A stretch of 64,000 nt of DNA from Agromyces sp. Soil535 (GTDB taxonomy: Bacteria; Actinomycetota; Actinomycetes; Actinomycetales; Microbacteriaceae). The stretch's first letter is position 1. Every line of letters starts with the position of its first letter. The stretch spans positions 374,504-438,503 of the forward strand of contig NZ_LMRW01000001.1 in assembly GCF_001428255.1 (NCBI RefSeq). The letters run 5' to 3'. Shown here one piece after another: positions 1 through 64,000 of this stretch. The notes beneath the pieces are model-generated. The model searched no databases and was not told where the DNA came from. It saw only the letters and a list, made by a program, of their open reading frames with translations. The translations under genes and the position numbers were made by a program.

Positions 1-519
1 GTCGGCGGTGGATGCGCCGCCGATCCAGCGCTTCGCCCCGTCGAGCACCCACTCGTCGCCGTCCCGGCGCGCACGCGTCGCGAGACCCCCGGCGATGTCG
101 CTGCCGTGCAGCGGCTCGGTCAGGGCGAAGACGCCGGTGACGTCGAAGGAGCGGATCATGGGGTCGAGACGGGCGGCTTGCTCGGGGGAGCCGCCGACGG
201 TGACGGCCGTGCGGAACAGGCCCGACTGGGCGTTGTACCAGGTGGCGAGCGACGCATCCGTCCTGGCGAGCACGAAGTTGCGCACACCGGCGAACAACGT
301 CGTGTCGGCCTCGCCGGTTCCTGCAAGCTCGGGCGGATCCATCAGCCGCAGTGGCACGAGCGTCGCGGAGAAGGCGTCGGGCAGCTCTGCGCGTTCCCAG
401 GCATCTGCGAGCAGTGGACGGATGTCGCGCACGAGCGTCTGCTCGAGCCGATGCAGCACGCCGTACGCGGCCGGGCTGACGTGCTCAGCGAGGCCGTAAC
501 GGTCGAAAGTGTCGTCCAT
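1..519 (-). CDS. acyl-CoA dehydrogenase family protein (partial, C-terminus beyond window)
   Basis: Flavin-dependent dehydrogenase of acyl-CoA thioesters, presumably FAD-linked and cytoplasmic. The 173 visible residues include the family segment ALTEPLHGSD (about residues 132-141) followed by a D-G-x-K-x-W-I-G strand, as in glutaryl-CoA-dehydrogenase-like members. The start ATG lies 9 bases after the stop of the amidohydrolase, so it is the third gene of the leftward operon SDR, amidohydrolase, dehydrogenase. The gene is cut by the window edge, not visibly damaged. Substrate unknown; the operon suggests breakdown of a CoA-activated ring or branched compound (inference). Confidence 0.85.
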   Translation of the reverse strand, partial: MDDTFDRYGLAEHVSPAAYGVLHRLEQTLVRDIRPLLADAWERAELPDAFSATLVPLRLMDPPELAGTGEADTTLFAGVRNFVLARTDASLATWYNAQSGLFRTAVTVGGSPEQAARLDPMIRSFDVTGVFALTEPLHGSDIAGGLATRARRDGDEWVLDGAKRWIGGASTAD

Positions 520-528
520 GCAGGGCCC

Positions 529-1413
529 CTACGTCGTGAGCCCGAGCAGACGCGCGGCGTTGTCGCGCATGATCCCGGGCATCACCTCGGCCTTCAGCGC
601 GGTCTGCTCGGCATCCGCGATCCACCGGTCGGGGGTGAGCATCGGGAAGTCCGAACCGAAGAGCACCCGGTGCTTCAGGACCGAGTTGGCGTAGCGGACG
701 AGCTCGGCGGGGAAGTACTTGGGACTCCAGCCCGACAGGTCGATCCAGGTGTTGCGCTTGTGCGTCGCAACCGACAGCGCCTCGTCCTGCCACGGGACCG
801 ACGGATGCGCCATCACGATCTGCAGGTCGGGGAAGTCGGCGGCGACCGGGTCGAGGAGGATGGGGTTCGACAGGCCGAGCCGTAGCCCGTACCCGCCGGG
901 CAGCCCGGCACCGATGCCGGTCTGGCCCGTGTGGAACAGGGCGACGACACCGAGCTCCTCGAGGGCGGCGTACAGCGGGTAGTGCCGTTCGTCGCTCGGG
1001 TCGAATCCCTGCACGGTCGGGTGGAACTTGAACCCCCGCACTCCGCTGTCCTCGACCAGCCGGCGTGCGTCGTCGATGGGCGCCCCGCCGAGCGGGTCCA
1101 GGGAGCCGAATGGGATGAGCACGTCGTGGTGTCTCGCGGCGCCGGCCGCGATCTCGGCGCTCGATATCGCCGGGTGCCCGAGGCGGGTCGTGGCGTCCAC
1201 GGTGAACACGACCGCCGCCATCCGCCGTTCGCGGTAGTACGCCGCGATGCCGTCGAGATCCGGCCTGACCGCGCCGGTGCTGAAGTAGGCGCTCGCCGCC
1301 TCGGCGAGCTGCGGCGGCAGCGAGGAGTGGCCGTGCTCGTCGACCTCGACATGCACGTGCATATCGATCGCGGTGATGCCGTCGACGTCGATGGCCGGTT
1401 CGTAGCGGGTCAT
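529..1413 (-). CDS. amidohydrolase family protein (amidohydrolase 2 / ACMSD-like)
   Basis: A 294-residue metal-dependent hydrolase or decarboxylase of the TIM-barrel amidohydrolase-2 type. Visible motifs are the N-terminal metal pair MHVH (residues 18-21), a KFHP strand, HTGQTG, AHPS, and the C-terminal LFGSDFP aspartate motif. Members of this family decarboxylate or hydrolyse aromatic and ring-cleavage intermediates; which reaction applies here cannot be told. I chose the ATG at 1413, 5 bases after the SDR stop, over an upstream start that would run into that gene. It is the middle gene of the leftward operon. Confidence 0.85.
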   Translation of the reverse strand: MTRYEPAIDVDGITAIDMHVHVEVDEHGHSSLPPQLAEAASAYFSTGAVRPDLDGIAAYYRERRMAAVVFTVDATTRLGHPAISSAEIAAGAARHHDVLIPFGSLDPLGGAPIDDARRLVEDSGVRGFKFHPTVQGFDPSDERHYPLYAALEELGVVALFHTGQTGIGAGLPGGYGLRLGLSNPILLDPVAADFPDLQIVMAHPSVPWQDEALSVATHKRNTWIDLSGWSPKYFPAELVRYANSVLKHRVLFGSDFPMLTPDRWIADAEQTALKAEVMPGIMRDNAARLLGLTT

Positions 1414-1418
1414 GACGC

Positions 1419-2345
1419 TCAGGCGGTGGCGCGCTGCAGTTCGTCGGGCAGCGGCGGGAAGCTCTCTCCCACGGACTGCAGCGAAGCGCCGAATTCGTCT
1501 TTGAAGGATGCCACGAGCGCGTCGTACGTCCACCCGCCGTCGCGATACGCCGTGACGACCGGCTCGGGATGCGACCAGAGCTGCAGTCGGTCGCCGCCGA
1601 TCCCGATGGCCTGCCCTGTGACGCCGGCCGCCGCATCCGAGGCCAGGAAGGCGATGAGGCCCGCCACGTCGGCCGCCGTGCCGAAGCCGAGCCCGTGGCG
1701 GAAGAACGAGGGCATCGGCTCGCCCTGCTCATCGGCCTCGACCGCGGCGGCGAAGTACGGCACGGTCGCCGTCATCGCGGTGGCCGCCACCGGGATGACG
1801 GCGTTCGCCGTGATGCCCGCGCGCTTCAGTTCGAGCGCCCAGGTGCGCACCATCCCGACGATGCCGGCCTTGGCCGCGGAGTAGTTGGTCTGGCCGAAGT
1901 TGCCGCGTTGGCCGGTCGGCGAGCCGATGCAGATGATGCGGCCGGCCTCGCCCTGTTCGCGGAATCGCTTGACGGCCTCCCGCACGGTCGTGAACGTGCC
2001 GCGCAGGTGCACGTTGATGACGGTGTCGAAGTCGTCGTCGCTCATCTTCCACAGCACGGTGTCACGGAGGACCCCCGCATTCGTGACGAGGGCGTCGAGG
2101 CGTCCGAAGGTGTCCACCGCCGCAGCCACGAGGTCCGTCGCGGTCTGCGTGGGGCCGACCGGCGCGGCGACCGCGACGGCCCTGCCCCCGGTCGCCTCGA
2201 TGGATGCCACGGCCTCCGCTGCCGTCTCGGCGTCGACGTCGTTGACCACGACCGCCGCGCCCTGCCGGGCGAGCTCCTGCGCGTACGCGAGGCCGAGGCC
2301 GCGTCCCGATCCGGTGACGATGGCGACTTTGCCGTCCAAAGACAT
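1419..2345 (-). CDS. short-chain dehydrogenase/reductase (SDR)
   Basis: NAD(P)-dependent oxidoreductase of 308 residues. It has the cofactor motif TGSGRGLG (residues 11-18), the NAG motif near 89-91, Ser142 and the catalytic pair Tyr155/Lys159 in NYSAAK. It is about 50 residues longer than a minimal SDR; the C-terminal tail resembles that of SDR domains in 3-hydroxyacyl-CoA dehydrogenase type enzymes (inference). A good ribosome-binding site (AAGGAG, 6 bases before ATG) precedes it. First gene of a leftward operon with an amidohydrolase and an acyl-CoA dehydrogenase; a divergent MarR gene and a palindrome at its promoter suggest ligand-relieved repression. Confidence 0.9.
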   Translation of the reverse strand: MSLDGKVAIVTGSGRGLGLAYAQELARQGAAVVVNDVDAETAAEAVASIEATGGRAVAVAAPVGPTQTATDLVAAAVDTFGRLDALVTNAGVLRDTVLWKMSDDDFDTVINVHLRGTFTTVREAVKRFREQGEAGRIICIGSPTGQRGNFGQTNYSAAKAGIVGMVRTWALELKRAGITANAVIPVAATAMTATVPYFAAAVEADEQGEPMPSFFRHGLGFGTAADVAGLIAFLASDAAAGVTGQAIGIGGDRLQLWSHPEPVVTAYRDGGWTYDALVASFKDEFGASLQSVGESFPPLPDELQRATA

Positions 2346-2394
2346 GGGTGCTCCTTCGTGTCCTGACCATTACCGCACAAGACCGTTGAGAATG

Positions 2395-2405
2395 TCAATC
2401 ATTGA
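2395..2405. promoter_or_regulatory. candidate MarR operator overlapping the SDR -35 box
   Basis: Perfect 11-base palindrome TCAATCATTGA between the divergent SDR and MarR genes. On the minus strand it overlaps a TTGACA hexamer (2393-2398). No ideal -10 box follows at 17 bases (TAATGG lies 20 bases away), so the promoter itself is weakly supported. Assignment to the neighbouring MarR protein is inferred from position. Confidence 0.45.
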
Positions 2406-2422
2406 AGAGTGGTATGGCTTGC

Positions 2423-2434
2423 TACCATCGGGCT
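2423..2434 (+). promoter_or_regulatory. leaderless-type promoter of the MarR gene
   Basis: TACCAT (-10 type TAnnnT) is followed by 6 bases and then ATG at 2435, and no Shine-Dalgarno sequence is present. This is the spacing expected when transcription begins at the start codon. Confidence 0.5.
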
Positions 2435-2893
2435 ATGGACGGGATCGCCAAGCCGACCGGCGCACGCCTGCGGGATTCTGCGCTCACCGACGACATCAGC
2501 TTCCTGCTGGCGCGCGCGAATGCCCTGTCATTGGCAGCAGGCAACGCGGCGCTTGCGCCCCTCACGCTGCGAGCACGCTCGTACTCGGTACTCGAGCTCG
2601 CCGCCGGGCAGGCTCGCCCGACGCAACGGGAGCTCGCCGAGTTCCTTCGGCTCGACCCCAGCCAGGTCGTCGCCCTCGTCGACGAGCTGCAGGGCCAGGG
2701 CCTCGTCGCGAGGGAGTCCGACCCGGCCGACCGCCGCACGAAGGTCGTGGTCGCGACCCCGCTCGGCCGGGAGGTCTGCGAGGCGGCGCGCGCCGCGGCG
2801 ACGGCGGCGGAGCAGCACCTGCACGCCGACGTCTCTGGCAGCGACCGGCACCTGCTCGTCGATCTGCTTCGGCGCCTGGCGTTCCCGACCTGA
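2435..2893 (+). CDS. MarR-family transcriptional regulator
   Basis: A 152-residue winged-helix regulator: an N-terminal dimerisation helix, a recognition region with TQRELAEFLRLDPSQVVALVDEL and the wing with SDPADRR. Such proteins usually repress a divergent operon and are released by a small phenolic or acyl ligand. Here the divergent target is the SDR/amidohydrolase/acyl-CoA dehydrogenase operon, with a palindrome in between. An in-frame start 33 bases upstream exists, but ATG 2435 fits the TACCAT box 6 bases before it. Confidence 0.85.
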   Translation: MDGIAKPTGARLRDSALTDDISFLLARANALSLAAGNAALAPLTLRARSYSVLELAAGQARPTQRELAEFLRLDPSQVVALVDELQGQGLVARESDPADRRTKVVVATPLGREVCEAARAAATAAEQHLHADVSGSDRHLLVDLLRRLAFPT

Positions 2894-2910
2894 GCGAGAC
2901 CGCCGGGGAC

Positions 2911-3008
2911 TCTGCGGGTTGAGGAGGCGCGCCAGCGCCGTCTCGAAACCCCCTCGCCCGGCCACCGGGCTTCGAGACGCTCGCTGCGCTCGCTCCTCAA
3001 CCCGCAGA
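2911..3008. repeat. dispersed palindromic repeat, two head-to-head copies (REP-like)
   Basis: 16-base perfect outer arms, TCTGCGGGTTGAGGAG at 2911-2926 and its reverse complement at 2993-3008, enclose GTCTCGAAACC and GGCTTCGAGACG modules. Related copies lie at about 50281-50327 and 63423-63567. Placed between two rightward genes, it could fold into a long hairpin and end transcription of the MarR gene. Confidence 0.75.
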
Positions 3009-3034
3009 TCGGCGCCACTCGAATCGATGCGGCC

Positions 3035-3047
3035 TAGAATCGGGCTC
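3035..3047 (+). promoter_or_regulatory. leaderless-type promoter of the LacI gene
   Basis: TAGAAT followed by 7 bases and ATG at 3048, without a Shine-Dalgarno sequence. Confidence 0.5.
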
Positions 3048-4127
3048 ATGCAGACGGATTCCGCTCCGCGGACCGAGCCGATCACCCGCCCGACGCTCGC
3101 CGACGTCGCAGCGAGGGCCGGAGTGTCCGCGTCGACGGCATCCCTCGCCTTCAGCGGCTCAGGCCCGGTGTCGGATGCCACGAAGGCGCGCGTGCTCGCC
3201 GCGGCATCCGAGCTCGGCTACGCGGGTCCCGACCCGCGCGGTCGCTCGCTGCGCCGCGGCCGGTCGGGGATCGTCGGCGTGGTGCTCGAGGAGCGCGTGC
3301 GCGCGGCCTTCCTCGACCCGGTGAAGATCCAGACGCTCGACGGCATCACCGAGGGCATCGCCCCGCTCGGCGCCGGCCTCCTGCTGTTCACCGACACGGG
3401 CGAGGAGGGCGGCAACGCCGTCGGCATCGAGAGCGCGCCGGTCGACGCGGTCGTGCTCATCGGGTGCAGCCCCCGGCTCGCGCATTCGGTCGAGGCGCTG
3501 CGGCGGCGCGGCATCCCCGCCGTCGCCATCGAGGGCTCGGCCGGCGAGGACATCCTCCAGATCTCGATCGACAACCGCGACGCGACCCGACGCGGCGCCG
3601 AGTACCTCCGGGGGCTCGGGCACACGGAGGTCGCGCTCGTCACGCTGCCGTTCGACGCCGCGCGAACGCGCGGCCCGTTGACGCCCGAGCTCGAGCGGGG
3701 GAGCACCGTCGATACCGCGAGCGAGCGCCTGCTCGGCGCTCGCGAGGTGTTCCCGCACGCCACGGGCCGTGTCGCTGCGACGAGCTCCATCGAGGAGGGC
3801 CTCGAGGCCGGACGCGCCCTGCTCGCCGACCCGGCGACGCGGCCGACCGCGATCATCGCGCAGAGCGACCTGCTCGCCGCCGGCGTGCTCCAGGCGGCGG
3901 ACGAGCTCGGTGTGGCCGTACCCGCCGAGCTCAGCGTGCTCGGGTTCGACGGCATCCGCGTCGACGGGCTGCAGCACGATCTCACGACGCTCGTGCAGCC
4001 GAGCGTCGCCAAGGGCCGGGCGGCGGGGGAGGCCGTGGTGCGCCTGCTCGCGGGCGAGCCTCCGGCATCCGTGCAGTTCACGAGCACGCTGCACATCGGG
4101 GACACGACGGCGCCGCCCGCGCGCTGA
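3048..4127 (+). CDS. LacI-family transcriptional regulator
   Basis: A 359-residue sugar-type repressor. The N-terminal helix-turn-helix (about residues 14-35) reads TLADVAARAGVSASTASLAF, followed by a hinge and a periplasmic-binding-protein-like effector domain with the family's late VLGFDGIRVDGLQ segment. Ligand unknown. No sugar transport or catabolism genes lie next to it, so its regulon is elsewhere or it acts on the nearby genes. A LacI-type operator stranded at 31962 is a possible remote target of this class of protein, but nothing links the two directly. Confidence 0.85.
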   Translation: MQTDSAPRTEPITRPTLADVAARAGVSASTASLAFSGSGPVSDATKARVLAAASELGYAGPDPRGRSLRRGRSGIVGVVLEERVRAAFLDPVKIQTLDGITEGIAPLGAGLLLFTDTGEEGGNAVGIESAPVDAVVLIGCSPRLAHSVEALRRRGIPAVAIEGSAGEDILQISIDNRDATRRGAEYLRGLGHTEVALVTLPFDAARTRGPLTPELERGSTVDTASERLLGAREVFPHATGRVAATSSIEEGLEAGRALLADPATRPTAIIAQSDLLAAGVLQAADELGVAVPAELSVLGFDGIRVDGLQHDLTTLVQPSVAKGRAAGEAVVRLLAGEPPASVQFTSTLHIGDTTAPPAR

Positions 4128-4128
4128 C

Positions 4129-4175
4129 CGCTGACGGCGGCGGCGACGCGCCCGAAGGGTCAGGCGCGTCAGCGG
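4129..4175. terminator. bidirectional hairpin between convergent genes
   Basis: Outer 9-base arms CCGCTGACG (4129-4137) and CGTCAGCGG (4167-4175) compete with an inner 8-base stem GACGCGCC/GGCGCGTC (4145-4152, 4163-4170). It sits just after the LacI stop and over the stop of the convergent membrane gene. No U-tract is present, as is common in high-GC actinobacteria. Confidence 0.55.
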
Positions 4176-4597
4176 TGCTCGGCCGCCTCCGCGGACGAGC
4201 TCGTTCGGCGGGCCCGCACGACGGCGACGACGATCAGCGCGAGCGGCAGGACGACGAGCCCGACGAGCCCGGTCGTGAGCAGCGCCGCCTCGGCCGCCGT
4301 CGCCGCCTGCAGGTGGCCGAGGTGGAACACGAGGTGCGGGACCGAGAACGCGAGGTAGGCGAGCAGCGCGATGATCACGAGTCGCGTCTCGGGCCACACG
4401 GCGGCGGCGGCGAGCACGATGGCGACGCCGAGCGTCGCGCCGCCGAAGTCCCGGAACAGGTGCTCGCTGTACGGCGGAGTGAGGCTCACCGTCGGCACGT
4501 CGCGGTAGAAGCTCTCAGGGAAGCACAGCGTCCAGACGCCGAGCACGAGTTCGATGAGGGCGAGCACGGAGAGGCCGACACGCAGCGCGAGCGTCAT
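4169..4597 (-). CDS. small integral membrane protein
   Basis: 142 residues with about four hydrophobic helices (an N-terminal segment near residues 5-22, then three more) and a short basic/Ser-rich tail. No catalytic motif is visible and I do not assign a family. ATG 4597 is chosen because it makes an ATGA overlap with the stop of the upstream NAD(P)-binding gene; a longer start would lie wholly inside that gene. Probably co-translated with it. Confidence 0.7.
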   Translation of the reverse strand: MTLALRVGLSVLALIELVLGVWTLCFPESFYRDVPTVSLTPPYSEHLFRDFGGATLGVAIVLAAAAVWPETRLVIIALLAYLAFSVPHLVFHLGHLQAATAAEAALLTTGLVGLVVLPLALIVVAVVRARRTSSSAEAAEHR

Positions 4598-5349
4598 GCC
4601 CGCACCCCGTACCGGGTGGCCAGGAACTCGGAGAAGCTCGTCGTGCCGTACGGCGACCCGGGCACGAGGTTGCGGCCCGCGGCCAGGGCGGCGAAGGTGC
4701 GGCCCGGCGACGACACGGGCACGATCCTGCGATGCACGGATGCCGCATCCGCCCATCGCCGTGCGAGCTCCCGCGCTGCCAGCTGCTCCGGCCCGCCGAT
4801 GTCGGGAACGCGGCCCGCCGGATCACCGGCGGCGAGCTCGGCGAGCCGGACCGCCACGTCGTCGACGGCGATCGGCTGGAACGAGATCCGCGGGGCGAGC
4901 ACGACCGGCAGGAACCGCTGCGCCGTGAAGAGGCGGTCGACGAGCTCGTGGAACTGCGTCGCCCGCAGGATCGTGTACGGCACGCCGGAGGCTTCGAGCA
5001 ATCGCTCGGCCTCGAGCTTCTGCCGGTAGTACCCGAGCGGGATCCGGTCGACGCCCACGATGGAGACGTAGACGAGATGGCCGACGCGGGCGTCGAGTGA
5101 CGCGTCGATGAGCGTTCGCATCAGCCCCGCCTCGCCCGCACCGACGCCGTTCCTCGTGGCGAGGTGCACGACCGTGTCGTTGCCGGCGACCGCTTCGCGG
5201 ATCCCCTCGCCCGATCGCAGGTCGCCGACGACGCGCCCCGTGCCCTCGCGACGGCTCAGCACGCGGACGTCGTGGCCCGCCGCCCGAAGCCGCGCGACGG
5301 AGGGGACGCCGAGTCGGCCGGTGCCGCCCGTGACGAGGGTGGGATTCAT
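4594..5349 (-). CDS. NAD(P)-binding atypical SDR / NmrA-like protein
   Basis: 251 residues with the Rossmann motif TGGTGRLG at residues 7-14 and the VVHLAT strand of atypical SDRs. A YYRQK segment occupies the place of the usual YxxxK pair. Members are NAD(P)-sensing or sugar/quinone-epimerase-like proteins; the substrate cannot be predicted. It overlaps the downstream membrane-protein gene by 4 bases, implying coupled translation. Confidence 0.8.
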   Translation of the reverse strand: MNPTLVTGGTGRLGVPSVARLRAAGHDVRVLSRREGTGRVVGDLRSGEGIREAVAGNDTVVHLATRNGVGAGEAGLMRTLIDASLDARVGHLVYVSIVGVDRIPLGYYRQKLEAERLLEASGVPYTILRATQFHELVDRLFTAQRFLPVVLAPRISFQPIAVDDVAVRLAELAAGDPAGRVPDIGGPEQLAARELARRWADAASVHRRIVPVSSPGRTFAALAAGRNLVPGSPYGTTSFSEFLATRYGVRA

Positions 5350-5420
5350 CCCTCGAGTCTGCCCGACAGGGTCACGGCCGGGGGCGGCACGACGCGCTCG
5401 TTAGGGTTCCGTTAAGGAGA

Positions 5421-5438
5421 ATTCACAAGGTTGTGAAT
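5421..5438. promoter_or_regulatory. perfect palindromic operator upstream of the ABC exporter
   Basis: ATTCACAAGGTTGTGAAT has 8-base perfect arms around a 2-base centre. It ends 19 bases before the ATPase start codon, an ideal place for a dimeric repressor (TetR, MarR or GntR type). No intact regulator gene is adjacent; a regulator fragment lies downstream of the operon at about 8044-8132. Confidence 0.65.
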
Positions 5439-5457
5439 CGGACGTATCGTCGGCCTT

Positions 5458-6402
5458 ATGAACACCGTCATCCAGACACGCGGTCTCGAGAAGCGATTCG
5501 GCCGCGTACGTGCACTCGACGGGCTCGACCTGGAGGTCGCAGCGGGCGAGGTGCACGGATTCCTCGGCCCGAACGGCGCGGGGAAGTCCACGACCCTCCG
5601 CGTGCTGCTGGGCCTCATCCGGTCGAGCGGTGGGCGCGCGACGGTCTTCGACCGAGACCCGTGGAGCGACGCGGTCGAGTTGCACAAGCGCATCGCGTAC
5701 GTGCCCGGCGATGTCAGCCTGTGGGCGAACCTGTCTGGCGGCGAGGCGATCGACCTCATCGCGCGCCTCCGCCGCGTCGCAATCGACAAGCACGCGTACG
5801 CTGCCCGTCGCGAGCACCTGATCGACGTGTTCCAGTTCGATCCGTCGAAGAAGTGCCGCACCTACTCGAAGGGCAACCGCCAGAAGGTCGCGCTCATCGC
5901 GGCGCTCGCGACGCCCGCCGATCTCTTCATCCTCGACGAGCCCACCTCGGGCCTCGACCCCCTCATGGAGGCCGTGTTCCGTCGCGAGATCGCGACGCTG
6001 CTCGGTGACGGCGCGACGGTGCTGCTCTCCAGCCACATCCTGTCGGAGGTGGAGCACCTCTGCGACCGGGTCAGCATCATCCGTGCGGGCCGTACCGTGG
6101 AGTCCGGCACGCTCGCCGAGCTCCGGCACCTCACCCGCACCGAGTTCTCGTTCGCGAGCGAGGGGATCGGCCCTGCCGAGCTCGCCTCTATCCCGGGTGC
6201 GCACGACCTCGCCGTCGACGGCGCCCGGGTGCGCTTCACCGCCGACTCCCACTCGATGCCCGAGGTGCTCGCCTCGCTCGCTGTGATCCGTGCGACGGGC
6301 GTCACCGTGAACCCGCCCTCGCTCGAGGAGCTGTTCATGCGGCACTACCACGACGAGATCGACGATTCGGCGAGCTCGTCCCTGAAGGGCGCGACGAGAT
6401 GA
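5458..6402 (+). CDS. ABC transporter ATP-binding protein (drug/antibiotic exporter type)
   Basis: 314-residue cytoplasmic ATPase. Walker A GPNGAGKS (residues 37-44), signature SKGNRQK near 140, Walker [14 protein letters not shown] and switch histidine SSHILSE are all present. An accessory C-terminal domain follows. The stop overlaps the start of the permease gene by 4 bases (ATGA), so the two form one exporter. The start has no clear Shine-Dalgarno sequence. An 18-base palindrome lies just upstream and probably controls the pair. Confidence 0.9.
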
Positions 6403-8045
6403 AGACCCTCCCCACGCTGCTGTGGTTGCGGTTCCGCCGCGACCGGTGGCAGATCCTCGTATGGCTGCTCCTGTTCGCGCTGCTCGAGGTCGTCGCGCAC
6501 ACCGGCGTCACGGAGACCTACGGCAACGACGCCGAGCGAGCGGGCGTCATCAGGCTCGTCATCGTGACCCCGGCGATCCTGATGCTCCGCGGCACCCCGC
6601 AGGGAACGCAGCCCGACGCCTTCCAGTTCTTCCTGCTGTTCGGATTCCTCGGGATCATGATCGGCCTGATGAACACCTTCCTCGCCGTGCGGCATACCCG
6701 GGGCGACGAGGAGGCGGGCCGCGCCGAGCTCATCGGCGCGACACAGGCCGGCCGGATCGCGCCGCTCCTCGCCACGGCGCTCGAGGGCTTCATCCTGAGT
6801 GCCGCGGTCGGGCTGCTCGTGGGCGGCATCGCGCTGCTCTACGGGGCCGAGCCGATCGGGGCCCTCCTCTTCGGCAGCGCCATGGCCGCCGTCGGGATCG
6901 CGTACCTCGGTGTCGGCCTCGCGTGCGCTCAACTCATGCGCACCTCGCGCGGGGCGAACGGCCTGGCGTCGGCGATCGTCGTACTCGGCTACGCGTTCCG
7001 GGCCATTGGCGACGCCACCGGCACCGTGCAGCCCGACGGGCTCAGCATGGAGGCCGGGTGGTGGAGCTGGCTGAGCCCCATCGGCTGGGGCCAGGCCGTG
7101 GCACCCTACACGCACCAGAACGCGTGGCCGTTGCTCCTCTGCCTCGGCGTCGGGGTCGTGCTGTTCGCCGTGTCAGCGCTGCTGCAATCCAACCGCGACC
7201 TCGACTCGAGCATCATCCCGGAGCGAGCCGGCCGGTTGCACGCCCCCCGAGCGCTCGCGGGCCCGCTCGGGCTGGTCTGGCGCGTGCTCCGCAACCCCGT
7301 CATCGGCTGGGTGATCGGGGGCGCGTTGTTCGGGTTGTTCATCGGCGCCATCGGCCAGAGCGTCGTCGAGCTCATCCAGCAGCCCGAGGGCGCGGCGGTC
7401 TCCGAGACGATCGGCCAGATGCTGGCGTCGTTCGCCGGGCCCGATGCCGAGGGCACGCTGATCGACTTGTTCACGACGGGCATCTTCAGCCTGGTCGGCA
7501 TCCTCGCCGCGGTCGGCGGCGTCCAGGCCGTCATGCGCGCCCGCCAGGACGAGGCCGGAGGCTCCGCCGAGGTCGTCCTCGCGGCACCTGTGTCACGATT
7601 CCACTGGTTCTCGGCGTACCTCCTGATCGGCGCGGTGTCGGTGCTCGGCGTGCTCGCGTTCGGGGTGCTCGGCGCGATGGTCGGACTGACCGGAGCTCCG
7701 GATGCCGGTGAGCGCATGTCGACCATCGCTGAGGCCGGTCTCGCCCAGCTGCCCGGCTGCCTCGTCGTGGTCGCCGTCGCGGCACTGGCGTTCGCGGTGC
7801 TTCCGCGCCTGTCGATCGCACTCGGCTGGGCCGTGCTGGTCCTGGCGATCCTGCTCGGCCAGTTCGGCGGCATGCTGGGCCTCCCGGACTGGTTGCGCGA
7901 CCTGTCGCCGTTCAGTCACACGCCTGTCGTGACGGCTGAGACGGTCGACTGGGCGGCGGCCTGGGCGATGTTCGGCATCGCGGTCGGAGTGGCGGCGGTC
8001 GCCGCCGTCATCGTCCGGCGCCGCGACCTGGCGTTGAGCGCGTGA
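6399..8045 (+). CDS. ABC transporter permease, polyketide-antibiotic-exporter type
   Basis: 548-residue membrane protein with about twelve hydrophobic segments in two similar halves, as in fused permeases described as exporters of polyketide antibiotics. Both halves carry the [14 protein letters not shown] / [13 protein letters not shown] type cytoplasmic loop (near residues 100 and 380). It partners the overlapping ATPase gene. The transported compound is unknown; efflux of a hydrophobic toxicant is the usual role of the family. Confidence 0.85.
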
Positions 8046-8132
8046 CGGCTGGCGGATGCCGGCGCGCGTGCTCATGGCGCTCACGGCGGCGGAGTCGGGG
8101 GCGCTCACCGCGCAGGAGCTCGGCGATCAGGT
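8044..8132 (+). pseudogene. fragment of a MarR/GbsR-like HTH regulator
   Basis: Directly after the permease stop the DNA reads G-W-R-M-P-A-R-V-L-M-A-L-T followed by a linker and LTAQELGDQ. This matches, from memory, the beginning of the winged-helix domain of regulators that accompany such ABC exporters (MPARVLMAL, then LTAxELAxxL). The match stops abruptly where the convergent MATE gene ends, and the rest of the protein is missing. I read it as a truncated companion regulator; the short length limits certainty. Confidence 0.5.
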
Positions 8133-9476
8133 CGACGCACCGGTGACGATCCACGCGGAGCCATGCGCCCGGATCGACAGCGTCGCGGCGCGGGCGGCGA
8201 GGTAGCCGATCGCGAACGACGCCGTCAACCACGCGAGTGACGCCGCGCCGGGGAGGCCCGCGGCATCCGCCCACCACACCGTGCCGAGCGCGAGCGGCAC
8301 GAACATGGCGAGGTTCACGAGGCCCGTCCACGCGAGGTAGCGGGCGTCGCCGGCCCCGATGAGCACGCCGTCGAGCACGAACACGAGCCCGCCGAGCGGC
8401 GCCGACAGCCCGAGGACCACCAGCGAGGGTGGCAGCAACGCGGCGACCTCGGGCGATGACGTGAAGACCGCGGGCAGCACCCACGCCGTGGCGATGACGA
8501 GCGCACCGAGCAGGACGCCCGAGCCCACCCCCCACTGCACGCAGCGGCGCAGCACCGCCCGCACATGGTCGACGTCGCCCGAGCCGAGTCCCTTGCCGAT
8601 GAGGGCCTGCGCGGCGATCGCCAGCGCGTCGAGCGCGAAGCCGAGGGTGAAGTAGATCGTGATGGCCACCTGGTACGCCGCGAGCTCGTCGCGTCCGAGC
8701 GAGGTCGCCGCCCACGTGGCGAGGAGCAGCGCCGCTCGCAGGCTCGCCGTGCGGAGGAACAGCCACCCGCCTGAGACCGCGCCCCGCAGCACGCCGGCGT
8801 GGTGCGGCCACGGGCTCGCCCCCACGCGGCGCGTGTGCCCCGCGATCACCACGAGATACACCACGACCATGCCCCACTGCGCGATCACGGTGCCCACCGC
8901 CGAACCCGCGATGCCCCAGCCGAGCCCGTAGATGAAGAGGGCGTTGAGGCCGATGTTCACGGCGAACCCGATGCCGGCGACCCAGAGCGGGGTACGTGTG
9001 TCCTGCAGGCCGCGCAGCAGCCCGGTGGCCGCGAAGACGACCAGCATGGCAGGCAGGCCGGCCATCGAGATCGAGAGGTAGACCGATGCCTCGGCCGTGA
9101 CCGCCGCGGACGCCCCGAACAGGCCGACCAGCCATGGCGTCGCCTGCCATCCGGCCAGGGCGAGCACGACGCCGAGACCCAGCGCGAGCCACAGCCCGTC
9201 GACCCCGGACGCCACGGCGGCCCGCTCGTCGCCCGCCCCGAGCCGGCGCGCCACCGACGGCGTCGTCGCGTAGGCGAGGAACACCATGAGCCCGATGATC
9301 GTCTGCAGCACCGCGCTCGCCAGCCCGAGCCCGGCCAGCGGCGTGGCCCCGAGGTGGCCGACCATCGCCGTGTCGGCGAGCAGGAACAGCGGCTCGGCGA
9401 CGAGTGCGCCGAGCGCGGGCACGGCGAGCCGGAGGATGTCGCGGTCGACGGCGCGACGGAAGGCGGTGGCGCTCAT
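8127..9476 (-). CDS. MATE-family multidrug efflux transporter (DinF-like)
   Basis: 449 residues with twelve predicted hydrophobic helices. The N-terminus (RLAVPALGALVAEPLFLLADTAMVGHLG) is the standard opening of the DinF branch of MATE cation/drug antiporters. Single gene, divergent from trkH. A TAGGCT box lies 9 bases before the ATG. The 3' end abuts the regulator fragment of the preceding ABC operon, suggesting a recombination junction there. Confidence 0.9.
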   Translation of the reverse strand: MSATAFRRAVDRDILRLAVPALGALVAEPLFLLADTAMVGHLGATPLAGLGLASAVLQTIIGLMVFLAYATTPSVARRLGAGDERAAVASGVDGLWLALGLGVVLALAGWQATPWLVGLFGASAAVTAEASVYLSISMAGLPAMLVVFAATGLLRGLQDTRTPLWVAGIGFAVNIGLNALFIYGLGWGIAGSAVGTVIAQWGMVVVYLVVIAGHTRRVGASPWPHHAGVLRGAVSGGWLFLRTASLRAALLLATWAATSLGRDELAAYQVAITIYFTLGFALDALAIAAQALIGKGLGSGDVDHVRAVLRRCVQWGVGSGVLLGALVIATAWVLPAVFTSSPEVAALLPPSLVVLGLSAPLGGLVFVLDGVLIGAGDARYLAWTGLVNLAMFVPLALGTVWWADAAGLPGAASLAWLTASFAIGYLAARAATLSIRAHGSAWIVTGAST

Positions 9477-9599
9477 GTGCTCACGAGCCTAGGCGTCGCC
9501 GACGACACGTGCCGCGGCCGGAGCGGCAGCTGCCGCTGGCACGGATTCGCCACCGGCCACGACTTCCATCGGCGACGCGCGGACTGGGCGCCGCGGGAT

Positions 9600-9611
9600 T
9601 AGTGTGGCGGA
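9600..9611 (+). promoter_or_regulatory. leaderless-type promoter of trkH
   Basis: TAGTGT, 6 bases, then GTG at 9612. Confidence 0.5.
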
Positions 9612-10988
9612 GTGAGCACGCGCGAGCCGGTTCAGGAGAGCCCGGCGGAGGGACTGCGTCGGCGATTCCGCCTGCATCCCGCGCAGGTCGTCGTCGTGGG
9701 GTTCGTGGGCGCGATCGCGATCGGCACCATTCTGCTGCTGTTGCCGGGCATGACCGCGCCCGGCCGCTCGACGACCTTCGTCGACGCACTCTTCACCGCG
9801 ACATCCGCTGTGACGACGACGGGCCTCGCCTCGGTCGACACGGCGACGCACTGGACGTTCCTCGGGCAGCTCGCGATCATCGTCATGACGCAGGTCGGAG
9901 GGCTCGGGATCCTCATCTCCGCCGCGCTGGTGGGCGTGCTGCTGGCGCGCCGGCTCTCGCTGCGCACTCGTCTCAACGCCGCGAGCGAATTCCAGGCAGA
10001 GGGCTTCACCGACCTGCGCAAGCTGGTGCGCGCCGTCGTCGGCCTCACGCTGCTCATCGAGGCGATCGTCGCCCTGCTGCTCTTCCTGCGCTTCCTGATC
10101 CACTACGGCTGGGACGTGGGCCGGGCGGCGTGGAATGCCGTGTTCGACTCGATCTCCGCCTTCGCGAACCTCGGGTTCGCTCTGCAGACCGACAACATGA
10201 TGGGCTTCGTCAGCGACCCGTTCGTGTGCCTGCCGCTCTGCGCAGGGGTGATCCTCGGCGGACTCGGGTTCCCCGTCATCGTGCAACTCTGGCGCGACTG
10301 GGCGCATCCGCTGCGCTGGAGCATGAACACGAACCTCATGGTGACCGGCACGATCGGGCTGCTCGTGCTCGGGTCGGCCTACCTCACGTTCGTGGAGTGG
10401 GACAACCCCGACACGTTCGGACGGCTCGACCCGCCTGCCCGCGTGCTTGCAGGATTCTTCGCGTCGACGATGACCCGCACGGGCGGATTCAACTCGGTCG
10501 ACCTCGCGGCGATGCGCGACGAGAGCTGGTTCGCCTCCGACGTGCTCATGTTCATCGGCGCCGGCCCGGCCAGCGTCGGCGGCGGCATCCGCGTGACGAC
10601 ATTCCTGGTGCTCTTCTTCATCATGCTCGCGGAGCTGCGCGGCGAAGGGAACGTGAACATCTTCGGCAAGCGGCTCTCCCGCGCCGTGCACCGGCAGGCG
10701 ATCACCATCGTGCTCATCAGCGTGGCCGTGGTCGTCGCACCCACGCTGCTGCTGTTGCAGCTCACCGAGTTCCCGCTGGGACGTGTCCTCTTCGAGGTGA
10801 TCTCGGCCTTCAGCACCACCGGGCTCTCGACCGGCATCACTCCCGACCTGCCCGACTCCGCCAAGATCGTGCTCGCCGTGGTCATGCTCGTGGGCCGCGT
10901 CGGCCCGCTCACGCTCGGCGGCGCCCTCGTGTTGCGCGAGCGCCGCATCCTGTACGAGTTCCCGAGAGAGAGGCCCGTCGTTGGCTAG
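9612..10988 (+). CDS. potassium uptake channel subunit TrkH/KtrB
   Basis: 458-residue membrane protein of the Trk/Ktr superfamily, built from four M1-P-M2 repeats. The four pore-loop filters are visible as TTTGL, ANLGF, TRTGGF and STTGLS, each with the conserved glycine. Starts with GTG. The stop overlaps the start of the RCK-domain gene, so channel and gating subunit are made together. It imports potassium and so sets turgor and membrane potential. Confidence 0.92.
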   Translation: MSTREPVQESPAEGLRRRFRLHPAQVVVVGFVGAIAIGTILLLLPGMTAPGRSTTFVDALFTATSAVTTTGLASVDTATHWTFLGQLAIIVMTQVGGLGILISAALVGVLLARRLSLRTRLNAASEFQAEGFTDLRKLVRAVVGLTLLIEAIVALLLFLRFLIHYGWDVGRAAWNAVFDSISAFANLGFALQTDNMMGFVSDPFVCLPLCAGVILGGLGFPVIVQLWRDWAHPLRWSMNTNLMVTGTIGLLVLGSAYLTFVEWDNPDTFGRLDPPARVLAGFFASTMTRTGGFNSVDLAAMRDESWFASDVLMFIGAGPASVGGGIRVTTFLVLFFIMLAELRGEGNVNIFGKRLSRAVHRQAITIVLISVAVVVAPTLLLLQLTEFPLGRVLFEVISAFSTTGLSTGITPDLPDSAKIVLAVVMLVGRVGPLTLGGALVLRERRILYEFPRERPVVG

Positions 10989-11682
10989 ACGTTCGCTGTT
11001 CGGCGACCAGAACTACACGCGCCGTATCGCCGAGGCCGACTCGGTCGCGGTCATCGGCCTCGGTCGGTTCGGCCGCTCGCTCGCCCTCGAGCTCATGGCC
11101 GGCGGCACCGAGGTGCTCGGCATCGACATCGTGGAAGAGAACGTGCAGAGCCTCAACAACAGGCTGACCCAGGTGGTGCGCGCGGATCCCACCAATCCCG
11201 AAGTGCTGAGACAGCTCTCGATCGACCAGTTCGACCGCGTCGTCGTCGCGATCGGCGGCAACCTCGCCGCGTCGATCCTCACGTCATCGGCGCTGCTCGC
11301 GTTGGGCCTGCCCGCGATCTGGGCGAAGGCCGACACCGAGGAGCACGCCCTCATCCTCGAGCAACTCGGGGTGCATCACGTCGTGCAGCCCGAGAGCGAA
11401 ATGGGCCGCAAGGTGGCTCACCTCGTGCGCGGCGCCGCACTCGACTACGTCGAGATCGAGCGCGGCTATGCGGTCGTGAAGTCGTCACCGCCGGAGCGGC
11501 TGTGGGGCACCCCGCTCGGCAAGACCGGCCTGCGGAAGGAGTTCGGCGTCACCATCGCCGCATACAAGAAGCCGGGCGCCGAGTGGACGAACGCCGACGC
11601 GGACACCGTGCTCGAAGCCGACGACACCATCCTCATCGTGGGTCCGACCCGCAAGGCCGAGGGCTTCGCGCAGCTGCGCTGA
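10981..11682 (+). CDS. Trk/Ktr potassium uptake regulatory subunit (RCK domains)
   Basis: 233-residue cytoplasmic protein: an N-terminal RCK/TrkA_N nucleotide-binding fold with GLGRFG near residues 23-28 and an acidic residue closing the second strand (GIDIVEEN), then a TrkA_C domain. It gates the TrkH/KtrB channel in response to NAD(H), ATP/ADP or similar ligands. The start is a rare TTG overlapping the trkH stop by 8 bases, preceded by a GAGAGAGAGG purine run; no ATG or GTG lies nearby in frame. Confidence 0.9.
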   Translation: MARRSLFGDQNYTRRIAEADSVAVIGLGRFGRSLALELMAGGTEVLGIDIVEENVQSLNNRLTQVVRADPTNPEVLRQLSIDQFDRVVVAIGGNLAASILTSSALLALGLPAIWAKADTEEHALILEQLGVHHVVQPESEMGRKVAHLVRGAALDYVEIERGYAVVKSSPPERLWGTPLGKTGLRKEFGVTIAAYKKPGAEWTNADADTVLEADDTILIVGPTRKAEGFAQLR

Positions 11683-11759
11683 CCCGGGCGGATGCCGCGA
11701 CACTGCGAGTGCACCGTGAGACGCGCCGTTGCGGCATCCCCTCCCTGGGCACCCCGACG

Positions 11760-11771
11760 TAGGCTGTGGGG
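11760..11771 (+). promoter_or_regulatory. leaderless-type promoter of the M13 peptidase gene
   Basis: TAGGCT, 6 bases, then ATG at 11772. Confidence 0.5.
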
Positions 11772-13733
11772 ATGACCGACGTCACGCTCCCCTCAGGCAT
11801 CGCGAAGGACGAACTCGACGCCGACGTGCGTCCGCAGGACGACCTGTTCCGGCACGTCAACGGCAAGTGGATCGAGCGCACCGAGATCCCCGCCGACAAG
11901 GCCCGCTACGGCTCCTTCCTCGTGCTGCACGAGGAGGCCGAGCATGCGGTGCGCGAGATCGTCGAGGAGGCGCAGCAGGAGGAGCCCCACACCGAGGCGC
12001 GCAAGGTGGGCGACCTCTACGCCAGCTTCATGAACGAGCAGCGGGCCGACCTGCTCGGCGCCACGCCCATCGCGGGTCAGCTCATGGAGGTGTCGCTCGT
12101 CGGATCGGTCGACACGTTCCTCGAGACGCTCGGCAGGCTGGAGCGCCAGGGCGTGTCGGGCTTCATGCAGCTGTACGTCGACAACGACCCCGGCGACCCC
12201 GAGCGCTACCTCGTGTTCGTGGAGCAGGGAGGCATCGGCCTGCCCGACGAGAGCTACTTCCGGGAGGAGCGGTTCGCGGGCGTGCGCACCGCCTACAACG
12301 CCCACCTCGAGCGCATGTTCGCCCTCGCCCAGCTCGACGACCCGGCCGAACGGGCCGTGCGCGTCTTCGACCTCGAGGCCGACCTGGCGAAGGTGCACTG
12401 GAGCAACGTCGACACCCGCGACAGCGAGAAGACGTACAACCTGTACCAGTGGGCGGATGCCGCCGCCGCGGCATCCGTGGACCTGCAGGTGTGGCGCGAC
12501 GGCATGGGCGTGCCCGAGGGCGCGTTCGACGAGCTCGTGCTCCGCGAGCCGAGCTTCGTCGAGGGCCTCGGTGCGATCCTCACCGAGGAGCGCCTGCCCG
12601 CGTGGAAGGACTGGCTGGCCTGGCAGGTGATCCGCTCGAACGCGGCGTACCTCTCCAACGACTTCGTCGAGGCGAACTTCGACTTCTACGGCCGCACCCT
12701 CACCGGCACGCCGCAGCTGCGCGAGCGCTGGAAGCGCGGGGTCTCGCTCGTGGAGGGCGGCATGGGGGAGGCCGTCGGGCGCATCTACGTGGAGCGGCAC
12801 TTCCCGCCCGCGGCGAAGGAGGCGATGGACGACCTCGTCGCGAACCTCGTCGAGGCGTACCGCCAGTCGATCACCGCCCTCGACTGGATGGGCAAGCAGA
12901 CCCGTTCCCGCGCGCTCGGCAAGCTCGCGAAGTTCACGCCCAAGATCGGCTACCCGGTGAAGTGGCGCGACTACTCCACGCTCGAGGTCGACGCCGACGA
13001 CCTCGTCGGAAACGTGCGCGCGACGGCGGAGTTCGAGTTCAACCGCGAGCTCGGCAAGATCGGCAAGCCGATCGACCGCGACGAGTGGTTCATGACGCCG
13101 CAGACCATCAACGCGTACTACAACCCCGGATTCAACGAGATCGTGTTCCCGGCCGCGATCCTGCAGCACCCGTTCTTCACGTCAGAACGGGATGCCGCGG
13201 CGAACTACGGTGCGATCGGCGCAGTGATCGGGCACGAGATCGGCCATGGATTCGACGACCAGGGCTCGAAGTACGACGGCGACGGGCGCCTCACCGACTG
13301 GTGGACCGAGGCGGACCGCACCGCGTTCGAGGACCGGACGAAGGCGCTCATCGCCCAGTACGACACGCTGGCGCCCGCGCAGGTGCCCGAGCATCACGTC
13401 AACGGCGGCCTCACGATCGGCGAGAACATCGGCGACCTCGGCGGCCTCACGATCGCGTGGAAGGCCTACGTGCTCTCGCTCGACGGGGCGGAACCGCCGG
13501 TGATCGACGGCCTCACGGGGGCCCAGCGGTTCTTCCTCTCGTGGGCGCAGGCGTGGCAGATGAAGGGCCGCGACGAGGAGGTCATCCGCCTCCTCGCGAT
13601 CGACCCGCACTCGCCCAACGAGTTCCGCTGCAACCAGATCGTCCGGAACATCGACGAGTTCTACACTGGCTTCGGTGTGACTGACGACGACGCCCTCTGG
13701 CTCGATCCGGGCGAGCGGGTGACGATCTGGTAG
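11772..13733 (+). CDS. M13-family zinc metallopeptidase (neprilysin/PepO-like)
   Basis: 653 residues, full length for the family. The zinc site HEIGH is at residues 488-492 (in GHEIGHGFDDQG), the third ligand motif is GENIGDLGG, and NAYYNP is the substrate-binding motif. There is no signal peptide, as in many actinobacterial M13 enzymes; these cleave oligopeptides. ATG 11772 is chosen over an in-frame GTG 6 bases upstream because it sits 6 bases after TAGGCT. Single gene. Confidence 0.93.
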   Translation: MTDVTLPSGIAKDELDADVRPQDDLFRHVNGKWIERTEIPADKARYGSFLVLHEEAEHAVREIVEEAQQEEPHTEARKVGDLYASFMNEQRADLLGATPIAGQLMEVSLVGSVDTFLETLGRLERQGVSGFMQLYVDNDPGDPERYLVFVEQGGIGLPDESYFREERFAGVRTAYNAHLERMFALAQLDDPAERAVRVFDLEADLAKVHWSNVDTRDSEKTYNLYQWADAAAAASVDLQVWRDGMGVPEGAFDELVLREPSFVEGLGAILTEERLPAWKDWLAWQVIRSNAAYLSNDFVEANFDFYGRTLTGTPQLRERWKRGVSLVEGGMGEAVGRIYVERHFPPAAKEAMDDLVANLVEAYRQSITALDWMGKQTRSRALGKLAKFTPKIGYPVKWRDYSTLEVDADDLVGNVRATAEFEFNRELGKIGKPIDRDEWFMTPQTINAYYNPGFNEIVFPAAILQHPFFTSERDAAANYGAIGAVIGHEIGHGFDDQGSKYDGDGRLTDWWTEADRTAFEDRTKALIAQYDTLAPAQVPEHHVNGGLTIGENIGDLGGLTIAWKAYVLSLDGAEPPVIDGLTGAQRFFLSWAQAWQMKGRDEEVIRLLAIDPHSPNEFRCNQIVRNIDEFYTGFGVTDDDALWLDPGERVTIW

Positions 13734-13827
13734 CGCACCGAACAGAACCGTCCAGTCCACCATTCTCGAGCGCGCCGCAGACCGCGGTGGGGGAGCGCCG
13801 AGCGCCAGAGGAAGATGTGCAAGCACC

Positions 13828-14736
13828 GTGGTGACGTCGTCGCAGGAATCCGAGCGGCGAGCGCGCCATGCCAGCATCCGGAGGGGACGACACCGCACCG
13901 AGGAGCCCAACGAGAACTTCGCGCGTGGCTTCAACGCCCTCGGCGAGCTCGCGCTCGCGGGCGTGCAGGTGTCGGCGCGGGCCACGGATCTCGCCACCGG
14001 CAAGGTGCTCTTCTCGGTCGACGACCACGTCGTGATGCCCACCGCGTCGATCGGCAAGGTGCTCCTGCTCGTCGAGGTCGCCTCGCGCCTCACCGGTACG
14101 AGCGCCGAGTCGTTCACGGTGCTCGACCGCGCCCCGCGGGATGCGGTGGGCGACTCCGGCATCTGGCAGCACCTGCAGTCGCCCTCGTTGCCGATCGCAG
14201 ACCTGGCCGCGCTCATCGGGGCCACGAGCGACAACCTCGCCACCAACGTGCTCATCCGCTACGTCGGCCTCGAGGCGGTGCGCGCCCGCACCGAGGCGCT
14301 CGGCCTCACCCGCACGGCGCTGCTCGACCTCGTGCGCGACCATCGCGGGCCCGACGACGCGCCGCAGCTGTCGATCGGGTCGGCGAAGGAGCTGACCTGG
14401 CTGTTCGCGTCGCTCGCTCGCGGCGAGGTCGTGAGCCCCGAGGTGTCGCAGCGGGTGGCCGGCTGGCTGTCGCTGAACTCCGACCTGTCGATGGTCGCGT
14501 CGGCGTTCGGGCTCGACCCGCTCGCGCACCGGATGCCCGACCACAGCGTGCTGCTCATGAACAAGACCGGCACCGACGGCGGTGTGCGCAGCGAGGTCGG
14601 CGTGCTGCGCGGCCCGCGCGCGAGCGTCGCCTACGCGGTGTCGATGTACTTCGCCGACACGATGCTCACGTCGCGCCTCGCGGTCCTCGACGGCATGCAC
14701 CAGGTGGGGCTCGACCTGCTGGAGTACGTGCACTGA
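13828..14736 (+). CDS. serine hydrolase, class A beta-lactamase fold
   Basis: 302 residues without a signal peptide. Active-site motifs are intact: S-x-x-K as TASIGK (near residue 73), SDN (GATSDNLATN) and KTG (NKTGTDGG). The omega loop does not clearly show the class A general-base glutamate motif, so it may be a DD-peptidase-like or esterase-type relative rather than a true antibiotic-degrading enzyme. The start is one of two tandem GTG codons behind AGAGGAAG. Its cytoplasmic location also argues against a role in periplasm-like beta-lactam defence. Confidence 0.8.
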   Translation: MVTSSQESERRARHASIRRGRHRTEEPNENFARGFNALGELALAGVQVSARATDLATGKVLFSVDDHVVMPTASIGKVLLLVEVASRLTGTSAESFTVLDRAPRDAVGDSGIWQHLQSPSLPIADLAALIGATSDNLATNVLIRYVGLEAVRARTEALGLTRTALLDLVRDHRGPDDAPQLSIGSAKELTWLFASLARGEVVSPEVSQRVAGWLSLNSDLSMVASAFGLDPLAHRMPDHSVLLMNKTGTDGGVRSEVGVLRGPRASVAYAVSMYFADTMLTSRLAVLDGMHQVGLDLLEYVH

Positions 14737-14899
14737 GCGAATGCCGCGACCGCGGCCGAGGCATCCGTTCACCATGTCACCCGAACGGGGCATCTGCCAC
14801 CCTTGCGGCGCCATGCCAGTGCGCGACAAACTGAGCGAAACTCGCGTAGGTACGTCGCACCCGAAGCGGCGGCGTCGGGGTGGGACGCAGGTGATCGAG

Positions 14900-17005
14900 A
14901 TGCCCGATCCAGTCAGCACACGACGGAGGCTCCTGAGCCGCCGTACGTTCATCAAGGCCGCCGGTGCGGCCGGCGCGGGCTTCGTGCTCTACGCCGTGCT
15001 CCCCGGCGGAACGATGGTGGCCCTGGCCGACATCCCCGGCGGCACGCTGTCGCCCGGCGAGGTGCCGAAGTTCCAGACGCCGCTGCTGATACCGCCCGTG
15101 ATGCCGCGGGCGGGCACGGCCAAGGCGCGCGGCGGGAAGCCGATCGACCTCTACGAGATCTCGGTACGGCAGTTCGTCCAGCAGATCCTGCCGGTCGGGC
15201 TCCCGGCGACGACGGTGTGGGGCTATGGGCCGGTCGCGGCGGAGCGCCCTGACGACCCGCTGATCCACAATGCCCCGTCGCTCACGATCGAGTCCAAGTG
15301 GAACCGGCCGGTCCGGGTGACGTGGATCAACGAGCTCGTCGACGGCGAGGGGCACTTCCTGCCGCACCTGCTGCCGGTCGACCCGACGCTGCACTGGGCG
15401 AACCCGCCGGGCGGCACAGCAGGGCGCGACAACAGGCCGACATTCGACACGACGCCGGGTGCCTACGACGGCCCTGTGCCGATCGTCACGCACCTGCACG
15501 GTGCGGTCGGCGTCGGCGACGAGAGCGACGGGTACGCCGAGGCGTGGTACCTGCCGGCCGCTGACGACATCCCGGCCGGCTTCGCGACGAAGGGCACGTG
15601 GTACGAGTTCTTCGCCGGCAAGGCCAACACCGAGCACGGGGCGGAATGGGGGCCCGGCTACGCAGTCTTCAACTACCCGAACGATCAGCGCGAGTCGACC
15701 CTCTGGTTCCACGACCACACGCTGGGGATGACCCGGCTCAACGTGTACGCAGGCCCGGCAGGGTTCTTCATCGTGCGCGGTGGCCCCGATGGCGAGAAGG
15801 CCGTGCTCGACAGCCGCTCCGACACTGTCGCGGTGCTGCCGGGGCCTGCACCGAAACAGCACGACAAGTTCCCCTCGAACAAGACGTACTACGAGATCCC
15901 GATCGCAGTGCAGGACCGCTCGTTCAACGACGACGGCTCGTTGTTCTACCCCGACACGCGGGTGTTCTTCGACGGCATCGTCGGCGACTACATCCCCGCA
16001 GGCGAGTTCTCGCCGATCTGGCAGCCCGAGTTCTTCGGCAACATGATCATGGCCAACGGCAACACGTGGCCGTTCCAGGTCGTCGAGCAACGCCGCTACC
16101 GGCTGCGGTTCCTGAACGGATGCCAGTCGAGGTTCCTGATCCTCGACTTCTCGGCGATCCCCGGTGCCGCGGTCTGGCAGATCGGCAACGAGGGCGGGTA
16201 CCTCGACGCGCCGGTGAACCTGACCGCCGACCACGGCGGCCGGCTGCTCATGGGACTCTCGGAGCGCGCCGACCTGATCGTCGACTTCACGGGCGTCCCG
16301 GTCGGGTCGTACACCCTCGGCAACGTCGGCCCGGACGAGCCGTTCGGCGGCGGGGTTCCCGGCGTGGACTTCGAGCCCTCGGATGCCGCCTCGACGGGAC
16401 AGGTCATGCAGTTCCAGGTCGTCCCCGCGGTCGCGCCGGATCCGACCACCCCGCCGCAATACCTCGTCCTCCCGACGCGGACGCCGCTGCCGGCGGAGAC
16501 GTTCACCAGGCAGCTCGCCCTCATCGAGAAGGCCGCGATCGGGTTCGACGCGGACGGTCAGCCCCTCGAGGGCCCGACCGAGGCGATGCTCGGCGTCGTC
16601 GACGCCGGCGTGCCGATCGCGCTCGACTGGGACGAGGCGGTCACCGACAACCCGCAGGTCGGCGACACCGAGGTGTGGGAGTTCGTGAACACCACCGCCG
16701 ACGCGCACCCGATGCACGTGCACGAGGTCGCGTTCGAGGTGGTCGGGCGCGAAGGTCTCGTCCTCGACGACGACGGCGAGGTCGCCGTGCCCGTGACGCC
16801 CGACGGGTCGGCCCGGCCCCCGGAGCCGTGGGAGACCGGGGTGAAGGACTCGGTGATCTCGTATCCTGGCGAGGTCACGCGCCTGCGGCTCAGCTTCGTC
16901 AATCCGGGGCAGTTCGTCTGGCACTGCCACATCGTCGAACACGAGGACAACGAGATGATGCGGCCCTACCGCATCGGTCCCGTGCAGCTTGGGCAGCCCG
17001 AGTAG
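14900..17005 (+). CDS. multicopper oxidase (Tat-exported)
   Basis: About 701 residues. A twin-arginine signal (SRRTFIK, then a hydrophobic stretch and an ALA cleavage region) directs the folded enzyme outside. Copper ligands appear in the four family motifs: HLHG, WFHDH, HPMHVH and HCHIVEHEDNEMM (last about residue 675), giving one type 1 and one trinuclear site. Its layout is that of bilirubin-oxidase/CotA-like enzymes, which oxidise metals, phenols or bilirubin. An in-frame ATG at 14813 would add 29 residues; the chosen start gives a normal Tat n-region. Confidence 0.88.
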   Translation: MPDPVSTRRRLLSRRTFIKAAGAAGAGFVLYAVLPGGTMVALADIPGGTLSPGEVPKFQTPLLIPPVMPRAGTAKARGGKPIDLYEISVRQFVQQILPVGLPATTVWGYGPVAAERPDDPLIHNAPSLTIESKWNRPVRVTWINELVDGEGHFLPHLLPVDPTLHWANPPGGTAGRDNRPTFDTTPGAYDGPVPIVTHLHGAVGVGDESDGYAEAWYLPAADDIPAGFATKGTWYEFFAGKANTEHGAEWGPGYAVFNYPNDQRESTLWFHDHTLGMTRLNVYAGPAGFFIVRGGPDGEKAVLDSRSDTVAVLPGPAPKQHDKFPSNKTYYEIPIAVQDRSFNDDGSLFYPDTRVFFDGIVGDYIPAGEFSPIWQPEFFGNMIMANGNTWPFQVVEQRRYRLRFLNGCQSRFLILDFSAIPGAAVWQIGNEGGYLDAPVNLTADHGGRLLMGLSERADLIVDFTGVPVGSYTLGNVGPDEPFGGGVPGVDFEPSDAASTGQVMQFQVVPAVAPDPTTPPQYLVLPTRTPLPAETFTRQLALIEKAAIGFDADGQPLEGPTEAMLGVVDAGVPIALDWDEAVTDNPQVGDTEVWEFVNTTADAHPMHVHEVAFEVVGREGLVLDDDGEVAVPVTPDGSARPPEPWETGVKDSVISYPGEVTRLRLSFVNPGQFVWHCHIVEHEDNEMMRPYRIGPVQLGQPE

Positions 17006-17035
17006 CGGACCGTCGCGGGTCAGCGCAAGCGCGGG

Positions 17036-17833
17036 TCAGCGCGAGGTGAGGAGCGCCACCCCGTCGAGCACCGCAAGCAGCGTCTCACGGGCGCCGAGCA
17101 CGCGGAAGTGACCGGCGACCGGCACGCGCATGTTCGTAGCGCCGTCGAGCGCGCTGCCGTCGGGTATGTGCGGGTCGAAGTTGCCGAAGATCGACACGAC
17201 GCGCGAGTTGACGGATGCCGCGGTCCCGAGCATCACGATCGTCTCGTCGCCCGGCAGGAGCGCCCGGATGCTCGGGTCGGTGAACAGCCGCGCCCTGCGC
17301 GCCCCGGAGAAGGGCGTGCAGATCGCGACGACGCCGAGGACGCCGAGGGCATCTCCACGCCCGTCGAGCAGGAGGTGCTTGCCGATGAGCCCGCCCTTGC
17401 TGTGGGCGACGATCACGCGGCCCGCCTCGGGCACCCGCACCCGCCCGAGCGCCCGCGCGAGTCGCTCCGAGGTCTCGACGATCGGCCGACGGTTCGGGCC
17501 GAGTCCATGCACGACCGCGACGCGGTGACCCGCGTCGTTCACCGCGTCGCCGAGCGGACGCAGGAACGACCAGTGCTCGTACACACCGGGCAGTAGTACC
17601 ACCTCGGGCTTGGCGGGGTCTCCCGTTCGCCATGCGGCGGGCGACCGATACGCGCCGAGGAAGGCCAGCTGACGCCAGGCCGCGTAGGCGTAATCGCGCG
17701 CCCACCAGCCGAGGGCGCTCAGTACGCCCATCTGCTCGGACGTCAGCGGCTCGCCGACCCGCTCGACCTCAAGCGGCGCGCCGGGTTGCTCGACCGCGCG
17801 CTCGCCGCTGCGTGACCCGCGGGTGCTCGCCAT
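17036..17833 (-). CDS. alpha/beta-fold hydrolase (lipase-like)
   Basis: 265 residues. The nucleophile elbow reads AHSKGG, a variant of GxSxG seen in triacylglycerol-lipase/PGAP1-like hydrolases, after a VVLLPGVYEHW oxyanion-type strand. The C-terminal GHF near residue 240 supplies the likely catalytic histidine. No signal peptide. Starts behind a TAGACT box at leaderless spacing. Substrate unknown. Confidence 0.8.
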   Translation of the reverse strand: MASTRGSRSGERAVEQPGAPLEVERVGEPLTSEQMGVLSALGWWARDYAYAAWRQLAFLGAYRSPAAWRTGDPAKPEVVLLPGVYEHWSFLRPLGDAVNDAGHRVAVVHGLGPNRRPIVETSERLARALGRVRVPEAGRVIVAHSKGGLIGKHLLLDGRGDALGVLGVVAICTPFSGARRARLFTDPSIRALLPGDETIVMLGTAASVNSRVVSIFGNFDPHIPDGSALDGATNMRVPVAGHFRVLGARETLLAVLDGVALLTSR

Positions 17834-17845
17834 GCCCGCAGTCTA
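17834..17845 (-). promoter_or_regulatory. leaderless-type promoter of the hydrolase gene
   Basis: On the minus strand TAGACT, 6 bases, then ATG at 17833. Confidence 0.5.
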
Positions 17846-17853
17846 TGCGCGGC

Positions 17854-18261
17854 TCAGTCGATGACGCCGGATGCCGCGAGCCGCCGCAGCACCTCCGCCC
17901 CCGCCGGCGGGCAGCGGTGGGCGTCGGCCGTGGTCACCCAGTGCAGCGCGCCGACCTCCGCGGACGCGGCGGGCGCGGCATCCGTCTCGGCACGGAACAC
18001 CCGCATGCGCACCAGCCGGCCGTCGGGCTCGCCGTGGGCCTGCACGACGACCTCGAAGAGCTCCTCGAGCGCGTCGGGGTCGAGGTCCAGCGCCACCTCC
18101 TCCAGGGCCTCGCGCGCGGCGGCCTGGGCGGCGCTCTCACCGGGATCGATCTTGCCGCCGGGCATGTAGTGCACGTCGCGGTCGCGCGCGGTGACCATGA
18201 GCACGCGCCGGTCGCGCACGAGCGCGATGGCGGCGACGAGGAGGTCGGGCAGGTGCGGCAT
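17854..18261 (-). CDS. NUDIX hydrolase
   Basis: 135 residues with a complete Nudix box: GGKIDPGES, seven residues, then REALEEVAL. Nudix proteins hydrolyse nucleoside diphosphates linked to another group; the substrate is not predictable here. ATG 18261 is preferred to a GTG 9 bases upstream because TAGGGT lies 7 bases before it. Confidence 0.85.
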   Translation of the reverse strand: MPHLPDLLVAAIALVRDRRVLMVTARDRDVHYMPGGKIDPGESAAQAAAREALEEVALDLDPDALEELFEVVVQAHGEPDGRLVRMRVFRAETDAAPAASAEVGALHWVTTADAHRCPPAGAEVLRRLAASGVID

Positions 18262-18274
18262 CCCCTCCACCCTA
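18262..18274 (-). promoter_or_regulatory. leaderless-type promoter of the NUDIX gene
   Basis: On the minus strand TAGGGT, 7 bases, then ATG at 18261. Confidence 0.45.
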
Positions 18275-18334
18275 GGCCGGGGACCTCGCGGGCGCGTACG
18301 CTCATCGCAGTCCCGATCGCGAAGGAGCGACCCG

Positions 18335-19637
18335 ATGACCGATGCGCACCGCGGCTACGCGCGAGCCGTGCAGTCCGAGGTGTACCGGGCGGGCGTGAGC
18401 GGCGCGAAGCCGGCCGTTCCCGTCGACTACGCGGCCCTCGAGCGTGCCGCGCGCAAGGCGACCTCGGCCGAGGCGTTCGCGTACTTCGCGGGCGAAGCTG
18501 GCGCCGAGGCGACGATGGCGGCGAACCGGGCGGCGTTCGATCGGTGGCAGGTGTGGCCGCGCGTGCTCCGCGACGTGGCGGAGCGCGATCTCTCGATCGA
18601 GCTGCTCGGACGGCGTCGGGCGACCCCGTTCGTGCTGTCGCCCATCGGCGTCGCGGAGCTCGCCCACGCCGACGCGGATGTCGCGGTCGGACGCGCGGCG
18701 GCGGCGCTCGACGTGCCGTACGTGCTCTCGAACCAAGGCGTCCCGGCCGATGGAGGAGGTGGCCCGCGCGATGGGCGCCGCCTCGCGGTGGTTCCAGCTG
18801 TACTGGAGCGCATCCGGCGAGCTCAACGCGTCGTTCCTGCGGCGCGCCGAGGCGGTGGGCTGCGAGGCGGTCGTGGTGACCCTCGACACGCACCTGCTCG
18901 GTTGGCGCACGCGCGACCTCGACGCCGCGTTCCTGCCGTTCACTCGCGGCCAGGGCATCGCCCAGTACACGAGCGACCCGGTGTTCGCGGAGCTCGTGCG
19001 CGAGCGGGTCGCGCGCGGTGGTGGGGGCGGAGCGAGGCCCAGGGTCACGCCGATGCTGCTCGCCTCGGCGCTCTCGATCGCGCGGAGCGCGGCCGGCACC
19101 CGCCTTGTCGACGGCGGCGTGCGGGACGCCCTGCGCTCACCGCTGCCGCGCGCCGCGGTCGAGACGTTCCTCGACGTGTTCTCCGACCCGAGCCTCACCT
19201 GGGACGATCTCGCGCGCCTGCGCGAGTGGACAGCCCTGCCTGTGCTCCTCAAGGGCATCGTGCACCCGGATGACGCGAGCCGAGCCCTCGACGCCGGTGT
19301 CGACGGCATCGTGGTCTCCAACCACGGCGGCCGCCAGGTCGACCGGTCGGTCGCGACGCTCGACGCCCTGCCCTCGATCGTCGAGCGCGTCGGCGGACGC
19401 GTGCCGGTCGTGCTCGACAGCGGCATCCGCGGCGGCGCCGACGCGTTCATCGCCCTCGCCCTCGGCGCGACCGCGGTCGGCATCGGCCGGCCCTACGCCT
19501 ACGGCCTCGCCGTCGCGGGGGAGACGGGCGTGCGCGAGGTGGTGCGCAACCACATCGCGGAGCTCGACCTCACGATTGCGCTCGCAGGGCACCGATCGAT
19601 CGCCGAGATCGGCCCGGACTCGCTCCGCGCCGCCTGA
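18335..19637 (+). pseudogene. FMN-dependent alpha-hydroxy-acid oxidase (lactate 2-monooxygenase-like), frameshifted
   Basis: Two reading frames together make one complete enzyme of about 430 residues. The first, from ATG 18335 (ribosome-binding site GAAGGAG), runs through TPFVLSPIGVAELAH to VLSNQG. The second picks up at PMEEVARAMG and continues to the end, with the FMN/active-site motifs LKGIVHPDDA, VSNHGGRQVD and DSGIRGG. Removing one G from the GG at 18737-18738 restores N-Q-A-S-R-P-M-E-E-V-A, exactly the family sequence. Either a recent +1 mutation or a sequencing error; all other motifs are intact. Confidence 0.85.
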
Positions 19638-19681
19638 GCGCGCGGCGGCCGGCTGCGGCATCCGCTGCTCGAGGCCCTCGC

Positions 19682-22231
19682 CTACCTCGTGAGGGTCCGC
19701 ACGAGCGCCACCGCCTCCTTCGGCGACACCTCGGGCAGGTACGCCTTGCCGATGGCGAGGCCGATCGTGGGCAGGGCGAGCGGATCGGGGTAGGCCATCG
19801 AGATGGTCTCGTATTCGGGGTTGAACTTGGCCTTGAACCGGAACAGCGACGAGAACCCGTATGCGGGCTCGAGGGTCTTCGCGAGGAAGTCGAGGAGCCG
19901 GGTCATCGCCGTCGGCTGCGGGGCCTCCTCCCCGGTGGCCAGCGGCTTCGTGGCCAGGGGCGCCCCCGAGAGGCTCAGCACCTCAGCGCCCTCCTCCTTC
20001 ATGTGCAGCGCAGCCGAGGCGATGAGGAACTCCATGATGCCGTTCATGCTGCCGTCGGCCCGGCGCATGAAGTCGATCGTCCAGCCCACCACCTCGCCGT
20101 CGCGGTACACCGGCAGCCAGCTCGTGACGGCCTGCATGCGACCGTCGGGGCCGACCGCGAGCATGAGTCGCACGTCGCGATCCTTCAGCTCCGCCATGCC
20201 GCCGAGCGTGAAGCCCATCTCGGGCAGCTCCTTCTCGGCGACCCACTCCTCGGAGATCGCGTTGATCTCGGCGACGGTGGCGAGCGGGAGCTCGTCCCAG
20301 GTCGTCCAGACCGTGGTCATGCCCTCCTTGATGCCGCGGTTCAGCGCCTGCCGCACCTTCTGCCAGGGCTTGCCGGTGAGCTCGAGGCCGGTCGTGCGCA
20401 CGAGCGTCTCCTCGCCCACCGACATGTACTGCCAGCCGAGCTCCTCGAACACCGGGAGGACCTCCGGGTGCACGCTGTAGAAGACCGGCACCCAGCTGTT
20501 CGCGTCGCAGAACGCGGCGAACTCGCGGATGACGCGGCCCGCGGCATCCGGCGGGCAGATCGGGTCGGACATCGTGATCGCGATGCCGTTGATCACCCGG
20601 TAGGCGACCACCGCGTCGCGGTCCTCGCTGAACCAGTAGACGTTGTCCGGCCAGGTCGCCATGAACCCCAGCGTGCCCCCGCCGTGACGGCGGATGAGGG
20701 CGCGGGCGCGCAGCCGATCGGCGAAACCCATCTCCGACCTCGTCTGGCGCATGAGCACGACCGCGGCGACGATGAAGATCGCCCAGAACAGCGGGCCGAC
20801 GACCTGGTACATGACGCTCGTGAGGTCGTGGCCGGGCAGCACGATCGGGTCGACCACCGCGAGGAAGTGCGGTGGCACGAACCGCTTCAGGGTGTCGACG
20901 AGCAGGTCGGCCTGGGAGGCGGCGGGCCAGTACTCGCCGATCGTGGCCAGGCCGACCGCGTAGTAGACGGTCGCGAGCACGAGGAATGAGCCGACGACCG
21001 TGACGACGAAGCGCACGAAGGCCGGCCGTGGCGCCCTGATCTGGAAGTGCCGTCGCGTCACGACGAGCATCACGATGATGCCGATCGGCAGGGCGAGCAC
21101 CGCCAGCCCCCAGACGATCAGCTCGCCGATGTCGAACACCGTCCACGTGCCGTTCTCCACGTCGGCCGTGGTGATCGTGACGTCGAGCGCAGTGCGCGCG
21201 AACACAATGATCGCGACGTTCACCGCGATGGCGAGCCAGCGTGCGAAACGGCGTCCGATGCGCAGGCCCCACGCGGCGAGGAGGAGGAGCAGCACCGGCA
21301 CGAACGACAGGAGGAACATCCCGAAGCCCTGTGAGCTCAGGATCGCGAGCTGCTTCAGGCAGTCCTCGCCGAGGGCGGCCGCCGTCGCCTTGCACTGCGA
21401 GATCAGGACGTCGAGGTCGACCGGATCGTCATCGAACATGTACGAGCCGAAGCTGAACGGGGTGAGTTCGGTGCGGTTGACGAGGGCGACGATCGGCCCG
21501 ATGGCCGTGACGGCGACGACGGCCGCGACGAGCGTGCGCGTCTCGGCGTGCGAGCTGCGCCGCGCCCGCAGCGTCGAGGCATCGCCCGTGAGGATCGCGC
21601 CGAGGAAGTACCCGGTGATCGCAGCGATCAGGCGGTAGACGTTCGACGAGTCGCCGTCGTACAGCACGAACACCAGGATCGCCGCGAAGGTCACCACCCG
21701 GATGCGGCGGCGCCACAGCACCCCCATGAACGCGGTCGACGTGATGAGCGCGCCGACGATGCCGGTGAGCGGGTCGAGCGTGAGGTCGGCGGCAGTGCCC
21801 GCAGCCCACCACTCGCCGGCGAGCGATCCCACCCATTGCAGCAGGGTGCCGAGCGCGACGCCGAGCACGCCGGTGACGACGAACGCGAGGATGGCGCGCC
21901 AGGTGCCCATGCGCCGCTCGGCCACGCCGAGCAGGAGGACCGCGCCGACGATGCCGAACGCCAGCTGGAACGGGTCGAACGGGATGAACAGCGCCGTGAC
22001 GACGGTCCACGGGGCGACGAACGTCGTGGTGACGCCCGTCGCCCACAGGTGCGTCGTGGCATCCGATGCGGTGCCGACGGCGGTGCCCGTGACGATCGCC
22101 GTGACGACGAGCACGACGGCGAGCGCGATGCTGAACGGCACCCGACGCACGAACGCGGCGAACGCCTCGCCGGTGGACCTGAGCCGGCCCTTCGGCTCGA
22201 CGTCGGTGACGTCCGGTTCGATGTCGGTCAT
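19682..22231 (-). CDS. MprF-like aminoacyl-phosphatidylglycerol synthase (DUF2156)
   Basis: 849 residues. The N-terminal half is a multi-pass membrane region, starting with a rhomboid-like bundle (about residues 30-220) and more helices to about 510. The C-terminal half is a soluble DUF2156 double-GNAT domain (TLGFMATWPDNVYWFSEDRDAVVAY, then GMAELKDRDVRLM, then MNGIMEFLI) as in lysyl- or alanyl-phosphatidylglycerol synthases. These transfer an amino acid from aminoacyl-tRNA to lipid, lowering surface charge and cationic-peptide sensitivity. Overlaps the preceding esterase gene by 4 bases. The amino acid used is not deducible. Confidence 0.82.
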   Translation of the reverse strand: MTDIEPDVTDVEPKGRLRSTGEAFAAFVRRVPFSIALAVVLVVTAIVTGTAVGTASDATTHLWATGVTTTFVAPWTVVTALFIPFDPFQLAFGIVGAVLLLGVAERRMGTWRAILAFVVTGVLGVALGTLLQWVGSLAGEWWAAGTAADLTLDPLTGIVGALITSTAFMGVLWRRRIRVVTFAAILVFVLYDGDSSNVYRLIAAITGYFLGAILTGDASTLRARRSSHAETRTLVAAVVAVTAIGPIVALVNRTELTPFSFGSYMFDDDPVDLDVLISQCKATAAALGEDCLKQLAILSSQGFGMFLLSFVPVLLLLLAAWGLRIGRRFARWLAIAVNVAIIVFARTALDVTITTADVENGTWTVFDIGELIVWGLAVLALPIGIIVMLVVTRRHFQIRAPRPAFVRFVVTVVGSFLVLATVYYAVGLATIGEYWPAASQADLLVDTLKRFVPPHFLAVVDPIVLPGHDLTSVMYQVVGPLFWAIFIVAAVVLMRQTRSEMGFADRLRARALIRRHGGGTLGFMATWPDNVYWFSEDRDAVVAYRVINGIAITMSDPICPPDAAGRVIREFAAFCDANSWVPVFYSVHPEVLPVFEELGWQYMSVGEETLVRTTGLELTGKPWQKVRQALNRGIKEGMTTVWTTWDELPLATVAEINAISEEWVAEKELPEMGFTLGGMAELKDRDVRLMLAVGPDGRMQAVTSWLPVYRDGEVVGWTIDFMRRADGSMNGIMEFLIASAALHMKEEGAEVLSLSGAPLATKPLATGEEAPQPTAMTRLLDFLAKTLEPAYGFSSLFRFKAKFNPEYETISMAYPDPLALPTIGLAIGKAYLPEVSPKEAVALVRTLTR

Positions 22232-23574
22232 GGCGCCGCCAATTTCAGTCGTGGATACAGCACCTCGAAGCCCTTGTCGAGCCCGCCGAGGAGGCCGCTG
22301 ACGCCGTGGTCGGCGTCGGGCACGAGGAAGAACGTCGTCGCCATGCCGGCGGCCTGCGCGGCATCCGCCAGGCGCTGCGCCCCGGGACCGAACGTGGCGT
22401 CGTTCGCGCCGACCGTGAAGATGGCGGTGGTGTCGGGGTACGGCGCCTTCGACGCCATGATGTTCGCGGGCTTCACCGCGTCATACGCCGCCTGGTCTCC
22501 GCGGAAGACCGAGCCGAGCACCTCGTCGTTGCGCGGGGCGCCGGCGTATTCGACGGGCGAGACGGCGAGGATGTTGCCGAACACCTCGGGATACTTCGAT
22601 CCGAAGTACGCCGCGCACTGGCCGCCGTTGGAGTAGCCGGCGACCGTCGTGTACTGGCGGCCCTGAAGCACGTCGAGGTGCTGCTTCGCCCACGGCACCA
22701 CGTCCTCCATGACGTACGTCTCCACCTTGCCCAGGTCGGTGTCGAGGCAGAGCGGGTCCGTCGTGGGGTCGCCCAGCTGGTCGACGACGAGGGCGATCGG
22801 CGCCAGGCCCTGGTGCTTCGCGGCGTAGTCGTCGAGCACCTGGCCGATGAAGCTCGCGTCGGGGTCGCCCGGCTGGCCCATCATCATGATCACGAGCGGG
22901 AGCCGCGGTGCATCCTGCACGAGTGCCGCCGGTGGCAGGTAGAGCTGAGCCGGACGAGCCGGGAATCCGGAGTTGGTGTTCGGCACGCCCCCGCTCGGGG
23001 TGCCGATGGTGCCGGCCGCGGGCATGTCGGCCGGCGGCTTCCAGGTCTGGTAGAGCGGCTCGGTGGGATCCGGACTCGGGGTCGCGTCGGGGTCGTCGAG
23101 GTCGATGACGCCCACGGTCGAGATGCCGAAGAGCGAACCGAGCGTCGGGTTGAGCCCGTACGACGCGTTGATGCCGAGGAGTGCGGCGACGGCGAAGATC
23201 GGGAACGCGAGCCCGGCGATGAGCTTGCGCCACCAGCGCGAGTACCAGAGGTTCCAGAGCGCGAGGGCGAATCCGGCGAACGCGGCAGGCACCCACCACC
23301 AGGTGGCCTCGTTCACCGGTCCGCCGAAGGCATCGAGCACGTTGACCGCGACCCATAGGACGCCGGCGCCGACGATCGCCCCCACGATGAGCACCACGAT
23401 GACGGTGAGCACCCACGACCACCCAGGCCCGCGACCGAGGAGGTAGATGAAGACGGCCGCAGCCAGCGCGTACACCGTGATCAGGAACGGCCCCTCGACC
23501 ACGTTGATGCGAAGCACGAGTTCCCACACCGTCGCCCCCTCGACCACGTTGATGCGAAGCACGAGATCCCACAC
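22228..23574 (-). CDS. membrane-anchored alpha/beta hydrolase (esterase family)
   Basis: About 448 residues (433 if the second start is used). An N-terminal membrane region of four helices (TVYALAAAVFIYLLG onward) precedes a linker and an esterase domain with nucleophile GYSNGG and the late histidine DADHG. ATGA overlap with the MprF-like gene couples the two; in other Actinobacteria such esterases sit beside aminoacyl-phospholipid synthases and may remove the amino acid again (inference). The start region, GAGGGGG plus GTG and the next ten codons, is tandemly duplicated, giving in-frame GTG starts at 23574 and 23529. Confidence 0.8.
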   Translation of the reverse strand: MWDLVLRINVVEGATVWELVLRINVVEGPFLITVYALAAAVFIYLLGRGPGWSWVLTVIVVLIVGAIVGAGVLWVAVNVLDAFGGPVNEATWWWVPAAFAGFALALWNLWYSRWWRKLIAGLAFPIFAVAALLGINASYGLNPTLGSLFGISTVGVIDLDDPDATPSPDPTEPLYQTWKPPADMPAAGTIGTPSGGVPNTNSGFPARPAQLYLPPAALVQDAPRLPLVIMMMGQPGDPDASFIGQVLDDYAAKHQGLAPIALVVDQLGDPTTDPLCLDTDLGKVETYVMEDVVPWAKQHLDVLQGRQYTTVAGYSNGGQCAAYFGSKYPEVFGNILAVSPVEYAGAPRNDEVLGSVFRGDQAAYDAVKPANIMASKAPYPDTTAIFTVGANDATFGPGAQRLADAAQAAGMATTFFLVPDADHGVSGLLGGLDKGFEVLYPRLKLAAP

Positions 23575-23586
23575 CGTCGCCCCCTC
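23497..23586 (-). repeat. 45-base tandem duplication over the esterase start
   Basis: Two adjacent 45-base units (23497-23541 and 23542-23586) differ at one base (GAA versus GAT). Each holds the Shine-Dalgarno-like GAGGGGG, the GTG start and the codons for V-W-[DE]-L-V-L-R-I-N-V-V. The reading frame stays open through both. Confidence 0.9.
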
Positions 23587-23605
23587 GGCCAGGTCGGATG
23601 CGCAC

Positions 23606-23611
23606 AGCGTA
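23606..23611 (-). promoter_or_regulatory. possible -10 box of the esterase/MprF operon
   Basis: TACGCT on the minus strand, 31 bases before the upstream GTG start, giving a short leader with a Shine-Dalgarno sequence. Confidence 0.35.
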
Positions 23612-23680
23612 CCGGCAGGACCGCCCGCCATGCGGGAGCCCCGCTGCGGTGGGCGGCACGGCCGTGCGCGACACCGACCG

Positions 23681-23686
23681 TAGGAT
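23681..23686 (+). promoter_or_regulatory. possible -10 box of glyS
   Basis: TAGGAT about 57 bases before the GTG start; a GGAG lies 5 bases before that start, so this mRNA has a leader. Confidence 0.35.
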
Positions 23687-23743
23687 GGGGGCGTACTTCT
23701 TCGTTCCCGGGCGCTCGCCCGATTCACGACCATTGGAGCCACC

Positions 23744-25129
23744 GTGGCCGCACCCAGCCGTCTCGATTCCGTCATCGCCCTCGCACAGCATCGGGGGTTC
23801 GTCTTCCAGGCCGGCGAGATCTACGGTGGTTCGCGTTCGGCGTGGGACTACGGGCCCCTGGGGGTTGAGCTCAAGGAGAACATCAAGCGCCAGTGGTGGC
23901 GCTACATGGTGACGCGTCGCGACGACGTCGTCGGCCTGGACTCGAGCGTCATCCTGCCGAAGCAGGTGTGGGTGGCATCCGGCCACGTCGGCGTCTTCAC
24001 CGACCCGCTCGTCGAGTGCCTGCACTGCCACAAGCGGTTCCGCGAAGACCACCTGCTCGAGGCGTTCGAGGAGAAGAAGGGCCGCGCCCCCGAGAACGGC
24101 ATGGCCGACATCGTGTGCCCCAACTGCGGCACGCGCGGCCAGTGGACGCCGCCGCGCGACTTCAACATGATGCTGCGGACCTTCCTCGGCCCCGTCGAGG
24201 ACGACGCCGGCCTGCACTACCTTCGACCCGAGACGGCGCAGGGCATCTTCACGAACTTCGGGAACGTGCTGCAGGCCGCACGCATGAAGCCGCCGTTCGG
24301 CATCGGCCAGATCGGCAAGTCGTTCCGCAACGAGATCACCCCCGGCAACTTCATCTTCCGCACCCGCGAGTTCGAGCAGATGGAACTCGAGTTCTTCGTC
24401 GAGCCCGGCACCGACGACGAATGGTTCCAGTACTGGGTCGACTACCGGTGGAACTGGTACATCGACCTCGGCGTGAACCCCGAGAACCTCCGCCTGTTCG
24501 AGCACCCCAAGGACAAGCTCTCGCACTACTCGAAGCGCACGATCGACATCGAGTACCGCTTCGGGTTCATCGGCGGCGAGTGGGGCGAGCTCGAGGGCAT
24601 CGCGAACCGCACGGACTTCGACCTCACCACGCACTCCGAGCACTCCGGCAAGGACCTCTCGTACTTCGACCAGTCGAAGAACGATCGGTGGGTCCCCTAC
24701 GTCATCGAGCCCGCGGCCGGCCTCACCCGCGCGCTCATGGCCTTCCTCGTCGACGCGTACGACGTCGAGGAGGTACCGAACGCGAAGGGCGGCGTCGACT
24801 TGCGCACGGTGCTCCGGCTCGATCCGCGTCTCGCGCCGATCAAGGCCGCCGTGCTTCCGCTCAGCCGGAACGAACGCCTCTCGCCCCTCGCCCGCGAGGT
24901 CGCGGCATCCCTTCGCGCGCACTGGAACGTCGACTTCGACGACGCCGGCGCCATCGGCCGCCGCTACCGTCGCCAGGACGAGATCGGCACCCCGTACTGC
25001 GTCACCGTCGACTTCGACTCGCTCGACGACGACGCCGTGACCGTGCGCGACCGCGACTCGATGGCGCAGGAGCGCGTTCCGATCGCGGAGCTCGAGGGGT
25101 ACCTGGCCGGCCGTCTCATCGGCGCGTAG
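23744..25129 (+). CDS. glyS: glycine--tRNA ligase (alpha2, eukaryote-like type)
   Basis: 461-residue class II aminoacyl-tRNA synthetase that charges tRNA-Gly. Class II motif 2 is seen as [27 protein letters not shown] and motif 3 as [18 protein letters not shown] zinc-ribbon insert carries CLHCHK and CPNCGTRG. The C-terminal anticodon-binding domain follows ([10 protein letters not shown]). This single-chain form is standard in Actinobacteria. Starts at GTG. Confidence 0.96.
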
Positions 25130-25199
25130 CGGTCAGCGATCCGGGATCCGGGCGCTCACTCGCGCACTGCGAAGCCAGGGCCGATCATCAGGCAGACCC

Positions 25200-26693
25200 C
25201 TACCCCGCGAGCAGGACCGGTTCTCGATCGCGCGGCGGTCCCGATTGCCGCTGGATCGGCAGTCGCTCAGGATCGATCGGGTTGAGGATGTCGGCGGGAG
25301 TCTTCGATCGCATCAGCCTCGGCGTGCGCTCGGGGTCGACCGTCGGTGGCGGGATGAGCCAGTAGGTGGTGCCTTCTCGTCGTACCTCCCAGCCCTCGTT
25401 GTGGTACCGGAGATGATCTCGTCGACAGAGCAGGATGCCGTCGGCGATGTTGGTCTGACCCTCGTCACGTTGCCAGTGGTCGATGTGGTGCGCCTCGGTC
25501 CACGACGGCGGTCTCGTGCAGTCGGGGTCCATGCAGCCCCCGTCGCGCACCGCCAGGACAGCCTTCTGGCGATCGGTGAACAGCCGCTTCTCACGACCCA
25601 GGTCGAGGCAGTCGCCGTGAGCGCCGAAGACCATCGGGAGGAAGCCGCCGCACAACTCGGCGTGCACGTCGGCGAGCGGGATGCGGTCGGGATGGCCCTC
25701 GATCAGACCCGAGCCTCGGCCGGTCTCCAGCGAGTGTGCATTCACGACGACTCGCACGGTCGGCTTGCGTTCCTTGAGGAGCCTGCTCGGGTCGACGCTC
25801 GCCCCGGCGCGCATCAGTTGGACGAGGCCCTCTGCGGAATCCCGTTCACGCATGGCGCGGGCGTCGGCGTAGTTCGCGTCTCCGAGCTGCGGGTGGCCGA
25901 AGCTGCGGCGTGTCTTCACGTCGCCGCGGCGGGGGTGGGTGAGCTGGTCGAAGACAGCCTTCACGAGCATGCCGCCCTTGGGTTCGAGCTCGAACTCGCC
26001 GCGGACCATTCCGTCGGGCTTCACCCAGAGGCGCCAGAACTGGTCGCGCCGTTGGCGGTCGGCGCGTGCGACGACTCCAGCGGTGTCGATGCGATCACGT
26101 GCTTGACGAGCCACACGCCGCGCGGCGTCGGCATGCAACGGTCGACACTCCTCGATCACGGTCCAGAGCTCTCGCGCGAGGACCTCCTCATCGGCAGCTC
26201 CGCCGGGCTCCCCGATCCCGGCGCGGATGGCATCGGCCACCGCGACCGTCACCACTCCGGAGGTGACTGCGGTGCCGAGTTCTGCGAACCACGGTCGCGC
26301 AGGCTCGGGCACGGGGTCGGCGACTGCCGGATCGGCCCGCAGCGCCTCAGAAAGGTGCGACGCGGCATCCGTCTCGGCGATCATGTGCCCGACCTCGATC
26401 AACGCCGCGGTCTCGCGCTTCGACGACCGCGTGATCGACTGAAGCAGCTGGCCAGTGCTCGCATGGCCGGCGCGCTGCGCGAGCCCGCGGACACCGAAGC
26501 CGACGCGCGACCGGCGCGCCACCTCGGCAGCCGCGATGGCCTGGCAGCGCTCGACCTCGTGGCGGAGAACGGTCAACGACTGGATCACCTCGAGGAGCCC
26601 CCTGTCTTCGAGCGAGTCGTACGTCGCGCTCGACACCGCACGCCCGATGAGCCGCCTGGCGAGGTCGGCGTAATCGGGCGTTGATTCGGGCAT
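25200..26693 (-). CDS. DUF222 and HNH-endonuclease domain protein (13E12 repeat family type)
   Basis: 497 residues. A long helical DUF222 region (about 1-330) is followed by an HNH nuclease motif: CMDPDCTRPPSWTEAHHID, then HxxR/N residues in LCRRDHLRYHN. Proteins of this family occur in several copies in Microbacteriaceae and Mycobacteria; their role is not established, with a selfish or phage-derived nuclease being one idea. It lies alone, convergent with glyS. Confidence 0.85.
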   Translation of the reverse strand: MPESTPDYADLARRLIGRAVSSATYDSLEDRGLLEVIQSLTVLRHEVERCQAIAAAEVARRSRVGFGVRGLAQRAGHASTGQLLQSITRSSKRETAALIEVGHMIAETDAASHLSEALRADPAVADPVPEPARPWFAELGTAVTSGVVTVAVADAIRAGIGEPGGAADEEVLARELWTVIEECRPLHADAARRVARQARDRIDTAGVVARADRQRRDQFWRLWVKPDGMVRGEFELEPKGGMLVKAVFDQLTHPRRGDVKTRRSFGHPQLGDANYADARAMRERDSAEGLVQLMRAGASVDPSRLLKERKPTVRVVVNAHSLETGRGSGLIEGHPDRIPLADVHAELCGGFLPMVFGAHGDCLDLGREKRLFTDRQKAVLAVRDGGCMDPDCTRPPSWTEAHHIDHWQRDEGQTNIADGILLCRRDHLRYHNEGWEVRREGTTYWLIPPPTVDPERTPRLMRSKTPADILNPIDPERLPIQRQSGPPRDREPVLLAG

Positions 26694-27025
26694 GTCTCAT
26701 CGTCCCGCCACGAGCCATGATTTCGAACGCCGTTCCACGGATTGTGGAAAGGATGTGGAGAGGGCGAGCGGGGGAGGAGAAGTCGCTGGCTGCTCGAAAG
26801 CACTGCGATCTCCGCACCCCAGAAGCGGGGTGAGTCTCGGTCCCGTGACCATTCCCACCTCGGCCCCCGCGGATTCTCCTCCACAGCGGATCCAAGGGAA
26901 CGTCGCCAGCGAAGTCGTGCTGAAGGCGACAAGCGTCTTGGTGAAACGGCGAATGGGGTGAGCCCTTCACGCGGTTCCTGAGCGACTCGGCGACGAACGT
27001 CGACGTCCGCATCGGCAGGCGACGC
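26694..27025. other. 332-base gap without a recognisable gene
   Basis: Upstream region of the DUF222-HNH gene. I see only short reading frames without known motifs and a small hairpin, CACCCC/GGGGTG around a 6-base loop, near 26815-26832. Confidence 0.5.
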
Positions 27026-27754
27026 CTAGGCGCGGGCCGCCGCCCACTCGCGGCGCAGCACGCCATAGATCGCGGTGTCCTGCCACTCGCCGTCGTTGTA
27101 CTCCTCCTCGAGGATCGTCGCCTCGCGACGCATCCCGAGGCGTTCGCAGAGTGCAGCGGATGCCGCGTTCCGCGCGTCGAGGAAGGCCTGCACCCGGTGC
27201 GGGGCGAGTGTCTCGAACACGAAGTCGAGCACTGCGCCCGCCGCCTCGCGGGCGTACCCCCGGCCCTGGAAGTCGGGATGCAGCACCCAGCCGAGCTCGA
27301 GCTGCGCGTGCTTCACGCTCGAGACCCGCACCATGAAGTCGCCGATGACCCGATCGCGGCGGGGGTCATCGCTCGACGGCGTGCCGGGGAGGATCGCGGC
27401 GAAGAAGACGAAGTCGCCGTCGGTGGCGAGGATGCGGCCGGCGGCCCGCGTGGCCGTGTGCTCGTAGCCCTGGGTGCGGTCGCGCTCGGGCCAGGGCAGG
27501 TAGCGGATCACCTCGGGCAGGCGCTGGTACTCGAAGACGTCGGCGGCGTCGGATGCCTCGAGGGGGCGCAGCACGAGGCGCTCGGTGCGCAGCGGCGCAT
27601 CGGTGAGGACCGACGCGTCATACGGAAAAGGGAGCGCCGGCGGTCCGTCGGCCGCGGCAGCGGCGGCACGATCGGGCTCGGTCGAGGAACCGGCGGCGCG
27701 ATCGGGCCCGCTCGAGGCAGCGGCCATCGCAGCGGGGGAGGGCGCGTCGGTCAC
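27026..27754 (-). CDS. GNAT-family N-acetyltransferase (RimJ/RimL-like)
   Basis: 242 residues. A low-complexity Ala/Asp-rich N-terminus (about residues 1-45) precedes a RimJ-type GNAT domain: LRTERLVLRPLEASDAADVF, the acetyl-CoA loop of the form QGRGYA, and a C-terminal R-x-E-A strand. Such enzymes acetylate N-terminal amines of proteins or small molecules. The GTG start overlaps the hemA stop (GTGA), so it is translated with hemA, although a metabolic link is not evident. Part of its N-terminus is mirrored in the BTAD-hydrolase at 29251-30870. Confidence 0.8.
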   Translation of the reverse strand: MTDAPSPAAMAAASSGPDRAAGSSTEPDRAAAAAADGPPALPFPYDASVLTDAPLRTERLVLRPLEASDAADVFEYQRLPEVIRYLPWPERDRTQGYEHTATRAAGRILATDGDFVFFAAILPGTPSSDDPRRDRVIGDFMVRVSSVKHAQLELGWVLHPDFQGRGYAREAAGAVLDFVFETLAPHRVQAFLDARNAASAALCERLGMRREATILEEEYNDGEWQDTAIYGVLRREWAAARA

Positions 27755-29160
27755 GAGGCGTCGGCCTGCGACGCCCGCGGGGCGCGCCCGGCCGCATCCG
27801 CAGCCTCCGCGGGCCCGGTCACCTCCGCGGCATCCGCCGTCCGCGCATCCCGCACGGCCTGAGCGGCCGCGTCGGGCTTCACGCCGAACAGCGCCTCGAG
27901 CCCGTCGATCCAAGCGGCCTGCTCACCGGCGCGGGCGAGCTCACGCGAGCGCACCATCGGCGTGTGCAGGAGCACGCCCGCCATGTGGCGCAGCGCGGCC
28001 TCGGTGCGTCCATCGTCGTCGCCTCGGGCCTGCGCCCGCGAGATCTCGGCGTCGAGGATGTCGAAGACGTGCCGGCGCAGTGCGACGACCGCCGGGGCGA
28101 GGTCGCGCTCCTCGACGGTGTCGCCGAACGCGCGGGCGTCGCGGGTGACGATCGCGCGTGCGGCATCCGTGGAGCCGAGCTCCTCGAGCGGCGCGTGGAT
28201 CTTGATCGTCTCGAGGTCGAGCAGTTCGACGCCGGGCAGCCCGACGACATCGGGTGCCACGTTGCGGGGCAGTCCGAGGTCGATGACGAGCTGGCGGGCC
28301 TGGGCCGGCTCGGGCGCCGTGGCCCCGGGCAGCATGGCGACGGATGCCGCGAGCTCCTCGCGCCCGACGGCGATGAGCGCCCGGTCGACCACGTGGTGCT
28401 CGGCGGTGGTGCACGTGACGATGAGGTCCACGCTCGCTGCGACGGCGGCGTACTCGCCGCGCGCGACGGCCCCGATACCGTGGCTGTGGGCGAACCCGGT
28501 GCCGCGGCCCGACGGCGAGTAGACGCGCACGTCGGTGACGCCGCGGTCGCGGAGGGCGGCGAGCGAGGCTCCGGCGAAACGGCCGGTGCCCACGAGCAGC
28601 ACCCGCGTCTGAGCCCAGTCGGTGACGCGGCTCTCGGCGAGGTCGAGCGCGAGGCGCACGAGCGAGCGGCCCTCGCCGCCGATGCCGGTCTCGTTCTTCA
28701 CGCGGCGGGAGGTCTGCGAGGCGCGCTGGAACAGGCGCTCGAGTTCGGGAGTCGTGGTGCCCTCGGTGCGCGCCTTCTCGAGCGAGCGGCGCACCTGGCC
28801 GGCGATCTCGCCCTCGCCGACGACGACGGACTCGAGGCCGGATGCCACGGCGAACAGGTGTCCTGCCACGGCGTTTCCGTGCACGAAGCCGAACGTGGTG
28901 CGCAGCTCCTCGGGTTCGAGGCCCGCGACCGTGCCGACCGCGCGGATCGCCTCGTGCACCGCGGGAACCGGCGACGCGCCCTCGGGAGCGTCGAGGTCGA
29001 GGTACGCCTCGAACCGATTGCACGTGGCGACGACGACCGCGCCCCGCAGGGCGTCGTGACCGTCGAGGATGCGCGGTGCAGCCTGTTCCGCGTTCGCCGA
29101 AAGACGCTCGAGCATGTCGAACCCGGCGTTCTTGTGACTCGCGGTGAGGCAGATGAGCAC
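27751..29160 (-). CDS. hemA: glutamyl-tRNA reductase
   Basis: 469 residues. Reduces glutamyl-tRNA to glutamate-1-semialdehyde, the first committed step of the C5 heme pathway. The catalytic Cys47 lies in VVATCNRFEAYL; VVVGEGEIAGQVR and VLLVGTGRFAG are the family and NADPH-binding segments, and the C-terminus is the helical dimerisation domain plus an Ala-rich tail. GTG start behind TAGAAT at 6 bases, a promoter that is also preserved in the duplicated copy at 30981. It reads away from the other heme genes, separated from hemE by accessory DNA. Confidence 0.94.
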   Translation of the reverse strand: MLICLTASHKNAGFDMLERLSANAEQAAPRILDGHDALRGAVVVATCNRFEAYLDLDAPEGASPVPAVHEAIRAVGTVAGLEPEELRTTFGFVHGNAVAGHLFAVASGLESVVVGEGEIAGQVRRSLEKARTEGTTTPELERLFQRASQTSRRVKNETGIGGEGRSLVRLALDLAESRVTDWAQTRVLLVGTGRFAGASLAALRDRGVTDVRVYSPSGRGTGFAHSHGIGAVARGEYAAVAASVDLIVTCTTAEHHVVDRALIAVGREELAASVAMLPGATAPEPAQARQLVIDLGLPRNVAPDVVGLPGVELLDLETIKIHAPLEELGSTDAARAIVTRDARAFGDTVEERDLAPAVVALRRHVFDILDAEISRAQARGDDDGRTEAALRHMAGVLLHTPMVRSRELARAGEQAAWIDGLEALFGVKPDAAAQAVRDARTADAAEVTGPAEAADAAGRAPRASQADAS

Positions 29161-29172
29161 GAGGAGATTCTA
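29161..29172 (-). promoter_or_regulatory. leaderless-type promoter of hemA
   Basis: On the minus strand TAGAAT, 6 bases, then GTG at 29160. The same hexamer and spacing persist in the diverged duplicate at 30981-30992, which supports function. Confidence 0.65.
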
Positions 29173-29250
29173 CCTGCCGTCGATCACGGCTTCGGTCGGG
29201 GTGACGGAACGAGACATCCGGATGCCGCTCCGTGCGTGCCGACTGCCGCC

Positions 29251-30870
29251 TCAGCCGACTTCGGCCAGGAACCGGTCCATTTCGTCGACGAACCGAGGCC
29301 ATGCCGGTTCGGTGGCGAGCATCAGGTGGTTGTGGCCCTCCAGCGAGACGAATCGGCTGCCGGGGATCATCGACGCGAGCAAGCGCCCCTCGGCGAGGGG
29401 CGGCGCGAGGTCGCCTCGGACGTGGACGACGAGGGTCGGGCAGGCCACCCGTTGCGCCGCATCCGCGACGTCGATGACGCCGAAGCCGCGAATGAAGCGG
29501 GCAGCGTTGGTCGGCGAGGTGGTGAGCCGTTGCAAGTCGTTGAACTCGTCCCACTGCTCACGGGTGCCTTCGGGCATGAAGCGGGCGGTGAACACCTGAC
29601 GGAACGTCGGCTCGTCGCTTCCCCAGCCCAGCTCCGCGAGTTCGGGCATGAGCCGAGCGATGCGGAGCTCCTCGTCGTTGCGCGCCCTGATGACGTGTCC
29701 GTGGACGTAGCCGCCGTACAGGACCAGGGCGCTGACCCGCTCGGGGTGCCGGGCGGCGTACTCGACGGCCACCGCGGCGCCCTGTGACACGCCCAGCAGT
29801 GCGAAGCGTTCGTAGCCGGCAGCGTCGACGACGGTGGCCAGATCGTCGATCCACGCCTCGATCGTGAACGAGGTCGTGTCCCAGTCCGACAAACCGCAGC
29901 CGCGTTCGTCGTAGCGCAGCACGCGGTAGCGGCTGGTCAGGGCGAGCAGCCAGTGTCGCCACAGCATGCTCTCCCAGTCGTACTCGAGATGCGACAGCCA
30001 GTTCGCCGCCTTGACGAGGGGCGGACCCGAACCTTCGACGGCGTAGGCGAGCCGGACGGAGTCCGAGGCATGGCAGAACCGCACATCTTGGGTGGGCAGC
30101 ACCGCCGGCGTCGCGCCGTCTCTGACCCGATGCGGCGGGAGGGCGAGCGCTGCTTGACGCACCGCGACCGCGTCGTCACCGGGCTCGACGCCGAGCTCCT
30201 CGGCGAGTACGGCCGCCAGCTGCTCGTACTGGGAGAGCGCGGCCGCTCGATCACCTCGCTCGACATGGGCGCGCATCAGCGCAACGTGCGCCTGCTCGTC
30301 GGTCGGATCTGCGGCGACGAGCTGCAACCATCGGCCGCCGACGCGCATCAGCTGCCGATGGAGGTGCGCGACACTGTTGCGGCGGGCATCCGTCCACGAC
30401 TCGTAGCGGTCCTCGGGCAGGAGCTCTCCGGTGAAGATCCCAAGGGCGTCGTCGATGCCGACACCGGTGTGCAGAGCAGCCCTGGCTGCCGATTCGAAAC
30501 GGACGACGTCCACCTCCACCTCGCGCGACGGGAGGAGACAGAGCGTGTCACCCATCCAGGCGACTGCGTCTGCGCCGAGCGCGCGACGAGCGAAGTGGAC
30601 CGCCTTGTGGAGGCGTGGCGCCGCGTCGATGAGCGGCAGATCCGGCCACAGCATTTCGATCACCTGCTCGCGGTGCAGCCGCCGATCGGGCGCGAGGGCC
30701 AGGGCCTTGACCAGGTTCGCCGCCGAACGCCGCCCCCATTGCGAACGATCCACCACACGTCCGTCCAGCACGACCGAGAATGTCCCGAGCATGATGACCT
30801 GATCGACCGACCGCAGCGCGGGCGCCCCGTCGGCTGCGACCGCCGCAGCGCGGTCGATGTCATCGGTCAC
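29251..30870 (-). CDS. BTAD/SARP-type DNA-binding domain fused to alpha/beta hydrolase
   Basis: 539-residue two-part protein. Residues about 25-110 form an OmpR/SARP-like winged helix (RSAANLVKALALAPDRRLHREQVIEMLWP), and about 110-245 a bacterial transcriptional activation domain with TPR-like helices. From about 265 to the end it is an alpha/beta hydrolase with nucleophile GVSQG and terminal EGHNH. Such fusions suggest transcription control by a hydrolysable or bound small molecule (inference). The GTG start overlaps the stop of a 37-codon reading frame derived from hemA, so its translation is tied to a captured hemA leader. Confidence 0.82.
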   Translation of the reverse strand: MTDDIDRAAAVAADGAPALRSVDQVIMLGTFSVVLDGRVVDRSQWGRRSAANLVKALALAPDRRLHREQVIEMLWPDLPLIDAAPRLHKAVHFARRALGADAVAWMGDTLCLLPSREVEVDVVRFESAARAALHTGVGIDDALGIFTGELLPEDRYESWTDARRNSVAHLHRQLMRVGGRWLQLVAADPTDEQAHVALMRAHVERGDRAAALSQYEQLAAVLAEELGVEPGDDAVAVRQAALALPPHRVRDGATPAVLPTQDVRFCHASDSVRLAYAVEGSGPPLVKAANWLSHLEYDWESMLWRHWLLALTSRYRVLRYDERGCGLSDWDTTSFTIEAWIDDLATVVDAAGYERFALLGVSQGAAVAVEYAARHPERVSALVLYGGYVHGHVIRARNDEELRIARLMPELAELGWGSDEPTFRQVFTARFMPEGTREQWDEFNDLQRLTTSPTNAARFIRGFGVIDVADAAQRVACPTLVVHVRGDLAPPLAEGRLLASMIPGSRFVSLEGHNHLMLATEPAWPRFVDEMDRFLAEVG

Positions 30871-30980
30871 GACGTGCCAGTCATGTCAGTCGGCGGCGCC
30901 GTCTGTTCCGCGTTCACCGAGCGTCGCTCCAGCAGGTCGAACGCGGCGTTCCTGTGACTCGCGGTGAGGCGGATGAGCAC
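30867..30980 (-). CDS. truncated hemA copy acting as coupled leader reading frame
   Basis: 37 codons. The first 28 match the HemA N-terminus (MLIRLTASHRNAAFDLLER versus MLICLTASHKNAGFDMLER); the copy lacks the catalytic cysteine region. Its stop overlaps the GTG of the BTAD-hydrolase gene (GTGA), copying the way the real hemA overlaps its GNAT neighbour. Promoter, start codon and coding start are about 80% identical to hemA over roughly 130 bases by eye. Likely non-enzymatic; it can provide transcription and translational coupling. Confidence 0.7.
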   Translation of the reverse strand: MLIRLTASHRNAAFDLLERRSVNAEQTAPPTDMTGTS

Positions 30981-31030
30981 ACGCAGATTCTACCGGCGTC
31001 GAATGGGGTTCGATCGGGGTGACGCTGAAC
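30897..31030. repeat. duplicate of the hemA 5' region (partner about 29085-29209)
   Basis: The two segments share long identical runs such as TGTGACTCGCGGTGAGGC and AGATTCTACC, in the same orientation, with scattered substitutions. They flank the BTAD-hydrolase gene. Confidence 0.85.
30981..30992 (-). promoter_or_regulatory. captured hemA-type leaderless promoter
   Basis: On the minus strand TAGAAT, 6 bases, then GTG at 30980, identical in layout to the hemA promoter. Confidence 0.6.
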
Positions 31031-31074
31031 GGCGTGCGGCGTGCGCGTGCGGCGTGGGGCCCGCGACGGCCGGC

Positions 31075-31803
31075 TCAGCGACCGCGACGAGCCGCTGCGG
31101 CCATACTCGGGGTGATGATCGGGATCGGTGCGGTGAGCGGCGGAAGCTCGAGGCCCTCGGCGGCGAGGGCGGCACGGTGCTTCGCCTTCCAGCTGCGCAC
31201 CACGGCGAAGAACGGCGCGTCGGCCATGGCGAACCGCACGGGACGTCCGGACGACAGGATGATCGGCAGCTCGATGCTCGATCCACCGTGCCGCACGCGC
31301 AGCTCGACGATCTGCACCACCGATCCCCCGACGACCATCGAGTCGGCGCGGATCCCGCGCACCTCGGGCCATGGGAAGTGGGCAGCGCGACGGGGCCTGT
31401 GGCCGCCGTTCCAGAACGCCACGCCCAGTTCGTCGACGACGATCGAGTAGCGCGCACCGAGCCGCACGCGGTCCGCGTCGTCGTGCATGAGCTCGTTGAG
31501 GCGCTTCACGAGCAGCCGGCTCCGGATGCCGCAGCTGAGCTCTCCCCGGGCCGTCGCCGAGAGCGCGATCCGACGCGCACGGGTACGTGCCGCACGGCCG
31601 AGCTGCACGATGCTCCACACGATGAAGACGAAGAGGCCGACGGCCGCGAATCCGATTGCGATGCTGGAGGTGGGCATGGCCGGCATCCGCGGCATGAACC
31701 GTTCGATCATGGGCGCACCGGCGATGAGTCCGGCGACCACGGCCGCGGCGGCGAGGGCGACGAGCACGGTGAGGCTGGCGCGGTGCGGCGTTGCGGCGTT
31801 CAT
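31075..31803 (-). CDS. membrane protein with PH-like cytoplasmic domain (hypothetical)
   Basis: 242 residues. Two hydrophobic helices at the N-terminus (about 10-30 and 47-70) are followed by a beta-rich domain (SIVVDELGVAFWNGG, then FPWPEVRGIRADSM and IELPIIL) of the sort seen in bacterial PH-domain-like membrane proteins. No catalytic motif. ATG 31803 is chosen; an in-frame extension upstream is Arg/Pro-rich and looks non-coding. Function unknown. Confidence 0.7.
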   Translation of the reverse strand: MNAATPHRASLTVLVALAAAAVVAGLIAGAPMIERFMPRMPAMPTSSIAIGFAAVGLFVFIVWSIVQLGRAARTRARRIALSATARGELSCGIRSRLLVKRLNELMHDDADRVRLGARYSIVVDELGVAFWNGGHRPRRAAHFPWPEVRGIRADSMVVGGSVVQIVELRVRHGGSSIELPIILSSGRPVRFAMADAPFFAVVRSWKAKHRAALAAEGLELPPLTAPIPIITPSMAAAARRGR

Positions 31804-32130
31804 CGGGCGACTCCCGCTCGCGGCATTCGGGCTCGACGAACCGGCATGGACAGGGCGTTCGACACGATCGGGGACACGTCGTCTTCTTCTCCGTGGGGGC
31901 GGAGGCGCGCCGTCGTCGGCACGTCGTCGTGCCGGGGAACACGACGCAACCGACTGTAGCGTGCGAGCGCTCTCAAGCGACAGAGGAGACGGCGCAATCG
32001 GCGCGTCGTTGCGGCATTCGGCGACGATCTCGATGCTCGGAGCGGGCCGGAACATCCGTTTTCGTCACTCGACGACCCCGTCCTGCGACTCCGTCGGGAG
32101 CCGGCCGGCGAGTGGCCCGCCGCGCGACCG
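31804..32130. other. gap of about 330 bases, holding a LacI-type operator
   Basis: No gene recognised. It contains the operator-like palindrome at 31962-31975 with a TAGCGT box directly before it on the plus strand. Confidence 0.5.
31962..31975. promoter_or_regulatory. stranded LacI-family (CebR-like) operator
   Basis: TGCGAGCGCTCTCA matches the actinobacterial LacI-family operator pattern TGnGAGCGCTCnCA. TAGCGT at 31957-31962 gives a -10 box reading rightward, but the only thing downstream is an RHS remnant. It may be the leftover promoter of a lost sugar operon. Confidence 0.5.
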
Positions 32131-32723
32131 TAGGCGCTCGAGTACCACGCGTCCGACCAGCACGTGTCCACCCAGATCACCTCCGGGCCCGGCGCGGGCA
32201 CCCAAGTCGAGTACCTGCGGGATGTCACCGGCCGGGTCGTGCAACGCACCGTGACCACGGGCGGGGCAGAACCCGGAGACCACCCGGGTGCGGTACGGGT
32301 TCACCGGTGGTGGGGACTCTCCGGATCTTATCCTGGACGGGCAGAACACCCTCCTCGAGCAGGTGATCGGCCTGGCCGGCGGGGTCACCGTGACGAAGAC
32401 GAGCACCACGCAGTCGTGGTCGTACCCGAACATCCACGGCGATATCACGGTCACGGCGGATGCCGCAGGCACCCGGAGTCCGGGCGTGTTCCGGTACGAC
32501 CCCGTTCGGGCAACCGATCGACCCGACCACCGGGCAGACCAGCACCGGGACCGCGGACGACGCAGGCCCGGACGCGCTCCCCGGCAATGAGGACTGGGGT
32601 GGCTCGGCACGCACCGGAAGCTCACCGAGCATGCCGGGTCGATCCCGCTGCTGTTCGGCGAGCATCGTGAGACGCAATCTGCAGGGTTACTACTTGGCGA
32701 CGTTGCATGAATCGATGATGTTG
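32131..32723 (+). pseudogene. RHS/YD-repeat protein remnant, frameshifted and truncated
   Basis: Successive frames carry pieces of one RHS core: TSGPGAGTQVEYLRDVTGRV, then RYGFTGGGDSPDLILDGQN and SWSYPNIHGDITVTADAAG, then FGQPIDPTTGQT and DALPGNEDWG, then GWLGTHRKLTEHAGSIPL. The frame changes near 32275, at an extra base near 32504 and at a missing base near 32595-32600. The N-terminal repeats and the terminal core signature plus toxin are absent. RHS proteins are polymorphic toxins; this is a dead fragment. Confidence 0.8.
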
Positions 32724-32785
32724 ACCGCCTGTCAGAATGACCACGGGGTGTGTCGCGAGTGGCACCAAGGGAAAGCTGTCTGCCG

Positions 32786-33445
32786 ATGAGCGTTGTTGTA
32801 CCCGATTCGCTGTCCGTGAGCGGTGAGCTGCAGGTGTTCCGTTGGGTGCAGCGGAGTCAAGAGAACCTTGAGTTCTTGTGGACTCCGGGGCAGGACGTGA
32901 ATCCGGCGTTCGATGGCTTCGTGCGTGTCGAGCATTTCGAGGATCAGCCCAAGCTCGGTCCGGCCGTGCTGTACGACCGTCCGAGTGAGTCGTCGTACAC
33001 GACATCGGTCGAGAAGTTCAAGCGCAACAGGGCTTCCGGCGTCGTCCGGCTCGGCTCGCCCAAGAGTGAGGCGTTTCACGATCAGTCGTGGTTCCGACGG
33101 CCACCGCTGGACCCGGCCCGCCTGCAGGAGATCCTCGACAGGTTGCGAGCCGAACCGCCGCCTGGCACGTTCTTCGATGAGTACTGGACGCGGGCCCAAC
33201 TCGAGGAGCGGCAGTGGTACTCGGTGCACGGCTTGGCGAGAGTCGACAGCAGCCTCCACGAGGTGATTGTGCTCTGCAGCTGTCGGGACGACCCACCCAC
33301 CGTGTCGGCTCGTGCGGCGCTCGCACAAGTCGAGGCCGAGCTCGGATACGACTTCGCGGCCGTGGAGGTGTATCGGACGCACGACGTTGGTCCGGCTGTC
33401 AGTGGAATCGGAGCGCTCCGCATCGAGCGCAGAATCGGCGAGTGA
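32786..33445 (+). CDS. hypothetical protein downstream of RHS remnant
   Basis: 219 residues, not recognised. Composition looks like a soluble alpha/beta protein, with charged segments such as FKRNRASGVVRLGSPKSEAFHDQSWF and a beta-rich C-terminus (LHEVIVLCSCRDDPP). Third-position GC looks lower than in the surrounding genes, suggesting transfer. Its place right after an RHS remnant makes an orphan immunity protein a possibility, but no sequence motif shows this. ATG 32786 has only a weak purine run upstream; an in-frame start at 32750 is possible. Confidence 0.6.
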   Translation: MSVVVPDSLSVSGELQVFRWVQRSQENLEFLWTPGQDVNPAFDGFVRVEHFEDQPKLGPAVLYDRPSESSYTTSVEKFKRNRASGVVRLGSPKSEAFHDQSWFRRPPLDPARLQEILDRLRAEPPPGTFFDEYWTRAQLEERQWYSVHGLARVDSSLHEVIVLCSCRDDPPTVSARAALAQVEAELGYDFAAVEVYRTHDVGPAVSGIGALRIERRIGE

Positions 33446-33663
33446 ACGAAATCGAGCGAACACGCTCAGGGAGGGCCATCCATGCTCGACTCCCTGGCAT
33501 AGCCAACAATCCGAAGGTAGGTCAAGTGCTACGTCTGCAAGGTAGCCGCTTGGAGGTCACATCGGTTACCCGACGCGTCGCTCGACGCACAGCGGACGTG
33601 ACCGCCACAGTGCGAGACGATCGCGAATCTACGACGAAGGCTTCGCAGATCCACGACGAATGA
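33442..33663 (+). CDS. small hypothetical protein, coupled to the preceding gene
   Basis: 73 codons starting with a GTG that overlaps the preceding stop (GTGA). The middle (KVGQVLRLQGSRLEV, then VTRRVARRTADVTATV) looks like alternating beta strands. Same relaxed codon use as its neighbour. No known family; could be a genuine small partner or an accidental open frame. Confidence 0.4.
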   Translation: MNEIERTRSGRAIHARLPGIANNPKVGQVLRLQGSRLEVTSVTRRVARRTADVTATVRDDRESTTKASQIHDE

Positions 33664-33866
<203 letters not shown>

Positions 33867-35072
33867 ATGTCACGCGTGATCCTCTCCCCGCAGCATCCCC
33901 TGTCCGCCGGCCTCACGGGCGACTCGCGCCTGGTGCGGGCCTACCGTGGGGAGCGCAGTGACACGACGCCCGTGTGGTTCATGCGGCAGGCGGGGCGATC
34001 GCTGCCCGAGTATCGCGACCTGCGCGTCGGCACGCGCATGCTCGACGCCTGCCTCGACCCGGGGATGGCGTCGGAGATCACGCTGCAGCCGGTGCGCCGC
34101 CACAAGGTCGACGCGGGCATCTTCTTCAGCGACATCGTCGTGCCGCTGAAGCTCGTGGGCGTCGACGTCGAGATCCAGCCCGGCCGCGGGCCCGTCTTCA
34201 GCAAGGGCTATGCGGATGCCGCGGGCGTGGCCGAGCTCACGTCGATCGACCCCGCGCGTCTCGACGCGGCATCCGGACCCATCACGGAGGCCGTGCAGCG
34301 CACTGTCGCCGAGCTGAACGTGACGGCGCCGAGCGGGATTTCGACAGGCTCAACCAGCAGCGCGACAGGCTCAACCAGCGGAAGCGCTGCCTCAACCCGC
34401 AGCACGCCATTGATCGGGTTCGCGGGCGCCCCGTTCACGCTCGCCGCGTACCTCGCCGAGGGCGGCCCCTCGAAGGACCACCTCGCGGCGCGCACGCTCA
34501 TGCACGCCGACCCCGGCGCCTGGAGCGCGCTCATGGAGTGGACCGCCGAGCTCACCGGGCGCTTCCTGCGCACGCAGGTGCTGGCCGGGGCATCCGCCGC
34601 GCAGCTCTTCGATTCCTGGGCGGGCGCGCTCTCGCTCGCCGACTACGAGACGCACGTGGCGCCGGCGTCGGCGAAGGCGCTCGCGCACGTGCACGACCTC
34701 TCCTATGAGGTCGCGGATGCCTCGGGCACGACCGAGACCCGTCCGGTCCCCGTCGTGCACTTCGGCGTCGGCACGGGCGAGCTGCTCGGCGCGATGCACG
34801 GCATCGGCGTCGACACCGTCGGCGTCGACTACCGCGTTCCGCTCGACGTCGCGGCGCACCGGGTCGGCGCCGACGTGCCGCTGCAGGGCAACCTCGACCC
34901 GGCGCTGCTCGCCGCCCCGTGGCCGGTGCTCGAGGCCGCAGTGCGCGACGTGCTCGCCCGCGGGAAGGCCGCGCCGGCACACGTGTTCAACCTCGGGCAC
35001 GGCGTGCCGCCCGAGACCGACCCGACCGTGCTCACCCGCGTAGTCGAGCTCGTGCACGAGGCGGGGGCATGA
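33867..35072 (+). CDS. hemE: uroporphyrinogen decarboxylase
   Basis: 401 residues. Decarboxylates uroporphyrinogen III to coproporphyrinogen III. The active-site opening [23 protein letters not shown] and [13 protein letters not shown] are intact. Residues about 157-180 are a Ser/Thr/Gly-rich insert ([16 protein letters not shown] and on) encoded by tandem repeat DNA; without it the length is near that of typical HemE (about 350-375). The insert falls in a loop before the [11 protein letters not shown] strand, so activity may survive. Start ATG 33867 or in-frame GTG 33876. Stop overlaps hemY by 4 bases. Confidence 0.93.
34335..34406 (+). repeat. repeat-derived in-frame insertion inside hemE
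   Basis: TTTCGACAGGCTCAACCAGC is followed by a second CGACAGGCTCAACCAGC 21 bases later and a third, degenerate CTCAACCCGCAG. The period is 7 codons, so the frame is kept. The ends resemble the dispersed palindromic repeats of this window. Confidence 0.8.
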
Positions 35073-36715
35073 GCGAGTCATCCGCCGGTGGACGCGAGCC
35101 CGGCGAAGCCGGACGCGCATCGAGACCCGACCTCGAGCGGTCGACGGGGCTCCGGCTCGAGCACCGCACCACCGACGTCGTCGTGGTCGGCGGCGGCGTC
35201 GCCGGGCTCGTCGCCGCACTCGAGTGCGCGAAGGTCGGCCTGCGGGTGACGCTGCTCGAGCGGCGCGACGCGATCGGCGGATGCGTCGGGCGCATCGAGC
35301 TCGACGGCCTCACGCTCGACAGCGGCGCCGAGTCGTTCGCGACCCGGGGCGGTGCGGTCGCTGGGCTCCTCGAGCGGCTCGGGCTCGCCGACGACATCGA
35401 GCAGCCGAACCCCGCCGGGGCGTGGCTCGTGATGCCGGGCCCGGGGGGCGTGCCCGACGCCGCGCCGCTGCCCCGCACCGGGGTGCTCGGGATCCCCGCG
35501 AACCCGCTCGGCGACGACGTGCGCCGCATCATCGGCTGGCGCGGCGCGATGCGCGCGTATTCCGACCGGCTCATGCCGATCCTCCGCATCGGGCGCGCCC
35601 ACAGCCTCGGCCGGCTCGTGCGCTCGCGCATGGGCGACGCGGTGCTCGATCGTCTTGTCACCCCGATCTCCGCGGGCGTCTACTCCACGAACCCCGACGA
35701 CCTCGACCTCGACGTCGTCGCCCCCGGCCTCAACGAGGCGATGACGCGCATGGGCTCGCTGTCGGGCGGCGTCGGCCAGCTCCTCGAGGAGCGGAAGGCC
35801 GGCAGCGCCGTGCTCGGCCTCCGCGGCGGCATGCACCGGCTCGTCGACGCGCTCGCCGCGCAGCTCGACCGCTTCGGCGTCGAGGTGGTCACGGGGGCCG
35901 AGGTCACAGGGCTCGCGCGACGTTCCGTCGACGAGGGCGCGGATGCCACGGCAGCCCCTGGATGGCGTGTCGACGCCGTGCTCCACGCGGATGCCGATGC
36001 CGACGGCGGCGCCGACGACACGAAAGACGTCGTCACTCCCGGATCCGCCGATGCGACCGCCCCGGCCGAGGAGCCGACCGTCCTGCTCCTCGATGCCCGA
36101 TACGTGGTGCTCGCGGCGCCCGCAGACGCCTCGCGTCGGCTGCTCGAGGAGGCGTCGCTCGGCTGGTCGGATGCCTCGAACTGGCCGTCGCCGGCATCCG
36201 TCGAGCTCGTCACGCTCGTGCTCGAGGCGCCGGCACTCGACGCCGCACCCCGCGGCACCGGCGTGCTCGTGGCCGCCGGCACCCCGGGCGTGACCGCGAA
36301 GGCGCTCACCCACTCGAGCGCCAAGTGGGCATGGCTCGCGGAGCTCGCAGGCGGACGCCAGGTCGTGCGCCTCTCCTACGGGCGCGCGGGCGAGCCGAAT
36401 CCGCTCGACGGCCGCTCCGACGACGAGGTCGCCGCCCTCGCGCTCGCCGACGCGAGCACCCTGCTGGGCACGCCGCTCGACGCCTCGATGCTCCTCGCAG
36501 CCGGCCGTAGCGCCTGGCGCGACGCGCTCTCGCAGGCCACCATCGGGCAGCGCGATCGGGTGCGTGAGCTCGAGGACGTGCTCGCGGCCGAGCCGGGCAT
36601 CGAGGCGACGGGCTCGTGGGTCGCGGGCACGGGCCTGGCCTCGGTGATCCCGCACGCGCTCGAGGCCGCACGCCGCATCCGGCACCTCGCGGTCAGGCCC
36701 GACGACGTCGCATAG
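35069..36715 (+). CDS. hemY: coproporphyrinogen III oxidase (HemY/CgoX type)
   Basis: 548-residue FAD enzyme. The N-terminal FAD motif is [11 protein letters not shown], followed by [22 protein letters not shown]; the C-terminal FAD-closing segment is [18 protein letters not shown]. In Actinobacteria this protein oxidises coproporphyrinogen III to coproporphyrin III rather than protoporphyrinogen. The presence of hemQ and hemH downstream supports that. A non-conserved Asp/Ala-rich stretch near residues 295-330 is longer than usual. Overlaps hemE (ATGA). Confidence 0.92.
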
Positions 36716-36745
36716 CCGGAACGGAATACTTTTCACGCAACCCTC

Positions 36746-36773
36746 TTGCGCGACCCCACGCGGGGTCTACGCT
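36746..36773 (+). promoter_or_regulatory. promoter with palindromic spacer before the YtxH-like gene
   Basis: TTGCGC (36746-36751), a 16-base spacer that is itself a palindrome (GACCCCACGCGGGGTC, 36752-36767), then TACGCT (36768-36773). The palindrome could be an operator, or a hairpin ending hemY transcription. Confidence 0.45.
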
Positions 36774-36816
36774 GGAAAGGTCGCCGTGGTCGTCCACACG
36801 GAGAGATGGGGTGCAC

Positions 36817-37287
36817 ATGAAGGGCAAGATCCTCTTCGTCGTCGGTCTCGGCGTCGGATACGTGCTCGGCACGCGTGCCGGCCGTGAGCGCTACGAACAG
36901 ATGAAACGCGCGGCCGAGAGCGTGTGGAACACGCCGGCGGTGCAGCAGGGCGTCGGCACCGTCAAGGACTTCGCGATGACCCGCGTCGGCGACGTCAGCG
37001 ACACCGTGCTCGACGGCCTGAAGTCGTTCATCGGCAACGCCACCAAGGGCTCCGGCGCAACCAAGCAGGACATCGACCGCGCCGCACGCTCGGCGAAGCG
37101 GAAGATCTCGAAGGCCGCCAGCGCGGCGAAGTCGGCCGTCGACGACGTCGCCTCGAAACTCGAGGACGCCATCGACGACACTTCAGAGTCCGACGCGTCC
37201 GAGTCCGCCACGTCCGAATCGAAGCCGGCCCCGAAGCGCAGCACCACCAGTTCGCGAGGCGACACGCCCGCGGCATCCGAATCCTGA
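36817..37287 (+). CDS. YtxH-like small membrane-associated protein
   Basis: 156 residues. A short N-terminal hydrophobic segment (ILFVVGLGVGYVLGTRAGRERYE) followed by a long amphipathic, Lys/Ala/Ser-rich region matches YtxH-type proteins, often stress-associated. First of four non-heme genes placed between hemY and hemQ. An in-frame GTG lies 6 bases upstream; ATG 36817 is preferred. Confidence 0.7.
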   Translation: MKGKILFVVGLGVGYVLGTRAGRERYEQMKRAAESVWNTPAVQQGVGTVKDFAMTRVGDVSDTVLDGLKSFIGNATKGSGATKQDIDRAARSAKRKISKAASAAKSAVDDVASKLEDAIDDTSESDASESATSESKPAPKRSTTSSRGDTPAASES

Positions 37288-37306
37288 CCACCGGAGGTGA
37301 CCTCGC

Positions 37307-37714
37307 GTGGCCGCACCCGCAGATGATGACCGCTCCCTCTTCACGCTGATCGGGGAGCTCCCCGATACCGTCTCCGCGCTCATCCGGGCCGAGATCGACC
37401 AGATCAAGGCCGAGATCTCCTACAAGGCGAAGCACTTCGGCATCGGCTCGGGTCTCGTCGCCGGCGCCGCGGTCGTCGGCATCTTCCTGCTCTTCACGCT
37501 GATCGTCGCCGCCATCTTCGCGCTCGCGCTCGTGATGCCGGCGTGGGCCGCCGCCCTCACGGTCTCGGGTGCCCTGCTGCTCATCATCGTGGTCCTCGTG
37601 TGGATCGCGTACGTGAACTTCAAGCGCGGCGCCGAGCCGCTCGAGTCGATCGAGAGCCTGAAGGCCGACCTCGACGCGCTGAAGGGAACGGGTGACTATG
37701 ACCGCCGCGACTGA
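37307..37714 (+). CDS. phage-holin-family membrane protein (actinobacterial holin-X type)
   Basis: 135 residues with a leading amphipathic helix and two transmembrane helices (VAGAAVVGIFLLFTLIVAAIF and ALTVSGALLLIIVVLVW). It matches the 'holin superfamily III' membrane proteins common in Actinobacteria, which are not thought to be phage lysis proteins. GTG start, 19 bases after the YtxH-like gene; overlaps the next gene. Confidence 0.75.
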   Translation: MAAPADDDRSLFTLIGELPDTVSALIRAEIDQIKAEISYKAKHFGIGSGLVAGAAVVGIFLLFTLIVAAIFALALVMPAWAAALTVSGALLLIIVVLVWIAYVNFKRGAEPLESIESLKADLDALKGTGDYDRRD

Positions 37715-38006
37715 CACCGCCCGCCCCTCTGGTCGCAACGCCAAGGAGCGCGAGCGCAACCTCACGCGGGTGCAGGCGCGCCTCGCCTCCGAGCGGGCCC
37801 GCGCCGACTTCGCGGCGAGCCTCAACGCGCTCGAAGACAAGCTGAACGTGCCGAAGCAGGTCGGCATCCGGGTCGACCGCGCCAAGGTGAGGCTTCGCAA
37901 GTTCGCCGACGAGCAGCCCGCGGCCGCCATGGTGGTCGCGGTCGGCGTCGTCGCCGCGGTCGGCGTCGGCGTCTGGCTGGTCGTGCGCGCGAACATCGAG
38001 CGGTAG
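37698..38006 (+). CDS. DUF3618 family protein
   Basis: 102 residues: a charged helix with the DUF3618-type RADFAASLNALEDKLNVPK segment, then one C-terminal membrane helix (AAAMVVAVGVVAAVGVGVWLVV). It starts inside the end of the holin-like gene, so the three small membrane genes form one operon. Cell-envelope role, otherwise unknown. Confidence 0.75.
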   Translation: MTAATDTARPSGRNAKERERNLTRVQARLASERARADFAASLNALEDKLNVPKQVGIRVDRAKVRLRKFADEQPAAAMVVAVGVVAAVGVGVWLVVRANIER

Positions 38007-38043
38007 TCGCGGGCGCGGCCGCCTTCGGCGAGCGGATGCCACG

Positions 38044-38685
38044 ATGCCCGCGTCACCACGAACGTCGGATACCTCGACCGCGGTCGACCGGGTCGCGGCA
38101 TCCGTTCGCGCAGAGATCCTGAGCGGCGAGCTCGGGGCGGACGCACCGCTGCGGGAGGAGGCCGCCGCCGCCCGCTACGGCGCCTCGCGGCACACGGTGC
38201 GTGCGGCGTTCCAACGCCTGGTCGCCGAGCGGCTCGTCGTCGCCGAGGCGTACCGCGGCGTGCGCGTGGCGAGCTTCGACCGCGAGACGATCATCGCGCT
38301 GCAGCAGCTCCGCGCCGCGCTCGAGGTCGAGGCGGTGCGCATCGCCGGTGAGCGGTTCGGTCGCGCGTGGCCCGATGCCGAGCTCGCGCCCGCACGCGAC
38401 GCGCTCGACCGGCTCGCGGCGTCCGGCGACTGGCTCGAGGCCGAGCGGCAGCACGCGGACTTCCACCGGGCGCTCGTCGCGGCATCCGCGAGCCCGCGCA
38501 TCATCGAGGCGCACGCGGCGCTCGGCAGCGAACTGCTGCTGTTCCTGCTGCACGTGCGCCCGCACTACACGCTCGAGTCCCTCGTGGATGAGCACCGGGC
38601 CCTGCTCGACGACGTGCAGTCACGGGGTCCGGCTGCGATCCGGGAGCACCTCGAGCACTCGACCCGTCTGCTCGTGGGGGAGTGA
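38044..38685 (+). CDS. GntR-family regulator, FadR/FCD subgroup
   Basis: 213 residues: winged helix at about 18-80 (LREEAAAARYGASRHTVRAAFQRLVAERLV) and an all-helical FCD ligand domain with HADFHRAL and a later H-P-H metal/ligand set (HVRPHYT). FCD regulators sense organic acids. Position just before hemQ is notable but no operator was identified. Confidence 0.82.
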   Translation: MPASPRTSDTSTAVDRVAASVRAEILSGELGADAPLREEAAAARYGASRHTVRAAFQRLVAERLVVAEAYRGVRVASFDRETIIALQQLRAALEVEAVRIAGERFGRAWPDAELAPARDALDRLAASGDWLEAERQHADFHRALVAASASPRIIEAHAALGSELLLFLLHVRPHYTLESLVDEHRALLDDVQSRGPAAIREHLEHSTRLLVGE

Positions 38686-38796
38686 GCGGGCCGCAAGCCT
38701 TCCTCCGGGTCACGCGACACGTTCGTGATCGCGCTCTCGCGGCATCCGTGGCGTCGTCCTTTTGGCCGAAGACGCCGGAAGGGGGAGACTGGAGGC

Positions 38797-39534
38797 ATGT
38801 CTTCCCCCGCTGCCGAAGCGGCAGCCGACGCGCTCCAGACCGAACCCGACGCCGAGCAGTCTCCCGAGGGCTACACGGTATTCGCCGTGCTCCGCAAGGA
38901 TCCGGCACGCCCCGACGACCTCGACGGGCACGATGTTCCGCACTTCGTGCGCGAGCTCGACGACATCATCGTCCTCGTCGAGAACGAGGGCGTCACGCTG
39001 CGCGGCATCTACGACGTGTCGGGCCTCCGCGCCGACGCCGACGTGATGCTGTGGCTGCACGGCCCGACCGCGGAAGGCCTGCAGTGGGCACTCCGCGAGC
39101 TGCGCCGCGCCCGCCTGTTCCGTGCCCTCCTGCCCACGTGGAACGCGATGGGCGTGCACCGCGACGCCGAGTTCAACAAGCAGCACGTACCCGGGTTCCT
39201 GCGCGGGGTCGAGCCCAAGTCGTGGCTCACGGTCTACCCCTTCGTGCGCAGCTACGAGTGGTACCTGCTGCCGCCCGAGGAGCGCGGGCGCATGCTCGCC
39301 GAGCACGGCCGCAAGGGCGCCGCGTTCCGGGGCGTCATCGCCAACACCGTCGCGTCGTTCTCGCTCGGCGACTACGAGTGGCTGCTGCCGCTCGAGGCCG
39401 ACGAGCTCACCGACCTGGTCGACCTGATGCGCGACCTGCGCGCCACCGACGCGCGCCGCCACGTGCGCGAGGAGGTGCCGTTCTACACCGGCCGCCGCAT
39501 CTCCACGGCCGAGCTGGTCGAGGTGGTGCAGTAG
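38797..39534 (+). CDS. hemQ: coproheme decarboxylase (chlorite-dismutase family)
   Basis: 245 residues. Converts Fe-coproporphyrin III to heme b with peroxide, the last step of the coproporphyrin-dependent pathway. The proximal heme histidine lies in MLAEHGRKG and the radical tyrosine in TVYPFVRSYEWY. The GGAGG-type purines before ATG 38797 set the start. It shares one base with the hemH start (TAGTG). Confidence 0.93.
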   Translation: MSSPAAEAAADALQTEPDAEQSPEGYTVFAVLRKDPARPDDLDGHDVPHFVRELDDIIVLVENEGVTLRGIYDVSGLRADADVMLWLHGPTAEGLQWALRELRRARLFRALLPTWNAMGVHRDAEFNKQHVPGFLRGVEPKSWLTVYPFVRSYEWYLLPPEERGRMLAEHGRKGAAFRGVIANTVASFSLGDYEWLLPLEADELTDLVDLMRDLRATDARRHVREEVPFYTGRRISTAELVEVVQ

Positions 39535-40802
39535 TGGCCGCGGTGAACCTCGGCTCGACGAGCACCATTGGCGCGGATGCCGCGGGCACCTCGCACCGCG
39601 GACACAAACCCGCTCCCGCGGCATCCGCACCCTGCGCCCCCGGCGCGATCGTGCCCGGTGCGACGCCCGCGGCCCAGCCGGGACCCGAGCACGTGACCGA
39701 GCCCGTGGCCTACGACGCGATCCTGCTCGCCGGCTTCGGCGGTCCAGAGGGCCAGGACGACGTGATCCCGTTCCTCCGCAACGTCACGAGCGGCCGCGGC
39801 ATCCCCGACGAGCGGCTCGAGGAGGTGGCGCACCACTACCGGCACTTCGGCGGCGTGAGCCCCATCAACGAGCAGAACCGCGTGCTGAAGGCCGCGCTCG
39901 AGGCCGAGCTCGCGAGCCGCGGCATCGACCTGCCCGTCATCTGGGGCAATCGCAACTGGGACCCCTACCTCAACGACGCGCTCGCCGAGGCGAAGACGGC
40001 GGGGTACTCGAAGCTCATCGCGATCGCCACGAGCGCCTACAGCTCGTACTCGAGCTGCCGCCAGTACCGCGAGGACTTCGCCGACGCGCTCGCCGACACG
40101 GGCCTCGGCGACGAGATCCAGATCGACAAGGTGCGCCAGTTCTTCGACCACCCGGGCTTCGTGCAGCCGTTCGTCGAGGGCGTGCGCGCCGGGATCGCGG
40201 GCCTCGAGGCCTCCGCGGGGCTCGACCGCACCAACGAGGTCGAGGTGCTGTTCGCCACCCACTCCATCCCGTCGACGGATGCCGCGAGGTCGGGCCCGGC
40301 CGAGCGCGGGTTCGGCGAGGGCGGCGCCTACGCGGCCCAGCACCGCGCGGTCGCCGAGGTCGTGATGCGCGAGGCCGGGGCGTCCGACGTGCCGTGGCAG
40401 CTCGTGTACCAGTCGCGCAGCGGGCCCCCCTCGATGCCGTGGCTCGAGCCCGACGTCAACGACGCCATCGAGCAGTTGCCCGCGGCCGGCCGCAAGGCCG
40501 TCGTGATCGTGCCGCTCGGGTTCGTGAGCGACCACATGGAGGTGCTCTGGGACCTCGACAACGAGGCGCTCGAGACCGCCGAGCAGCGCGGCCTCGCGGC
40601 CGTGCGCGTGCCGACGCCCGGCACCCACCCCGCCTACATCGCGGGTCTCGTCGACCTCGTGCTCGAGCGCGTCAACGGCACGCCAGTTGCCGAGCGCCCC
40701 GCCGTCACCGAGCTCGGTCCGTGGTACGACGTGTGCCGCCCCGGATGCTGCGAGAACGTGCGCCTGGGCTTCCGCCCCGCCCTCGCCGGGATCGCGCCAT
40801 GA
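39534..40802 (+). CDS. hemH: coproporphyrin III ferrochelatase
   Basis: About 422 residues; inserts Fe2+ into coproporphyrin III. A variable N-terminal extension of some 55 residues (Ala/Pro-rich) precedes the chelatase core: LLAGFGGPEG, the HFGGVSPIN loop, and the catalytic histidine in FATHSIP. An internal Cys (SSCRQY) and a C-terminal CRPGCC motif are the residues that ligate a [2Fe-2S] cluster in actinobacterial ferrochelatases. GTG start overlapping the hemQ stop; a second GTG 9 bases on is possible. Confidence 0.92.
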   Translation: MAAVNLGSTSTIGADAAGTSHRGHKPAPAASAPCAPGAIVPGATPAAQPGPEHVTEPVAYDAILLAGFGGPEGQDDVIPFLRNVTSGRGIPDERLEEVAHHYRHFGGVSPINEQNRVLKAALEAELASRGIDLPVIWGNRNWDPYLNDALAEAKTAGYSKLIAIATSAYSSYSSCRQYREDFADALADTGLGDEIQIDKVRQFFDHPGFVQPFVEGVRAGIAGLEASAGLDRTNEVEVLFATHSIPSTDAARSGPAERGFGEGGAYAAQHRAVAEVVMREAGASDVPWQLVYQSRSGPPSMPWLEPDVNDAIEQLPAAGRKAVVIVPLGFVSDHMEVLWDLDNEALETAEQRGLAAVRVPTPGTHPAYIAGLVDLVLERVNGTPVAERPAVTELGPWYDVCRPGCCENVRLGFRPALAGIAP

Positions 40803-41758
40803 GCACCGGCAGCATCATCCGCGTCGGCACCCGGGCGAGCGCGCTCGCGATGGCGCAGACGACGCAGATCGCCGAGCGTCTCGCCAAGGTTGCGAAGGCC
40901 GACATCGAGCTCGTTCCCGTGACCACCGAGGGGGACACGTCGCGTGCCTCGCTCGCCTCGCTCGGCGGCACCGGCGTCTTCGCCACGGCCCTTCGCGAGG
41001 CGTTGCTGCGCGGTGAGTGCGACGTGGTGGTGCACTCGCTGAAGGACCTGCCGACCGCCGAGCACGAGGGCCTGCGCCTCGGCGCCGTGCCGAAGCGCGC
41101 CGACGCCCGCGACGCGCTGTGCGCCCGCGACGGCCTCACCCTCGCGCAGCTGCCCGAGGGCGCCCGCATCGGCACGGGCTCGCCCCGACGCATCGCGCAG
41201 CTGCGTGCCGCCCGGCCCGACGTGGTCGCCGTCGACATCCGCGGCAACGTCGACACCCGGCTCGGCAAGGTCGCGTCGGGCCAGCTCGACGCGGTGCTGC
41301 TCGCCGCCGCCGGCCTCGGCCGCCTCGGGCGATCGGATGCCGTGACCGAGCTCTTCCCGCTCGAAGAATGGCCCACCGCGCCCGGCCAGGGCGCCCTCGC
41401 GATCGAGGTGCGCCGCGAACGCGGCGACCGTGCGCTGGAGCGCGCGCTCGAGGCGATCGATCACCGGACGACCCGCGCCACGGTGCTCGCAGAGCGTCTG
41501 GTGCTCGCCGGCCTCGAGGCCGGCTGCTCCGCCCCGGTGGGCGTGACGGCCTTCATCGACGACGAACTTCTGTTCCTCAGCGCAAGTGTGTACAGTGCCG
41601 ATGGGACGCGGCGCCTGACGAGCTCGCACGCCGCCACCCCCGACAGCCGCTCGGCCGCCGATCTGGCGGATGCGGCTCGCGACGTCGCCGATCGGGTCGT
41701 CGCGGAACTCCTCGGCAACGGCGCCGCCGATCTTGCACCTCGTGAGGAGTCGCCGTGA
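40799..41758 (+). CDS. hemC: porphobilinogen deaminase (hydroxymethylbilane synthase)
   Basis: 319 residues. Polymerises four porphobilinogens. RVGTRASALAMAQ opens the protein, ALRGECDVVVHSLKDLP and GTGSPRRIAQLRAARPD carry substrate-binding Arg/Lys/Asp residues, and the dipyrromethane cofactor cysteine is in LEAGCSAPVG (about residue 243). ATGA overlaps at the upstream end and GTGA at the downstream end tie it into hemQ-H-C-D. Confidence 0.95.
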   Translation: MSTGSIIRVGTRASALAMAQTTQIAERLAKVAKADIELVPVTTEGDTSRASLASLGGTGVFATALREALLRGECDVVVHSLKDLPTAEHEGLRLGAVPKRADARDALCARDGLTLAQLPEGARIGTGSPRRIAQLRAARPDVVAVDIRGNVDTRLGKVASGQLDAVLLAAAGLGRLGRSDAVTELFPLEEWPTAPGQGALAIEVRRERGDRALERALEAIDHRTTRATVLAERLVLAGLEAGCSAPVGVTAFIDDELLFLSASVYSADGTRRLTSSHAATPDSRSAADLADAARDVADRVVAELLGNGAADLAPREESP

Positions 41759-42567
41759 GCGAATTCGAACCGTTTACCGGTGCCATCGGCCTGCCATTCC
41801 ACCACGGCAAGCCTCTCGCCGGATGGCGCGTGCTCGTGCCCCGCGGCGGCCCGTGGGGCGACGGCGTCGCCGCCGCGCTCCGCGCGCGCGGCGCTACCCC
41901 GATCGTCGCGCCGATGATCAACTTCGCGCCCACCGACGACCAGCCCGCACTCGAGGCGGCGCTCGCGAAGCTCGCCGCCGGCGGGTTCGACTGGCTCACG
42001 GTCACGAGCGCCACGACCGTCGACGTGCTGTCGTCGTACGGCGCCGTGATCCCCGAGACGACGAAGGTCGCAGCGGTCGGCGAGACCACCGCTGCCGCGC
42101 TCGTCGCCGCCGGGTACCACGCCGACATCGTGCCGCCGGAGGACAACTCCGCTCGTGGTCTCCTCGAGGAGTGGGAGGCGGCCACCGACGGGCAGCGGGG
42201 CCTGCGCGTGCTCGCCCTGCGTTCCGCCATCGCCAAGCAGGTGCTCTCGATCGGGCTCGCGCAGGCGGGGCACCATGTCGAGGCGGTCGTCGCCTACCGC
42301 ACGGTGGGTGTCCCGGTCGCGGAGAAGGTCGCCGACGACGTGCGCTCCGGGCGGGTGAACGCCGTGCTCGTGACCTCGGGAAGCGTCGCCGAGCAGGTGC
42401 AGCAGCAGCTCGGCCCCATCCCCGAGACCACGCTCGTGGCGGCCATCGGCCCGCAGACCAAGACGGATGCCGCGCAGGTCGGCCTCCGCGTCGACGTGAT
42501 CGCGCGCGAACGCACCGCCGAGTCGCTCATCGACGCCGTCGTCGAGGCGGCCACCGCGCACGCGTGA
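41755..42567 (+). CDS. hemD: uroporphyrinogen-III synthase
   Basis: 270 residues, two Rossmann-like domains typical of HemD: LAGWRVLVPRGG at the start, DWLTVTSATTVDVL, VAAVGETTAAAL and LVAAIGPQTKTDAAQVGL. It closes and inverts ring D to give uroporphyrinogen III. Sequence is poorly conserved in the family, so order and context matter; GTGA overlap with hemC. Confidence 0.9.
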   Translation: MSEFEPFTGAIGLPFHHGKPLAGWRVLVPRGGPWGDGVAAALRARGATPIVAPMINFAPTDDQPALEAALAKLAAGGFDWLTVTSATTVDVLSSYGAVIPETTKVAAVGETTAAALVAAGYHADIVPPEDNSARGLLEEWEAATDGQRGLRVLALRSAIAKQVLSIGLAQAGHHVEAVVAYRTVGVPVAEKVADDVRSGRVNAVLVTSGSVAEQVQQQLGPIPETTLVAAIGPQTKTDAAQVGLRVDVIARERTAESLIDAVVEAATAHA

Positions 42568-42577
42568 CGCCGGTCGA

Positions 42578-42883
42578 TCAGCCGAGCGCCGCGACCGTCT
42601 CGACGAGCCAGCGCCGCACCTTCGCGTCGTGCTCGGCGAACCAGTCGCCTGAATAGCTGCGCGGCACCGCCTCGACCGCCATGATGAGCGCGAGGTAGGC
42701 AGCCCAGAGTCGTGCGCGCGTGCGCGCAGCGGCATCCGGCAGCGGCTCGGCCCCGGCAGTCGCGCGATAGGCGGCGCGGAACGCGGCTTCCGCGTCGATC
42801 GCCTCGGGCACGGGCCGGAAGAGCGCGCGTGACGCGAGATCGGCGGTCGCGTCGGCCCACATCGCCCGCTCGAAGTACGGCAT
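42578..42883 (-). CDS. conserved hypothetical protein within the heme cluster
   Basis: 101 residues, mostly helical, with several Trp/Arg positions (YLALIMAVEAVPRSYSGDWFAEHD). No family recognised. Lies on the opposite strand between hemD and hemB, convergent with hemD and divergent from hemB. Small but codon use matches the host. Confidence 0.6.
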   Translation of the reverse strand: MPYFERAMWADATADLASRALFRPVPEAIDAEAAFRAAYRATAGAEPLPDAAARTRARLWAAYLALIMAVEAVPRSYSGDWFAEHDAKVRRWLVETVAALG

Positions 42884-42946
42884 CGTCGGTCACCCGCACA
42901 CCCTATCGACGGTCCGCGGACGCGGCGGCCGCCCGCCGCCGCGACG

Positions 42947-42958
42947 TAGGCTGGTCGG
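42947..42958 (+). promoter_or_regulatory. leaderless-type promoter of hemB
   Basis: TAGGCT, 6 bases, then GTG at 42959. Confidence 0.55.
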
Positions 42959-43957
42959 GTGAGTTCCACGCCCCTGCCCCGCGTCCGCCCACGCCGCCTC
43001 CGCGAGACCGCCGCGATGCGACGGCTCGTGTCCGAGACCCGCCTCGACCCGGCCGAGCTCGTATTGCCGCTCTTCGTACGCGAGGGCGTCGCCGCCCCGG
43101 TGCCGATCGCGTCCATGCCGGGCGTCGTGCAGCACTCCCTCGAGAGTTTGCCGCAGGCGGTGGCGGATGCCGCGGCCGCGGGCGTCGGCGGAGTGATGCT
43201 GTTCGGCGTGCCCGAGGTGCGCGACGCGCGCGGCTCGGGCGCCACAGACCCCGACGGGATCCTCAACGTCGCCACGCGCGTCGCCGTCGAGGCGTCCGCG
43301 GGCCGGCTCGTCGTGCAGACCGACCTCTGCCTCGACGAGTTCACCGATCATGGCCACTGCGGCGTGCTCGACGACCGCGGTCGCGTCGACAATGACGCGA
43401 CGCTCGAGAGGTACCGGGCCATGGCCCTCGAGCAGGCCCGCGCGGGCTCGGAGCTCCTCGGCCTCTCGGGCATGATGGACGGCCAGGTCGCCGCGGTGCG
43501 CGACGCGCTCGACGACCAGGGCCGAACGGATGTCGCGATCCTCGCCTACTCGGCGAAGTACGCGAGTGCCTTCTACGGCCCGTTCCGCGACGCCGTCGAG
43601 TCGACCCTCGAGGGCGACCGCCGCTCGTATCAGCTCGACCCCGGGAACCGCCGTGAGGGGTTGCGCGAGGCGCTCATCGACATCGAGGAGGGCGCCGACG
43701 TCGTCATGGTGAAGCCCGCGGGCAGCTACCTCGACGTGCTCGCCGACGTCGCAGCGGCATCCGAGATCCCGGTCTGGGCCTATCAGGTGTCGGGGGAGTA
43801 CGCGATGGTCGAGGCCGCCGCAGCGCACGGCTGGATCGACCGCAAGCGCGCGGTGATCGAATCGGTCCGCGGCATCCGCCGCGCTGGCGCCGACGCCGTG
43901 CTCACATACTGGGCCGTCGAGCTCGCCGGCTGGATCCGGAACGGAGACCTCGCGTGA
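42959..43957 (+). CDS. hemB: delta-aminolevulinic acid dehydratase (porphobilinogen synthase)
   Basis: 332 residues. Condenses two 5-aminolevulinates to porphobilinogen. Schiff-base lysines are in AYSAKYAS and [10 protein letters not shown]. The metal loop reads [12 protein letters not shown], with two Cys but an Asp where the zinc-type enzymes have a third Cys. GTG start with its own promoter; GTGA overlap with hemL. Confidence 0.94.
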
Positions 43958-45279
43958 GCGCCACGAACGCCGAGCTCTTCGCCCGCGCGCAGGCCGCGAT
44001 CCCCGGCGGCGTGAACTCGCCCGTTCGCGCATTCCGCTCGGTTGGCGGCACCCCGCGCTTCCTCGTGTCCGCGAAGGGCCCGTACGTCACCGATGCCGAG
44101 GACCGGGAGTACGTCGACCTCGTCGCCGGGTGGGGTCCGGCGATCCTCGGCCACGCCGACCCGCGGGTCATCGAGGCGGTGACGGATGCCGCGAGCCGCG
44201 GTCTCTCGTTCGGCGCGTCCACGCCCGCCGAGACCGAGCTCGCCGAGCTCGTCGAGCAGCGCGTAGGGCCCGTCGAGAAGCTCCGCCTCGTGTCCACCGG
44301 CACGGAGGCGACGATGAGCGCCATCCGCCTCGCCCGTGGGTTCACCGGCCGCGACCTGCTCGTGAAGTTCGCCGGTCACTACCACGGCCACTCCGACGGG
44401 CTGCTCGCCGAGGCCGGATCGGGGCTCGCGACGTTCGCCCTCCCCGGCTCTGCCGGCGTGCCCGCCGGGATCGCGGCGCTCACCCTCGTGCTGCCCTACA
44501 ACGACGTCGACGCAGTGCGCGCCGCGTTCGCCGAGCACGGCGACCGCATCGCCGCTGTCATCGTCGAGGCCGCCGCCGCCAACATGGGCGTGGTGGCGCC
44601 GTTGCCGGGATTCAACCGCACGCTCGTCGAGCTCGCGCACGAGCACGGCGCCCTCGTCATCTCCGACGAAGTGCTCACCGGTTTCCGGGTGTCCGCCGCC
44701 GGCTGGTGGGGCCTGGAGCAGGGCACCGACGGCGCGTACACGCCCGACCTGCTCACCTTCGGCAAGGTCATCGGCGGCGGCATGCCGGTCGCGGCCCTCG
44801 GCGGTCGCGCCGACATCATGCAGCTGCTCGCACCGCTCGGCCCCGTCTACCAGGCGGGCACCCTCTCGGGGAACCCGGTCGCGGTCGCGGCGGGCGTCGC
44901 GACGCTCAGGGCAGCGGATGCCGCGGTATACGCGCACCTCGACGCCGCCGCTGCGACGATCAGTGACGCCGTCTCCGGCGCGCTCGCGGCCGAGGGTGTC
45001 GCCCACGCCGTGCAGCGGGCGGGCAACCTGTTCAGCTTCGTGTTCGGCGAGGACGTGGCATCCGGCGTGCACGACTACGCGGGTGTGCAGCGGCAGGAGA
45101 GCTGGCGGTACCCGCCGTTCTTCCATGCGATGCTCGACGCGGGCGTCTCGCTGCCGCCGTCGGTGTTCGAGGCGTGGTTCGTCACCGCGGCGCACGACGA
45201 GGCCGCGATCGGCCGGATCATCGAAGCGGTTCCGGCAGCGGCGCGCGCCGCGGCATCCGCTCGCCCGCCGGTCGGGTAG
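43954..45279 (+). CDS. hemL: glutamate-1-semialdehyde 2,1-aminomutase
   Basis: 441-residue PLP enzyme that makes 5-aminolevulinate from the HemA product. PLP lysine is Lys271 in [28 protein letters not shown] and [10 protein letters not shown] are the cofactor-binding stretches. Overlaps hemB by 4 bases. Last gene of the heme block. Confidence 0.95.
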
Positions 45280-45361
45280 TGGCCGATACCTGCACGAAAC
45301 CGTTACGCCATTGTGGGGTGGCGACACGGCGAGCGACGGTCGGCTCGGGCAGGATGGAACC

Positions 45362-45748
45362 ATGGCCCAGGTTCGCGTGCACAACGACCGGATCGAGGTT
45401 CACCTCACCCCGGCCGAGAAGACGCTTGCGCTGCGCTCCGACGACCTCGTGGTGCAGCGCGACGACATCCGCTCGGCGACCGTCACCGACGACCCCTGGG
45501 TGTGGATCCGCGGCATCCGGCGACGTGGCAGCGAGATCCCGCTCGTCGTCGCGGTGGGGGTGTGGAAGTACCACGGCGGCACCGACTTCGTGATCGTGAA
45601 GGGCAAGCGGCAGGCCGTCGTGCTCGAGCTCGCCGCTGGGGAGTTCACGCGCATCATCCTGAGCACCAACCACTCGGCGGCCCTCATCGACCGGCTGAAG
45701 CTCAGCGAGCCGCCGACGGAGGCCGACGCGCAGGCTTCCACCGACTGA
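45362..45748 (+). CDS. conserved hypothetical protein (PH-like beta domain)
   Basis: 128 residues, soluble, mostly beta: EVHLTPAEKTLALRSDDLVV, VWIRGIRRRGSEIPLVVAVGVW and VLELAAGEFTRIIL, resembling small actinobacterial proteins with a PH-like fold. CAGGAT lies 6 bases before the ATG, a near-match to the leaderless promoter pattern. Function unknown. Confidence 0.75.
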   Translation: MAQVRVHNDRIEVHLTPAEKTLALRSDDLVVQRDDIRSATVTDDPWVWIRGIRRRGSEIPLVVAVGVWKYHGGTDFVIVKGKRQAVVLELAAGEFTRIILSTNHSAALIDRLKLSEPPTEADAQASTD

Positions 45749-45769
45749 CGGCACCGGGCCGAATCCGCC

Positions 45770-46150
45770 TCAGGACAGGGCGAACAGCACGAACCCGATG
45801 AGCGGCAGCGTGCCCTGCACGAGCGCCGGGCGCACGTAGCCGCGCCCGGTCGTCGTGAGCACGAGGGCGGCGAGCACCATGCACGCCGTGGTGAACAGCA
45901 CGAGCGTCTTGCCGACGGGAATCGCGCCAGCCCAGAAGAGCACGAGCCCGAGCGCTGCGCCGATGCCGAGGAACAGGTTGTAGAAGCCCTGGTTGTAGGC
46001 CATCGGCCGCGTGGTGTCCGCGGTCGCCTGGTCGGCGACGCCGAAGCGCTTCCACGTCGACGGGCGCGTCCACCACACGCTCTCCATCAGGAAGATGAAG
46101 CCGTGAAGGAGCGCGGCGAGGGCGACGAACACGGTTCCGATGACGGCCAT
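45770..46150 (-). CDS. DUF1304 family membrane protein
   Basis: 126 residues with four membrane helices and the family features HGFIFLMES, the MAYNQGFYNLFL loop and a final GTLPLIGFVLF helix. Function of DUF1304 is unknown. Starts behind TACGAT at leaderless spacing; a longer upstream start is rejected on that ground. Confidence 0.85.
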   Translation of the reverse strand: MAVIGTVFVALAALLHGFIFLMESVWWTRPSTWKRFGVADQATADTTRPMAYNQGFYNLFLGIGAALGLVLFWAGAIPVGKTLVLFTTACMVLAALVLTTTGRGYVRPALVQGTLPLIGFVLFALS

Positions 46151-46162
46151 GGCGCGATCGTA
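46151..46162 (-). promoter_or_regulatory. leaderless-type promoter of the DUF1304 gene
   Basis: On the minus strand TACGAT, 6 bases, then ATG at 46150. Confidence 0.5.
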
Positions 46163-46211
46163 CCGGTCGCGGCCCGGGCGCGCGGGCTTCAAGACGGCGC
46201 TGCGCGCCTCC

Positions 46212-47351
46212 TCACCCCTCGCGGATCCCCTCGTGCTCGACCTCGACCGGCATGCCCAGGAACCGCTCGATCTCGGCGACGGATGCCGCGAGCGCGCGCT
46301 CCTCGGCGCGCGAGAACTCCCGCCACGGCACGATCCTCAGCCGCGCCTGGCTCGCACCGACGACCGGTGCCCAGCGCCCGCACATGACCCCGTCGACCGC
46401 GATCGCATGCAGTGGGAACTCGGGGCGCACCGGGTCGGAGCGCCCGGCCGGCAGCAGGTACGACCGGGGCGGTGCGTACCCCATGATGTACTCGTCGTAC
46501 GCCTGCAGCAGGTCGACGACGTCACGGCCGGCCGAGGCATCCGGTCCGCCATCGAGCGCGTCGACGGATGCCGCGTCGAACGCGTGCGGCGTGCCCTCGA
46601 CGTCGACCCACTCGATGCGCCCATCGTTCGCGCCTGCGGGATCGGCGGCGTCGGCGAACGCCCGCCGCGCATCGCCGAGCGTGAACCCCGACCAGGCCGC
46701 GAAGTCGCGCTCCGTGACGGGTCCGCGCGATGCGATGTACCGGGCGGCGAGCTCGGCGAGGGCCTCCTCGCGCGGCCTGGGCGCGGACGGCGGGACCCGC
46801 TCGTCGAACGCCGCGTAGGTGCGCTGCTTGCCGGCGTTCGCGCCGCTGATCGCGACGCGCTCGAGCTCGGCGAGGATGAGCACGTAGTTGTATGCGAGCC
46901 CGGTGATCGGCAGGCCGCCGGCATCGAGTGCGGCGCGGAGCTCGGCGCGCGTGCGGTGTCCGCCCTCGAGCGAGCCGGCCACGAGCTCGACGGCGCGGGT
47001 GCCGGTCTCGCCCTCGAGTCCGAGCCGGCGCAGGTACGTGCGGCTCGCCCCGTACACCCGCTCGGCCGAGACCTCGAGCACCCACCGCGCGTCATCCGGG
47101 TGCAGGAAGTGCCAGGTGGGGCGCAGCACGTGGGTGCGCAGGATCTCGCCGGCATCGAGCGCAGCGGCGACGGATGCGGCATCCGGTCGTCGCTCCGCCG
47201 GCATGCGCGTGGCGAGCCCCCACTGCGCCGGCAGGAACTCCTGCGACTGCACTGCGACGAAGCGCCGCACCACCGCGGGTGCGGACGCATCGAATGGCCC
47301 ACGCAGGCCCTGCACGCGGAGCCGGAGGCGGCGCAGTTCGGCGAGGTCCAC
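46212..47351 (-). CDS. winged-helix DNA-binding domain protein (HTH_42 / AlkX-type)
   Basis: 379 residues. It opens RLRVQGLRGPF, then VAVQSQEFLPAQWGLATRM and TWHFLHPDDARWVL, followed by a C-terminal DEYIMGY and GRWAPVV, the pattern of the winged-helix superfamily that includes YcaQ/AlkX-like DNA-glycosylase relatives. Only 2 bases after the ABC permease stop, so third gene of that operon; GTG start. DNA repair or regulation are both possible. Confidence 0.8.
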   Translation of the reverse strand: MDLAELRRLRLRVQGLRGPFDASAPAVVRRFVAVQSQEFLPAQWGLATRMPAERRPDAASVAAALDAGEILRTHVLRPTWHFLHPDDARWVLEVSAERVYGASRTYLRRLGLEGETGTRAVELVAGSLEGGHRTRAELRAALDAGGLPITGLAYNYVLILAELERVAISGANAGKQRTYAAFDERVPPSAPRPREEALAELAARYIASRGPVTERDFAAWSGFTLGDARRAFADAADPAGANDGRIEWVDVEGTPHAFDAASVDALDGGPDASAGRDVVDLLQAYDEYIMGYAPPRSYLLPAGRSDPVRPEFPLHAIAVDGVMCGRWAPVVGASQARLRIVPWREFSRAEERALAASVAEIERFLGMPVEVEHEGIREG

Positions 47352-47353
47352 GG

Positions 47354-48184
47354 CTAGGACACGTCCCTCCGCCAGGTCGTGGCTCCGCCGATGAGCGTGG
47401 CGAGCACCGCGATGCCGAGCAGCACGAGTCCGCCCTGCCACCACTCGAGGGCCTCGCTCGCTCCGAGCGAGGCGATGTTGTAGAAGGATGCCCCGACGAG
47501 GGCGTCGCTCGCGGAACCCGGCAGGAACTGGCCGATGCTCGCGGTGATGTCGTTGATCGAGGCGACGAATCGGAGGATCGGCTCGAGGAACTGCGTGAAC
47601 GCGATCACGATCACGATCGCGGCGACCTGATTGACCACGAGCACGCCCAGGCCCACGCCGATCGCGCCCCACAGGGCCATGGCGAGGATGCCGCGGCCCA
47701 CGAGCGCCCAGGTGTCGCTCGTGTCGAGGTTCGTCTCGAGGCCGAAGCCGGCGAGGGCTGCAGCTCCCGACCCGACCGACACGGCGAAGGCGACGACTCC
47801 GAGCCCCGCGCCGACCACGAGTTGCGAGAGGAACTTCGCCGACAGCACGGTCGATCGGTGCGGCTCGGCGAGGAAGGTGGCGGTCAGCGTGCGGTGGCGG
47901 AACTCGCCGGTCACTGCGAGGGCGCCGAGGAGCACCGGGAACACGTAGCCGATCGAGGAGGCGAAGCTGTAGAGGAGCGGCGCCAGGTCGAGCCCCGGGG
48001 GAAGGGTGGTGTTGCCGCCGGCCGCCGCCGCGGCCTCCGGGTTCTCGATCGCCCAACCGAGGAAGGCGCCCAGGCCGCCGGCGAGGAAGGCGACGTACAC
48101 GGCGAGGAGGATGGCGAGGAGCCACCACATGCGCGTGGTGAAGACCTTCTGGAACTCGGAGGCGATCGCGCGGGGCATCGACAT
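47354..48184 (-). CDS. ABC transporter permease (ABC-2 type)
   Basis: 276 residues, six membrane helices; the N-terminal FQKVFTTRMWWLL and the GEFRHRTLTATFL loop are typical of ABC-2 exporters. ATG 48184 shares a base with the ATPase stop (TGATG) and has GGAG before it. Partner of the upstream ATPase. Cargo unknown. Confidence 0.85.
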   Translation of the reverse strand: MSMPRAIASEFQKVFTTRMWWLLAILLAVYVAFLAGGLGAFLGWAIENPEAAAAAGGNTTLPPGLDLAPLLYSFASSIGYVFPVLLGALAVTGEFRHRTLTATFLAEPHRSTVLSAKFLSQLVVGAGLGVVAFAVSVGSGAAALAGFGLETNLDTSDTWALVGRGILAMALWGAIGVGLGVLVVNQVAAIVIVIAFTQFLEPILRFVASINDITASIGQFLPGSASDALVGASFYNIASLGASEALEWWQGGLVLLGIAVLATLIGGATTWRRDVS

Positions 48185-49080
48185 CACTCCTCACCTCCAT
48201 TCACGAGCGCGAGGAACGATTCCTCGAGCCCGGATGTCAGTCGATGCAGGGCGCTGAGCTCGACCTCGCCGATGAAGGCCGCATGTCCGACGCTCCCGGG
48301 ATCGGGTTCGGCGACGATGAAGCCGCCGTTGCCCTCGGTGTAGTCGAGGCCGGCCTGGTCGAGTGCGGCCGCGAGCCTCAGCCGGTCGGGGGAGTCCACG
48401 ATCGTGCGCGGTGCCGCGTCGAGTTCGAGGCTCGTGAGGGTGCCGCTCTTCACGAGGCGACCCCGCGAGATGATGACGATGTCGTCGACGCTCTGCTGCA
48501 CCTCGCTCAAGAGGTGCGAACTCACGAGCACGGTCCGGCCCTCGTGGGCGAGGCTTCGCAGGAAGCCGCGGATCCACTTGATGCCCTCGGGGTCGAGTCC
48601 GTTGACCGGCTCGTCGAGCACGAACACCCCCGGGTCGCCGAGCAGGGTGAACGCCAGAGACAGGCGCTGGCGCATGCCGAGCGAGTAGCCGCCGACCCGG
48701 CGGTCGGCGAACTCGGTGAGCCCGACCTGCTCGAGCACGGCGGGCACGCGCGTCGACGGCAGTCCGGCGGCCGTCGTGTACACCTTCAGGTGGTTGCGCG
48801 CGGTGCGTCCGGGGTGGAAGTCCGCCTCGAGCGCGGCGCCGACCGTCTCGAGCGGCCTCGACAGGTCTCGATAGGCCTTGCCGCCGAACGTCGCCGTGCC
48901 GGCGCTGGCGTGCTCGAGGCCCAGCAGCACCCGCAGCGTCGTGGTCTTGCCGGCGCCGTTCGGGCCGAGGAATCCGGTGACGCGGCCGGGCTCGACCGTG
49001 AAGCTGAGGTCGTCGACCGCCGTCACGGGGCCGAAGTGCTTGCTGAGCCCCTCGATCTCGATGGGGATGCCGCTCTTCAT
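48184..49080 (-). CDS. ABC transporter ATP-binding protein
   Basis: 298 residues. Walker A GPNGAGKT, signature YSLGMRQR, Walker B VFVLDEPVNGLDP and SSHLLSE are present. First gene of ATPase-permease-winged-helix operon. A GAGGAG ribosome-binding site precedes the ATG, and TAGGGT about 90 bases upstream may be its -10 box. Exporter of the bacitracin/lantibiotic-resistance-like class by length and signature (inference). Confidence 0.9.
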   Translation of the reverse strand: MKSGIPIEIEGLSKHFGPVTAVDDLSFTVEPGRVTGFLGPNGAGKTTTLRVLLGLEHASAGTATFGGKAYRDLSRPLETVGAALEADFHPGRTARNHLKVYTTAAGLPSTRVPAVLEQVGLTEFADRRVGGYSLGMRQRLSLAFTLLGDPGVFVLDEPVNGLDPEGIKWIRGFLRSLAHEGRTVLVSSHLLSEVQQSVDDIVIISRGRLVKSGTLTSLELDAAPRTIVDSPDRLRLAAALDQAGLDYTEGNGGFIVAEPDPGSVGHAAFIGEVELSALHRLTSGLEESFLALVNGGEE

Positions 49081-49216
49081 GCGCTCTCCTCACGTCGGGG
49101 GCGAGCAGAGCCGCGGTGGCCGCGCCCCCGCCCGGCCCGGCGGCAGGAGCCGCACTACGGCTCACCCTATCGAGCTAGCGGTGTCCGGGGCATCCGTTCG
49201 TCGGGTGGAGCTGCAC

Positions 49217-49303
49217 AATTCAGGAACTGATGGTGTCTGAGTGGCCGCGCCTGCGCGAAACGCCCCGCCGAACGTGGCCCATGTGCAACCGGGATCCTGA
49301 ATT
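49217..49303. repeat. inverted-repeat-bounded segment (MITE-like candidate)
   Basis: Perfect 9-base terminal inverted repeats AATTCAGGA (49217-49225) and TCCTGAATT (49295-49303) enclose 69 bases. The rest of the 49081-49318 gap shows no gene. No target-site duplication is clear. Confidence 0.35.
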
Positions 49304-49318
49304 CCGACGATAGGCAGG

Positions 49319-50092
49319 TCAGTTCAGGGGGCGGATGCCGCGGGGCGGCACGCCGCCGCCGTACAGGTCGCTCGCGAGGTCCTGCAGTGCACCGAGCGCG
49401 ACGCGCTGGGCATAGGGCCCGTAGGAGAGACGGGCGACGCCGAGCTCTTGGAGGCGTGCCGGTACGGGCACCTCGGGCAGGCCGATGAGGCTCACGCGCC
49501 GCTCGCCGATGCCCGCCACGAGCTCGGCGACGACATCCTCGCCGAAGTTGCCGGGCACGAAGACGCACGTCGCGCCGGCCTCGAGGAACGCACGCCCGCG
49601 CTCGATCGCGTCGGCGACCCAGACGTCGCGTGGGCGATCCCTGCCGCGCACGAACGCGTCCGTGCGCGCGTTGAGCGCGAACGGCACGCCCTCGGCGTCG
49701 GCTGCGGCGACCGCAGCCTCGACGGCGGCGACGGAGTCGGCGAGCGGCTTCAGCTGGTCTTCGAGGTTGGCGCCGACGATGCCCGCGCCGATGGCGCGGC
49801 GGATCGTCTCACCGGGGTTCCCGTAGCCGGCCTCGAGGTCGGCGGTGACCGGCACGTCGACAGCGCGGGCGATGCGCCCGGCCATGTCGAGCATGAGGTC
49901 GACCGGGATCTGCTCGCCGTCGGGGTAGCCGAAGGTCGCGGCGATCGAATGGCTCGCGGTGGCGATGGCGCGCGTCTCGGGCAGGGCCGCCACGGCCTTG
50001 GCGCTGGCCACGTCCCACACGTTCACCACCTGCAGCAGCTCGGGTGCGTTGTGCAGGCGGCGGAGTTCGGCGGCGGTATCGGCGAGGGTCAT
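49319..50092 (-). CDS. isocitrate lyase / PEP-mutase superfamily protein
   Basis: 257 residues of the PEPM/ICL TIM barrel. VVNVWDVASAKAV opens the barrel, TADLEAGYGNP carries metal-binding acidic residues and VGANLEDQ, NARTDAF are family strands. It lacks the KKCGH-type loop of true isocitrate lyase, so it is one of the small C-C bond-cleaving or 2-methylisocitrate-like enzymes of unknown substrate. Confidence 0.85.
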   Translation of the reverse strand: MTLADTAAELRRLHNAPELLQVVNVWDVASAKAVAALPETRAIATASHSIAATFGYPDGEQIPVDLMLDMAGRIARAVDVPVTADLEAGYGNPGETIRRAIGAGIVGANLEDQLKPLADSVAAVEAAVAAADAEGVPFALNARTDAFVRGRDRPRDVWVADAIERGRAFLEAGATCVFVPGNFGEDVVAELVAGIGERRVSLIGLPEVPVPARLQELGVARLSYGPYAQRVALGALQDLASDLYGGGVPPRGIRPLN

Positions 50093-50280
50093 CCGCTCAG
50101 CTTATGGCGGGCAGGCGACACCAGTCATGAATGCATATGCCCAGCGCGGTTCAACGGGCCATACTGCAGGAAGAAACGCCGAGAGGTACCCGCAACCCAG
50201 CGTGACACGCCGACGATCTGCGGACTGTTCCTGCGTTCGGCGCGACTCGGACATGCACGATCGGATGCCGCGGTGCGGGA

Positions 50281-50327
50281 GGGGTTTCGAGACGCGCCCG
50301 GCTGCGCCCGGCGCTCCTCAACCCGCG
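50281..50327. repeat. dispersed palindromic repeat at the aminotransferase 3' end
   Basis: GGGTTTCGAGACGCGCC, GGCGCTCCTCAACCCGC: same modules as at 2911-3008. The TGA stop of the leftward aminotransferase lies inside the GGTTGAGG end of the element. Also positioned to act as its terminator. Confidence 0.75.
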
Positions 50328-51532
50328 AGGGCCGCCCTGAGCCCCTCGAGCAGGCGGTCGACGTCGGACTCGTCGGTGTACGGCGCGAACCCCATGCGGA
50401 GGCCCCCCGCGTCGCCGAGGCCGAGATGGCGGGATGCCTCGATCGCGTAGAAGTTTCCCGAGGGTGCGAGCACCCTGCCCTCCGCGAGCGACCTGGTGAG
50501 ATCGGATGCCCCGTGCCCCTCGAATGTCGCAAGGAGCGTCGGCGTGCGCCGGGCGGCGCGCGACCGGATCGACACCCCCGGCAGCGCGGCCAGCCCCTCC
50601 TCGAGCCGCGCACGGAGGCCCTCATCGTGCTCGTGCAGCGCGGCGTACGACGCGGCGAGGCGCTCGCGCCGTGACTCCGCCGCTTCGGCGGCATCGGGGT
50701 CGAGTCCCGAGAGCACGTCGACCGCCGCGTGGACGCCGGCGAGCACCTCGTACGGCAGCGTGCCGAACTCGAACCGCTCGGGCACCGCGTTCGTGGCGGG
50801 CAGCAGCTTGTCGGGCATGATCGTCTCGAGCAGGCCGGGCCGAGCGGCGAGCACCCCGCAGTGCGGGCCGAGGAACTTGTACGGCGAGCACACGAAGAAG
50901 TCGGAGCCGAGCACCTCGACGTCGGGCAGCTCGTGGGCGGTCAGGTGCACGCCGTCCACGAACACCATGGCGCCCGCGTCGTGCGCGATGGCCGCGATCG
51001 TGGGCACGTCCGGAATCGTGCCGATCAGGTTCGACGCGCCGGTCACCGCGACGAGGCGCGTGCGTTCCGAGAGCACGGAGGTCACTGCATCCGTCGGCAG
51101 TTCGCCGGTCGCGGGGTCGAATTCGGCCCAGCGCACGGTCGCGCCTGAGCGCTCGGCCGCCTGCAGCCACGGCCGCACGTTCGCGTCGTGGTCGAGTCGG
51201 GTCACGACGACCTCGTCGCCCTCGCCCCACTCGCGCGAGAGGTGCCGCGAGAAGTCGTACACGAGCTGCGTGGCGCTGCGGCCGTGCACGATGCCGCGGG
51301 GGTGCGCGTCGAGCAGGTCGGCCATCGCCAGGCGGAACCCGTGCACGGCCGCCTCGGCGCGCTCCTCCGACTCCCCGATCGTGCCGCGGTTCGACAAGGG
51401 CCCGGTGAGCACGGATGCCACGGCGTCGCCGACGGCCCGCGGGGTCTGGGTGCCGCCCGGCCCGTCGAAATGCGCCCAGCCGCTCTCGAGCGAGGGGAAC
51501 AGCGAACGGATGCGTGCGACGTCGTAGGCCAT
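50318..51532 (-). CDS. class V aminotransferase (cysteine-desulfurase-like)
   Basis: 404-residue PLP enzyme. The PLP lysine is in FFVCSPYKFLGPHCG; FDGPGGTQTP and VTGASNLIGT are family elements. This subgroup (cysteine desulfurase-like, without the SufS/IscS active-site Cys loop context) has uncertain substrates. AGGAGAG before ATG 51532. Its stop codon is supplied by a dispersed repeat. Confidence 0.85.
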   Translation of the reverse strand: MAYDVARIRSLFPSLESGWAHFDGPGGTQTPRAVGDAVASVLTGPLSNRGTIGESEERAEAAVHGFRLAMADLLDAHPRGIVHGRSATQLVYDFSRHLSREWGEGDEVVVTRLDHDANVRPWLQAAERSGATVRWAEFDPATGELPTDAVTSVLSERTRLVAVTGASNLIGTIPDVPTIAAIAHDAGAMVFVDGVHLTAHELPDVEVLGSDFFVCSPYKFLGPHCGVLAARPGLLETIMPDKLLPATNAVPERFEFGTLPYEVLAGVHAAVDVLSGLDPDAAEAAESRRERLAASYAALHEHDEGLRARLEEGLAALPGVSIRSRAARRTPTLLATFEGHGASDLTRSLAEGRVLAPSGNFYAIEASRHLGLGDAGGLRMGFAPYTDESDVDRLLEGLRAALAG

Positions 51533-51621
51533 GCTTCTCTCCTAGGCCACGATGCCGGTGGATGCAAGTCGAGGCGGGCGAACATCGGCTTCTGGGACCG
51601 CCGGCGCCAGTCCCATCGGAG

Positions 51622-51633
51622 TATCATTCGGCC
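51622..51633 (+). promoter_or_regulatory. leaderless-type promoter of the lipoprotein gene
   Basis: TATCAT, 6 bases, then ATG at 51634. Confidence 0.55.
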
Positions 51634-52689
51634 ATGGCCACGCCTCGCGTGGCATGCCCGCGCATCCTCAGCACCGCTGCCACGATCGCCACCGCGGTCG
51701 CGCTCGCGATGGCGGGCTGTTACTTCTCGGGCCCGGTCGACCGGGCGGTGACGGGCGACGAGGAGTTGCTCGAGTTCGCCCGGCAGCATTACACCGAAGC
51801 GTGGCACCGCGTCGCGGTGGCGGTGATCGACGGCGACGACGTCCGGACGGGGTTCGTCACGGCGGACTCGTCGACGATGTTCGAGCTCGGCATCGCGTCG
51901 CGCGTTCTGACCGGCGAGCTCCTCGCGCGGGGTATCGAGCTCGGCGAGGTGAGCCTCGACGATCCGATCGGGGCGCACCTGGCCCTCGGGGATTCGCCCG
52001 TGGCATCCATCACCTTGCGACAATTGGCGACCCATCATTCCGGGCTGCCCGAACACCCTATGGATCCGGAGTTCCGTGATCCCGACATGCTCGGCGTCGA
52101 GGGGATGCTGGAGATCGCTGCGGGCGTCATCCCGCAGCAGAGCCCGGGTTACCACCTCGGCGGCGATCTGGACGCGGCACTGGTCGGGCAGGTCCTCGCG
52201 ACCGCCGCTGGCGTCGGCTACGCCGACCTGCTCGAGGAACGGGTACTCGAGCCCGCCGCCATGGAGGACGCCGTCGTCATGGAGGCGACCGACCTGCTCC
52301 CCGCCGCCTTGGCGCAGGGCCATGATCGACTTGGCGTGCAGATGCCGTCCCGCGGCCATGGGCCGTATGCACCGGCGACGGGGGTCGCCGTCACCATGGA
52401 TGACATGATCGCGCTCGCCAAAGCCGTGATCGCCGGACCGGTCTCCGAGAGCAAGGCCCTCGAGCCCATCAGCGACACCATATGGCCCGAGACCCGCATC
52501 GGGTATTTCTGGGAGATCGAGGACCGCCCCGAGGGCGAGCTCGCCTACGTCGTGGGCTGGTCGCCCGGGTTCTCCTGTGCATTGCTCGTCGACCGGCGCG
52601 ACGACGAGGCTGCGATCCTGCTCTCGAACGTGCACGACACGTGGCCGTGGGGTCCCGCCACGGAACTGCTCGAGATCGTCGAGGACTGA
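51634..52689 (+). CDS. lipoprotein with class C beta-lactamase fold, catalytic motifs lost
   Basis: 351 residues. A lipoprotein signal ends in AMAGC (Cys29). The fold is that of class C beta-lactamase/serine hydrolases (TMFELG, LDDPIGAHLAL, ITLRQLATHHSGLPEHP, the final VGWSPGF strand). But where the family has G-S-x-x-K, this reads G86-I-A-S-R90, so the nucleophile Ser is Ile and the general-base Lys is Arg; the Y-x-N region is PGYHLGGD. It cannot work by the usual mechanism and may be a binding or regulatory protein at the cell surface. Confidence 0.85.
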   Translation: MATPRVACPRILSTAATIATAVALAMAGCYFSGPVDRAVTGDEELLEFARQHYTEAWHRVAVAVIDGDDVRTGFVTADSSTMFELGIASRVLTGELLARGIELGEVSLDDPIGAHLALGDSPVASITLRQLATHHSGLPEHPMDPEFRDPDMLGVEGMLEIAAGVIPQQSPGYHLGGDLDAALVGQVLATAAGVGYADLLEERVLEPAAMEDAVVMEATDLLPAALAQGHDRLGVQMPSRGHGPYAPATGVAVTMDDMIALAKAVIAGPVSESKALEPISDTIWPETRIGYFWEIEDRPEGELAYVVGWSPGFSCALLVDRRDDEAAILLSNVHDTWPWGPATELLEIVED

Positions 52690-52697
52690 CCCCGCGA

Positions 52698-52709
52698 TAG
52701 CATGCAGGC
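52698..52709 (+). promoter_or_regulatory. leaderless-type promoter of the LssY_C gene
   Basis: TAGCAT, 6 bases, then ATG at 52710. Confidence 0.5.
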
Positions 52710-53591
52710 ATGGGCGGGGCGGGCGCCGAGACATCCGGAACGGCGGCATCCGGCACAGCAGTCGACGTGCCGCCGCGGCGTCGCATCTCCTTCAACGCTG
52801 TGCTCGACGGGTTCTTCTTCGTATTCGCCGGGCTCGCCGCGATCTGGCTGGCCTGGCTGCTGTTCACCGAGTCCTTCACGCTCGGCTGGTGGGGCATCCT
52901 CGGCTTCATCCTGTTCTGGGCTCTGCTGGCCTACCTCGTGCTGCCGCGACTGCACCGCATCCTCACGACCATCTACGTGCCCGACTACTTCATCGGTCGC
53001 GCACGCACGAGCGACGGCCTGCTCGGCGATCCGGTGAATCTGGCCGCGCTCGGCGACGAGCGGCAGCTGGACGCTGCGATGATCGCAGCGGGCTGGACCC
53101 GCGCCGACGAGATCACGCTCGCCTCGAGCCGGCGCATCATCACCTCGACCCTCTCGCGCCGCAGCTACGACGAGGCGCCGGTGAGCCCGCTCTTCCTGTT
53201 CGGTCGGCAGCAGGATGCCGCCTACCAGCAGGAGGTCGCAGGCAACCCCGCGAAGCGGCATCACGTGCGCTTCTGGCGCTGTCCCGACGGATGGCTGCTC
53301 CCGGGCGGCTACCGCGTGGACTGGCTCGCGGCCGGGACGTTCGACCGCGCCGTCGGGTTCTCGCTGTTCACGCTCCAGGTCACGCACAAGATCGACGCCG
53401 ACACCGACATCGAACGCGATCACATCGTGGCCACGCTGCGTGCGGCCGACCCGGCGGTGCGGGTCGAGCTCATCCGCGACTTCTCCACGGGTTACCACTC
53501 GCGCAACGGGGGCGGCGACACGATCGCCACCGACGGCGACCTGCCGGTCGTCGACGTGCGGGGCGTCGTGCCACGGGGTGATGCGAGGTGA
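52710..53591 (+). CDS. LssY C-terminal-domain membrane protein
   Basis: 293 residues. Two membrane helices (about 28-50 and 57-80) precede a soluble domain with YVPDYFIGRARTSDGLLGDP, TFDRAVGFSLFTLQVTHKID and HSRNGGGD, matching the LssY C-terminal domain known from secreted/membrane proteins. Role not established. GTGA overlap with the next gene. Confidence 0.8.
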   Translation: MGGAGAETSGTAASGTAVDVPPRRRISFNAVLDGFFFVFAGLAAIWLAWLLFTESFTLGWWGILGFILFWALLAYLVLPRLHRILTTIYVPDYFIGRARTSDGLLGDPVNLAALGDERQLDAAMIAAGWTRADEITLASSRRIITSTLSRRSYDEAPVSPLFLFGRQQDAAYQQEVAGNPAKRHHVRFWRCPDGWLLPGGYRVDWLAAGTFDRAVGFSLFTLQVTHKIDADTDIERDHIVATLRAADPAVRVELIRDFSTGYHSRNGGGDTIATDGDLPVVDVRGVVPRGDAR

Positions 53592-54133
53592 CAGCGGGCG
53601 AGAAGCGCGCCGCGTTCGAGCCGCCGGGCGAGCTCGCACGGCCGGTGACCCCGCCTTCGGACATGCGACGGCCCGCGGCGACCACCGCTGGCGCGGCGCT
53701 CGTGGTGCTCCGCGTCCTGGCAGGCGTGATGTGGCTGATCAGCCTCGCCGTGCAATGGCGCGGCGTCATCTCCGAGGAGTTCGACGACGTCACCGACGTG
53801 CAGCTCTCGGGCGACGAACTCGACGCGGTCGCCGATGCGGGCCTCACGATCGTGCTCGTCGTCGGCGGCGTGATCCTCCTCGTGGAACTCGTGCTGGCGG
53901 TGCTCATCTACCTGGGCCTCAACTGGCCGCGCATCCTGGTGATGGTGCTGTCGACGCTCAGCATCAGCGGATCGTTCGCGGCGTGGTGGGTCGGCGACCA
54001 GGAGATCACCCTGCAGACCACGCTCCTGACGCTCTCACTCGACATCCTCGTGATGCTCGCGCTGTCGAGCCGATCGGCTCGCGCCTATGCTCGCAGGCCG
54101 CGACGGCGAGCGATCAGGCGTCGAGGCGGCTGA
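53588..54133 (+). CDS. hypothetical membrane protein
   Basis: 181 residues with four membrane helices and a basic C-terminus. No family recognised. Starts with GTG inside the LssY_C stop, so it is co-translated and may be its partner. Its last 99 bases overlap the 3' end of the convergent DsbD-like gene. Confidence 0.7.
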   Translation: MTAGEKRAAFEPPGELARPVTPPSDMRRPAATTAGAALVVLRVLAGVMWLISLAVQWRGVISEEFDDVTDVQLSGDELDAVADAGLTIVLVVGGVILLVELVLAVLIYLGLNWPRILVMVLSTLSISGSFAAWWVGDQEITLQTTLLTLSLDILVMLALSSRSARAYARRPRRRAIRRRGG

Positions 54134-54622
54134 GCCCCAAGCGATTGCCGAGGGGCTGAAGCTGAGGCTCTCGAGCTGAGGCGACTGAGGCTGAGGCGAT
54201 GGGAACTGAGGCGCCAGCGCGTGCAGCACCGAGTATGCACTCCTGCCCGTCACGGGCGCAGTCCACCGGATCGTCCGGGGTGGGAGGCAGGCGCCACCCA
54301 CGCACGGCTGGAACCGGAGGGCGCCCTCGACGGTCCTCAACTCCCCATCGACCCGGCCAGACACGCCGAACCTGATCTTCCCCTCGAGGACGGTCAGGGT
54401 GAGGCCGTTCCACCCCAGGTCTTTGACGATCGGAACCGGATACTCGACCTGGGGATCGCGCAGCCCCTCCACGTCCATCACGGTGGGAATGAGGTTGGGT
54501 TCGGCGGGTTGGTTCGGCTCGATGTGCGCGCCGGCCGGCAGCTCCAGGGTGAGGGTGACCCGGACCCGGTCACCTGAGCGCCTTGCATCGGTTCTCACGA
54601 CCAGTGCGTCGCGTTCAGTCAT
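54035..54622 (-). CDS. DsbD-alpha-like domain protein without signal peptide
   Basis: 195 residues. Residues about 10-125 resemble the N-terminal (alpha) domain of the thiol-disulfide exchanger DsbD: VRVTLTLELPAGAHI, GLTLTVLEGKIRF, and the cysteine pair in FQPCVGGACLPP, equal to the active-site pair of that domain. No membrane helix or signal is seen, so it would be cytoplasmic. The last 70 residues are low complexity, arising from CTGAGGC-like repeats and from DNA antisense to the neighbour. Overlaps the redoxin gene by 8 bases. Confidence 0.7.
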   Translation of the reverse strand: MTERDALVVRTDARRSGDRVRVTLTLELPAGAHIEPNQPAEPNLIPTVMDVEGLRDPQVEYPVPIVKDLGWNGLTLTVLEGKIRFGVSGRVDGELRTVEGALRFQPCVGGACLPPRTIRWTAPVTGRSAYSVLHALAPQFPSPQPQSPQLESLSFSPSAIAWGSAASTPDRSPSRPASIGASRSARQREHHEDVE

Positions 54623-55118
54623 CAGTTCCACCGCCGATCAGCACCTCGATTGCGGCCCCCACGCTGGAGGCGTGGATGTCGAAGCGTTCCATGTTGAGGT
54701 ATTCGGCGAAGCGGAGCACGTTGTCCTGATCGAGCAACAGGTGGGCGTTGATGATCGCCACCTCAGGCGCGAGGCCCTCCTTATGCGGGGCGAAGCGCTC
54801 GGACACGACGCCGCTCTCGTCGACGAGGAACGGTGAGGTCCAACCGAAACGCTCGGGAAGTGCGCGGGCCACACCGGCCGGCTCCTTCACGTCGATGACG
54901 ACGAGCCTGAGCCCGCGGTCGGTGAACCGCGCCACCAGGTCGGACTCCAGGAAGGGCGCCTCGGCGGTGCAGTACGGGCACCACGTGGTGATGAAGTAGA
55001 GCAGTGTCCATGGGCCGGTCACGTCGCTGAGTCGGACCGGGTTGCCGTCCACGTCGGGCAGCTCGAAGTCCTCTACGCGGTCGCCGATGCCGTAGGTCTT
55101 CAGATCCGTCGTGATCAT
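54615..55118 (-). CDS. thioredoxin-fold redoxin (TlpA/AhpC-like)
   Basis: 167 residues. The peroxiredoxin/TlpA opening DRVEDFELPDVDGNPVRLSD and a CPYC active site in TTWCPYCTAEAPF are followed by the thioredoxin VVIDVKEP strand. No signal peptide. Operon with the DsbD-alpha-like gene downstream, and 139 bases downstream of a LuxR regulator gene on the same strand. Proposed role: thiol reduction in the cytoplasm (inference). Confidence 0.82.
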   Translation of the reverse strand: MITTDLKTYGIGDRVEDFELPDVDGNPVRLSDVTGPWTLLYFITTWCPYCTAEAPFLESDLVARFTDRGLRLVVIDVKEPAGVARALPERFGWTSPFLVDESGVVSERFAPHKEGLAPEVAIINAHLLLDQDNVLRFAEYLNMERFDIHASSVGAAIEVLIGGGTDD

Positions 55119-55257
55119 GGGAGTTCCCTTTCCGCTTCGCCTCGAAGGCTTCTTGGGAACAACCGTACGAATGCGGCCCGACCGTCCGCGTCGAACATCT
55201 GCGCCAAATGTGCACCTCGAGCAGTGGTCCGAACGGACCACTGCTGTGCAGCCGCGG

Positions 55258-56880
55258 TCATGCGAGGTCGTGCTCGAACGCGAAGGCCGTCGCCGCGGAG
55301 CGGGACGTCACGCCGATCTTCCGGTAGATGTTGCTCAGGTGCCGTCGCACGGTGTGCTCGCTGATGACCAATGTCGAGGCGATGTCGCGATTCGACAGGC
55401 CACCGCCTATCAGTCGGAGCACCTCGATCTCCCGGTCGCTGAGTCCGCCCGGACTCGGTGCAGCCGGGTGCATGAGTGCGGCCGTGCGCTCGGCGTCTGG
55501 GCGAGCGCCGAGGCGATCGAAGACCGCCAGGGCGGCGTTGAACTCGAGCCGGGCGGTCTCCTCGTCGCCGGCCAGTCGGGCGGCATTGCCCGAGAGCACG
55601 TGGGTCTGCGCGGCCTCGTACGGCAGGTTCAACTGCTGGCAGGTCGCCGCGGCCTCGCGCAGGAGTGGCACTGCACCGTCGAGGTCGCCCCTTGCCAGCA
55701 GCAGGGAGCCGTGCGAGATCGCGAGCAGAGCCCAGATCATCCGACTGCCACTCGCAAGAGCCAGCTCGGCGAGCTCGCTCACCGAGTGCGCGGCGTTGTC
55801 GGGATCTCCCAGCTCGAGCTCGGCCTGCACGTCGGCCGCGAGCAGCCGTGCCCTGTCGATGGGAGTGTGCGACCCACCCTTGAGCGCCAGCCGCAGTTGG
55901 CTCGCGGCTCCTTGGGCGTCGTGCCGGGCGAGGCGGATGAGGGCCAGGCCGGGCTGCGGATCGTGGCCGATCCCGTGGGCGCGACGGAATGCCGCTTCCG
56001 CACCCGCATAGTCGCCCCGTCGGCGGCGGATCTCGCCCGCGATGTAGAGTCCCTCGGCGATGAGGTAGTCGCCGAAGGGGGCGAGCTCCTCGGTGGCGCG
56101 AATGGCGTCGTCCTCGGCGGAGCGCCACTCTCCACGCAGCGAGGCGACCTCGCAGCGGTGGAGCCGGCACACGCCCGGGTACCAACTTGCCTCGCCCTGC
56201 TGTTCGCACCAGTGCACCGCCATCTCGGTCCATTCGCGCGCGCGACTCACGTCGCCCGTGTCGTGGCAGTTCTTGAGCAGGAAGCAGTAGATCCATCCTG
56301 TGACGAAACGCGAGAGATCGCCGCCGACGGTCTCGACCATCGCCTCATCGAGCTGAGCCATGCCCCCGGCGATGTCGCCTGCGGCAACATGCATCCCTCC
56401 CAAGACGGCGAGCCCCCACGCCGTCAGATCACGGTCGCCGTGGGCGCGCCCGAGATCATAGGCGACCGTGGCCTCGGTGATGGCGTCGTCGATCCGTGAG
56501 GAGTGTCTCGCCCAGAGCGCAGCCGCGATGGCGACATATCCTCGCTCGACGGAGTCCGGCACCTCGAGGATGTGCCGGCGTGCGCAGCTCAACCACCCAC
56601 TCGCAGCCGCAGTCTCATCGAGTTCGAAATGGGCGTGGAAGAGCTTCCAGCTGACGCGCGCAGCACGCTCGTCGTCGCGTGCGTCGCGATACGCGGCATA
56701 CGCGCGCTGACGAGCTGCGATGGCCTCTCGAGGAAGCCCCATCCAGAACGCAGCGTCGGCGAGCTGTTCGAGGTCGTCAGGATCGAGGCGCGTGACATCT
56801 CGAGCCGAGAGTTCGTCATACCGCTCACGCCCGAACCGATCGCCGTGATCTCGTTCGTCCACAGCCACTCCGTGACTCAT
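55258..56880 (-). CDS. LuxR-family regulator with TPR-like N-terminus
   Basis: 540 residues. A long helical, TPR-like region (about 20-470) is followed by a LuxR/FixJ HTH at the C-terminus: LSDREIEVLRLIGGGLSNRDIASTLVISEHTVRRHLSNIYRKIGV. No AAA ATPase or receiver domain. ATG 56880 is preceded by GAGGTAC; longer upstream reading runs through the divergent PEBP gene and is rejected. It may control the redoxin pair next to it. Confidence 0.85.
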   Translation of the reverse strand: MSHGVAVDERDHGDRFGRERYDELSARDVTRLDPDDLEQLADAAFWMGLPREAIAARQRAYAAYRDARDDERAARVSWKLFHAHFELDETAAASGWLSCARRHILEVPDSVERGYVAIAAALWARHSSRIDDAITEATVAYDLGRAHGDRDLTAWGLAVLGGMHVAAGDIAGGMAQLDEAMVETVGGDLSRFVTGWIYCFLLKNCHDTGDVSRAREWTEMAVHWCEQQGEASWYPGVCRLHRCEVASLRGEWRSAEDDAIRATEELAPFGDYLIAEGLYIAGEIRRRRGDYAGAEAAFRRAHGIGHDPQPGLALIRLARHDAQGAASQLRLALKGGSHTPIDRARLLAADVQAELELGDPDNAAHSVSELAELALASGSRMIWALLAISHGSLLLARGDLDGAVPLLREAAATCQQLNLPYEAAQTHVLSGNAARLAGDEETARLEFNAALAVFDRLGARPDAERTAALMHPAAPSPGGLSDREIEVLRLIGGGLSNRDIASTLVISEHTVRRHLSNIYRKIGVTSRSAATAFAFEHDLA

Positions 56881-56994
56881 GTACCGTACCTCGAGCGTAG
56901 CGCCGCTCCCGCCCGTCGTGGCCGACGCCCCGCGCCGATCGTGCGCGCAGCGCGACCCGCGCGTCAAGGGGGTCCGGCGCGCCCTGTCCCGTCG

Positions 56995-57000
56995 TAGGCT
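56995..57000 (+). promoter_or_regulatory. possible -10 box of the PEBP gene
   Basis: TAGGCT, 39 bases before ATG 57040; this gene has a leader with GAGGAGG. Confidence 0.4.
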
Positions 57001-57039
57001 GGCGGCGAACGCAGACGACCACCCCTGAGGAGGATCGCG

Positions 57040-57576
57040 ATGCTCGACGTCGACCCCTACGAGGCGCTGCAGCGGTTGCGGCCCGTCGGCACGTTCACGG
57101 TGACGAGCACCGACGTGCAGGACGGCGCCCCGCTCGCCCGGCCCCAGTGGAGCTTCGCCGCCGGCGGCGTGGACCGCTCGCCCCAGTTGTCCTGGTCGGG
57201 ATACCCGGCGGCGACGCGGAGTTTCGCCCTCACCTGCCTCGACCCCGACGCGCCATCCGGGTCGGGCTGGTGGCACTGGTCGGTGGCCAACATCCCCCTC
57301 TCGGTGACGAGCCTCGAGGCGGGGGCGGGCGGCCCCGGAGGTCCGCCGCTTCCGCGGGGTGCGCTCGTGCTCCGCAACGAGGACGGCGGACGCGGCTTCA
57401 TCGGCGCCGCCCCACCACGAGGCACCGGCGTGCACCGGTACCTCTTCGTCGTGCACGCGCTCGACGTGCCGGGTTTGGAAATCGACGCGGATGCCTCGCC
57501 GGCTGCACTCGGCTCGCGCTGCTTCTTCCACGGCATCGCGCGTGGCATCCTCTTGGGCACGGCATCGCGCGACTGA
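57040..57576 (+). CDS. PEBP-family protein (YbhB/YbcL, Raf-kinase-inhibitor-like)
   Basis: 178 residues with the ligand-binding signature LDPDAPSGSGWWHW and the GVHRYLFVVHALD strand. Phosphatidylethanolamine-binding-protein family; bacterial function uncertain. Strong ribosome-binding site GAGGAGG. Confidence 0.9.
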   Translation: MLDVDPYEALQRLRPVGTFTVTSTDVQDGAPLARPQWSFAAGGVDRSPQLSWSGYPAATRSFALTCLDPDAPSGSGWWHWSVANIPLSVTSLEAGAGGPGGPPLPRGALVLRNEDGGRGFIGAAPPRGTGVHRYLFVVHALDVPGLEIDADASPAALGSRCFFHGIARGILLGTASRD

Positions 57577-57730
57577 ATGACGAGGTGACATCGCAGAGGT
57601 CGAGCTCGGGCCGCGCACCTGGTGAAGTGGTAGGTCCCCAGTTCACTGACCCTGGTTGGCGTCCTGTATGGGATACGGGCCAGTAGGTCTAGGGCCACGG
57701 GTGAGCGAGCTCCGACTGAGCCCGGGGTCG

Positions 57731-58348
57731 CTACCCCACGCCGGTAGGGCCGCCGATCGCTGCCGGACCCGACGGGGTTGAGAATGTCGCGGCGAGACCC
57801 GAGTCGCCTGGCCTGACGGAGACGGGGCCCACCACGTCGGCCACGAGCAGGCGAAGCGCCGCCACGTCGGGAGTGGAGATGCTCAGCGTGTCCAGACGAA
57901 TCCCCTTGTCGAGCAGGAACGTTGCCGGCGGCGGAGTGCGCCAGAGGATGCGTGACGGCGCGATCCCGCCCAGCGGCATACGACCATCTGGCGCGACCGT
58001 GAGCGCCCACCGGTTGCTCCCCCGACTCAACTCCATCACGTGCCGCTCCCCGGCGAACGATGGGACGCGCACCACCCAGTGCACCAACGCGGGACCCCCG
58101 GCGAGCCGCGCGCGCATGGCCGCGGTGTCGAGCTCGAACCATCGCGCCCGGCCCGGCGCGGGTGCCTGGGGGTCGACGGCGATGACCTCGAGGTAGCAGT
58201 CCGGGCCGAGGGAGAGGACGCAGTTGTGCGTGCCGAAGACCTCGTGCCTCCCACCGGCGTCCATCGCCACGCCGAGGCGCTCCTCGACCCACCGGGCGCA
58301 CTCGGCGAGGTCGGCGGCCGCTACGACAAGATGGTCGAGCTCGCTCAC
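57731..58348 (-). CDS. VOC / glyoxalase-like domain protein
   Basis: 205 residues: ELDHLVVAAADLAECARWVEERLG with the metal His of the first beta-alpha-beta unit, CVLSLGPDCYLEVIAVDP, and a second half ending GPTGVG. Belongs to the glyoxalase-like type with an unassigned reaction. GTG start 7 bases after TAGGCT. Confidence 0.8.
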   Translation of the reverse strand: MSELDHLVVAAADLAECARWVEERLGVAMDAGGRHEVFGTHNCVLSLGPDCYLEVIAVDPQAPAPGRARWFELDTAAMRARLAGGPALVHWVVRVPSFAGERHVMELSRGSNRWALTVAPDGRMPLGGIAPSRILWRTPPPATFLLDKGIRLDTLSISTPDVAALRLLVADVVGPVSVRPGDSGLAATFSTPSGPAAIGGPTGVG

Positions 58349-58361
58349 GATCGCCAGCCTA
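58349..58361 (-). promoter_or_regulatory. leaderless-type promoter of the VOC gene
   Basis: On the minus strand TAGGCT, 7 bases, then GTG at 58348. Confidence 0.45.
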
Positions 58362-58508
58362 GGCCTTGATACCGCCGGTGCGAATGCGCTCGAAACTGCC
58401 CCGCTCGACTGTGCCGGCTCGTCCTCCACGGCGTCGACCCTTGCTGATCGCCGCACGGATGCCGCGGCCGGCCGCTCGGCGGTGCGCCGCTACTGGAGGG
58501 TTCCCAGG

Positions 58509-58856
58509 TCAAGCGAGCTTGTTGATGAGTTCGACCAACTCGTCGACGCGGTACCCGTGACGACGCGCGAATGCGACGAGTTCCCGCGCCTTCTGGACGA
58601 CGGCGCCCTGCGCCGGTGTGCCGGCAACCGAGATGCCGCGGCCACGGCGGAACTCGAGCAGGCCCTCTTCTCGCAGCAGCCGCAGCGCCCGCAGCACGGT
58701 GTTCGTGTTGACCCCGAGCACGGCCGCGAGGTCCTTCGCCGGTGGGAGCCGCTCACCCGGCTCGGCCTCGCCCTCGGCGATCGCTCGACGGATCTCCGCG
58801 GCGACTTGCTCGTAGAGGTCGGTCGGTTCGGCTCGATCGACCTTGACAGGAATCAT
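58509..58856 (-). CDS. GntR-family regulator, YtrA subgroup
   Basis: 115 residues: a short GntR winged helix (LYEQVAAEIRRAIAEGEAEPGERLPP, then LAAVLGVNTNTVLRALRLLREEGLL) plus about 40 residues, the length of the YtrA subgroup that controls small membrane or ABC operons. It is divergent from a tiny gene, with an operator-like palindrome over both promoters. Confidence 0.85.
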   Translation of the reverse strand: MIPVKVDRAEPTDLYEQVAAEIRRAIAEGEAEPGERLPPAKDLAAVLGVNTNTVLRALRLLREEGLLEFRRGRGISVAGTPAQGAVVQKARELVAFARRHGYRVDELVELINKLA

Positions 58857-58875
58857 GATGCTAGTGATAATAGCA
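58843..58875 (+). promoter_or_regulatory. near-consensus promoter with GntR operator
   Basis: TTGACA (58843-58848), 17 bases, GATAAT (58866-58871): the best sigma-70-type promoter in the window. TGCTA-7-TAGCA (58859-58875) covers its -10 box, and on the other strand covers TATTAT of the GntR gene. Repression of both directions by the GntR protein is the obvious model. Confidence 0.75.
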
Positions 58876-58895
58876 CCAACGTCGAAGGTGTACCG

Positions 58896-58976
58896 ATGAT
58901 CGTCACGACTCCGCTTCGTAAGCCAGCTTCCGCCCCGTCCGTGTTCGACGAGGCTGTCGCGAAGGTCATCCGCTAG
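58896..58976 (+). CDS. 26-residue small protein under the GntR-controlled promoter
   Basis: ATG follows GAAGG by 7 bases and the strong promoter by about 25. The peptide starts MIVTTPLRKPASAPS and ends FDEAVAKVIR. Too short for a known domain and without a membrane segment. It is 26 bases upstream of the next gene, so it may be the first gene of an operon, a leader peptide, or the leftover N-terminus of a lost target gene. Confidence 0.55.
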   Translation: MIVTTPLRKPASAPSVFDEAVAKVIR

Positions 58977-59002
58977 CTCTTATCGGCAGAGGAGCAGGAA
59001 CC

Positions 59003-59911
59003 ATGGCCGTCACCGAAGCGCCGTATCAGGCCGACTCCACCGATTCCGACTCGTCGTTCCAGCCGGATCCCGGTGAGGCCCTCATCGAGGAGGCTCGGCA
59101 GCGTGCCCGGGCACGGCGCAGGCGCTACCGGGGAGTCGGCATCCTCGTGTCGATCGCCGCCGTCGCCGCGATCGCCGCCACCGTGGCCGTCATGGGTTCC
59201 GGCCCATCGTCGGTCGACCGGCCCGTCCTCGATTCCCCGGCAGGTGCCGGTGCTCCGGTCGCCGACCCGCCGGACGCGGATGCCACGCTCGTCGCGTCCT
59301 GGGGTCAATTCCACGCGGGGTGGGTCCTGGTCTACGGCGACGGACGGGTCATCCGGTACCCTGACTACGCCGGGGCGGGCATGGCCGTCGTCGACAGGAG
59401 CCGGTACGCAGCGATCGTCGAGCGCCGCCTCACGCCGGCGGGCCTCGAGCTCGTGCGGTCGGGAGCCCTCGTGGTGAGCCAGCTCATGTGGGCCAAGATT
59501 GTGCAGGACGACGTCTGGGCGGAGGCAGAGTGGCGACCGTACGTACCGGCCGAATACGCCGTCTGCCACGCGGACTGGACGACGACGCCCCCCTACCGAT
59601 GGGCGGATGCGTCGAGCGTCTTCGCTGAGCTTCCGCCCGAGGCTCGAACGCTCCTGCGCGACCGCGAACGGCAGTACACGGCGGTCTCCTTCGCTCCGGC
59701 ATTCGAACCCTCCGAACTCGAGGGACCGGTCGGGTGCTTCGCGCTCACCACCGACGAGGCCGACCGCCTGGTCGAGGTCAGCTATCAGCCCGATCTCCGC
59801 CGCATCCGTGCCGAAGGGGACGGCCTCCGGTTCGTCGGCGAGCGACGCGTGGTCGAGATGTGGATCACACCCGTCATGCCGCACGGCGAGTTCGTGCTCG
59901 GGGGAGGCTGA
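59003..59911 (+). CDS. hypothetical single-pass membrane protein
   Basis: 302 residues: acidic N-terminus, basic RQRARARRRR stretch, one membrane helix (GILVSIAAVAAIAATVAVMG, about 46-66), then an extracytoplasmic domain with WGQFHAGWVLVYGDGRVIRYP. The layout recalls lipid-anchored or anti-sigma-like proteins but no family is assigned. AGGAG before ATG. Likely co-transcribed with the 26-residue gene from the GntR-controlled promoter. Confidence 0.65.
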   Translation: MAVTEAPYQADSTDSDSSFQPDPGEALIEEARQRARARRRRYRGVGILVSIAAVAAIAATVAVMGSGPSSVDRPVLDSPAGAGAPVADPPDADATLVASWGQFHAGWVLVYGDGRVIRYPDYAGAGMAVVDRSRYAAIVERRLTPAGLELVRSGALVVSQLMWAKIVQDDVWAEAEWRPYVPAEYAVCHADWTTTPPYRWADASSVFAELPPEARTLLRDRERQYTAVSFAPAFEPSELEGPVGCFALTTDEADRLVEVSYQPDLRRIRAEGDGLRFVGERRVVEMWITPVMPHGEFVLGGG

Positions 59912-59954
59912 GGCTGCACGATCCCGCCGACGACGGGCAGGCGGCGAGACGGAG

Positions 59955-60180
59955 ACGAGCCCGTCGCGTCCGAGCGCAATGTTCCACTCGTCGAGCAGCT
60001 GTTGTGGCGCTCGACCGAACCGCTCCACGCAGGTCGCTTGCCAGCCATAGCGGGGATCAGTCGCGTACTCGAGGAAAAGCCGCAGGCTGACCGAGGGTTT
60101 CACCCTTCACGAAGCGGGATCGTTGCCGGGTGCCCCAGCCTTCGAGCATGGCGTCGAGTAGGCGGTCGACGCATGGACGC
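59955..60180 (-). pseudogene. tyrosine-recombinase (integrase) N-terminal remnant
   Basis: Reading leftward, one frame gives RLLDAMLEGWGTRQRSRFVKG and, after an internal loss and frame change near 60100, the other gives SLRLFLEYATDPRYGW, then CVERFGRAPQQLLDEWN. Both are parts of the core-binding domain of site-specific tyrosine recombinases found in Actinobacteria (recognised from memory). The catalytic domain is gone. Confidence 0.6.
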
Positions 60181-60231
60181 GAGCGAGCGGAGACATCGGC
60201 CGCGGCGCGCGACGGGCGGTGAGCCCGACCT

Positions 60232-60870
60232 TCAGTGCTTGTTGCCGCTGAGCGCGAGCACCCCGCCGAGGCCGATCATCATGACCCCGCCGGTCGCGGC
60301 GAGGTGCGAAGCACGCTTCGGCGAGCGGGCGAACCAGTTGCGTGCGGCGCTCGCCGCGAGCGCCCAAATCGAGTCGCATGCGAGCGCCAGCGCGATGAAC
60401 ACCACGCCGAGCTCGAAGAGCTGCAGTGGGATGGACCCGGCGTGGAAGTCGACGAACTGCGGCAGCACGGCGACGAAGAACGCGATCGTCTTGGGGTTCG
60501 TGACCCCGACGATGAAGCCCTCGCTGAGCTGGCGCCAGTGCGAGCGCGGGGCGACGTCGCCGTTCACGGCCGCCGCGGCATCCGCTCGATGACGGATCGT
60601 CTGCACGCCGAGGTAGACGAGGTAGAGCGCGCCGGCGAACTTGATGATCGTGAAGATCACGACCGACTGCGCGACGATCGCGCCGACCCCGAGCGCGACG
60701 GCGGTCACGAGCGGGATCATGCCGATGGCGTTGCCGATCACGCTCAACAGGCCGCCGAGGCGCCCGAGCGCGAGTGAGCGCCCGATCACGAACAGCACGC
60801 TCGGGCCGGGGATGACGATGAGCACGATCGAGGCGACGACGAATGCCCACAGGTTCTCGACGGGGACCAT
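60232..60870 (-). CDS. LysE/RhtB-family exporter
   Basis: 212 residues with six membrane helices. IVLIVIPGPSVLFVIGRSLALGRLGG is the family opening, LYLVYLGVQTIR and GVTNPKTIAFFVAVLPQF the usual motifs. Exports amino acids or related metabolites. Divergent from a MarR gene with a palindromic operator between. Confidence 0.9.
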   Translation of the reverse strand: MVPVENLWAFVVASIVLIVIPGPSVLFVIGRSLALGRLGGLLSVIGNAIGMIPLVTAVALGVGAIVAQSVVIFTIIKFAGALYLVYLGVQTIRHRADAAAAVNGDVAPRSHWRQLSEGFIVGVTNPKTIAFFVAVLPQFVDFHAGSIPLQLFELGVVFIALALACDSIWALAASAARNWFARSPKRASHLAATGGVMMIGLGGVLALSGNKH

Positions 60871-60903
60871 CCGTGCATGGTACTCCCCGCCGCTTGCGTT
60901 TCC

Positions 60904-60927
60904 ATAAGGCGTTATATAACCTGTTAT
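60904..60927. promoter_or_regulatory. palindromic operator between lysE-like and marR genes
   Basis: Core GTTATATAAC (60911-60920) is a perfect palindrome inside a 24-base imperfect one (ATAAGGCGTTAT / ATAACCTGTTAT). AT-rich -10-like TATAAC lies within it on both strands. Likely bound by the adjacent MarR protein. Confidence 0.65.
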
Positions 60928-60949
60928 GGGATGCGAACAAGGAGGACCG

Positions 60950-61510
60950 ATGGTCGACAACGTCGTGGAGCAGCTCGGACACCTCGCCCTGGGTACGCGG
61001 CTCAAGCGCATCGGCGAACGACTGCAGGCCGAGACCACGCGGTTCATCGAGGCGAGCGGCCTGCCCGTGCCGGCGAGCCAGTTCCCGCTCCTCGCCGCGC
61101 TCGACCGCCCTGGCGGACTGACGGTAGGCGAGCTCGCCGAGGCCGTGGGCGTGAGCCAGCCCGGCGTGACGCGCAGCGTCGCCCGGCTCGCCGAACTCGG
61201 GCTGATCACGGTGACGCACGAATCGGCCGACCGGCGGCGGCGCTCCGTGCGGCTCACCACGGCGGGGGACGACGTGGTGGCGAGGGCGCGAGCCGACGTG
61301 TGGCCGCACGTCGAGGCGGCGGTGGTCGAGGCGTGCGACGGACTCGATGGCGCGTTGCTCGGGCAGCTCGCGGAGCTGGAGGCGCGGCTCGATCGCGAGC
61401 CGCTCGACCGGCGCGCGGCACGCGACGCGGCCGGGCACCGAGTCGGCAGGCACGAGGCGACCGCGCACAAGGCGACCGCGCACCGAGCTGCAGCGGAGGC
61501 GGCACGATGA
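60950..61510 (+). CDS. MarR-family transcriptional regulator
   Basis: 186 residues: winged helix with LTVGELAEAVGVSQPGVTRSVARL and wing ESADRRRR; Ala/His-rich tail (HKATAHRAAAEAAR). GGAGG 5 bases before ATG 60950 decides the start. ATGA overlap with the GNAT gene. Probable repressor of the divergent LysE exporter and of its own operon. Confidence 0.88.
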   Translation: MVDNVVEQLGHLALGTRLKRIGERLQAETTRFIEASGLPVPASQFPLLAALDRPGGLTVGELAEAVGVSQPGVTRSVARLAELGLITVTHESADRRRRSVRLTTAGDDVVARARADVWPHVEAAVVEACDGLDGALLGQLAELEARLDREPLDRRAARDAAGHRVGRHEATAHKATAHRAAAEAAR

Positions 61511-62190
61511 TGCGGCATCCGCTCGACCGTCCCGTCTGGAGCGCCCTCACGACCCGGCAGCGCGACCTCGCGCTCGGTGACGACCTCGCCCGGCGGTTCG
61601 ACCCCGAGATCGGGCCGTTCGCGGCCGTCGCCCACGACGACCCCGCGCACCTCGCGCGGCTGGCTGCGCTCATCGCCGCGCACGGGCCCGTCGTGCTGCT
61701 CCAGCGCGACGCGATCCCTGTGCCTGCGGGCACCACGGCACGGCTCAGCGCCTCGGGCGTGCAGCTCGTGCTCGACCGACTCCCCGCCGTGCCCGCGACC
61801 GCCGAGATGGTGCCGCTCGGTCCCGCCGACGCCGCCGAGATGGTGGCGCTCGCGAAGCTCACCGAGCCCGGGCCGTTCGCGGCGCGCACGCCCGAGCTCG
61901 GCGGGTTCCTCGGCGTGCGCGACGACGACGGCCGGCTCGTCGCCATGGCGGGCGAGCGCATGCGGCCCGAGGGCTATACGGAGGTGAGCGGGGTGTGCAC
62001 GCACCCCGCTCACCGCGGGCACGGGTACGCGGCGATGCTCTCCGCGGCCGTCGCCGACCGGATCCTCGCGCGCGGCGAGACGCCGTTCCTGCACGCGTAC
62101 ACGTCGAACCGCGCGGCCGTCGCGCTCTACGAGCGGCTCGGATTCGTGCTGCGTACGCCCGTCGAGGTGCTCGCGCTCGTCGCGAGCTGA
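61507..62190 (+). CDS. GNAT-family N-acetyltransferase (FR47-like)
   Basis: 227 residues. The C-terminal GNAT domain shows VSGVCTHPAHRGHGYAAML (acetyl-CoA loop RGHGYA) and NRAAVALYERLGF. The first 95 residues are the variable half of FR47-like proteins. Co-translated with the MarR gene. Could modify the same compound that LysE exports (inference). Confidence 0.85.
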   Translation: MMRHPLDRPVWSALTTRQRDLALGDDLARRFDPEIGPFAAVAHDDPAHLARLAALIAAHGPVVLLQRDAIPVPAGTTARLSASGVQLVLDRLPAVPATAEMVPLGPADAAEMVALAKLTEPGPFAARTPELGGFLGVRDDDGRLVAMAGERMRPEGYTEVSGVCTHPAHRGHGYAAMLSAAVADRILARGETPFLHAYTSNRAAVALYERLGFVLRTPVEVLALVAS

Positions 62191-62280
62191 CCCCGGCATC
62201 CGCTCGAACGCGGCACCCGAAGCTGCGGACGACTGGCTCCTCCTCGCACGGGAGGCTACGCCGCGGGCCCGGGATGCCGC

Positions 62281-62292
62281 TACGGTGGCCTC
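62281..62292 (+). promoter_or_regulatory. leaderless-type promoter of the hydratase/hydrolase gene
   Basis: TACGGT, 6 bases, then GTG at 62293. Confidence 0.5.
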
Positions 62293-63435
62293 GTGAGCGA
62301 CCAGATCTCCGCGAGCGTCGCCGATGGACTCGGCCACGTCACGCTCGACCGCCCTCAGGCGCTCAACGCCCTGAGCTACGAGATGATCCGCGAGCTCACC
62401 GACGTCTTCGAGGCGTGGAGGGACGACTCCGAAGTCGGGGTCGTGGTGCTGGACGGCGCGGGGGAGCGGGGCTTCTCGGCAGGCGGCGACATCCGCGAGC
62501 TCTACGACTACGCGGCGGACGGCAACGCCGCCGAGGCTCGCGAGTTCTTCCGCGCGGAGTATCGGCTCGACGCCATGATCGCGCGCTACCCGAAGCCGGT
62601 CGTCGCGATCATGGACGGCATCACCATGGGCGGCGGCATCGGCCTCGCCGGGCACGCGGCGATCCGGGTGGTCACCGAGCGGTCGCGGGTCGCGATGCCC
62701 GAGACACGCATCGGATTCACGCCCGACGTGGGCGGCTCGTGGCTGCTCTCGCGCGCTCCGGGCGAGCTCGGCGTGCACCTCGCCCTGAACTCCCGCACGA
62801 TGGATGCCGCCGACGCGCTGCATGCCGGGTTCGCGGATGCGTTCGTGCCGTCCGAGCAGTTGCCGCACCTCGTGCAGGCGCTCGCCGAGCGCGCCGACCC
62901 CGGCAGCCCGGCCGAGATCGTGATGCTTTTCGACGAGACGCCCGGCCCCTCCGCGCTCGCGCTCGCACGCGACTGGGTCGACGCCTGCTATTCGGCCCCG
63001 ACGGTTGCCGGGATCATCACGCGGCTGCGCGCGTTCGCCGAGGGTCGAGCGACGGCGCCGACTGCAGGTGGCGCGTCGAGTTCGTTCCCGCTGCATCCGC
63101 TCGACCCCGCCGCATCCGCGTACGCCGCAGCTGCCGCCGACGAGCTCGAGACCCTCTCGCCGACGGCCCTCACCGTCACCCTCGAGTCGGTGCGGCGCGC
63201 CCGCACGCTCCCGAGCCTCGAGGACGCACTGGAGCAGGAGTTCCGACTGGTCTCGTGGTTCATCGAGCAGCACGACCTGCGCGAGGGCATCCGCGCGCAG
63301 GTCATCGACAAGGACCGCGCGCCCAAGTGGAGCCCCGCCACACTCGATGGCGTCGACCCCGGACTCGCCGCGCACGTGATCGACACGCAGGTGCACGATC
63401 CGGTCTGGCCCGACCGCGCCGCATCTGCGGGTTGA
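62293..63435 (+). CDS. enoyl-CoA hydratase/isomerase family, 3-hydroxyisobutyryl-CoA hydrolase-like
   Basis: 380 residues, longer than simple enoyl-CoA hydratases and matching 3-hydroxyisobutyryl-CoA hydrolases of valine catabolism. Motifs: GFSAGGDIRELYDY (oxyanion hole), MDGITMGGGIGLAGH and MPETRIGFTPDVGGSWLLSR. The last codons, A-S-A-G then TGA, run into a dispersed repeat that supplies the stop. Confidence 0.85.
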   Translation: MSDQISASVADGLGHVTLDRPQALNALSYEMIRELTDVFEAWRDDSEVGVVVLDGAGERGFSAGGDIRELYDYAADGNAAEAREFFRAEYRLDAMIARYPKPVVAIMDGITMGGGIGLAGHAAIRVVTERSRVAMPETRIGFTPDVGGSWLLSRAPGELGVHLALNSRTMDAADALHAGFADAFVPSEQLPHLVQALAERADPGSPAEIVMLFDETPGPSALALARDWVDACYSAPTVAGIITRLRAFAEGRATAPTAGGASSSFPLHPLDPAASAYAAAAADELETLSPTALTVTLESVRRARTLPSLEDALEQEFRLVSWFIEQHDLREGIRAQVIDKDRAPKWSPATLDGVDPGLAAHVIDTQVHDPVWPDRAASAG

Positions 63436-63567
63436 GGACCGGGTTGAGGAGCGCCGAAGGCGCGTCTCGAAACCCTGCGTCTCGAAACCCTGCGTCTCGA
63501 AACCCTGCCTCTCGAAACCGCCTGCACGGGCGGGTTTCGAGACGCCGCTTCGCGGCTCCTCAACCCA
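63423..63567. repeat. composite dispersed repeat with 15-base tandem copies
   Basis: GCGGGTTGAGG at the gene end, then GGGTTGAGGAGCGCC, four tandem 15-base units GCGTCTCGAAACCCT (63462-63521, last one variant), and an inverted GGTTTCGAGACG...CTCCTCAACCC half. The ends form a long hairpin. Confidence 0.85.
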
Positions 63568-63585
63568 CGGCTGTGCCGCATTCGA

Positions 63586-63597
63586 TAGCGTGGGGGC
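63586..63597 (+). promoter_or_regulatory. leaderless-type promoter of the PrpD-family gene
   Basis: TAGCGT, 6 bases, then GTG at 63598. Confidence 0.5.
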
Positions 63598-64000
63598 GTG
63601 AAGACCCACCACCTGCGCACGCACCGGAGTGACGAGAACCTCGCTCGCGAGGGCCAGCTCGCCTGGCAGCTGGCGGGGGTCGCGACCGACCCCGTCGAGC
63701 TCGACGACGACGTGGTCGACATGGTCGTGAACCGGGTGATCGACAACGCGGCCGTCGCCGCGGCCTCGCTCGCCCGCAAGCCCGTGGTCTCGGCCCGCAG
63801 CCAGGCGCTCGCCCACCCCGTCTCGATCGGCGGCGACGGCGCCACCGTCTTCGGAGCGGATGCCGCACGTCGCACGTCGCCCGAGTGGGCCGCATGGGCG
63901 AACGGCGTGGCCGTGCGCGAGCTCGACTTCCACGACACGTTCCTCGCCGCCGAGTACTCGCACCCGGGCGACAACATCCCGCCGATCGTGGCGGTCGCCC
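63598..64000 (+). CDS. MmgE/PrpD family protein (2-methylcitrate dehydratase-like), partial
   Basis: The first 134 residues are visible: [20 protein letters not shown], then a [30 protein letters not shown] segment typical of the MmgE/PrpD N-terminus, followed by [10 protein letters not shown]. In the methylcitrate cycle it dehydrates 2-methylcitrate, oxidising propionyl-CoA carbons; a valine-pathway enzyme just upstream fits propionate supply. Cut by the window end. Confidence 0.88.

Follow-up and report, generated by a model that had tools for sequence, protein, structure and literature searches.

Genes that have come under the promoter of another gene are known largely from laboratory selection. 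The introduction of PMC11111574 treats deletions and tandem duplications as established routes to promoter capture, and the cases cited there, which are largely from laboratory selection, include the Salmonella his genes, the citrate transporter gene of the E. coli long-term experiment, and horizontally acquired genes. The gene described here, which encodes a predicted BTAD regulator fused with an alpha/beta hydrolase (hereafter designated the BTAD gene), is an apparent natural case of the takeover of a promoter region from a neighbour, hemA. It lies in a 64,000-nt stretch of DNA (the window), to whose positions all coordinates refer; the DUF gene, the relic hemA start, the BTAD gene, hemA, and the GNAT gene are all on the minus strand (Table 1). 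A search of a limited literature collection returned nothing relevant on leaderless hemA or on BTAD-hydrolase proteins.

Nine families of direct repeats were found in positions 28500–33500, of which the longest pairs 29073–29177 with 30893–30997 (85% identity, ungapped, over 105 nt). A BLAST search of the same genome with a 201-nt hemA leader as the query likewise returned, in addition to hemA itself (E 5.2e-101), a copy at about 30893–31030 (82% over 139 nt, E 1.8e-31). A chance repeat is ruled out by these values, and an assembly duplicate is unlikely, because the copies differ by 15–18% and both lie within a 709,912-base contig. In both copies, TAGAAT stands 6 nt upstream of a GTG, that of hemA at 29160 (copy 1) and that of the second copy at 30980 (copy 2). 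The homology extends into about 45 nt of promoter-side sequence, in which copy 2 is separated from copy 1 by substitutions and by a 1-nt deletion just 5′ of TAGAAT. The frame opened by copy 2 is 37 codons long; its stop, TGA (30869–30867), overlaps the BTAD start, GTG (30870–30868), just as the TGA of hemA overlaps the GNAT GTG at 27754. Thus, the earlier note was right that the hemA upstream region and first codons recur in the same orientation at about 80% identity (82–85% by the repeat search and BLAST), with the TAGAAT box and the GTG, and that the frame of the copy ends after 37 codons in an overlap like that of hemA and GNAT; the alignment of the two segments that it had proposed proved significant. 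Its view that a second, bodiless hemA start lies before the BTAD gene, positioned to drive it, also agrees with the repeat and the coordinates.

Table 1 Features of the hemA locus, in window coordinates
Feature	Position	Strand	Remark
Relic hemA start, promoter-side half (copy 2)	30980..31030	-	TAGAAT, 6-nt gap, GTG; directly after DUF
Relic hemA leader frame	30867..30980	-	37 codons, ~29 alignable to hemA; TGA overlaps next GTG
BTAD gene, first ~20 codons, GNAT-start-like	30811..30870	-	VTD..DRAAA.AADG.PALR; profile matches codons 3-20; extent approximate
BTAD / alpha-beta-hydrolase gene, 539 aa (predicted)	29251..30870	-	PF03704 1.7e-12, PF00561 3e-18
Live hemA start (copy 1), promoter core + first codons	29073..29209	-	Repeat and leader alignment
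hemA, glutamyl-tRNA reductase, intact	27751..29160	-	NF000750, 9.8e-147
GNAT acetyltransferase, hemA partner	27026..27754	-	GTG overlaps hemA TGA
DUF, unknown function, anchor of ancestral order	31078..31803	-	5′ of hemA in 52/57 relatives

The leader was then sought in 60 genomes of the genus, including this one, with at most 13 candidates scored in each. A hemA leader was matched in 58 of the 60, and, among the candidates scored, a second long copy occurs only in this genome, second matches in the others being at most about 50 nt long with E no better than 9.7e-5. Comparison of the hemA neighbourhood with those of 57 relatives, covering about 1.9 to 7.2 kb of upstream sequence per locus, revealed DUF-hemA-GNAT as the order of the genus: DUF precedes hemA in 52 of the 57, its alignment ending less than 200 bp from hemA in 49, and a GNAT gene follows hemA in 20 of the 21 relatives examined for it. 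In the other three of the 52, DUF and hemA are separated by a BTAD remnant (Agromyces sp. H66, G036), by another inserted gene (G012), or by 315 bp (G082), a filler that looks repeat-like by eye. From this order it follows that copy 2, adjoining DUF, stands at the ancestral site of hemA and that the live hemA is the displaced one, pushed downstream. The second hemA start without a body, as described in the earlier note, therefore stands before the BTAD gene, but not as the duplicate: it is the stump left in the ancestral place beside DUF. The gene inserted between DUF and hemA in G012 (locus L063) is dehydrogenase-like by eye. Since G012, a neighbour of G036 on the tree, carries this different insert, genes may have entered the space between DUF and hemA repeatedly; the idea that such insertions duplicate the leader was rejected, G012 having an insert there but no second leader.

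BTAD homology was detected in the compared stretches of only one of the 57 relatives, Agromyces sp. H66, in which the order is DUF, a decayed BTAD gene, and hemA. The decayed gene is reduced to its N-terminal part and its last ~52 codons, and its start, read by eye, is TAGGCT..GTG, without a hemA leader. Because it occupies the same place without that leader, the hemA-type start of the BTAD gene was probably acquired in the lineage of the present genome. Thus, the comparison with relatives, based on the one decayed gene of H66, gives the result that the earlier note had set as a refutation, as far as a conserved arrangement of hemA leader and BTAD gene is concerned, and favours the capture put forward there as an event of this lineage. 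An upstream region native to the BTAD gene and conserved with it is unsupported as well, its single counterpart starting differently. Over 86 codons, the two BTAD genes differ by dS 0.49 (0.492) and dN 0.065, and the resulting dN/dS of ~0.13, which includes the time before the capture and before the decay in H66, shows purifying selection on the BTAD gene as far as these codons tell; 50 codons taken alone gave dS 0.553 and dN 0.056. For the same pair of genomes, dS is 0.45 for hemA and 0.49 for DUF, and ranges over 0.38–0.49 among hemA, DUF, hemE, and GNAT. As the dS of the BTAD gene is similar to those of the core genes, the gene has probably occupied this locus roughly since the two species diverged, with losses elsewhere, or else moved there early.

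The GNAT proteins of several relatives begin with stretches such as RAAAAAADGPPALRFP, others keeping only DGPP onward, and the N-terminus of the BTAD gene product reads VTDDIDRAAAVAADGAPALR. When the 728 frames of the window were searched with a GNAT N-terminal profile built from 20 relatives, the BTAD frame ranked second, behind GNAT itself (E 6.7e-4 for the whole frame and 0.0041 for the best stretch; next frame, 0.62). Moreover, among 5,644 frames from 87 loci (674 kb), some of them overlapping and with GNAT starts separated by motif and by eye, it was the top match besides GNAT starts, with 12.9 bits vs 10.3 bits for the next-best match that is not a GNAT start, a margin of 2.6 bits. The match consists of about 18 Ala-rich residues, in register at the start of the BTAD gene, directly behind the hemA-type stop codon, and this short profile match tentatively places the GNAT/BTAD joint near codon 20; an internal ATG at codon 27 (30792) is a possible alternative start. 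The GNAT-like stretch is absent from two full-length relatives of the BTAD protein and from two proteins matching its N-terminal part, and the BTAD remnant of H66 begins differently, yet aligns loosely to it at the DNA level. Because the first codons of the BTAD gene match the GNAT start, the TGA/GTG overlap is probably homologous to the hemA-GNAT junction, and the capture would have included the whole operon start beyond the leader, at variance with the earlier note, according to which only the hemA promoter and start had been taken over. Its version, in which the hemA leader alone was copied before the BTAD gene and both the overlap and the GNAT-like N-terminus are coincidental, agrees with the certainty of the repeat itself, the shortness and Ala-richness of the GNAT match, and the fact that GTGA overlaps are common; we nevertheless consider it quite improbable, given that copy 2 sits at the ancestral hemA position and that the GNAT-like stretch appears exactly where a GNAT start is expected and is the best match other than GNAT starts in the 5,644 frames.

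Collectively, the segment is best explained, with a probability of roughly two in three, as the fossil 5′ end of a hemA-GNAT operon, still in its original place and now the start region of the BTAD/hydrolase gene. The ancestor would have had the arrangement of Agromyces sp. H66, with the BTAD gene separating DUF from hemA. A duplication or illegitimate join would have fused the BTAD gene, close to its native start, in frame to GNAT codon ~20, after which the redundant first hemA would have shrunk to about 29 codons plus the overlap, the GTGA being inherited from the hemA-GNAT junction. No intermediate genome was found among the genus genomes searched. As to expression, a leaderless mRNA would begin at the TAGAAT box (30980), and ribosomes would read the 37-codon relic, terminate at its TGA, and reinitiate at the GTG that overlaps it; the BTAD protein would thus be expressed from a hemA-type promoter and be coupled as GNAT formerly was. 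That a bicistronic start module was taken over in this way, with translational coupling of the BTAD/hydrolase regulator to the 37-codon hemA fossil and expression in step with hemA, is a tentative proposal, to which we assign somewhat less than even odds.

The promoter core and the relic peptide of copy 2 were compared with their counterparts in the genus. TAGAAT is located 6–7 nt upstream of the hemA GTG in 53 of 57 relatives and TACAAT in the other four, a closeness to the GTG that we take to mark a leaderless-type start. Copy 2 matches all 10 columns of positions −12 to +3 that are kept in at least 90% of 56 relatives, G006 (locus L110), with a broken hemA alignment, being left out of this count as well as of the hemA+hemE tree, the leader and DUF trees, and the leader-codon comparison. 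A sigma-70 consensus scan of 29100–31150 gave no promoter, the live hemA start included, and a terminator scan of the same region found none. Copies 1 and 2 differ by 12 changes in 87 coding positions, which are resolved into 7 replacement and 5 silent changes by Nei-Gojobori paths (dN 0.116, dS 0.273) and into 9 and 3 by a codon-wise count; the hemA starts of four relatives differ from copy 1 by 0, 1, 3, and 3 replacements. Because copy 2 has 7–9 replacements vs 0–3 in these relatives, the relic leader peptide looks to be under little constraint. From 12 changes in 87, we estimate that a core of 10 positions would be retained without selection about one time in four, and the survival of the core alone is therefore no proof of function. 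The relic could accordingly be an inert scar, the BTAD gene being silent or started at the internal ATG (30792) by its own signals, as would suit the little-constrained peptide, the 1-nt deletion in the promoter-side sequence, the lack of a sigma-70-type promoter at either hemA start in the consensus scan, and the decay of the BTAD gene in H66. We judge such a scar unlikely, although it keeps appreciable weight, in view of the intact TAGAAT-N6-GTG core (10/10), the intact overlap and frame, and a BTAD gene that is full length with dN/dS ~0.13 (86 codons, with pre-capture and pre-decay time included).

Several comparisons hint at an imported origin for copy 2, in which homologous recombination with DNA of a G036/G012-like lineage would have brought in a DUF-relic-BTAD block, its right-hand crossover falling close to the start of the live hemA; this variant of origin is compatible with the fossil operon start. 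Two leader codons of copy 2 (GCG and CTG) are common to G036 and G012, the full leader tree pairs copy 2 with G012 (95/81), and a tree holding copy 2 with G036 and G012 gave a better likelihood than that of the free search. The dS of DUF is lower to G036/G012 (0.49/0.53) than to G030/G009 (0.68/0.62), a lean that hemA and hemE do not show, and a BTAD gene in the DUF-hemA place is otherwise found only in G036 among the 57 relatives. Nonetheless, copy 2 forms a long branch; the coding-only tree contains no starred set with copy 2, though G012 and G036 lie closest by path; a joint placement of the two copies was not rejected (p-AU 0.45 and 0.36); and the DUF tree joins G000, weakly (46/67), to G030/G009, with G036/G012 not rejected (p-AU 0.39). 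Also against the import are the GNAT-like start of the BTAD gene, VTD, vs VS in G036/G012, and a BTAD dS as high as those of the core genes. The VTD start resembles those of G000, G030, and G009, the leader nearest to copy 2 by plain identity is that of G009 (76 of 87), and leader clade tests (p-AU 0.36–0.63) singled out no grouping. In a quick hemA+hemE tree, the present genome is grouped with G030 and G009 (92, the fork drawn open) and G036 with G012 (98). On balance, the import is possible, with the odds leaning against it.

Several other features were observed around the locus. The DUF protein has no Pfam family at the cut-off. Between DUF and hemE lies an intact 221-aa frame (32780–33445) of unknown family, for which no match was found in the compared hemA-locus stretches of the 57 relatives, and positions 32164–32670 contain, by eye, an RHS/YD-repeat-like fragment, apparently broken across frames, whose 168-aa frame has no Pfam family. 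A 22-nt tandem repeat (33621–33682; 2.8 copies, 72% matches) and, between an orphan frame and hemE, a hexanucleotide tandem repeat, CGGTGC (33735–33792; 9.7 copies), are also present. In hemE, a Ser/Thr-rich in-frame stretch at about 34335–34412 exceeds that of most relatives by about 19 codons; of the 14 relatives compared, 12 carry short forms and two, G012 and G021, carry different inserts at this same position. The DNA of the stretch appears by eye to consist of a repeated GACAGGCTCAACCAGC unit.

The BTAD protein matches PF03704 at 1.7e-12 (48.4 bits vs a cut-off of 22.1), covering profile positions 84–144 of 146 only, and PF00561 at 3e-18; esterases of solved structure match as well, from 2.7e-16. 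A Pfam search of residues 1–250 up to E 10 returned BTAD and three sub-threshold matches of other kinds, with no winged helix. The LipJ hydrolase-cyclase model NF058673 matched the protein at 9.4e-27, far below its cut-off. Only two full-length relatives were met, on contig 32 of G036 and in Kribbella sp. (48–50%), and in a class-wide search of 394 genomes at E <=1e-70, 17 genomes besides this one matched, in the hydrolase half only. Winged-helix/hydrolase fusions were seen by eye in G001 and G016.

In comparison with known proteins, the BTAD domain is common to SARP-type regulators and this protein (PF03704), which, unlike them, has a C-terminal alpha/beta hydrolase and in which Pfam recognised no DNA-binding domain. 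With other actinobacterial hydrolase fusions it shares a homologous hydrolase half (44–60% identical in the matches with E <1e-70), and it is distinguished from the winged-helix/hydrolase and LipJ-type fusions by its N-terminal BTAD. The takeover, if true, would have placed a regulator under a heme-pathway promoter, and a case from nature in which the relic can still be seen, dozens of congeners keep the ancestral order, and a counterpart, albeit decayed, escaped capture would allow the wear of a captured start module to be studied: here, the peptide drifts, and the promoter core and the overlap remain. As in promoter capture described in the introduction of PMC11111574, a gene appears to have been joined to its neighbour's promoter by a local rearrangement; a second copy of another gene's promoter region lies 5′ of the captured gene, and one relative, G036, carries the same gene, in decayed form, without the captured promoter. 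Unlike the cases cited in that introduction, the present one is found in a natural genome, and the captured piece seems to comprise a promoter core, the stump of a first gene, a stop/start overlap, and the first codons of a second gene.
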